A stretch of DNA of 42,820 bases from Spirogloea muscicola (Eukaryota; Streptophyta; Zygnematophyceae; Spirogloeales; Spirogloeaceae). A program made the position numbers and the translations under genes. The notes under the pieces were generated by a model. It saw only the letters and a program-made list of their open reading frames with translations. It did not search any database and was not told the origin of the DNA. Location: the NCBI GenBank assembly GCA_009602725.1, contig WELB01000091.1, positions 474,148-516,967 of the forward strand. Reading direction: 5' to 3'. The stretch's first letter is position 1. Each line of letters starts with the position of its first letter. This document shows, piece after piece, positions 1 to 42,820 of the stretch.

Positions 1-660
1 GGGAGGCAAAGGCAGCTGACCGTCGAGGCGCTCGATCGCCTTGGCTGCCTCGTCCGGGTGCTTGTACCTTACAAAAGCAAACCCTCGCGACTCCCCCGTC
101 CTGCACGCAGTCGGGGCGCGACGTCCATGAGCTCGCAAAGAGGTAGCCTGAGGAGGCCTGTCGTTCGTGAGCGCGAGGCAGGAGCTCAAAGGCAGAGGTC
201 TTTCTCAGTGTTGGATGTGGCCAGAGAGGGAAGGAGCAACGGAGGAGGGGTAGAGCTGGCAGAAAAGCCGAGGGCAAGGCCGTCAAAGGTCCGTGCATGA
301 CTGGTCAAGGCGCCGACCCGGCGCAGCCGCCAGCTTGCGGCGGCGAGTCAAGGGGCGGGCGCAGGGGCAGGCTGGGCCAGGGTTGGGGCTGGGAGCTCGA
401 GCCCCTTGACACGCAGCGGCACCTGCGGTCCCTGGGGATGAAGATGTCGACGACGTGGCCATAGCGGTCGAAGAGCGGCAGGAGGTCGTCGGCGCCGGTG
501 CCTGCGCCGCGGGCGGCGGCGGGTCAGCCCTCCGCACCGGGCGGCGGCGAGGCGGCGAGGTGGAGCGAGGGACAAGGCCCGCACGGAAGGTGATGTTGAG
601 GACGAGGAGGGAGTAGGTGTTGCGGATGTCGGGGGGCCCCGCCCGCCCAAAGTGCGCCAT
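1..660 (-). CDS. SC35: SC35-like SR splicing factor, N-terminal part (runs off left edge)
   Basis: Serine/arginine-rich splicing factors of this type bind exonic RNA through an N-terminal RRM and recruit U1/U2AF in the nucleus. Three exons are visible: 660-585, 501-423 and 100 to beyond base 1. The phases are consistent (1, then 2) and all splice sites are GT-AG. The protein begins MAHFGRAGPPDIRNTYSLLV, continues with the RNP2-containing NITFR segment, then LLPLFDRYGHVVDIFIPRDR, and reaches the RNP1 core RGFAFVRY followed by a second helix ending in IERLDG. This order and wording match plant SC35 closely. The rest of the RRM and the RS domain lie outside the window, so the C-terminus cannot be described. 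The start at 660 is chosen because it gives the family's conserved N-terminus; an upstream in-frame polyalanine extension exists but is unlikely to be translated. The gene diverges from the RUS gene, whose first visible exon starts about 140 bases away. Confidence 0.88.
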
Positions 661-675
661 CCCGTTCCTCGCCAC

Positions 676-715
676 GGCGGCGGCGGCGGCGGCGGCCGCG
701 GCGGCGGCGCTGGCC
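676..715. repeat. GCG/GCC trinucleotide run upstream of SC35
   Basis: A run of CGG/GCG triplets lies just upstream of the SC35 start codon. It would encode polyalanine in several frames on either strand. It is best read as 5'-leader or promoter sequence shared by the divergent SC35 and RUS genes. Confidence 0.6.
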
Positions 716-797
716 GCGTCCGCCTCCTCAGGCACGCCCCGGACGCGTCCTCCCACGCAGCGCTCTGAGCTGACCAGCCCGCAGGAGCTGCGGCTGA

Positions 798-3700
798 CGA
801 GCGCCTGCCACCCGCTCAGCGCGCAGAGACCGGAGCTCGTCGGTGCCCCTCCTGCGGAGCCTGCGGTCGGCCTTCCTGCCGGAGGTCAGGCCGCTTGCCG
901 GACGCTGCCATTGCGGCAACGGCAGGCCGGCGTTGATGCCGGCGTCCTGGCTTTGAGCTCGGGCTCAAGATCACAACTTCGTTTGGAATGTAGCATATTA
1001 GGGGTACAGGATTAAGGTCCAGAGTCTAGTGTTCAAGGTTTAAGGGTTTACGATTTAGGTGTTTATGGTTTTAGGGGTTGGAGTTTAGGACCTCCTTATC
1101 AAGCTTGGAAGAGCGACATGCTGATTCTGAGCCTGGAGCTCTTGCCGCAGGGCTTCCCGCACAGCGTGACGGAGGACTACCTGCCATTCCAATTCTGGGA
1201 CACCCTTCAGGCAAGGATGACAACTTCTTAATCTAGTCTCTGATCACTGATTTTCGGAAGCTAGTCTCATGCTTGGTGTCACTGGCAGATGCATGACAGT
1301 CTCATGTCCCTGGGGCCGTAGACAGTTAGGAGTGGGTTGCCTGGTTGTGAAGTGAGACAGGTCGTACACAGTTTACTTCGTGTTTGACTGGATGGCACTT
1401 AGCGGCAAGTGTTCCTGATCCTGGCGACTGCAATCGTGCAGGGCTTGTCAACATACATCAGGAGCATGATTTCCACCCAGGTTGGCACTGCTGACTCAAC
1501 GGCCATGCATTTCAGTACAACGTCTTGGCTCTTCATTAAGGTTGTGACTCCTTCGGCATACTGGGCAGAGGGCCTGATGACCGGCTCATGGCCTCAGACC
1601 TTCTGAGCAGGTGCTCTTGGGAGCAATCGGTGTAGGAGAGTCAACTGCCACTGTCATGGGAGCCACTTTCCAGGTCAGTCACCGTCTTAGCGACGCAAAG
1701 TACGACTCACGAGGAGCGTGAATCACTGCTTTCTGGTTGCTTGAACGGCTTGTAGACCTGCAAGAGCAAATTATATTGGCAGGACACGTTGCCCACCTCT
1801 ATTACCCCCTCCTTTGGTCCCAAGAATCTAGCAGCATCCTTGCATCCTCCCATCTGTATGCTGCTTGAATCTGCAGGATTGGATACACAAGCAAAGACTG
1901 CATATAAGTAGTCCATTGCATTGACTGTTTCACTATTGTGCACCTACTGGGTTGTCCGGCAAGAAAGATTGGGGTTGAGGAAGAAGCCAAGCAGCATGCA
2001 AGGACTTCCTACAAGGACATGCATATAGGCATGTCACAAATAGTGATGCTATTGATGCCTCTCTTTTTTAAATGCAGTGGTTTGTGAGGGACTTCACTGG
2101 CATGCTGGGAGGCATTCTGTTTACGCTTTCCCAAGGCTCCAACCTTGACAGCAAGGCCAAGCAGTGGCGGCTGGCCGCCGACTTCATGAATGACATAGGT
2201 CAGGTGCTTGGGCAGCAGCCATTGCAGCAGTTGGGGTACATTGTTCCTATTTCTTAATGTATTTGAGCACATTGAACTGGGACTAGCTGTGTCCCAGCAT
2301 GATCTAGCATCCCTTGACATGCAGGATACTGAGGAGGTTGCTGGGTGAGCTGTTTTGTTGCAGGCATGCTGCTGGACCTGCTCTCGCCCCTCGTCCCCAG
2401 GGCCTTCCTCCTCCTCCTCTGCCTGGGCAGCATCTCACGTTCAATAAGTGAGGTCCAGTCTGTCTTTGTTCACGCGGTTCTTGCTTCATACCACTCCACC
2501 TTCGATGTTTCTGACAGAAGGACTGCCGATGCTCAGTGCGGGCAGTGCTGAAGTGCTACGCCTGGTGGCTTGGATCTTTGTTCCTTCTACTGTTCTTACA
2601 GAGAGCTTGTAGTTTGTGGGTGCTGTAGCTGTCTAATTCTGTGTATCAGATATGCCATCTAGAATGTCATAGCCTGCAAGCAGACAGAGCTCAGTGATTT
2701 TCTCCATGTCTATCCTGTGGACTGAACACCACCCAGTAGAGGCGGCAAGAGCGCAGGGCATGTTGAGTATCGTAAGTCTTCGTAGGGTAGCTGCCAGGAG
2801 GAAGTGTAGTCCTTCTTTCAATTAACGTACAGCTCTGCAAGTACAGTGACTCGCTACCCATAGTTTCCACAGCCGGTGTGGCCAGTGGAGCGACTCGAGC
2901 GGCGCTGACCCAGCACTTCGCACTTCAGCAGAACGCCGCTGACGTGTCTGCCAAGGTGTGCCATGGGACCATTAAGAGTGTACTTACTGGTGATTACCCA
3001 GTAGTTTATTGCTAGGAAACATAATAATGCAGTGTGTCACCATGAAGAAGTGGACGAGACTTAACGGCATAGTCAAGCGTGTGTCTGCAGGAGGGTAGCC
3101 AAGAGACTGTGGCTACCATCGCGGGCATGCTCTTGGGGATTGTGGTGGCCAGAGTGACGGGTGGCAATGCGCTTCCCACCTGGTCCTGCTTTCTCCTTCT
3201 CACCGCATTTCACGTCTACGGTACTGGCTATCACATGTCAGCTACCTCCTTGTTGAGTGCCCACGGCAGTTTTGTGCCTGAAAGCCAGATTGGTGGGATG
3301 CGCCAGCTGCCTAGTCAAGTCAATCTTCCTTGATTACAATTATATTACATGTGATCCCACTACACTATGCATGCAACTCTGCGCTGTTTTGACAAAGTAC
3401 ACCAGTCATACTTGACTCTGCTATCCGTTTTCCTGTGGGGCGACCAGCCAATTACAGGGCAGTGCGCTGCCTTTGCTTGACAAGTCTCAATACTGAGCGA
3501 ACAGAGATACTACTCAGCGAGTACATTGCTCGCTCCCATGGTTGGTGGCAAGGATGAGCCCATCTTGATTCTTGACGCCTGAACATGCAAAATGTAGCTT
3601 GCCACCATCAATACTATATTCTCCTGGTAGATTTTCTGATATCTCCTGCTGCTGTGTGTAGTATGCAGGCCGCGCGAAGTTGCAACACTTGAACGCATCC

Positions 3701-4834
3701 TTCCACTTCCGGCTTACCTGATCCCATCAAAAGCCGGCACCCTTCGACTGCGGCCCATCATCCTTGGCGCCAGGCTCTCAGAGGTCATTTCTGCTGATGA
3801 GTGAGCTGCACATCAAGCCAGGTTATTGTGGACGTTACAGCTTCATTTGCAAGATGATCGAGTCCGTTGCTTCACCCCTGGCTCACACGCAACAGCGAAG
3901 CTAGTTGTGCATGTCACAGACCACGCTTGCGGACTCCTGTGCATGCTGCTTGCTGCTCTGCGACAAGCTCAAGGATAAAGATCACTTGTTGCGTAGGTGG
4001 ACAGCACTGCAAAATGTCAAAGCACGTTACAGAAAAGGCAAGTGAGCTCAAGCTGGCTGTAGAGCACAGTTGCATGGTTTGCATTGAATCCCGAGTATGA
4101 AGCAATATGTAGCAATGAGATTGTGCTCAACCTGAGTATTGTAGTACATGGATATACTCTTGTAGTCAATAGTAGTCCTGCAGAGTTGGTACAATATGCT
4201 AGATGACGATCACATAAGTTGTTCCATGCAGAGAAATATTTGCTGGTCTGCAGAGGCGGCACAATCTGCGTGATCCTTCACAGGACGGCCAGCCCAGCTG
4301 ACATGCTTAAAGGTTACACGCACGCCCTGCGGCTGGCGCTCCTGCTCGACGCAGCAGTGAACAGTGGTGATGCGGACGTCCTTGAGTTGGAGGAGATGGA
4401 AAAGGAGGCTGCCGCCTGGGTAGAGCAGGCATATGACACTTTCTGCAACTCTGTGAGTCAATCTACAGTGGTTCCTTGCACCTTCATGCACGCAGAGCTG
4501 TCTTGCTGGAGAGCTGGCCATGCACTCGGGCATCTGAAGCATGCCTGGATGCTTGCACTCCTTGTTTGGCGCTTTCCTTATGCCACCTCTCAACAAGCTG
4601 TTGGGAAAAAGCAGCTGTCAAACTCATGCGTGCACATTTTCCAGTCCACCTCCGCAACACAACTGCAGACTTAAGCTCCAAAGCTTAAGAAAGTAGGAAG
4701 ACGGCACTCTGACCAGAAGACCTTCGCACACTGCTGCGCAGCTGCAGGAAAGGGGCTGGAACCTGGGCCGAGTGCTGCTGACACCGCAAGAATGGCGGGT
4801 TGATTGGCCATCTGGCAGCTTGGCACCCTCATAG
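798..4834 (+). CDS. RUS/DUF647 family protein (ROOT UV-B SENSITIVE-like), 5' end unresolved
   Basis: RUS proteins are conserved, mostly plastid- or membrane-associated proteins of uncertain biochemistry; in Arabidopsis some members affect UV-B response, vitamin B6 homeostasis and auxin transport. Exons read by phase: 798-884 (ending SAFLPE), 1151-1210 (GFPHSVTEDYLPFQFWDTLQ), 1442-1480, 1611-1673, 2078-2198, 2364-2447, 2873-2955, 3091-3220, 3448-3540, about 3680-3800, 4232-4452 and 4748-4834. Diagnostic DUF647 wording includes FLPE-GFPHSVT, WRLAADFMND, GVASGATRAALTQHFA and EGSQETVATIAGMLLG. The second intron appears to start with GC (cttcag|gcaagg at 1211). The splice near 3541-3680 and a short linking exon between 3801 and 4231 are not resolved, because phases 2 and 1 must be bridged. 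The frame before 798 has a stop and no ATG, so an upstream exon or a different start is needed. The stop at 4832-4834 follows a typical RUS tail (GWNLGRVLL...EWRVDW). Confidence 0.85.
1000..1090 (+). repeat. Degenerate telomere-like tract in RUS intron 1
   Basis: About 90 bases of G/T-rich units resembling TTTAGGG (for example ggtttaagggtttacgattt). They lie inside the intron 885-1150 inferred from the FLPE|GFPHS junction. It is one of five such tracts in the window. Confidence 0.7.
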
Positions 4835-5599
4835 GTCTTCAATTGTTTGCCTGCAATTTTGCGCGTCTCTTTAGTGTGTGCAACAATTGAATGCGGGGCG
4901 ACATGAAACGCTTCACCATGCGAGTGCAAGTGCCAGCTGACATTAGAGCGATGCTGGGACATGGTGTTGCTCAATCTTAATGGGTCTGACAGTTCACAGT
5001 GCCGTTGCCAGGTAGAGTTTCAGCACCCTGCCTAGCAAGTAAGCCCAGGCCTGGACTGGCATCAGAGCTGCTCTGAGGTTAATGGCGAGATTGTGTCAAA
5101 GAATGTGAAAGTAATTGTGTCAGCCTGACGAAAATCGCGGATGGTTTTGTGACAAATAGCTGTGGAGGCGTATACGTGCCCTGCCTGTGGCTGCCCGCCC
5201 TGCAAAGCTCATCTGCAAGGACACTAATGATTTTTTAGCGTGGTAGCTTAGCTGCAAGGCTGACATCCTGTAAAACCTACTTATAAAAGATAGCGTGCCA
5301 TAGCTTTGCATATTGACCCCATCCGCAGGCTCACGCAATTGTTGAACAGCCCTAAACAACATACATCTCAGGCTTCTGACCTCTAAGGCATGCCAAAATG
5401 TCCTTGATCATAGCGCAATCTGCTGATGAAACTGCAAAGCAGTCTCATTGACTCGCACCTTCTCAGCAATGCAGTCAGCATGGACGCATGCAGGCCCCTG
5501 CAAGCCCCGTGGCATGTGCAAATAAATGTTGGCTGCAAACAATCATGACGAGAGGGACAAATGCGTCCCAACTGCTGCTCCATCTTTACAGCGTGCTCA
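4835..5599. other. Intergenic spacer between convergent RUS and ARIADNE genes
   Basis: No reading frame with recognisable family content is seen on either strand. The stretch should hold the 3' ends of both genes. A TGTAA element (the usual green-algal poly(A) signal) lies on the minus strand at 5589-5585, just past the favoured ARIADNE stop. Confidence 0.5.
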
Positions 5600-8500
5600 T
5601 CACGCGCCGCCTGGTTCACCACCCAGCCCTGCACAACAGAATGCCCAAATGACACCCCACAGGAAGAGGAGCTTAATGTTGACAGCAGATTCCCTTGGCA
5701 TTGCCCGACTTGCGGTTCCTCTGTCATTCTTGAGTAGATGCAAGAGTGCTCCTATTGAATGCAGAGTCAGTGACTTGACGTGCTGAAAGCAGGAAAAGCA
5801 AGCTCACCTGCTGCTACTGTACTCTGAAAAGGGATGCCGGCCTGCCACTCATCAGGGCAAGCGGACTTCTCCTGTGAGGACCTTTTGGTCGCCTCAAAGG
5901 CGGGGCTGGCAGGCTCCCCTGCCGGCCTCTTAAGGCACCCCTCCTGCCAAGGGGAGCCCTTGCCCTCCTCCCCGCCCTTGTCTTCATCATCGTCCTCCAT
6001 ATCCAAGACCGAGGAGTCACGCTCCCCCTGACTTTCCCTTCTTCTGCTCGTGGCTTCATTGCCTGGTATACAGACATTTACTACGATCATGTCAGAGTGT
6101 CGCAAGAACGTAATGTTGCACGAGGCACGGAGAACAGGGATGTAGGTAAGTAGCAGCACCGATGCTCTTGACAGCGCCACTATCATAAGTGCTATTGCCC
6201 CTAACATAAGTGCTATTGCCCCTAAGGAAACACCTATAAGACACTTCATTCTAGGTCTGAATATGGTGCATACATGCTCCAAGAGATGATATACACCCAG
6301 ACTATGACCATTGAGATACAAGATAAACAGACGGACCGTCAGCACATGGCATGTACACCACACAGAAGACACTCCTGAGATCCCAGGCGCCAGAAATATC
6401 CCTCAACTTGACACAAAATTGCGGCAGAAGGCTCGTGATGAAACACAATGTTTGTTCCAATGACCACTTCCCATGTGCTTACTTCTCACACGGGTGGCAG
6501 CTAACGAGGAGGAAACCTCATCCTAGGACCAAGCAAATCTTGCTCACCTGCAGCTGTGGACCATTCTGGGGTTGCCTTGCTTACACCTGCTTGCGAGGTG
6601 ATCTCCGAGGCGCGCTTATACCCTTGAGCTTTGTACTGAGCTATGTGATGGGTTGTCAGTTGCAGGGAGCCCAAAAGGTCATTCTCTATGACGTCATACC
6701 TGCACGTAAGCAGCTCGCTTTCCAATCTGAGTAAGAGGAGCTGTAACAGCTTGTAATGCATGAGCATTAATGATCAGCTTATAACCTCCTTGGCTATTCC
6801 CAGTATGATAGGTGTTATTGCAAGGTGCCAGCTTACATCCTTTGGCAAAGGGCATCCGTCAAAGACGTAGAATTGATGACTTCCATACGGATTTTCTGCA
6901 CTTCGTCATCATCAGCATCGAGGTCCATTGGTGACTCCACAAGCTTGCTGAGCTTCTCCACAATTCCCTCCAATTGCTGTTGCTGGTCTTCAAAAAGGTT
7001 CTGGTTGATGACATTCTGCTCCTCGCTGATGTCATCCTTGAAGAGCTCGTTGCCAAACATGTAGTATGCAAAGGCGTAGGAATACGCCAATGATCTACGT
7101 GCTCGGAACAGCTTCTGCAGCCCGCTTGTAAGCCACGTGTAATCCTTGACCAGGGACTCACTCGCTTCCAACTTGGAGATTTTGGCCTGCACCATCTCCC
7201 GCTGCTTCTTCTCAAACTTGAGTGAGTCCATATGCCCTTTCCATCTTGAGTGGTAGTGGATGTAGCGCTTCAAGTCACGCTGCGCTCGCTGAGCTTCAGC
7301 TTCCTTCTCATCCTTGTAGCGGCCACAGCTGTGCCCAGATATGGTCGTCCATGTGTGCTCCCGACCAGTCGCGGTTCCACACAACCAACTGACACAGTGC
7401 AAGAATTATCATGTCAATGCGTCAGTTCTCCACAGTAGAGAGAGAAGTATTGCTGTATATATATTGCTGAAAATCAGCGGCATCTGCAACAGCTTAGACA
7501 TGGATAATAACTGGCATCTTGACAAATACGCCAGCCAGAAGCTCTCTCCCACTTTGAAAAGCTATCACTCAGTCATCAGTCATTCATCACTCCTGATAGA
7601 CCCTGCCTGGATAAAACGGCGACATACCTAGAAGGTCACACACATGTAATGACATCAATATGTGGAGAGGTAGTGATTTACCAGAAAGCCTGGCCACAGA
7701 TGCATGCGACGAGGTTGCATCCCCCGTTCTTCTCAACTGGTTTCTGACATTTTGGACATGGCTTTGTGTGCGCTGTCAACCAATTGACAGTTTCCGACTC
7801 GTCTTTGCACTTCTGGTCCCAAAGCCGCCACATAGAGCATGAGCATGGAGAGTGTGGCTCCGCCAGGCAATTGAAGCAGAATTGCTGACTGCAAACGCAT
7901 TCCAATTCAGCAAAAGGTTCTCCATCCACACGAATGGCATTTCCACAGTGAGGCACACTTGGGCACCACTTCACTTTGCTGTTGTCCTCAATGTAGGACT
8001 CCAATAAAGATTGCTCATATCGATTCACAGCATCTGCGTCGAATGCTCCTACAAGCTTCCGCACTTTGTGCTCATCACATATGGCAATACATTTGTGCTC
8101 CATGCATGTCACGCGCCGACTCTGACCCTCCAGGATCTTAATGATGAAGTAGCGCGTCCAACCTGCACATAGAGGGAGCATATTTCTCAGAAGCTGGAGA
8201 CGAGCTGCCTTCACGTGCCTCTGATCGAGCATTCTTGGTGAGCTAGCCATGCCCAGACATGCACATCAAGCCGTCCATTACTCCATGTTCAGACTGTCAG
8301 GACAACGGTAGTCTTACAGTCGTTGCAAAAGCTGTGCCCGCAGCTCATCATGGTGGCACTTGCACTGGCCACAGTCTCCAAGCAAGCCCTGCAGTTGACC
8401 TGCGCATGCATCTCCTGCATCACCCCTGCGCTTCTAGCATTGAATGGCAAGCCTGCCTCGACAAAGAGCCTCTCCTCGCCCTTGTCAGCAAGCCTGCCAA

Positions 8501-9366
8501 AGAGTGCCTCAATGTCCCATCGATGGTAGATGAGCAGCGCCCTTGCATGTTGGAGTTGAATCCCGAGCACGTCTACCACTTTGTGCAGGTCTTTGATCTG
8601 CCAAACGGTGCCCAGGTTATAAGAGCAATGCCTTGAAGTGCTCAAATCTGTGGAAGATATGCAGTGAGCAGCAAGGCAGAGATAGTTGACTACTCATTTA
8701 GCAAGAGGGAAACATTTTATGACCAGGCTTTGTCTCTTTGCCCTCCCTTAGCGTGGCCTGGCACGACTGCAGTCATATCCTCTAGGCTGCTCATGAGTCC
8801 TATTCTTATTGCACCGCCTCACCTGGGCGGCGAGAAGGGACTCCTTGTTGATGACCTGCAAAGGTTTATATTGTACTTAGGGTCCTGCGAAGCACTGACG
8901 CACTCGACAGGACCTGGCACATCATTGAAGGAGCCAATCTACTTGTACCTGCTTGCATTGGTACCCTGCAATCATGAGGCAAGCACACAGACAACGAGCA
9001 GCAAAAATGCAACAGCATGCCCGGCGTGCTTTTCCTGCAGCATGCATGTTATCTAGGCTATAAATCACCTCCACGTACCAGCCTCAATGCCAGCGCAGCA
9101 CTTCGGCAGCTGTAAGCAGGGCCACCAGATGAGCTCACCTTGTAGTCGGGCTCGTCCGGCGGCTCGATGGTGCTGACCTCCTCGTAGTCCCCGGCGTCGT
9201 TCACCGAGGCGTCCGGCGTGCCGCCGTCGCTGCAGGCCCCGTCGCTGCCATGGTACAGGCCGGCGCTCTCGGCGTCGTCCTCCTCCTCCTCCTCCTCCTC
9301 CTCCCCTTCCGCCGTGGCGGCGGCACTCCCCTCGCCGCGCATTCTCAGCACGGCGGCCAAGATCAA
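5600..9366 (-). CDS. ARI: ARIADNE-type RBR E3 ubiquitin ligase
   Basis: RBR ligases take ubiquitin from an E2 onto a RING2 cysteine before passing it to substrate. Eight exons join in phase: 9366-9139, 8855-8823, 8597-8318, 8162-7682, 7388-6837, 6699-6548, 6062-5808 and 5628-5600, giving about 669 residues. In order: an acidic N-terminus with a run of eight Glu; a UBA-like helical segment (IKDLHKVVDVLG onward); RING1 (CRACLE...SCGHSFCNDCWTRYF, with a Cys-rich end); an IBR domain (CPSVPHCGNAI...CFNCLAEPHSPCSC); and RING2 (PCPKCQKPVEKNGGCNLVAC), whose NGGC cysteine should be catalytic. The long Ariadne helical domain follows, ending DVIENDLLGSLQL. Wording is closest to plant ARI proteins. The last 90 residues are acidic and charged with no recognised fold. 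If the final GTGAGC donor is not used, the frame stops at 5767 instead. The start could be 9366 or 9342. Confidence 0.9.
6184..6225. repeat. Perfect 21-bp tandem duplication in ARIADNE intron 6
   Basis: Two identical adjacent copies of cataagtgctattgcccctaa. An open frame through it looks membrane-like on the minus strand but lies wholly between the donor at 6547 and the acceptor at 6063. Confidence 0.85.
9277..9305. repeat. TCC trinucleotide microsatellite coding for poly-Glu in ARIADNE exon 1
   Basis: An uninterrupted TCC run. On the coding (minus) strand it reads as GAG/GAA codons in the acidic N-terminus of the ARIADNE protein. Confidence 0.85.
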
Positions 9367-10119
9367 GCGGCGGCGGCGGCGGCGGCGCGGCGGCGGCGCT
9401 CCAGGCTGATGGCTGGCGTCGAGGCGGCGGCGAGCTCCACCATGGCGCCGGAACCGAGAGAAACCGGGGTGGAGGGCCCGCCTGGCCTGCCGTCTCTCCC
9501 CGCCGACCGGTCACGCAATGATGTGAGCCTCTGCCTTCGGAGCGGGCCTCCTCCCTCATTCCGCCCCCCGAAGGAAATGGAAGGAAGCCTGGCCCGACGG
9601 CGCGGGCCCCGTCGGGCCGTACCGCTTGCCGGCGGCCCGACGGCCGCAGCACCGTCGGCCCGGGACCCCGCCCGACGCCCCCGGGGCCCGACCTCCCCCA
9701 ACTACCCCCCCCGATGACCACGGCCCCGTTATAACCAAATAAAGTGGCTCTCCCAGTGGGGGCAAGTGCTTTTAAAACAATCGCATTTCCATCTTCGATC
9801 AATGCAGAGAAAGAATGCGGCTGCTAGGTTGAACAGAGCGGCTAATGAAGAAGAAGCAAGACTCTTCCAGCCTTCTCTCTCTTTTTCCGAACCTCTGTCA
9901 ATTAATTCTATTTGGGCTGGCTTTACGCAGCGTCGTTCGAGGTGACGAGAAGCGTCGTTCGAGGTGACAGCCGGTCGATGCGACGGTGATCCCGTCCTTG
10001 CTTCGTCAATTTATGCACGACGTGAGGGTATGCTTCCAACCCAGATGGGCTTGCCGGCAGCCTACTAGTCGTTTTTGCGACGTCGTGCGTCAGCCTGTTT
10101 GCAGCGAGCTCAAGCTCAT
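9367..10119. other. GC-rich ARIADNE upstream region and spacer
   Basis: 9367-9720 is very GC-rich with CGG runs and is probably the ARIADNE promoter and 5' leader; long frames on both strands here are low-complexity shadows. At 9929-9946 and 9951-9968 there are two identical 18-bp copies of agcgtcgttcgaggtgac separated by gaga. No gene is recognised. Confidence 0.5.
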
Positions 10120-10367
10120 GCTTTGCCTCTTTCTTCTGAATTGGCCCACCCAGCCCAGTCTGCCACCAAGGCTGGGTATGCGGTCGCCTGCGCCGCTCGG
10201 GCAGAAGAGATCAAGTACGCCGACCATCCGCCGGAAGACGAGTTCTTCCCGTTGGCAATTGACATTCATGGGGCACTGGGCACCCGGTGGCTTGAGCTAC
10301 TTAACCAGATATGCAGCTGGCAAGCCCATCTCAGCCGGGAACACATCTGCATGTCGTGTGTAGCCTA
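10120..10367 (+). mobile_element. Fragment of a non-LTR retroelement C-terminal domain
   Basis: A short frame on the plus strand contains FFPLAIDIHGALGTRWLELL preceded by a Tyr/His-rich segment. The (-) copy near 15 kb carries the matching FFPCAMDIYGGYGTKWSSLL. This places it as a diverged relative of the element just downstream. No other parts of this copy are recognised upstream. Confidence 0.6.
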
Positions 10368-10693
10368 AGTTGGCTATTCTTCTGAAGGAGAGTGTGGCAA
10401 CGAGGACCTAAGCAGCCAAAGAGAGAGCCTGCGAGAGAAAGAGCTCGCCCATTGAGGATATTGCGAGAGAGCCTGCCGCGTCTCGTTTGTCTGCCTAGCC
10501 TGTGGCTCGCTGCCATAGGCATGAACACCCTAAGTATGCACCTGGCTGGCTTTTACAGGCGCTCTTTCAACATCAGCAGCTGCATTCTTCTTCCCGTTCT
10601 CCTGCCACTGCGGCTGCCCCCCATTCCTTCTAGCAGCTCCAGAAGTGGACGCAGGACGGGTCGACAAGGCCCCCATCGCCGAAGGAAGGAACA

Positions 10694-10769
10694 GCCCATT
10701 GAGGATAGGGGCTGGAAAAGCCAGCCCAAAATAGAATGAACAAAGTACGAGAAGGAGGCCAGAGGAAGC
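10694..10769 (+). repeat. Dispersed 76-bp repeat with internal hairpin, copy 1
   Basis: Matches 20680-20755 with three mismatches in 76 positions by eye. The core gggctggaaaagccagccc is a 7-bp perfect stem with a 5-base loop, and the loop carries one of the differences. Part of the repeat recurs at 10440-10460 and, inverted, at 30972-31005. Confidence 0.75.
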
Positions 10770-11109
10770 GCTAAGAAAATATCCTGTATTTGAAACAAAC
10801 GAAGGCCAAATGGCCAAGTACAAAGGCAAGCACGAGCAAGAGAAGGGGGCCAGGGAAAGCGCTAAGAAAAACAAGCACACCAAGGAACAAAGCAGCCACG
10901 TATCACTCAGTAACCCCTGCTAAGCAGCCTCAGGTCAGAGACGCTAGGCTCCTGAAAGTGGGTCCCCTGGCCAGAGCCAGAGGCAGCAGCGAGGGCTCTG
11001 CCGGCGCGCAGTGCAGCGCGCGGGCCATAGACCTCTGCAGCGAAACGGCCAAGCGCATCCGGTACACCTGCGCTAACGACCCGGCTGCAGGAAAGTCCAC
11101 CGGCTCCCC

Positions 11110-11532
11110 ATGGAAGCGGCGGGCGATGGCGTGGCGGGTGAGCTGGTTCGGGTCGACAAGGCCCCCATCGCCGCCCTGCTCCATGGCAAACGCGGCTGCA
11201 GGTCTTGCTCCTTCGGCCACCCAGCCCCCGACGGCCCCAGCCGTGCCGCCCGTCCTTCCCACTATCTCGCTATCCCTGCAGATGCTGCAGCTCCGACCAC
11301 AAGCCCTGCCGCAGCAGCTGTCCCACAAAACTGCCAGTACTGCCAGCAGCCCTGGCCCAGCCTGCGGAGCGTTCGCAGACATGAGCGCCACTGCTCCAGA
11401 TTGCAACTCGCGCCACGCAGCAGGCTCAAGCCCACGTTGAGGCCTCTTCCGACGATGGCAGCCCAACAACGCAGCCCCAGCACACCTTTCCCCAGCACCT
11501 GCCGGCTCAGTGGCGTTGGGCAAGGCTCCTAG
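11110..11532 (+). pseudogene. Retroelement N-terminal region with C2H2 zinc finger
   Basis: The frame carries CQYCQQPWPSLRSVRRHERH, a C-x2-C-x12-H-x3-H finger, in an Ala/Pro/Ser-rich context, as at the N-terminus of several non-LTR elements. A region at 11.03-11.11 kb matches an inverted copy at about 31.08-31.16 kb, showing that this part is repetitive. A 197-residue frame on the opposite strand is judged a shadow. Confidence 0.5.
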
Positions 11533-11891
11533 ACTCAGATGCGACTATACTAGAACCCAGTCCGCCCACCCTGCGGCACATCCCCCATTGGGCACGGCTA
11601 CACCTCCAGCAAGCCTCGCGGCCCATACGCACTCGTATGGCACGGAACAGCCTCGACGAAGCTGCATGGACAGTCTTCCAGCTCCTTCCTAGTCCTGAGA
11701 CCCTTCCCAAGTGGTGCAAGCCAACGCGCAGTGATCTGGCCTGGATTGGGCGTTTTGAGGGCGGTGCATGGGAGCAGCTCCTGGAGGAGCATCATGCAGC
11801 TGTCCGGATGTCCCAGGCCAACCAGCCCTCTCCAGCCACCTCAGGGGGTACAGCTGACCGCCGAGCCTTCTGCTTTGGCCGCGCAGGTAAA

Positions 11892-11978
11892 GCCTAAACC
11901 TTACACCCCAACCCCTTGAACCCTTAAATCCTTAACCCTAGGCCCTAAAATTCTAAACCATAACTCTTAACTCTCAAG
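11892..11978. repeat. Telomere-like tract inside the retroelement, flanked by GT and AG
   Basis: C-rich units such as cctaaaccttacaccccaac and cttaaatccttaacccta run for about 90 bases. They are preceded by gcgcag|gtaaag and followed by ctctcaag|gaaagg, so the tract could have been an intron, or an insertion that interrupts the element's coding frame. Confidence 0.65.
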
Positions 11979-12224
11979 GAAAGGACCTTGACCGAGCTGC
12001 CCAACTCTAGATCCAGCCACCCCAGCACCACACGACGCAGACACCCTTGCCGCTATCAGGACCCTCCAACCCCCGCCCCAAGCCCCCTACCCCCCTGACT
12101 CTTGAGGAGTTCCAGCCCCCGACCCTGGTAGACCTCAACCCGGCAGCTCCTCGGACAGCGCTGGACAAATGCAGAGCCGGAAAGCAGCAGCTGGAAGGCC
12201 CTTGGGCATGCTCTTTGAGCACCT

Positions 12225-13106
12225 TTGAGAGCTCTGGCTCGACGACAAGGCGGGCGACTTCGGTCTGCTGCACAATGGGTGCCACGCTGTGGCGCGCGGC
12301 CTCCTCCCACCAAGGCCCGGGAGGCACTCACCAGCAGCACCCTGCTCGCCCTCTCCAAAGCAAGCGGAGGCGTGCGACCAATCGCGATGGGCGAGATCCT
12401 CACCCGCCTGGTTTCTATAACCCTCTTCCAGCAGCACTGGGAGGCGGCGCAGCTCTCTCCACAGATGTTGGAGCAGGGCCGTCTGCGGGCGTGCTGTCTG
12501 CGGGCGTGCTGTCAGTTGTCCATGGCCTGCATGTGGCCCTAGACTAAAATCCCGACTTGATGGCCTTATCGGAGGACGTGAGAAACGCAGTCAACAGCGT
12601 TGACAGAGTGATCATCGATGAGGAGCTGCGCTCACATCTCCCTCCCTAATCCCCTTCTTCCGGTGAACCTACGGAGCACCCTCGAGACTGCTCTGGGGAG
12701 CATGTTGCAGGTTGTTCTGCAATCCAGCACAGGCACCCGGCAGGGAGACCATCTCAGCGGATTTCTCTTCGCCTTGGCACACCTACATGCGATGCGCAAT
12801 TCGGTGAAGGCCCACCCTGACGTGCAAATCCCAAGCTACGCAGACGACTCCACTCTAGTAGGACCCCCTGATGAAGTCACTCGTGCCTACAGCACTTTTG
12901 AGCGCGAGTTACTCACCCTCGGCCTCACAATCCGGCCCGAGAAGAGTACAACTTGGTCTCCAACCGGCATCCCTCCCTCTCTTCAGCTACCGGTAGGGTG
13001 CCAGAAACCCCCCACTATGGGGCGGGGCAGCACATGTGGTGCAGATGGTGCAGACAACCCTCGAGCGGCAGTTCCAGCCCCTCTCAGCCCTCCCTACACT
13101 GCATGA
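12225..13106 (+). pseudogene. Reverse transcriptase domain, frameshifted
   Basis: RNA-directed DNA polymerase for target-primed reverse transcription. Recognisable blocks in order: LLALSKASGGVRPIAMGEIL (fingers); at about 12.55 kb MALSEDVRNAVNSVDR (palm motif A region); TGTRQGDHLSGFLFALAHLH (motif B region); and PSYADDSTLVG, the YADD catalytic motif C. The blocks lie in different frames, with at least two frameshifts between 12.45 and 12.65 kb. A perfect 15-bp tandem duplication at 12481-12510 lies just before them. The GGVRPIA...E and ALSEDVRNAFNSVDR wording recalls RT families that I associate with protist and algal non-LTR elements. Confidence 0.75.
12481..12510. repeat. 15-bp perfect tandem duplication within the RT pseudogene
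   Basis: Two copies of gtctgcgggcgtgct. Being 15 bp, it adds five residues without changing frame, so it is not itself one of the inactivating frameshifts. Confidence 0.85.
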
Positions 13107-13639
13107 CTTCCAGCTGGCCGTTGCAATACTAAACCGGTGCTTGGCCCAACTCCCGACAAACCTGCAGCAGGCATTTCCATCCACCACCGCACAGGACAAC
13201 ATTTATGCCATTGCCGACGTCTGCCTCCAACAGGCCCTGAACGGCCTGCTAGACCACCCGGCATTCCCTACAACGTCGGCCACCCGACTCCAGCTGACGC
13301 TCCCCATAAGCAAGGGCGACCTTGAATGACGCCCGCAGGTTCGCCTCGCCCGCAGGCACACCTGGGGTGTTGGGCCCAAGTGGCCTCCACAGTGTCAACA
13401 CGCTTCATCAGGAGGGGCCAGGCAGTACCAGCTTCGGTCATAGCTGGAGTGGCAAATGGGACCCTGCCCTTTCAAATTCCCGTCTCCGACGTTCGCAGGG
13501 ACCTCCTCCTCTCCTTTCCATCACTCTCCGAGATCAGGTCGAGTTTGCGGCGTGGGCGGGATGCTCTGACCCGAAGGCACAAGCCCGTTTTCCACACGCC
13601 GCCAATGAGCAAGCCATGAGCCTCCTCAACGAACTGAGG

Positions 13640-15610
13640 CTAGGCGTAGGCTCTCTCGTCTTCACTCAATAAGCTCTCCGGGAGCGTCGGACTTGCTCAA
13701 CGCTTTGCCGATTTACGGGTCCCTTCGGCTCTCCGACGAACTCTTCCAGACGGCGGTCCACCCACCATCTCTCCCTCCCCCCCCTTGCTTGGCTGGCATC
13801 GGACAGTGTGAATGTTGCCATCGTTTGGAGGACGAGATCTCGTTGGCAGCTCACATGCTCAGATGTCTTGAGGGAGGTGAATGCAATGCCTCCGACAACC
13901 TTCTAAGACACGGTATGTACGGCTTTGTGCGCGGAGCAGATTACCATCTGGCCATGAGGTGCCAGGCGTCATGCTGGTACTCCAGAAGCGCGGCAGATCT
14001 TACATCAGGCGTCTGGAGGTGGTTGCCACTCCCCGGAGCGGTGAGCCTCGTCTCTTCCTCGATGTTGTCCTCATCGACGCGTTCCAATCAGGGCATGCCG
14101 CCTGTGCCAGGTTTGGCTATGTTTTACACAGAGACGAGGAAGGAGCGACATTTTAAGAACCACCTCCAGGGCGACACTTCTTTCCGGCACCATGGACATT
14201 TATGGCGGCTACTGTATGAAGTGCTCTGCCCTCATCGCCTCATCGCCTGGCACAGCTTGTGGATGCCCACCGACGTAGTCGGACAGGTAGCTTAGGGCAT
14301 TCTAGCGTTCCGAAAAAATTGCCTGCTATAGACTGCGGCTTTCATTGAGTCTGCACCGCTCCCGGGCACTCGCAATACACCAGCGTGCTGGACCCTCACT
14401 AGGCCAGGCGCTAATGGCTTGCGTGGTGGTGCTCTGGCTCCTCAGCTTAGCTTGTCAGATATGTATGTGCTGGCTCGTGACATGTGCTCACTCGTGGGTT
14501 CTGGTGATCCCTTCAGACAGCTGATTGCCTTGTTACCAGGACTTTGTATGGCTCAGATTGGCCTCCGTGTCATTTCAAGCGCCCCTTTTTGTCCCCGGAA
14601 GAGAGAAAGGCAGCTTGTCCAAAAGGGGGCAATCGCTATGACAGTAGCAAAGAGAAAGGGGCGCTGTGAGCATGAAATGAAATGGAGGCCAATCCGAGCC
14701 TTACAAAGTCCTGGTAACGGGGCAATAAGCTGCCTAAGGGGTTCACTAGTACCCACGAATTAGCACAGTAATGTCCGACAAGCCAAGCTGAGGAGCCAGA
14801 GCACCACCACGCAAGCCATTAGCCTGGCCTAGTGCCCGCCCAGCATTTGGTGTATCGCGAGTGCCTGGGAGCAGTGCAGACTCATCAAAAGCCGCATTTT
14901 ATAGCAAGCAATGATTGCTTTCCGGACGCTAGAATGCCCTAAGCTAGTCGCCCGACTACGTCGGCGGGCATCGACATCGACATGTTGTGCCAGGCGATGG
15001 AGGAGGGATGACCACTTCGTTCCGTAGCCGCCATATATGTCCATGGCGCATGGGAAGAATTGGTCGCCCCGGGGGTGGTCCTTATAATTTCTATCCTTCT
15101 TCCTCTCTGCACGATGTGTCGCCCAACCTGGCACAGTCGGCACTGATGCCCCTGGTTGGAATGCGTCGATAAGAACGACGTCGAGGAGGAGACGAGGCCC
15201 ACCGCTCCGGGGGGGTAAGCAACCACAGCCAGACGCTTGATGTAAGGTCTGCCGCGCTTCTGGAGTACCGGCATGATGCCCGGCACCTCCATGGCTGCAT
15301 GGTGACCTGCCTCGCGCACAAAGCCATACATAGCGTCTCTTAGAAGATTGTGGGAGGCATTGCGGTCACCTCAACACATCTGAGCATGTGAGCTGCCAAC
15401 GAGATCTCGTTCTCTGAACTAAATGATGGCCACCTTCACACTGTTGGATGCCAGCCAAACAAAGTGGGGGGAGGCCAAGGTGGTGGACGACGGCCGTCCG
15501 GAAGAGGTTGTCGGAGAGCCGAAGGGACTTGTAGATCGGCAAAGCGTTGAGCCACTCCGACGCCCCCAGAGAGCTTATTGAGTGAAGACGGGAGAGCCCA
15601 CGCCCATCCT
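13640..15610. repeat. Imperfect inverted repeat formed by tail-to-tail retroelement 3' ends
   Basis: Left arm 13640 to about 14605 and right arm about 14625-15610 are reverse complements with scattered differences. The best-matched part pairs 14402-14455 (ggccaggcgctaatggcttg...) with 14783-14832. The centre holds a compact stem of gcgcccctttt against aaaggggcgc. Both arms encode the same C-terminal region of the element, in opposite orientations. Confidence 0.8.
13690..14295 (+). pseudogene. Retroelement C-terminal CCHC finger and nuclease-like domain
   Basis: The frame includes CECCHRLEDEISLAAHMLRC, a C-x2-C-x11-H-x3-C finger, then a conserved RHGMYGFVRG segment. The nuclease-like part (LQKRGRSYIRRLEVV and LFLDVVLIDAF) is read in another frame over 13.9-14.15 kb. 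The Arg/Lys-rich patch followed by an Asp in a hydrophobic strand resembles a restriction-like endonuclease, but catalytic residues cannot be assigned with certainty. The same domain occurs in the inverted copy at 14.83-15.33 kb, where the finger cysteines are partly lost. Confidence 0.55.
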
Positions 15611-15735
15611 CCTCGAGCAGAGCTGAGAGCAGCAGCTGAGAGCTGAGAGCTGAGAGCAGAGCGGAAAGCAGCGGCTGGAGGGACCTCGGGCATGCTCTAT
15701 CAGCACCTTCCAGAAAGGGAGGCCAATTCTAGCCT
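14625..15735 (-). mobile_element. 5'-truncated minus-strand copy of the same retroelement
   Basis: On the minus strand the C-terminal region is readable in pieces: VPGIMPVLQKRGRPYIKRLA and FFPCAMDIYGGYGTKWSSLL, then a tail with LGHSSVRKAI. It begins abruptly near 15.61 kb, as expected of an aborted reverse-transcription insertion. From about 15.66 to 15.71 kb a plus-oriented scrap matches 12180-12230 (ggaaagcagc...gggcatgctct), so the 5' junction is rearranged. At 15.72-15.75 kb a further match to the element tail (aggccaattctagccttaca) is seen. Confidence 0.7.
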
Positions 15736-15892
15736 TACAAATGTCTATCCAAAGGCTGGAAGTACACAAGCTTCCTTCAGAGCTGGCGCAGCTTAGCCAA
15801 GCTTCCACGTCGCCGTCGCCGCCCGGCCCGCCTCGGCGCCACGCCATCGCCGCGGCGCCTCGCGGGCCCGGCCGCGGGCGGCGGCGGCGGCG

Positions 15893-18484
15893 ATGCCTGG
15901 CGTCGCGGCCGCAGCTCTCCCGCTTCCTGTCCCGACCATCCGGCGGCGGCTGTCGGGAGGCGGCGGCTCTCGGGTTGGGCTTGCGACGCCGGGGGAGCCG
16001 CACGGAGCGAGCTCCAGCGGCTGCCAGCTGCTGCTGCTGCGAGCGTCTTCCGGCCGGGTCCAGGCGGCGATGTGGACGCCGCGCCGCAGTCAGCTCGCGC
16101 GGCGCGCAGCCATCGGACTGCTCGGCCTGGTGGTGCTTGGAGGGAGGGGCGTCGGAGGCCTCCCTCCAGCCATGGCCAGAGCAAAGGCGTCCGAGACCGA
16201 GGAGGTAGACATTAAGGAGCCTCCTACACATTCTATTCAGATTGACTCCAAAATTAAGGGGCAGTGACTGAGAGGAATGGACAGTCTTGGGTCCAGCAGC
16301 AGCAGATTGGTCTGATCAGGAGATTCACTGGAGCAAGAGCTTCGATTCAATCGAGACTCAGTTGTGCCTGGTCAGCAGCCAAAGCTCGGATATACTGGCA
16401 ATGCTGGAGAGGTGGAAAGGAGCAGACGCGTCCTCACTGCTGCAGGAGCAATGCAAGCTCAAGGTGGTCGATGTAAGCCGCTAATCAGGTGTCTCTTTCT
16501 TTGCAGGCTCTCCAGAACGTGCAATGGCCGGAGAAGTTCCCGTTCAAGGCTGACGACTTCAGGCGCTATGATGAGTATGTAAAAGTCTGCGGAAGCAGGC
16601 TAGAACTTGTTGATGGGACCTCCTATTAGTACTGAGGCGACTGATAGCACGTGCAGATCCTTAACTTTTACTTCTCATAAGCAGATAGCTTGAGTAAGTA
16701 AATTGATGCATGAGTCAAGCAACTGCAGCTGGTAGCAGATGTACGTGCTAGTGCAGTAGAGGACTGAAAGACGTTGGAGTCTGAGGTTAGAAGTTGCCGT
16801 GCACTCTGCCTGCAGGACAGTAGACACGGCTTTCTATTCTGTCCCGCGCTTTGTCACCCACATTGACGACTATGCAATTGGAGCTTTGACAAAGTTCTAC
16901 GAGAGGACTTTGCCTCCTCCAGGAACTCCTGGTGTTGCTGTCCTGGACATGTGCAGCAGCTGGGTGAGTCTTTCTGAGAGGACCCTGTTGTGCAGACCAT
17001 GCATGCCTCTTCAGTCACTCCTTGTTAATATGCACATGCATATCATTGAATTACCAGATACTTGCAATCAAATTATACAGAAAGCAATTGCTCAATTACT
17101 TGATGGTCAGATTGACTAAGTTGCTCGCGTGTGGAGAGATTGTTGAGCATCTCTGATTCTAATGATTTGCCCTGACCAAGTACTACTATCGCGTTGTGAT
17201 GATAGATCAGCCACTATCCCAAGGGTTACAAGCAAGAGAAGATTGTTGGCTTGGGTCTAAATGAAGACGAACTTGAGCGGAATCCGGTAGGTGCTAACTT
17301 CACTTTCACTCACTGATTACGAGATTGCTGAGGCAGGTTTCTCACTTTCGTACGTGTTGGCAGCGCTGAATTGATGCTGATAAGAGATTGGTCCAAGCCA
17401 CAGCTGTCATCAAATTGATCAACATTGTCTGTGCTAAGATGCTCTTGCTCAAGGGTGCTTTTGCTTGATTCAACACACAATCTACAACACATGGATTATA
17501 AGGTCATGTATTCAACGTGTCTTGTCCTCGTCTCTTGGCAGGTTCTTACAGAGTACGTTGTGCAAGATCTGAATGCCAAGCCTCAACTGCCATTTGCTGA
17601 TAATTCATTCGACTTCATCACCAATGCAGTAAGCATTGTACTTCTATCCATCTGAGTACTTGTTGCTTTCTGGACAAAGGCTAGGGCACACAGCAGGCTT
17701 TGTTGCTCCAACGGCTGTCTTCAATGCCACAGTATGCATGTTGCAGGTCAGCGTGGATTATTTGACAAGGCCGCTGGAAATATTCGAGGAGATGAACAGG
17801 GTCTTAAAACCTGGAGGCACTGCAGCCATGAGGTTATTTTCCGTTATTCCTGGCCCAAATCTTTGAAATGGAAGAGTTCTTAATATCTCTCCTTGAATGT
17901 GAAGTTGTGAGCAGCTTATGGTCGCTTTGGGGCCTGAAGTAGTTGCCTCTGCCATTGCAACATTGCAGCTTTTCCAACAGGTGTTTCTTTACGAAAGCCA
18001 TCTCCATTTGGACCTCTACTGGAGATGTTGATCACGTTTGGATTGTGGGCTCGTACTTCCATTACGCTGGTGGCTTTGAACCGCCCCAGGTCAGCAGGCG
18101 GCCACACAGATATACTTCTCCATTTCAATTGTATTTGCAGTTGTAATACTTGTGGAAGACCACTGGATTCTCCGTTCATCTACACCCTTGCTTCTTGCAC
18201 CTGTGTTGTCTTGCAATTTCAGTTACTTAGAGAAGTACTATTACTGTCTTTGTCTTTGTACTGCTGAGTTTAATCTGGTTGTTGGCTGCGCTAGTTTAGT
18301 GTCAGTCCGGTCATGCTGCTTGCTCACCTTGGGGTATATTGTGCAAGTTTTTACAAGTAAGACTCAGCAGCCTTGATGTTTCTGCTTGACATGGCAGGCT
18401 CTTGATATCTCTCCCAACCCTGGTCGAACAGATCCCATGTACGTTGTGTTCGCAAAGAAGCTTGCAGCCCAAGTAGACGCTTGA
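15893..18484 (+). CDS. SAM-dependent methyltransferase of the plastid lineage, probable thylakoid-lumen leader
   Basis: A class I methyltransferase found in plants and algae; its substrate is unknown to me. Nine exons in continuous phase give 380 residues: 15893-16204, 16320-16472, 16507-16574, 16816-16963, 17206-17286, 17542-17628, 17747-17832, 17969-18089 and 18398-18484. The N-terminal ~95 residues are Arg/Ser/Ala-rich, then RRAAIGLLGLVVLGG and a PPAMARA-type end, which reads as a bipartite transit peptide with a twin-arginine lumen signal. The fold follows: FVTHIDDYAIGALTKFY, VAVLDMCSSW (motif I position, Asp and Ser instead of a Gly-rich loop), VVGLGLN-like acidic motif II, VVQDLNAKPQLPFADNSFD, VSVDYLTRPLEIF and RVLKPGGTAAMSFSNRCFFT. 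The promoter directly abuts retroelement debris ending near 15.75 kb. The start ATG is the first that gives the leader; confidence in the first intron is moderate. Confidence 0.87.
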
Positions 18485-19338
18485 AGCAGGCTGTGGTCTG
18501 GAGAACCATAGGCATATGCACCACAGGCTGTAGTGATTTGTAGCCCAAAGCCACCGGCCGCAAGGTGGCCACAAACTGTTCCTGTCAAATGAACCGGCAT
18601 TAAGGCGTTTGCCTTGCTTCATGAATTCCTTTTCAGCTTGGTTGCAGACTTTGACAGATTTACTTTGCACTGATAATAGGCAAGAGCTGCATTGACTGAT
18701 CGCAAACATGTCCTGGATATATCCATGTCATCGCATCTTGGAAAGGGATGCACTTTCAAACACAAAAGCCAATCTATCCGAGCTGCCAATTGTGCCTCTC
18801 TCTTTACCTTGGTAGATAGATGATGCTTCGGAGGTATAATACTTGGTTATAAGCTAGGCATGTTGCAAGCTTCAAGCTTTCTTCAAGGGTGTAGCACCAT
18901 CACAACAAGCAACAAGACGATATCAAATGTACTCTTATCGTATATAAATATGATAAGAGTACAATACAATGATAAAGCCTAGGTCTATTAACCTCTTACA
19001 CAAAGACACCCCATGTTCAAGTAGAAAATGAGCAATGCAGATGACCTTTACCCAGTATTAATGTCCATCTGCCCGAATCACAGTGGGACTGGCCTAGGCA
19101 GCCCAAAATTGCTGTACAAGCTCCCTGCATGTGGGAGCTCTAAAGTGGCCTCCTAATGAAAGAAAAGGGATTGGCAGAACAGGCAGGCTTCTACAGCACT
19201 ACCAGGCGCTCCTGTATACTCTTGTCGAAATCCCTCCGACGGATGGCAAGTTGTCAACCAGTAATGGCTTGGCTGTCATCAAGAAAAGGGGCACCGGTGG
19301 CCAAAAGAATGGGAAAGAGGGCTGCATAGGCCAGCCCT
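18485..19338. other. Spacer between convergent methyltransferase and RPB8 genes
   Basis: No convincing gene. It contains the AT-rich hairpin at 18928-18963 and a purine-rich stretch at 19140-19330 that includes loosely repeat-like wording (gggctgcataggccagccct). Confidence 0.5.
18928..18963. repeat. AT-rich perfect inverted repeat (12-bp stem, 12-base loop)
   Basis: tgtactcttatc at 18928-18939 pairs exactly with gataagagtaca at 18952-18963 around gtatataaatat. It lies about 450 bases beyond the methyltransferase stop. It could be a small palindrome left by a mobile element or a transcript-end structure; nothing decides between these. Confidence 0.85.
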
Positions 19339-20406
19339 TCAGGACACTCGACGTATCAGGCAGTATAGCCGCTGATCCAGCTTGAGGTCCTTCAGGTGGC
19401 TCATGTCGCCAGCCAACCTCATCAGCAGGCCGCCATATGAAATGTGCACTTCACTGCACACGTGTAAGGAGGCAATGTTCCTTATGAATTTGAGCATTTG
19501 AGCAGTAGTTGCTCAGCACAGACTTCTCAGCAGTGGCTGTTGAGGGACTTGTGTTGCAGCATAATAGAAATGAATAAGGAGCAGCAAGCACAAGGTGTGC
19601 TTGCGAGGCGTGCTTACGCCTTGGAGCCCTCCAGTCCCCCCCACTGGTACAGCTTGCCATATGTGACATACTCGTATTGGTCCATCAGCGACTTCTTCTT
19701 TGACTGCAGGCTGACAGCAACTATCAGCAAACTCTGCTTAGCTCCAGAGAAGAAACAGCCGATAGTGCTACCAAGCAAGAGCCTGCTGGGCATGCTGGCA
19801 CGCATGTAACACTGTCGAGAAGCTAACCACGCTGTCAGACCCAAGACCTGAGAAACTCAAATCCCAAACCTCCAACCCCAAACTCCAAACCCAAAACCCT
19901 TACGCCCAACTCTTGGACCTGAGCTGCTCAGTCCTGATCGCCAAGCTCAACGATTAGCCTCTAGCTCCAAAGCACGGCTCTGCTGCAGCTGGCGCGAGGG
20001 GCAGGCAGCAGGTAACGAGACCTGGTCAAAGAAGCCCTCGTCCTGGGAGCCGTCGAGGTTGAGCGTGGGCGCGAGCGCAAGCGCAAACTTGTCATCGCGC
20101 TGCAGCGGGTACACGTCCACGTTGACGTCCAGCAGGAGGTCCATGTCGAACTGCTCGCTGTGCCCGATGAACCGCGACACTGCAGCGGCGGCAGCACCGG
20201 CCGCAGCCATCAGGCACTTCAGTGCCAGCAGCAGTGCGACGAAGCTGAGCCCGCCATTACTGACCCTGTGGACGCCACCGCCACCACAACTGGCAGCGGC
20301 AGGAGCCGTCAGCGCTGCCGAGGGACGCACCCTTGTCGAACTTCTTGCCGCCGGGGTCGACGTCGCGCACCGCGAAGATGTCCTCGAAGAGCACCTTGCC
20401 GGACAT
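19339..20406 (-). CDS. RPB8: RPB8, shared subunit of RNA polymerases I, II and III
   Basis: RPB8 (ABC14.5/NRPB8) is a small OB-fold-like subunit common to nuclear RNA polymerases. Four exons give 144 residues, close to the usual ~146: 20406-20331, 20179-20022, 19703-19618 and 19453-19339. The start reads MSGKVLFEDIFAVRDVDPGG, then FDMDLLLDVNVDVYPL, the family-typical FALALAPTLNLDGSQDEGFF, DQYEYVTYGKLYQW, and the C-terminal VHISYGGLLMRLAGD followed by LDQRLYCLIRRVS. All junctions are GT-AG with matching phases (1, 0, 2). It is convergent with the methyltransferase gene. Its second intron (20021-19704) contains a telomere-like tract. No missing conserved block was noticed. Confidence 0.95.
19853..19912. 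repeat. Telomere-like tract in RPB8 intron 2
   Basis: Plus-strand C/A-rich units (cccaaacctccaacccc, aaacccaaaaccctta). In the sense of RPB8 it is G/T-rich. It lies wholly within the intron between exons 2 and 3. Confidence 0.75.
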
Positions 20407-20679
20407 GCCGCCTCCACCCTGCCGAGCAGCGGCTGGCGGGGCGGGCCGGAGGAGCTCACGCCCCGCGCCGCAGCCACGGCCTCCTCGGGCGGCCGAGGAG
20501 GCCCTGGGGCTGAGACGGCGTGCTGCAGGCTGCTGGCCAGGGCGGGCGATGGAGTGTGTCTCGAGTGGTGGAGGGCCCGAGTGGACAAGTACAGAAGGCA
20601 AGCACACTGACAAATGTACATCGCCTGCTGCTAAGCTGACCCGCTCGGTAACCACGAGTCAACACACAAGAAAGGGCTC

Positions 20680-20755
20680 GCCCATTGAGGATAGGGGCTG
20701 GACAAGCCAGCCCAAAAAAGAATGAACAAAGTACGAGAAGGGGGCCAGAGGAAGC
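20680..20755 (+). repeat. Dispersed 76-bp repeat with internal hairpin, copy 2
   Basis: Matches 10694-10769 with three mismatches; the hairpin stem gggctgg/ccagccc is kept and only the loop differs (acaag versus aaaag). Confidence 0.75.
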
Positions 20756-21950
20756 CACACACAGAGGTCGTTAACTGATGCCCGAATGCCGGATGGCAAC
20801 TGACAAGCTCTTGTGCCACCAGCTAAGGCTTGACCAGCTTTCTGGTGCATGAGGCTGAGCTCGTTGCAACCAGACGTGGGCGGGGGAGGTTGGTTCTCTT
20901 TGGGCTGGCCGGTTTGACAAAGAGGAAAGGCTCTTGCAGGAGAAGGCGATGGCTCTGATTGACCAGCCCAGAAATAGAAGACTGCCATTTCCGAAGAGTC
21001 ACCGCCATTTTCGACTGCAGCTACACAACGCAGCAGCCAGAGTTCTTCCCAAAAGGGGGCGATAATTATGACAGGCCAACCCAAAGTACGGTGGAGGAGG
21101 TCCAGGAGGGCCAGAAAGTGCTGAACCACACGGCTATGTCAGTTGCTACTACAAATGGGTGCACATATAACCCAGCCAGAAAGGACTCCGAGGCAAGTGA
21201 AATACAGATTAATACCAGCAACCAATCAGGATCAGTGAGCACCTGGTAGCAGGCCGAAGCAAATGCAACGTCTGCAGCAAGTTTGCCACCTATCGCTCAG
21301 AAGCAACTGCTAAGCAAGCTTGACGCTACAGGGGAGGCGTCACACGAGCTCAGGCAATACTGGACTGCGGGGCGAGTAAGGGAGCCCTAGCTGATGGAAG
21401 GTGATGGCAGGGACTCGCCAGTAGATTGAGAAGCCAGGCGCTTGCTTCATCTGGTTGAGCTTCCACCCAACCTAAAGAACATTGCCCCACCTTGCCCTTT
21501 GCCGATCAAGATCGCTGCAAGCTAGATCAGATGTACTAGGAGCAACAAACGAAGCTTGCAGGGTTTAGCATTAAAGCCTCACTACCGAGCGTGCTCTTGC
21601 ACAGCAAACTGTTCTCTGTTGTCAGCATAGCAACACTTCATGAGGCGTCTCGTGACTGCATGCTTTGCAAGCACTAAGGCCTGCAATCTTGGCATGAGCT
21701 CTGCAGCTCCTGATCCTGCCCTCAAGTCAACCCAGCAAGCTAGCGGCGCGCGGGGCAACACTTGTCAAGTCTCTGCTGATGGAGTCCAGTGCAGAGCCCT
21801 CGTAAGAATCACAGGACAAGATATCAAACAAGGGACAGAGCATAGAATGCAGACATTGAATCTTTCTCAAGGATTACAGAGAGCTGAGCGTGTACATGTC
21901 AATGGACGGCAGGAGAGAAGTAAGAGAATTGGAACATAGAGGAGGCAGAA

Positions 21951-21979
21951 CGGGGGGGGAGGGGTGGGGAGAGGGGAGG
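21951..21979 (+). repeat. G-run tract downstream of DDB1 stop
   Basis: cgggggggg, aggggtgggg and agagggg follow one another, enough guanine runs for a possible G-quadruplex on the plus strand. In the DDB1 transcript it would be a C-rich 3'-UTR stretch about 50-80 bases after the stop codon. Confidence 0.6.
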
Positions 21980-22029
21980 TAAGCAGTGGAAAGAGGAGAG
22001 AGTTGTTGTCAGTGCAGCAGGTGCTGCAC

Positions 22030-25000
22030 TTAATGCAATCGTGTAAGTTCCTCCACTTGCTTGCAAAGCTCCTCGACTGGAGTTTCCATCATCGCCGCAA
22101 TCTCCTCCATGCGGCTCCGCTTCAGGTCAAGGAAAGACTCAATCAAGTCCCCATCCAGGAAACCCTTGGCGTCCGACGTCTTGCGCTCATTGCTGCAATG
22201 CAGGCCAAAGCCAGAGCATGAGCACGTCAGCGGGACAGCTTCTAGTGACGTGGTCTTCCACTCAGGCATCTGCAAGTAGCAGTAAGTTCTGAGAAAGCTT
22301 CTGAAAGTACTGGCCAATCATGCCCTGCTAATATAGTAATTCATGCGGCATAGAAAGGGCAGGAGGGAAGGTGGAGGCAGTGGCTAGGAGGCACTTTGTC
22401 GCCAGAGGTTTCTAGCAGTTAGATGTGTCAGGTACTGCACCTGAATGAGCGCCATTGCTCGTGGCTCAGCCCACCGACGCCCTTCACAACCTTGGTGAGG
22501 TGGTGTTGCAACCGCAGCAGAAATGCGAATTGATCGTGTGGCAAGGATGCGATGACGCCAATGACGCCGTTGACCGTGCCAAAGATTGTGGTTGGTATTT
22601 GAGGCGATTCAGAATCAGCCAAGCGCATCACTAAGGAGCCCGACCTGAAGCAATTGACGAATTCTCCTAGATGGTACTCGCCAACAACTTCCAAGCGGCT
22701 CCTCTCTTCGTCTGTGGCCGCATCGCTGCACAACCAAGTCGCAATCTATAAGGCACTAGGCAGCCAGAGCCAGAGTCAACACGCACTACATTCGAAAGCA
22801 AGGCCCTCAAGGGCTGGTGCCTTTGAAAAACTGTCACGCTGTCAATAAGTTGGTCATATATTTGGTACAAGTTCTGGCAGGTAGATAGAGCACAGATCCT
22901 GCTTGGTTGGAACAGGTGTTAGGCTGCAATGGAGCACTTCCATTTCGTCCTGATACTCAGGTATTATAAAGTGATAGCAGTTGCAGACATTACCTATTCT
23001 TTCGCACTGTAAAGAGATTGAAATTGTTCTCAGCACCAAGATAAGTATCATCGTCAAGGATATGTACACTCGTCATCCAATCCGGATTGTAGTCCCGTGC
23101 TATCTCCTCAATTGCACCTTCCTCAGGCTGCAGGCATATGAGCATGCTGTGTTAGCAAAGAATCAGGAGAAGCACAACAAGCGAAGGGCAACAGATAAAA
23201 ATAGTTCTGGGATTTGAGTCATCTGCAATCCAATTTGTTGAGCACTGCTTGAAGAGGTATAGGCAATCACGCACCTTGTAGATAAGAAGCGAAATGCTCT
23301 TCATCAAGTCGCCAACTACAATGAAGTCGCCCCGTGACTGCACGTATAGGGCCAGGATGTGCCCGTGATGGCCACACTCGCTCTGAAGTTCCCGTGAGCT
23401 ATCATCCCTTTGTGACCACTTGTACAGCTGAATCTTCTGATTGATCCCAGCAAGAAGCTTCCCATTGAAAGCATTTAGATTGTACACTGCTCCTTTTGTC
23501 TCCTTCTCTGTGACCAACTGCAGCTTCTGATCCTCCACCGTGAACACCAATATTCTTCCCTGGATGAAGAGTTGTGAAGGTGAAAGCATATTATGAGAGT
23601 TCAGTACAATAGACATTTTCAAGCAACAGTTGAGCTTGTAGTGTATGACTAGCTTGCTGCCCAAAATGCTTGTCAGCTTAAGGACATGGCCTCAAGGCTG
23701 CGGAGGACATGCACCAAACCTCACAGACATGGGTTATGTTAGGCTCAGCACATGATGCACAAGCATCCAGTCATCTTGTCATCTACTAGAAGACTAATTT
23801 CTATATCACCTTGGAGGGCTCGTTCTCCTCTGGCAGGGCGTATGCTGTCCCCACGACAAAGTAAGGGTTTGGGTCATCTGCAAATGTACATGAAAGGATT
23901 GAACACCCATTTTCATAGGCATCTAAGTGGAAAGACGAGAGTATCTCAAATGTCTGGTCATGAATAAGGCGCACAAAGAAGTGCTCTATATCCTCGCCAT
24001 TTGATTGTATTGTCTTGAGGCTGCAAATAGCAAAAGTTCTGGATTGTTCCTGTTCCATAAGCAGAGCCATTTGAGCTGTCAGACTCCTATAACACTTGAA
24101 TGTACACTTGGTTGCAAATCGTATCAAACGCAGTTGCAAGGACCAACTCAATTGTATCAACAGCTACTGTTTGCTCTCTCTAGAATTCTCAGGCAAACGT
24201 CACTGATTCTTAGCTCCTCTTCAAAAGGAAGCTGCCTGTGAGTGATTTGCTGCTTAATGTTGTTGCGAGCATGACCCAAGTCCAGCAATGAGGAGCCCAA
24301 CCAGAGGCAATAGCGAGATGCCAAACCTGATGAGCTATCCTGCGGGCATGCTCGCCTAGTGGTACAGTCCTAATGTGTAACTTTTGTATGTCATCTATGG
24401 TACCTATGGTCAACTCGCCCTCCTTGCCTATTGCAAGACTGGCTCAGCAAAGCAGACAACAGTGTCTCAGTACTTGTGACATGGTTGAGGTCAAGAAAGC
24501 AGGTTTGTCCAAAGCAAATTCGTCAATGTTAAAGAGCAGATAATGTGAGAAAGATGGAGTGGAGCGCACCTGTCTGGGAATGAAGCTGAGTTGAATGGGC
24601 ACATGTGTTTAACCTCCTTAAGGTTCACATTGGAGTACAGCAGCTTACGATTGCTGCTGTAGATGACGGTCGGCCGATCGCTAGCTGCAAACACATGCGT
24701 AGCATTCTTGGACCGGAAAGTCCTCAGTGTAATTGGCTGTGTGCCAAGCGATATCTTCTTCCGATCGGAGAGTCTTGCTTTATCGTCAATTGATCTTTCC
24801 ACCACAAAATTGAAGAGATGTCCGTCTCCAAGTGCACAGAGCAAATAAGGTACCTGGCATCACAAGAGCCGTGCGCACATATATAAAAGTATGCTAGAGG
24901 TCTCGACTAGAAATGATGACTTTGCAAGAGATCTCAGAACGGGGATGATTTCCAGTAATAAGGTATAGAAATGCTTCATCCTGAACAAAGCAATCTTATG

Positions 25001-28000
25001 AGAATTGGCTCTGATGAAACTGTGTACCCCCTCAAAGGAGCAAAAGAGGACGGATCTGGGGATGATTTCACCCCCCAAGCTCTCCTTCGCCACAAGTTCC
25101 AGGCTAGGCAAGGAGAACACCCGGACACTCACGTCCGTCCACATCCCCACCGCGGCCAACTGGCTGCTCTCAGCTCCTTCCTCCAGAGGATTCAAGTCGA
25201 GGCATGAAACCTCAAACTCAAGCTGCACGTGCTTGACCTCCACCAGCTTGCCCTGAGCTATTTCTAGATAGACCAAGTTCCCTCCACCAGTGGCCAACAA
25301 GACCTGCCCCATCACAGGTGTTGTCAAAGGGAGGGCATGATGGAAAATCTGCAGCAAACAACTTCTTACCTGACAGCAAGCTAGACATCAGCAAGCTACA
25401 AGCAAGCACTCATTGCAAGTTTTGCACTCTTGGTTTGCACTCTTGCTTCGCTGTTCAGATTCTCAGACAACATATTTCGCCATTGCTTGTATCATATCTG
25501 CCTTCCATCACTCGCAAAGCTCATTGAACTTGTTAAAAGACAGATACGGAGAGGCACATGCAATGGAACTTAAGGTCCTCATTAAGGATAGGCTCCTCTT
25601 CCAGTCAAGGAAATGAAAAGATGAAATTTCTGCAAAAGTCATGCGGGCACCTGTGAAGCATTGGCAGTGGCTACGTTGATTGTAATGCCGGAAGGGGCCT
25701 TCCATTCTGATATAGCTTTGAGTGTGGCAGCATCCACAAGCCGCAGGCAACCAGCAGTGACCTTCCAAGAGGTATGATCAACAAACAGGCAGCAATGTCA
25801 CAACCTGCTCTAGCTCATCTGCTGAAGCTGTGAGCAGATTGTTGGGCCCTAGACATCATGGAAGCTTTGGGGCCAGCAACAAGGATATGCAGCTCAAATA
25901 AGGGCAAGACATATGCCAGGGCTGCAGCAGAGTGACATTCCAAACTCAATAGAATAACCAGAAGGTAGATGCTAGCTTTGACTTTCAATATCAGACCTCA
26001 AATAAGACACTAGTTGCCTTATCGCGCCAAGAGCAGAGGCCTTACCTGGACGAGCTGATCGTGAACAGCATTGCCACAGAAGAGCGTCTGTGCCTCTGAA
26101 TCAAAACCCTCCACCTCAGTCTCGTCCAATTCGTCATCAGCATTGATTGCCAATATTCGAGTCTCGCTTATGAAGGTGACTACCAAGTACGTGTCATATG
26201 CATCCATGGATGACGCACGTAAGGACCACATGCCTTTGATTCCTGGTAACTCAACGGCTGCCTGTGATGACGCACGCCATAAGCATCACAACAAAGCAAA
26301 TACACTTACTAGCCCTTGAATATAAGTCCAGCCTCCATCAATATAGGCTTGCAAGTATTGAAATAGTATATGAAGCCAGTTTCAGGATGAGGAATGGGAA
26401 GCCCTTCGTTCCAGAGTAAGGACTTCAATGCTACATCATGAGCCAGCCTACATTTGAGATCTGGGAGGGCCCAGCACCTGCTCGTTGATACCGATGCCAT
26501 TCCGAATGATGCGCAGAGACCCATCCTTGAATGCCCCGGAGCACGTGACGACTTGACCTTGACCCTGGCGTTCCAGGTCAACAACACAGAAGTCTACAAT
26601 GGGGCCCAGGTTGACAAAATTCTCCAGGATCTCCACGTAGGACCCTTTGGTATCTGGCTGCAGGTTGAGCTTTACAAGCTGCACAAGCACGGCGTAAAGC
26701 GAATCTGCTCAGCAGCAAGGCCGTCAAGGTGAAGGGCGCGCCTACTATACAAAAGCAGAGGACTTGGAAATTTGCTCCGAAAATAAGATACGGCCACAAG
26801 AACCTCAAAACCGGCTAGACAAATATAGCATGTTGCCTGCGCCTATGCTTAGCAGAAGCCTTACAGACCCGCATTGGCTGCCTTTCAAAACACATGCTTG
26901 CAAGTATAGTGTTTACCTGAGAATCCCCATAGCTTGAGCCTATGTACACCACACCGTTGTCCAGGTATGACAGCGTTGAACCAGCCGATGTCTCACCAAG
27001 TAACTCCAGCTTCAACCCAAGCACCCTGCAGCAATACTCAGTGCTAAAAGCTGAACAGTGCAGTATCACAGCCGCCTGACAACATCCATGTCCAAAACCG
27101 CTTGTACTAACGGTGCTGCTACCCTGTGGAAAGTAGGAGCATTGAATACTTGCAAGAGGAATACTAACAGAACCACCCTACCTCTCCTTATCGTGATTAA
27201 TGACCAGCAGGTTGAGCTGACCATTGCTATCACTCAGAAGGTAACGGGACCCGTCTGGATCAACTCGTCCATACGCATTGGTCACAAACTGGAGAAGTCA
27301 CAAGGACTTGTGTTAATCACTGGGAGAGCGAAACAAAAAAAGTTGCTATCTTGAAGTTAGACGCAAGCATGAGCGCATGAATCTTACTACCAATTATAGA
27401 AACTTCCAAGCAGTGCCGATGTCTCCATATTCAAACTGAGCACTTGCTCGTCCAGTTGACACCGCAAGCTAAGGACTGAGACAATACATGTTCATCCACG
27501 TGGTTCGTGCACAATGGTTGACATTGCAACATCAAGCATAGCGTAAACATGGTTATATAACTTATGCATGTAGTCCCACTTGGCAGAGATGGAACCTACA
27601 AAACGTATAGGAATGACTTTAAAGACAGATCCATTGTGGTACATAATTGTCTGCTCGCCAATGATGATGGCCCCACCCAACGGTAGTGGGACTGGTATGA
27701 TGAAGCCCGCTCCACCATCAACATTGGACTGCATCCAGGGGCCCTCGCTGAGATCCTTGTCTTTCAAGGAGACTTCATATGTCTTGACATGACGAGCATC
27801 CTTGTTGTCCTGTTGCACACAGGCAGACAATGGTTAGCTAACCTGTAATCTGATGAGGACTCTGCTAGGCTTGATAGGCAGCTCATTCCTGTTTTTGATC
27901 AATGTGCTCAAGGAAATACTTCAACATCAATGTGCTCAAGGAAATACTCCAACATCAATGTGCTAACTGGATCATCTCTCACTCACACCTGATATAGTAT

Positions 28001-30246
28001 GGCAATGGTAGGCTTTGCACAGCCATACAAGAATTTGATATCAAAGACTTGGAGCTCCTCCAATCTGACAGCATGCAATATTCTGGGACGTGAGTACAGC
28101 TTAATTGTTGGTCATCTGGTGCTTTAATATCTGTGAAAAATCTGACAGTAGATTCAGAAGTGACTGGACCCATATTTAGCACAGCAGACAGTGATCTGGT
28201 CAACAGTGTGCGCTTTGACCTGATATTGAAGGCTTCCTTAAGCTGACCTTTGCTATCAATGGGTATGACCTGCAAGCAGACGCCACTTTCATTTTATGCA
28301 TATACTTCCCAAAGGTTACAGTCCTTTTGTACCACTGCTTGAGGCTATCAAAGGCAGATATGTAGCTGGTCAATCCATTGGTTCCCCATGGCATGAATGA
28401 CAAAAGCGTATTATAATCAATCTTGTCTGGATTCCCTTATCGAGGCATTCAATAAAGTGGCTGACCTTAAAGAGACCGTCATACAGATGGAGGCCTATCA
28501 ACCGACAATCTGGATCAATTATGCCAATCTGCATCACTAGCAAGTTGACAGGTGGAGCATGAGAGAACTAGCATTGGCCACAAGACATCTCTAGGTCACT
28601 TGTGAAAGCTTTTCTTGCTTGCTCTGGACGACAATATCAAAAGGGTGACAAGCATGTTCATCTGGTCCTGGTTTGAAGTACCGGATTGGCTTGTGCTGAC
28701 GCATTTCGGCTGTTGAATCACTCACATGCCCGTTGACTGTTGGACGTCCAATGCGATCTGACACATCTCCCATAGCCCTGAAGATGCAGCCAAAAGAGCG
28801 TCAGACCTGCTACAAGCTTGCAGCAGGTTTTTTAATTATGCATGGGGCTCTGAGCTAAATAAGGGGTTATGAGCTAAATAAGTGGAATCTAGCGACATAA
28901 GCATGGACCAAATGGTTACGCACTGCAAACTGAGAGATACTCATAGTCAAGGGCACATGTGAAGCACAGCATGAGAGACTCAACAATCAGCAGCCTTTGG
29001 ATGAAGGAATCTCCGCAGAGCTTACTTGGTAACGAGCTCTCCAGTCTCAGAGTCATACTCAAGAACACAAAATTTGTAACGCTCTGTTGACAAGAAGAGG
29101 ACATCCTGCGACTCTCCCTAATGTCCAGCAAGTTTATCGTATAGTCAGTCTCTGGATGAGGTACATTTAAGACTTCTCAACGACAAAGAGCAAGTACTGC
29201 ATGGTATGATCCAAAGCAAGTAGTCAATATTGTCCTACAGTATTATGATGCCAATTTATTGACAAATCTTGGACACTGATTCGGCTGGCCCTCAAGCCGT
29301 CCTTAGATATCAGCAAGCGTCTGCAGCTCAAAGTTGTCCACCTACGTACAGCTCATTAATTGTTGACCAGTAAGCAGCTAATGAGCAGTAACAAGCTGTG
29401 CATCTCAAGAGGGACAAGGGGTATACCGGAGGTCGGAAAAGCTCTAAGGTTGCAACTCGGCCATAGATGGGGACGTCCATGAGTGGCTGCAGCAAGAGCA
29501 TAAACGGATGTCAATTCAGAAGACACTTGCCAGCTCTGACAGGCACGATAAGAAGCAGCCGCATGCGATTGGGCAAACCCCTGCCAAAACCCCAAGCCAC
29601 AGAGCAGAAAGACTCAAGCATGCACGTTACCTGGAGGCCCTGCGGAGTGAGAAGATGTATCTCGATGCGCGTGCATTTTCTGAGAGCGTGCAGTCAAGGT
29701 ATAGTCGAGCCAATACTTTTCATGCCCTTCTCAGAGCAGTCAAGAGGTGTAATGCACTGACAAGGCAGCGGAGCCTCGCTAAGAGTCTCCTGACAGAAAC
29801 TCTACACAAACGCTTGCAACAGGCTGAAGTACGCATCTAAGATGGTCTGAACGAGGAGAAGCTGCATGAGAATGAAGAGGAGCGACAGTCTCAGATTGGC
29901 ATGACTACTAGAGGCAGAGTAATCTGCCCTTCCTACTGTCAATTGAAAGGAGGAGTAGCTTCTGCAACTCCGCTTCTCTTGGATCGATGAAATGATTATC
30001 GTCCAACTGTGACGAATAAATGCAAGGGGGACGCAGAACAGGGACAAGCAGCAGCCTGGAAGGGCAGGTCAGGCTGCCAAGGGGAGATGCAAAGAGCGAG
30101 CCGCAGCACGGGAGACCGGCTGCGACGTTGGAGCGCGGATACGCGACGATAAGGTTGAGCTCAGTGGGGCTGGTGAAGTTGCCGACGAGGGAGTGCGTCA
30201 CGTTCGTCGGCTTGTGCGCTGTCACGCAGTAATTCCACACCGACAT
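22030..30246 (-). CDS. DDB1: DDB1, CUL4 ubiquitin ligase adaptor (complete)
   Basis: DDB1 is the three-beta-propeller adaptor linking CUL4 to DCAF substrate receptors and acting in UV-damage recognition. Twenty-two exons join in phase into 1,092 residues, against about 1,088 in plants: 30246-30143, 29679-29631, 29486-29427, 29117-29026, 28777-28726, 28528-28466, 28269-28220, 28064-27989, 27809-27600, 27288-27182, 27025-26917, 26678-26478, 26261-26046, 25761-25651, 25303-25028, 24853-24570, 24438-24327, 24049-23810, 23559-23275, 23127-22994, 22725-22441 and 22192-22030. It starts [20 protein letters not shown]. Landmarks are [108 protein letters not shown] and [20 protein letters not shown], ending VEELTRLH. 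No conserved block is missing. Wording is plant-type throughout. No regulatory site is obvious; the upstream region is GC-rich. Confidence 0.97.
27898..27964. repeat. 28-bp tandem repeat (2.4 copies) in DDB1 intron 8
   Basis: The unit begins atcaatgtgctcaaggaaat. Two full copies differ at one base, followed by an 11-base partial copy. It lies between exons 8 (ending 27989) and 9 (starting 27809). Confidence 0.85.
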
Positions 30247-32109
30247 GGCAGCAGACACCGCGCGCTGCAAGATACCGTACCCTGTGAGACGGCAATATGA
30301 TATCTGAACGCCCTGAGCGCTTTTTTCTCGTTCGCTGTGGCACGCGACGGTAGCTGCGACGACTCCTGGAGCTGCGACGATGACTGCCGCCTTGGCAGTG
30401 AGACGCCGCAGCCAGAGCCAGTGACGGCAGCCAGAGCCAGTGACGCTTCTGCTCGCCGCCGTGGCCCTGGCCTCGGCACGCCTCGGCCGCCGCCGCCGCG
30501 GCTGCCGTCGCCGAGGCCCCGNGGCGGCGGCGGGCGCGGCAGCTGGCCGCGAGTGCCGCCGCGAGAGTCGCCAACGATCTGCGAGGACTTGTTTGCCTTG
30601 GGTAGCGCTTCAGTGTCCCGAGCGTTAGCTTCGAAGCTGGCAGCCACGTCGCGGACGCCCGATCGTTGGGGACAAGGGCCTAAGAGAGGCGTCGCGCGGT
30701 GCGCATGAAACGGTAGGGACGCCAATTCAAGCCCCATACATTGTAGTTGTTCAGGCAAAAACTAGTGCAAAAGAATGGGGGTACATTGAATGAAGCCACA
30801 AGGACGAAAGGGAAAGGAGGCGGTGTGCATGAAGTAAGAGGGAGTCCAAGCAAGCCAACACACTGTGTAAGTAGAACAAAGAATCAGGTACAAATGTAAT
30901 CAGATGGAACCACAACTGAAGGGGGGATTCTGTTACCCACGAGCACATACCTATTAGACTTCTCTGAGTCTGGCCGTTCCCAGCCTCTATCCTCCATGGG
31001 CGAGCACTTCTTCTGAGTCAGTGGTTAGACCTGTTGGCCTGGCTTGCGCGCGTGCTGTATCCCGCAGGCGAGGCGAGCAGGCCGACTTCAACAGTGCTGG
31101 CTCGCTAGCGCAGGTGTTTCACATGTGCCTGTACACATCACTCTAGCGGTCCATGGCCCAGGCCTTGCATCTGCGTGCTGGCCGTGCTCTAACTGCAGCC
31201 TCTGGTTTTAGTCAAGGAAATTGCTTTCTGGCTACTAGTCTTCCTGACTTGCGGCTTCTAACTAAGAGATTACTCAGTGGTTATCCTACCGGGAAAGCTT
31301 TGGGAAGGCCTTTTTTTGTCCCTTCTAGAAACTTGTCAACTCTTTTCTGGCTGGCTGGTCACAACTCTTGCCCCTTTTAGGAGAGCCACTTTCTATCTAA
31401 GCGCCAGAGCACCACCTCGCAAGCCAGTGGCCTGGCTTTGGGCGCGCCATGCTTTAATGCTAGAGCCTGGGCCCGCTGCAAAGTAAGCAAGAGCCGCACA
31501 CTGTAACATGCAACGTTTTTAAGCCGGACACTGTGTGCCCTGAGCTTTCGGCCCGACTCCAACGTCGCACGTTCACAAGGTGGGCCAGTCGATAAAGGAG
31601 CTGGTTCCTCTGCGCTGCATACATACTTGTTAAGGCAATCCATCCATGATGACAGTAGCAGACGTGGTTGTCAGATTTACGAGTGGGCCTCAAGTGTCAG
31701 ACCGAGCTGCATGTGTAAGGACAGCCAGAATCCAGGAGATGAGGCAGCAGGAAGAGGACTTTAAGAGGATGCTACTCTCACAACCAGCCACTTGATATGT
31801 GTGAAGTCCTGCAGGCAAACACTGTTGACTGCTGCCAACAGTGATACATACCAACGTGCAAATTGAGCTCCTAACTCTGGTGCATGCAGCCAAGTTCTGG
31901 ACAGGTAGCAGAGGCACATTGCTTGCATCCCACAATAGCCTTGGTGGGTCCAAGAATGCATTGGCAAAAAAGGTGATCACTCAAAAGGGGAAAAGCACGC
32001 GTAAGCTACAATACAAGAGACCTCAGCATGTGGGACTCAAATTGATGATTTGCCTCTACACTCCCAGTTGCTTGATGCAAAGCAGCTATCATCTCAACTT
32101 GTACAATTC
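30247..32109. other. DDB1 upstream region and spacer before TIC62-like gene
   Basis: 30247-30720 is GC-rich and probably the DDB1 promoter and leader; base 30522 is an unresolved n in a CG-rich run. 30720-30960 and 31700-32109 show nothing recognisable apart from TIC62 3' flank. The middle part holds retroelement fragments annotated separately. Confidence 0.5.
30972..31690 (-). mobile_element. Retroelement debris: repeat fragment and minus-strand element tail
   Basis: 30972-31005 is an inverted partial copy of the 76-bp repeat. About 31.08-31.16 kb (gctcgctagcgcaggtg) matches the reverse complement of 11.03-11.11 kb. 31.38-31.45 kb (gccagagcaccacctcgcaa) matches the palindrome arm near 14.80 kb. 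The minus-strand frame at 31.46-31.69 kb aligns with the tail of the 15-kb copy (QLLYRLAHLVNVRR versus SLLHRLAQHVDVDARRR). It is a mosaic of fragments, not one insertion. Confidence 0.6.
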
Positions 32110-35100
32110 CTACTCGCTCTCTGGCGTCGTGGTGGGCTTGTAGGGAGTCGGGGACGTGGGCGGTCGCAGGTCAGGGTACATAGTGTAAGGGCTGAGTGGC
32201 CTGTTGGCATATGGCAAATCTGTTGACGACTTTGACGACGAGGCCACGGTGCTGTTTGTACTTGAGGACCCAGCCTCCCAGGGCCAGCGGAAGCCAGCCT
32301 TCACAGCCTATACAAACAACAGCCGTTTATTAGTGAGACTGTTATGCTGCTGGGGCGGACCCCTCCATAACATTCTTCAATTGCCTCACATGCCTTGCAT
32401 CATGGGATTCCAAGCGTCGCACTGTGCTTGTGACTGCACCCAGCGATGTGGCTACCCATGGCCGCAAGCCTGCTCCGACCTCCTTGAGAGGAGCTGGCAC
32501 AGCTTCTGAAACCTTCGCTGCCAGTTGAGCGGGCTCCGCCTTGGCTTTTTCGATAGCCTGCACCGCCTTTTCGGCTTCAACGGCTGGCTCCAACTTGGGG
32601 ACCTCAGCAGTGGGTGGAGGTGGAGCCACCTCCTCCTTGACCGCGTCCGGTACGTCCTTCAAGAGTCCAACGACAAGTCATGGAGATTAGAATTTAGGGT
32701 TTGAAGTTTAAGGTTTAGGATTAAGGTTTAGCTGTCACTCACTTCCCGTCAAACAGTGGTTGCTCTGTGATGTACTTGCTCCTCGTGAACAAACGACTGA
32801 GATGTATACTATATTGTTTGAATTTATATAGATTACTCAATACCTCTTTTTGGGCAGGAGGCTCTGCAGGGGCGTTGATATCCTCAGGCTGGGAATCCTT
32901 TAGCCAGGGCCAGCGCAACTGCTGCACAACCTGCGCCGCGGCCCCCTTAAGTGGGGCCACAATGTCCTGTGTGGAGGGGGCGCTGGTGGACGTGCCCTCT
33001 GCCATTTGCGGGGGGCCAGGGAACACGGGCGGCTTGAGGTCTTCGTATCTGTGTACATGCCCACCAGAGGAGGTTGACGATCAGCTCTAAAGGGTCTGGC
33101 GACAATATACTTAGAAGACACCAAACAATACACAATAGTCTCCCAAGGAGTAAGTACTAAGATATGGAGCAGCGAGTGCCACTCCTAGTAACAGCTGCCT
33201 TGGGTCCTCTAAGGAACAACTTAGCCATATTCTGTTAGTTGCAACACAGTACAGATACCTAAACCCTTAACCCCAAACCCTTCAAGAGCCTACATCCTAA
33301 TCGATATACGCCACTGCAGAGCAGACAATGCCTGCATCTTGCAGTAGCTTGCATCTGGTATTTGCCCTTGATCTGTTACCTGGAAAATGGAGACTGCGGC
33401 GTGGCACTCTGTGGCAGAGGCACGTCTTCCACCTTGTCCTCGACTGCCGACTTGACGTCGCCAGCAGCTCCTTTGACCTTCTCGATCGTCTCCTCGAAAG
33501 CAGACTCAACCTTATCCGGTGCATCTTGGACAGCAGACTCAACGTTTGCCGCAACCTCTTGCGTGGTCTCAGCAGCCTCGCTCACTCCACTGCATACGAG
33601 CCAGGCTTCACTGTCAATATACTGGCATATACTTGAGGGAGACAGAAAGAGCAAGTGATCACAAATAACAGCTCTGAAAGCAGCAACATGCTGCCATACT
33701 GAATATAAAATTGCAAATACTGCTAAATTGATATCATTGTGACAGATTAGCAATAAGAGCTACTTGCTGACCTTGCAGGTGTTGCAGGACCATTCAGCTG
33801 CCAGGGCCAGCGGAAACCACCCAAAGCATCCAGCGGCTTCTGCGGGGCTGCCTCCTGAACCTTGCCCAGAACATTATCGGCAACATCCCCAGCATCCTCC
33901 GAGGCCTCTTTGGATGCTTCCTTCACTGAGTTATCAATTGGGTAGTCTGCAGCTTGGCCTGTTGGTGTGCCCGACAATGGTTGAGCAGCTTCTTCTGGCT
34001 CTTCAGCTGCCTCCGTGGCTTGAGATGTAACCTCCGACACCCTACAGAAAACAAGTTGTGCATGAGAAGTATGAAAAGATCGATCTGGCAAATGGGCACG
34101 TGAGGATAGAAAAGCTTGACCTGATTCCTGATACTACAACCCAGCTACTGAGTATGAATCAATACTGGTTGTTCCTCCATGACACTGCATGTAAATTCAG
34201 TTGACTGCAGCCTCACTCACTTATCGCCAATGCTCTTCTTGGCCTCCTCCATGTTGATGTTGTCCTTCACCACCGATTCAACTTGGCTAGCCAACCCCTC
34301 CCTTTTCTCCGCTGTCGAATCAATGGCATCTTCGATCTTTGCCGGCACCTCTTGTGCAGCCTCAGTAGCCTCATCCACAGCACTGCAGGTGTACACAAGA
34401 TTGTGTGAATCCAGTGTGCACTTGGAAAGGAGAGAGACACCATGTGTTGCTGTCATCATGCGTGCATTGAGAATAAATGCTGCTCATTGTCCAATATCTA
34501 CTGGCTCCAATTATTTCTCATATCATCGTGTAACATTTTCTGACCTTGCAGCTTCTCCAGCAGTATCACTTTGCCACGGCCAGCGGAAGCCGCCAGAAGG
34601 TGTGGGCAGCTTCTGCGGAGCAACCTCAGCAGCCTCCTGAACATTAGCCGTGACGTCTTCAACAACGCCCCGTGCATCCGCAGATGCAGCCTCAAGCTTA
34701 TTAGAAGTACCCTGCAAAGCATCTGATGCCTTCTCTGCAGTATCGTCCACTAAGTCCTTTGCCTGGGCTGGTGCCTCTTCCAGCAGATCTTTGGACGACA
34801 ACCTGCCCTCCTCGGCAGCTTCAGTGGCCTGAGAGGTCGCCCCCTCAATTGTCTCCGCCGCCTGAGAGGTTACCTCGGATGCCCTACAAGCATCCCAGCA
34901 AAGCATGTTAACTTCCCAATTCACGAGCAAGCTTAGCGTCTTATATAAATCCCTGCTTCACGTCTGATCTAAAACCCTGACCTATTACATACAATGCATG
35001 TGAGCTTCACTTTAACGGCTATCTCCTTTTTTTGGGCAAGCCCACGAGCCTGCGGACTCGACTCACTTGTTGCTGATACCCTTGATCGCGTCCTCAGCTT

Positions 35101-38100
35101 TCTGCCACGGCCACCCGAAGCCTTGCTGCGGGAGTGCCTCGGCGGCATCCTGAACCTTCTCTTTGACTGACTCCACAGCCTCCTGTGCTTCTCCTGGCAC
35201 ATTCTCTGCTTGCGGAATCACTTCATCCTTGATGAAATCTTGCGCCTGCTCCACTGTGGCCTGGGCTTGACCAGCAGTCACGGGAGAACTGCAGCCAGCT
35301 TGAAAGCAAGTGAGTTGCAAGCCATATGCCATTCCGAGAGAGTATAACAAGGACATTAGCTAGTAGTCTTCCGCAGATTGCATAATGCTCAACATAACAG
35401 CAAATCTCAACCTTTGAACGGGGTGCATTGTCTCACAGCCAGCCTAGTGCTGGTGTTTTCTTGATCAAGGCCTTATTCTGAGACTTACATGTTGCGTGCT
35501 GCTGCCTGTGCCTGCTCCTGGGCATCCTGAGCAATCTGCCAAGGCCAGCGGAAGCCTTGCTCCTGCACCTCGCCAGCCACCTTGCCTACGCTGTCCTTCA
35601 CCTGCTCAGCCATGTTGCCTGCTTCTTCGCTTGCTCGCTTCACTTCGGAAGGTACATCCTCGACCTTCTGGGTTGCATCCTCCACTGTAGGAGCCTCCTC
35701 AGGAGCACTGCATTGACCAGGTGGGAAGTGAGATGAGCATCCTGAAGCTTTGCATGACAAGCAATGGATGCAACCACCATTGCATGACAAGCAATGGATG
35801 CAACCACCAAACCCTTCTATAGAACTGCAACTAAGGCAAGGCCCACATGACAGGAGATGAGCGCATGATCACTTTCTGGTCTTCTGCTTCACCAAAGCAA
35901 ATTCTGCTGAGGTGCTATGACATTCTTGCAAAGTGTGGCACATGCGACATACAACGACTCTAGCTGACTGATCTTCAGTCTCGGAACAAGATACATACAT
36001 TTTGGCAGCTGCCGCCTGGGCTTCTCTTTGCGCGTCCTGCGCAATCTGCCACGGCCAGCGGAATCCCTGCTCCTGCACGCTCTCAGCCACCTCGCCAGCT
36101 TTGTCCTTCACCTCCTCAACCACGGACTCGGCCTTGCCAACTGCAGCCTCTGCAGCAGGCTGCGCCTCCTCCACAGCCTCCTCTGCTTGTCCAGCCCCAT
36201 CCTCCAACTTAATCGCATCCTCAGGTCGTATACTGCAGGTAACGCAATCACTTGCATCAGCTTCCCTGAAATACTTACCAAGACACCTGGAGTCAAGGCT
36301 GGTCATATTAAAGATTTTGCGCAACTACTGAACTTATGGAGCGCATCTAGTCATGGGCAGTGCATAGGTATGATAACGTGCTACGTACGTGTCCTTGATG
36401 GCACCATCTGCCGCCTGAATTGCGTCGCCCGCAATCTGCCAGGGCCAGCGGAAACCTTGCTCCTGCACATTTTCAGCCACCTCGCCAGCCTTATCCTGCA
36501 CCTCCTCGACAACAGACTCGGCCTTGCCAACTGCAGCCTCTGCAGCAGGCTGGGCCTCCTCCACAGCTTCCTCTATCTTTCCAGCCCCGTCCTCCACGTT
36601 GTCCGCAGCCTCAGGCGCACTGTGCAGGTAAACATTCGAGAAAATGGTCACTTGCAGCCTCCTTAATAAGAGTCCAGTACAGCTACAGTCAAGGTTGGTA
36701 ATAGTAGCTAAACACCTGGTATGTTCGTAAGCAAGCTTAACCTACTTACTTGCTGAGCACAATCAGTTATGGCAATGCACAGGTGCGGGTAAGTTGCTAC
36801 GAACATGTCCTTGGCCGCTTGCTTCGAGTCTTCGACTATCTGCCAGGGCCAGCGGAACCCAGAGTCCTGGGCACTATCAGCAGCGCCGCTGACCGCCTCC
36901 TGGACCTGCCCAGTGGCCGTCTTGACCGTGTCTGTTGCCTGTTCCGCCAGCGGTGCAGCATTGTCCTCGACAAGCTCCTCTGCCCTTTCAGTCAGAGTGC
37001 TAGCTTGAGTAGCAGCCTCAGTAGAACTGCACCAGGATGACAACAAGCCAGGTTTAGGCAGACTGGATCAGGAACCAAGACCCATCCGTTTCCCCGCGTC
37101 CGCAGCTGATAGCTCACGGAAAATGGCGCAATGAACAAGCGTTGAGGTGATACTAATGGAAGAGGCATCTCACCTATCGGCCGTTGCCTCCTCAGCCTTC
37201 AGTGTCTGCTGCCACGGCCAGCGGAAGCCCGTGTCCTGGACCTCCTCCCCTGCCTCCTGAACTTGCTGGGCAGCTGCACCAAGGACGTCAGTGACGGGCT
37301 CTGCTACCTCCTCCGCTGTTGACTGCACTGATGACAGGGCAGGCGTTGCGAGCTCCTTCGCAGAGTCTACAGCATCCTCGGCCTTCTCCGTAACATCGGC
37401 ACTGCACACCAGAGAAGGGCACAGCGTTACACATAGGAACATGCACATCCTAACCTTCTGAGTGACAGGCCGTCTGAGAGAAGTGCTATCATAGTGAACC
37501 TTCACTCAAGGACAATTCCCCATCCTCAGAAATTCAACCGACCCAAACGACCAATCGCCAATCAGCACGTCTTGCACTTCAAACAGGAACATCTAAGTGC
37601 AAGCATTCAAAAAGACATGCCTGAGAAGCTCAATGGCTGCAAGCAATTAAACATAATTAAACATAACATGAACAGACAAGTAAAGGTAGCACGTAAGGGC
37701 CTGGCCTCCTTGTACCTTGGGGTGTCCTCCAGTTGCCATGGCCAGCGGAAGCCGCTAACAGCACTCTGCGCCTTCTTTGGAGCCTCCTGGATGCCATCCA
37801 CCACCTGCCCTGCTGCTGACCTAGCTTGCTCCTTGGCCTGCTGCATGCGTCGCATCCAGCAAGGTTGTATGTCAGAGAAATCTAGAACACGACTTCTGCT
37901 GACCTCTGCAGTGGGACACATAGGACTCTCATTTTGCTGTACACACGATAAGTGCGACTTACATATGTAGAAGTGATGACATATATGCATTCAGTATGCT
38001 GCTCTGGAAGCACAGGAGATTGCTGTGGGTGTTCTTGCATGCACCCTTCGCCTCACACCTTCACAATGAGCGCCAGGGTCTGCTCAAAGCATTGCTGCAA

Positions 38101-41100
38101 GCTTGCTCTTCAGCGCTAACTAACCTGGGCAGCTGCCTCTCCCCTCTTGCGCTCTTCCTCAGCCTTGGCCTTGGCCTCCTCGCTTGCCTTCCTGTCCTCC
38201 TCCTCCTTGGCCTTGGCCTCTGCCTCTGCCGCCTTCCTCTTCCTCTCCTCTTCGTCCTGCACGGCCTTTGCCTTGGCTGCAGCTTCATCCTTTAGCTGCA
38301 CAAGGCGCGGTGAGACTATCTGCTTCAGACGAGACGACACCAGAGTTCATGACATTGTGGTACTTGAGACTCTTCATACACGGAACTATTGTGCTCCCTG
38401 TAAATAACGCCATTGAGTGTAATCTCGGCTGAACTTGGAGAGCTGAGGGGCTTATGGCGAACCTGCTGCGCCTTGGCCTTGGCAGCCTCCTGCTGGTCGG
38501 CGATCTTCTTCTTGGCAGCCTCAGCGGCGCTGGCCACTGCGCCGGCGACAGACTGCCCGGCCCTCGTGGCCTCCTCGGCCGGCTTCTCCACCGCCTGCTC
38601 GGCAACCTTGGAGACCTCTGTGACCCTCTGCCATGGCCACCCACCGCCCAGCTGCCCGCTTGAGGCCTTCTGCGCAGACCCAATCTGCTGTGGTTTGGAG
38701 CCCAGATCGACTGATGCGGACGCCTCCGAGCGAACCCTGGCAAGAATCTCCTGCTTCTCGCGCGCGCTCAGTCTGCGAGACCCAGAAGACATGCACATCA
38801 GTTGTGACTGCATGCATGTAATGGTTGCAAAACTTCTACCCCTAAGAGGTGCAAGAAAGCTACAACTTGAAGATCTGCCATATCCTTTGAGTGGATTCAC
38901 GTGCAAGCAACTTGGATGTAATTATCTCACATCTTGCCCTCCCTGGCAGATGCCAAGGCCGCCACCTCGAGCACCTTGGCCTCCTTGGCTGCCCGGGAGG
39001 CAGCTTCAGCCTTGGCCTTGATCTCGCTTGCGCGCCTCTCAAGGGCGGCCTTCTCTGCCGTCTGCTCGTCAGCCAGCCGCTTGGCCTCCGCCTCGTCCTC
39101 CTTGGCCTCTTGCAGCTGCTTGCTGAGCTTTGCCTGCAGAAGGGCACACGTTAGGGATGAAGCTAGCTGCTGGCTGTGGCACCTCATGTACAAACTGCAA
39201 AAATTGACCACTTTACGGGAACGGTAAGTACGATCACAGATGTTGTAAAGCTCTGTAAAGGACCCCTTAGCCTGATGCTGCTGAGGTCTTCACTGGCAAA
39301 TCACTGACAATTGCTTCCAACACCTAACTGCTCTCTCTTAAGTGTGCCCCTGCCTCACCTGCAGAGCGCGGGCCTTCTCGGCCTCCAGCTTCTTCTGCTC
39401 TGCCTCTCGCTCAGCAGCAGCCTGCCTTTCAGCTGCCTCCCGTTCCTGCTGAGCCTTGGCCCTCATTTCTTCCTGCCGCTTACCCTCCATCTCCTTGTCC
39501 TGCCCAGACAGGTAAACCCTCAAAATGATGATCGTAACACAGACTGCTGTGAAGCAGTGTAACAGAAGCAAGCTGTAACTGGTACAACTGGGAAACGAGC
39601 AGACTTGTGATCTCATTCAGAGCACAGGCAGCCAAAGCGTCTCAAGTACAGGAATTGATAATAGTCTTAGTAGACAACATTCATGCTTATACAACAAAGA
39701 CGGTCCCACATCATAACGTGACTTACCTCCTGCGACCGCTTGCTGGCTGCCACCTTCCTGCTGGCAGTTGCCGGCCTGCCATTGTCATCTCGCTGCAGCT
39801 GCCCTGCCGCCGCACTATCGTCCTCTTGAGGCTGGCCTTCAGTTGGTGCCTCAGCAAGGAGCTCCTCAATTGGCCGCAGGGGAGCATCCTCTTCAGCCAC
39901 GGCCTCGAGGGTCTTGTACTGAGACAAGTCCGGGTTGCTGATGATGCTAGCAATCAGCTCCGCAACCTGAGGAGACGAGCAAACAGCAAGTCCACTGTAA
40001 GCATCAGCACAATACTAACGTACTCTGTTGGAAGCCATTTGCTACTTAATGTGCAATGTCAACCAGCAGCTTCTTGAAAGTTAAACAATATTCATATAAA
40101 TTCTCACCAAGCCAATCAAGTATATTGTTGGTGTGCAGTGGGCACCATCTGCACAGCAGTTTCAGGAATTCAAAGCATCAAATGGCAAGAATGCAAAGAG
40201 TGCTCACCTGCAGGTTGGAGACTTGGCCCCCAAACTCGGTGTCTGGTGGGGCCAGGCGGAGATTGTGCGTATCCTTGTAGTCATCCTTGGGCCTCTCCAT
40301 TCCCCCAGGCCGCACAATCTGCAGCGCAGGTAACAACCTTGGATTATGTCCGTTAAATATAGTTGGCCGCTTCAGCTAACACGTAAGAGTCTCTGGAAGC
40401 TGCTTACAGTGTAAGGCATGCCACTTTCACGGAGCGCCTTCTCTGCCTGGGCCTTCCAAACGAGCACGCCCCAAAAGAGGCTGTAGCACAGGGATAGCAT
40501 GCATGCAAGTCTGAGCAGCGGGCAGTAGTATAGCTGGTAAGCAAGCCCACAACCCTTTCCCCACAAGCTGCAAATGCAGCAACTATGTATATACTGCAAT
40601 ATATGCCAGTCTCATTCTCTTCAAGTGCTCGACTGGAACCACCTGACATGTTTGTGTATTAAGGCTACTTGTTGCAATCAGGGACTTGTTGCGTACTTCA
40701 GAAGGCCTGCCGGGAAGCCAGGCTTGCCAGTCCCCAGGGACGTGACAAGCACAAAGTGATTGACTTTCATGTCCGCAGCTGCAAAATTTCATACAGCAAG
40801 AACATTGATCGTAGACACTGAAGGACTCAAAGCACAGTCCGTCAAAGTGAACGAAATATGGTGGAGCTGCATGCAGTGATTTGGTGCTAGAAGTTGAAAG
40901 ACGATGGGTAGGTACAAGTAGGCTCAAGTAAGTAACATCTTTGGAAGCTTGTCTCAGGTGCAGACCACAAGGACAACAGCGGTGCCAGTATTGGACCTTA
41001 CCTGCAGCAGCGAGGTCCTTGTTGGCCTTCCCATCAACCTTGTAAGGGCCTGTCACATCCAGCAGTGAGCTCTCTGACGCGCCCAGGGCGCTCACTACCA

Positions 41101-42820
41101 CACCTGCGTTCCCAATGGCCGCCTCCACCGACTCCGGGTCCTGGAGATCCACCTCCACAACCTCCACCTGCTTCTGCCTCCGGACGAGCCCCTTCAAGGA
41201 GACCAGGGTGGCAGCAAGCGAGCGCCTCAGTAGGGCAGCTCACAGGCCAATCAGTCAATCCATCAGAGCATGCTATTGTTCACTTTGGTAGTGGACACGA
41301 GCTGACAATCCCATCTGACACATCTATCGTTGCTGGCTGATGCGATTCATTCCAGCTATCTATCGTTCGAAATCAAACAGTAAAACTGCGAGGCTGGGGA
41401 CTACAGGCGGCAGGCTGACCCCGAGGCTCGCCCAGAAGCCTCCTGGCTTGGCGGCAACATCCAAGACCTGCAACGACCCAGAAGTAGCCAGCATCTTAGA
41501 CTGTCTTGTGATTGCTCAGACGAGTTTCTGCCACTTCAAGGGTTATGAGCTTCCACAACGAGAGCGTGATGTGTCCAACTTGCTTCCAAAGTGCAGCAAC
41601 TATTAGCTGGTGTTGCCCCATCACCGGACACTTTTGAGCATGCCTGGTCCAGCGTTTAAAAGCTCACATCTGCCAGGAGCTCCTCGGCCTTCTCTACATT
41701 GCGAGCGCCGGCCCTGACGCGGAAGCCAGCCTTCACCAGCTCCCTGTAGCATCAAAACATGGCATCAGTCGGACAAGAGGGGGTGACCAGCAAAGGCCAA
41801 CGGGACTAGCCTCTAGCGCATTCACCTTGCTCCAGCGCATCCATTCGATGCAATGCATGTCTCGTGAAAGCGCAGAAGCTTGAAGGGGATGGCAGGCACG
41901 TCAACAATTGACAGACATATTGGCTGACCACCTGATTTGTGGTGACGAATGCAAGAACAAGACTGCAAGTGGTTGTCACGGGGGATGGTAACGAGCTCAC
42001 CTCACAGTGCGGGAGCCCACTTTGCCAGTGGCGCCGGCGACAAAGACGACCTTGTTGTCGCGAGGGAGGTCCCTGGCAGGCCGGCCCGAGCGTGCCACTG
42101 CGATGCCGCCCTCGGGCTTCACGAGCTTGGTGGTGCCGCCGGCCTGCCGCTTGGCAGCCGCGGCGCCCAGGACGGCGCCAACGCCGCCCTTTTGCGTCCC
42201 CGCAGCGCCCTTTGCTTTTGCAAGGCGCCCCGCCGCCACCTTCTGCGTGCCGCGCTCCCGCTCCGCCGCCTTCGGGAGCTTGCCGCCGATTGTCCTCCCT
42301 CCAGTGGCCGCGCGCTCGGTGTCGGCGGCCTTCTTCCCAACGTTGAGAAACCCGAACGGCCGCGAGGCTGCTCCGCGCAGCCAAACGCAGCGTGCACGTC
42401 AGGCCATGAGCTTGCAGGACAACACCCATGCCTGCGCTGACCCCTCGGAAGCTGAGTCACTGGCAATGGAGGGCTCAGGTGATGGGGCCAAGGGCTCTCG
42501 CTAGACCTCCGTCGTCTATCAAGCTGGCATTGATGATCTTCAGCCTTGTAGTGTCACCACTGAGTGTATGCCCCTCTGTGTACCTCTGGAAGGGCTTGAG
42601 CTCACACACACTCAAGACTGCTAGACGCAACTTGGGCCAACGAGCAGGCTGCGAGCAGCCGCCGCTAGACGAGGATGAGGACGTCGTTACCTTCCTCCGC
42701 GACCTCCTGCTGCGGCGTCCTGGCGGCGCGCGGGGCCAGGCGGAGGCGGCGGCGGCGGTTCAGCGCCGGGCACGCCCCGGGCGAGAGCTGCAGGCGGCGG
42801 TAGCCGCCGAGGGCGGAGGC
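32110..42820 (-). CDS. TIC62: TIC62-like protein with a long array of WPW-motif helical modules (5' end outside window)
   Basis: TIC62 is a chloroplast NAD(P)-binding protein of the inner envelope, stroma and thylakoid that tethers ferredoxin-NADP reductase (FNR). Twenty-seven exons keep phase for 1,736 residues: E1 42820-42691 (Arg-rich, transit-like; start outside), E2 about 42370-42001, E3 41743-41668, E4 41467-41420, E5 41191-41002, E6 40778-40697, E7 40480-40408, E8 40318-40208, E9 39966-39727, E10 39499-39359, E11 39133-38931, E12 38772-38463, E13 38295-38125, E14 37840-37716, E15 37401-37174, E16 37026-36805, E17 36619-36389, E18 36232-35999, E19 35707-35489, E20 35288-35067, E21 34883-34545, E22 34382-34221, E23 34041-33772, E24 33589-33380, E25 33048-32844, E26 32656-32456 and E27 32307-32110. 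E2-E9 carry VVFVAGATGKVGSRTVR, SLLDVTGPYKVD, VLVTSLGTGKPG, LFWGVLVWKAQAEKAL, IVRPGGMERPKDDYK and LRPIEELLAEAP, as in TIC62. E10-E13 are charged helical; E12-E27 are mostly WPW modules. The E2 acceptor and the E26 donor are the weakest calls. Confidence 0.85.
32143..32202 (-). other. C-terminal FNR-binding-type Ser/Pro motif
   Basis: The last exon encodes RPLSPYTMYPDLRPPTSPTP, which matches the Ser/Pro-rich membrane-recruitment motif by which vascular-plant TIC62 and TROL bind FNR (PLSPY-x2-Y-x-DLKPP-x-SP pattern). It lies 14 residues from the end of the protein. Confidence 0.8.
32686..32732. repeat. Telomere-like tract in TIC62-like intron 25
   Basis: gaatttagggtttgaagttt and aaggtttaggattaaggttt lie between E26 (starting 32656) and E25 (ending 32844). 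They are C-rich in the gene's sense. Confidence 0.75.
33009..33400 (-). other. Second FNR-binding-type motif, split by an intron
   Basis: E24 ends with TPQSPFS plus two bases of a codon, and E25 continues RYEDLKPPVFPGPP. Joined across the 331-base intron this follows the same SPY/F-x-RYEDLKPP pattern as the C-terminal copy. The phase-2 junction completes an AGA codon. Confidence 0.7.
33254..33300. repeat. Telomere-like tract in TIC62-like intron 24
   Basis: Plus strand acctaaacccttaaccccaa acccttcaag (split for length); G/T-rich in the gene's sense. It lies inside the intron that splits the FNR-binding-type motif. Confidence 0.75.
35751..35809. repeat. 30-bp tandem duplication in TIC62-like intron 18
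   Basis: Two adjacent copies of a unit beginning tgcatgacaagcaatggatg, identical except at the last base. It lies between E19 (starting 35707) and E18 (ending 35999). Confidence 0.85.

Follow-up and report, generated by a model that had tools for sequence, protein, structure and literature searches.

A predicted full-length Tic62-type FNR tether with a long helical WPW array in a streptophyte alga

In plants, Tic62 holds FNR, a key photosynthesis enzyme, on the membrane, and the position of FNR is thought to set the partitioning of photosynthetic electrons into linear and cyclic flow. Published accounts describe FNR tethers as specific to vascular or higher plants and report them absent from Chlamydomonas, and a 2007 survey (PMC1847441) confines the FNR module to vascular plants. 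The window analysed here, a stretch of 42,820 nucleotides, carries on its minus strand (42820-32110) a gene predicted from genomic DNA, in which a Tic62-type head precedes a very long C-terminal part. This arrangement raises the question of whether both parts belong to one gene and, if so, what kind of protein that gene would encode.

The 27 exons (Table 1) join in a single frame, with a Tic62-type NAD(P)-binding head leading into a helical, charged stretch, then ten repeat exons and finally the tail. With the frame of E2 set from its end, spliced E2 through E27 are open without interruption to the stop codon at 32110-32112, and E1 (donor GTAACG) shares this frame with E2 (acceptor GAGCAG). 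An ATG at 42429 was rejected as the start of E2 because it is out of frame with the head, and the E1-E2 join was used instead. The contig ends with the window and lacks the start codon and some of the N-terminus; the predicted protein has at least 1,735 residues. Its head extends to residue 439, and E10-E27 supply residues 440-1735; these 1,296 residues agree with the 'about 1,300' of the original prediction, which had also described head and array as joined in unbroken phase. The prediction that this part far exceeds that of plant TIC62 likewise holds. The pea FNR module spans residues 387-534 and has three motifs (four in Arabidopsis), according to the survey (PMC1847441). Exons E15-E24 are all symmetric (phase 2-2).

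Table 1. Exons of the predicted gene, in order of transcription, with positions in the window.
Exon	Positions	Strand	Content
E1 (partial)	42691..42820	-	Arg/Ala-rich N-terminal stretch, transit-peptide-like; start past contig end
E2	42001..42367	-	Basic linker, then start of Rossmann fold (VVFVAGATGKVG, GxxGxxG)
E3	41668..41743	-	Head
E4	41420..41467	-	Head; provisional boundaries (donor GTCAGC; E5 acceptor GAAG)
E5	41002..41191	-	Head
E6	40697..40778	-	Head
E7	40408..40480	-	Head
E8	40208..40318	-	Head; region of Tic62 group I signature, ERPKDDYKDTH
E9	39727..39966	-	End of head
E10	39359..39499	-	Charged helical stretch
E11	38931..39133	-	Charged helical stretch
E12	38463..38772	-	Charged stretch; holds the first WPW (GGGWPWQ)
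E13	38125..38295	-	Charged helical stretch without WPW
E14	37716..37840	-	Short module, GFRWPWQ
E15	37174..37401	-	Repeat module, GFRWPWQ, phase 2-2
E16	36805..37026	-	Repeat module, GFRWPWQ
E17	36389..36619	-	Repeat module, GFRWPWQ
E18	35999..36232	-	Repeat module, GFRWPWQ; structure modelled
E19	35489..35707	-	Repeat module, GFRWPWQ
E20	35067..35288	-	Repeat module, GFGWPWQ
E21	34545..34883	-	Longer repeat module, GFRWPWQ
E22	34221..34382	-	Helical exon without WPW
E23	33772..34041	-	Repeat module, GFRWPWQ
E24	33380..33589	-	Helical exon without WPW; 3' end is SPFS, start of FNR motif 1
E25	32844..33048	-	Remainder of FNR motif 1 (RYEDLKPPVFPGP; intron splits Arg codon) and LRWPWL
E26	32456..32656	-	Pro/Ala-rich linker without WPW
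E27	32110..32307	-	Final WPW (GFRWPWE), FNR motif 2 (SPYTMYPDLRPPTSPTP) and stop

The 153-Mb genome holds three diverged copies of this gene, one in the window (C91) and one each on C53 and C160. Between copies, exons diverge by 6.4-7.2% and introns by 16.7-19.3%, with dN/dS at 0.25-0.31 overall and 0.29-0.35 across E14-E24; the gene is under constraint. All 26 introns have GT donors (78/78) and AG acceptors (78/78) in all three copies, where the sites in C53 and C160 are projections from the window by alignment. In the three comparisons, every exon indel is divisible by three (4/4, 3/3 and 5/5), as are 17/84, 16/111 and 14/96 of the intron indels. Because splice sites are kept in three copies and exon indels are multiples of three, we conclude that a single gene is much more probable than a pair, which was also the choice made in the original prediction.

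A pair of adjacent genes, one for a short Tic62 head (E1-E9) and the other for a separate repeat protein (E10-E27), is very improbable. Head-only relatives do occur in moss and elsewhere according to the survey (PMC1847441), and intron 14 contains TGTAA, a poly(A)-like signal, in 3/3 copies, but that site is inside the array. The five introns between E9 and E14 measure 227, 225, 158, 167 and 284 nt in the window, and the longest such interval is 293 or 294 nt in the other copies; splice sites and phases are kept despite intron divergence of 17-19%, and the FNR motifs, a Tic62 hallmark, lie past the array, at the end remote from the head. Introns 9-13 hold no TGTAA common to the three copies. 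However, TGTAA is also absent from the 1,500 nt that follow the C91 stop codon and from the aligned stretch of C53, and first appears 430 nt downstream of the stop codon in C160. This poly(A) test is therefore not diagnostic; the grounds for rejecting the two-gene reading were the sizes of the gaps, the phases and the constraint seen over three copies.

In genome searches, head, module and tail co-occur at three loci, those of the gene copies. The module search gave 21 rows, all of which fall there, as do 18 of the 24 found with the head, while the other six are distant relatives (34-51% identity). A search of other contigs for close relatives with a head pattern matched 334 stretches, of which tblastn confirmed none; as the search reaches close relatives, this outcome carries little weight.

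The head belongs to Pfam NAD_binding_10 (E 2.1e-31), its top PDB chain is 1xq6 (E 2.5e-9), and the glycine motif of NAD(P)-binding Rossmann heads, GxxGxxG, is present as GATGKVG in 3/3 copies. The Tic62 group I signature, given in the survey as E-R-P/A-T-D-X-Ar-K/G-E-T-H (Balsera et al. 2007, PMC1847441), is matched by the E8 sequence at 8/10 specified positions, with T changed to K and E to D, whereas the next-best place in the protein scores 5. From the signatures of groups II and IV the opening stretches, LVNGAA and GPYTSYDL, were searched for, and neither occurs in the protein. E1-E2 are basic (net +24) and rich in Ala, Gly and Arg, and this N-terminus may direct import into the chloroplast.

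In the last exons lie two predicted motifs for FNR docking that resemble those of plant Tic62. When the C-terminal 32 residues were compared with the PDB (E up to 1), a single sequence was returned, 3mhp_C (E 5.5e-6), which is a TIC62 peptide crystallised with FNR; the motif spanning E24/E25 matches the same chain (E 0.013) and one unrelated chain (0.67). Against the published C-terminal consensus (S-P-Y-x2-Y-x-D/E-L-K-P2-S/T/A-S/T-P-S/T-P), the E27 motif scores 13/14 and the E24/E25 motif 10/14, whereas shuffling gave no more than 8 (2,000 shuffles of the whole protein) or 9 (5,000 of the tail). The departure of motif 1 at 4/14 positions would fit motifs that are drifting relics and have lost FNR binding. 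We consider such a loss improbable, as motif 2 is identical at 17/17 residues in the three copies and lies close to the crystallised TIC62 peptide. Searched against the genome (E up to 10), the plant peptide finds three places, the C-termini of the three gene copies. Searches with E27 or the plant peptide did not find a TROL-like second FNR-motif gene in the genome. The E27 search also returned three weak extra rows (C134, C51 and C15), and by eye those on C134 and C51 lack the motif.

The original prediction of a TIC62-type head on a giant repeat scaffold stands as regards the head and the long array, but it overlooked the FNR-docking motifs at the C-terminus. With two such motifs, the protein reads as a full-length Tic62 with an insertion, and not as a head joined to a foreign scaffold; because both ends are those of Tic62, the array is the inserted part. 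We consider it probable that this one nuclear gene encodes a full-length Tic62 that tethers FNR and holds a giant helical spacer between head and motifs.

Like vascular-plant Tic62 (pea Q8SKU2 and Arabidopsis At3g18890), the algal protein has a group I-like NAD(P)-binding head, proline-rich FNR-docking motifs at its C-terminus and an N-terminus that may be transit-peptide-like. It differs in its length, in having two motifs, and in the WPW-bearing helical array that separates these from the head. Short Tic62 proteins of group I (Physcomitrella, red algae) and groups II-V have the same type of Rossmann head but lack the FNR module, according to the survey (PMC1847441), whereas the algal protein has it. 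TROL (thylakoid rhodanese-like protein) carries a C-terminal FNR-binding domain of the same kind and is described as an integral membrane rhodanese-like protein. The algal head is instead NAD(P)-binding, with no rhodanese family among the five Pfam families listed (E up to 0.01). A Chlamydomonas 'TIC62' from proximity labelling (PMC10602608), compared by its description, has the same name and is likewise assumed to act in photosynthetic electron flow, though other papers report the tethers absent from that alga.

Also unlike the hosts of vascular-plant Tic62, the host here is unlikely to be a vascular plant. It fits better with streptophytes than with chlorophytes, a second comparison pointing weakly in that direction, and looks like a streptophyte alga, probably Spirogloea muscicola. 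A search of its genome for dynein heavy chain, run without a positive control, gave no match, consistent with a zygnematophyte, which would lack flagella.

The WPW array is a repeat kept under constraint. Across E14-E24 the hydrophobic moment exceeds that of 100 shuffles (z 13.5) and peaks at 98-100 degrees, indicating Ala/Glu-rich amphipathic helices with one Ala/Val face, while the charged stretch of E10-E13 shows no rise over shuffles (z 0.7). The array is strongly acidic (net -102), and this speaks against its binding simply to the anionic lipids of thylakoids. Outside the WPW motif, repeat exons are 25-76% identical to E18. In the three copies, WPW itself is identical at 36/36 positions and the seven-residue motif at 81/84, versus 668/809 in the remainder of residues 715-1600. 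A comparison of five modules (E15-E19) with the PDB gave a single weak match (E 0.013), which was judged compositional.

Amphipathic helices of this composition also suit an LEA-like stress-protective or mainly disordered insert that guards membranes or proteins in drying and is unrelated to FNR placement; desiccation protection would be needed by a terrestrial streptophyte alga. We regard this as rather unlikely, given that the strongest constraint falls on an aromatic motif and not on the helices, that LEA proteins are Trp-poor, and that no LEA family is among the five Pfam families listed (E up to 0.01).

The motifs might instead be docking sites for a putative chloroplast partner, with a 12-site scaffold bringing that partner beside FNR. 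This proposal, a refinement compatible with the full-length Tic62 tether, remains somewhat doubtful. The gene's 12 motifs hold 24/28 of the protein's Trp residues and are kept in 8/10 repeat exons (E15-E24) as well as between gene copies, and a weak model of the E18 module (mean pLDDT 61) places a possible helix break at the motif, with confidence increasing across it. However, the coding sequence for FRWPWQ occurs in the genome only at the three gene copies, leaving no shared-motif family that would indicate a partner. A literature text search for the string FRWPW gave no match.

For the full-length Tic62 tether, we suggest that the head would sense NADP(H) and the two proline-rich motifs would bind FNR, separated by ~1,090 residues, charged at first and then forming repeated acidic amphipathic helices. 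The array may be a row of helices with a hinge at each G-F-R-W-P-W-Q, giving a long reach or scaffold that would place FNR some distance from the head, and the protein may associate with a thylakoid or envelope membrane. More tentatively, full-length Tic62 FNR tethering may be older than land plants, here with a giant hinged acidic-helix scaffold that bears a dozen W-P-W motifs and would position FNR next to a putative WPW-binding partner, or else along thylakoids or between them. If so, the complete Tic62 of a streptophyte alga, with its motifs intact, would date the origin of the tether before land plants, and the short moss Tic62 would represent a loss. Exons of a leaf-type FNR are also encoded in this genome.

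The Tic62 gene lies on the minus strand of the window, and its exon model (E1 through E27) was built manually from GT/AG sites and phase and then translated. Exons E2 through E27 read as a single frame to a stop codon at positions 32110-32112, which bears out the original prediction that a Tic62 head is joined in unbroken phase to a long series of repeats. Comparison of the window copy (C91) with the two other diverged copies in this genome (C53 and C160) revealed an additional exon, E1 (42820-42691), which joins E2 at 42367 with the frame kept. The window stops where the contig does, and the Tic62 start codon lies past that point; the protein as read comprises 1,735 residues, start codon not included. 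The E4 and E5 boundaries are the least certain of the model, yet identical sites are present in all three copies. Upstream of E1, the assembly breaks at the same point in all three copies, within 7 aligned bases, at two contig ends and one run of N, perhaps as a result of too high a similarity between the copies in this stretch.

Segments of the Tic62 protein, assembly breaks upstream of E1 and other features of the window
Feature	Position	Strand	Remark
Tic62, basic N-terminus	residues 1-165		
Tic62, head	residues 166-439		
Tic62, charged helical stretch	residues 440-714		
Tic62, array (E14-E24)	residues 715-1535		
Tic62, tail (E25-E27)	from residue 1535		
Assembly break, window	42820		
Assembly break, C160	327272 (end)		
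Assembly break, C53	near 235897		
Root UVB sensitive C-terminal domain frame	4207-4671	plus	E 1.5e-7
Ariadne-domain exon	6836-7405	minus	E 1.1e-65
Reverse-transcriptase fragment	12612-13103	plus	RVT_1, E 4.5e-8; likely a retroelement remnant
DDB1/CPSF1-type protein exons	23155-25387	minus	second beta-propeller and CPSF_A region

An alternative reading of this region is that a short Tic62 head gene (E1-E9) is followed by a separate repeat-protein gene (E10-E27). When the C53 and C160 loci were aligned with the window copy, all 26 introns were found to retain their splice sites in each copy (GT 78/78, AG 78/78). Divergence between copies is 6.4, 7.0 and 7.2% in exons and 16.7, 17.9 and 19.3% in introns, with 7 alignment columns at the start of E1 omitted from these counts. 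Indels divisible by three make up 4/4, 3/3 and 5/5 of those in exons and 17/84, 16/111 and 14/96 of those in introns for the three copy comparisons. With gapped codons omitted, dN/dS is 0.25, 0.31 and 0.26 for the whole gene and 0.29-0.35 for E14-E24. Furthermore, the head-to-array introns in the window (227, 225, 158, 167 and 284 nt, in a gene whose introns reach at most 331 nt) leave little room for a terminator and a promoter with intergenic DNA between them. Because of this three-copy constraint and these short introns, two genes appear unlikely, and the sequence favours the single gene originally proposed. Intron 18 of the window copy, which carries a perfect 30-bp tandem duplication (35750-35809), exceeds its counterparts by 27 and 31 nt.

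The head matches Pfam NAD_binding_10 (2.1e-31), and its best PDB chain is 1xq6, Arabidopsis At5g02240. It also carries the Tic62 group I signature (PMC1847441) at 8 of 10 specified positions, with the next best place matching 5. At the opposite end of the protein, the last 32 residues, which include FNR motif 2 (E27), were searched against 177,635 PDB sequences, and the sole match at E up to 1 was the 3mhp TIC62 peptide (5.5e-6). FNR motif 1, SPFSRYEDLKPPVFPGP, is assembled across the E24/E25 splice junction, where the intron splits an Arg codon; its match to the 3mhp peptide has E 0.013, with one unrelated chain at 0.67. Motifs 2 and 1 agree with the published consensus at 13/14 and 10/14 positions, whereas the maximum was 8 in 2,000 whole-protein shuffles and 9 in 5,000 tail shuffles. 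Motif 2 does not differ among the three copies, and the plant TIC62 peptide used as query finds only three places in the genome, the C-termini of these copies. Binding of FNR by a motif of the Tic62 kind is established (3mhp). Exons for FNR that we presume to be leaf-type (YMCGLKGMEKGIDDIM; 2 of 3 loci read) are encoded elsewhere in the genome, as is an exon that we take to be root-type-like.

In the literature, the FNR-binding module is described as confined to vascular plants, Tic62 group I as not found in green algae at the survey date (confirmation pending) and Physcomitrella Tic62 as a short form (PMC1847441). FNR tethers are described as absent from Chlamydomonas (PMC5683061, PMC11912148) and as higher-plant specific (PMC7984839). 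A Chlamydomonas protein is named TIC62 in another report (PMC10602608), which conflicts with these last two descriptions. Other papers describe a maize Tic62 without the FNR-binding domain (PMC4030315), indicating that the module can be absent, euglenophyte relatives that cluster apart from plant TIC62 (PMC6242988) and TIC62 duplications in plants (PMC12531127). Among the matches listed, no FNR module in a streptophyte-algal Tic62 was recognised from titles and abstract openings, but one may be published in subscription journals or preprints, which fall mostly outside the search.

Ten exons of the array, E15-E24, are each of phase 2-2, as expected if the array grew by exon duplication. Identity to E18 ranges from 25 to 76% among the other nine. 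The helical hydrophobic moment of E14-E24 lies at z 13.5 above 100 shuffles and peaks at 98-100 degrees. In the same test, z is 0.7 in both E10-E13 and E1-E2, 1.2 in the tail and -0.9 in the head. The hydrophobic helix faces are mostly Ala/Val and the polar faces acidic, and the net charge of the array is -102. Twelve W-P-W motifs occur from E12 through E27 (absent from E13, E22, E24 and E26), and all 36 of their positions are identical across the three copies. The seven-residue motif is identical at 81/84 positions and the remainder of residues 715-1600 at 668/809. A DNA pattern for FRWPWQ has 24 matches in the 153-Mb genome, and all are confined to the three Tic62 loci, 8 at each, despite a reversed-pattern control count (32) that is not below the real one. 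A weak AlphaFold2 model of E18 (mean pLDDT 61), made with its nine sister exons, places helices at residues 3-54 and 60-76 with a break on the WPW motif (residues 57-63 from the split codon, 56-62 of the model). Taken ten residues at a time, confidence climbs from 58 through 69 to 85 over this motif and just past it.

Domain order, constraint, docking motifs and amphipathic pattern are direct observations on the Tic62 protein; the array itself might serve as a reach or scaffold with WPW motifs as hinges. It could rest on a surface through its Ala/Val face and Trp residues, bundle with itself or dock a partner. The array is strongly negatively charged, which argues against simple attachment to anionic thylakoid lipid; partner-docking and stress-protection readings are therefore given real weight.

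S. muscicola has undergone whole-genome triplication. The FNR exon and Tic62 each occur at three places in the genome. Loci for FNR, PF13460 and LHC match three similar places on three contigs, and RbcS matches four. Because multiple families show this pattern, Tic62 is probably present three times on account of genome triplication rather than as a gene family. Over the loci retrieved, GC is 0.54. The RbcS exons score 188 bits against their best PDB chain (9pvb_M), ~163-184 against presumed land-plant chains, 148-150 against chains we take to be from Chlamydomonas and 141 against 8q04, presumably from Chlorella. With chain labels that are partly our assumption, an LHCII exon scores 318 bits against Chlamydomonas 6kac_Y, close to the spinach and pea chains (~320), such that its lean towards land plants is weak; its top PDB match is an unusually long LHCI chain. 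We regard the organism as very probably a streptophyte alga. A legend in PMC11096116 mentions a gene that S. muscicola has in three copies.
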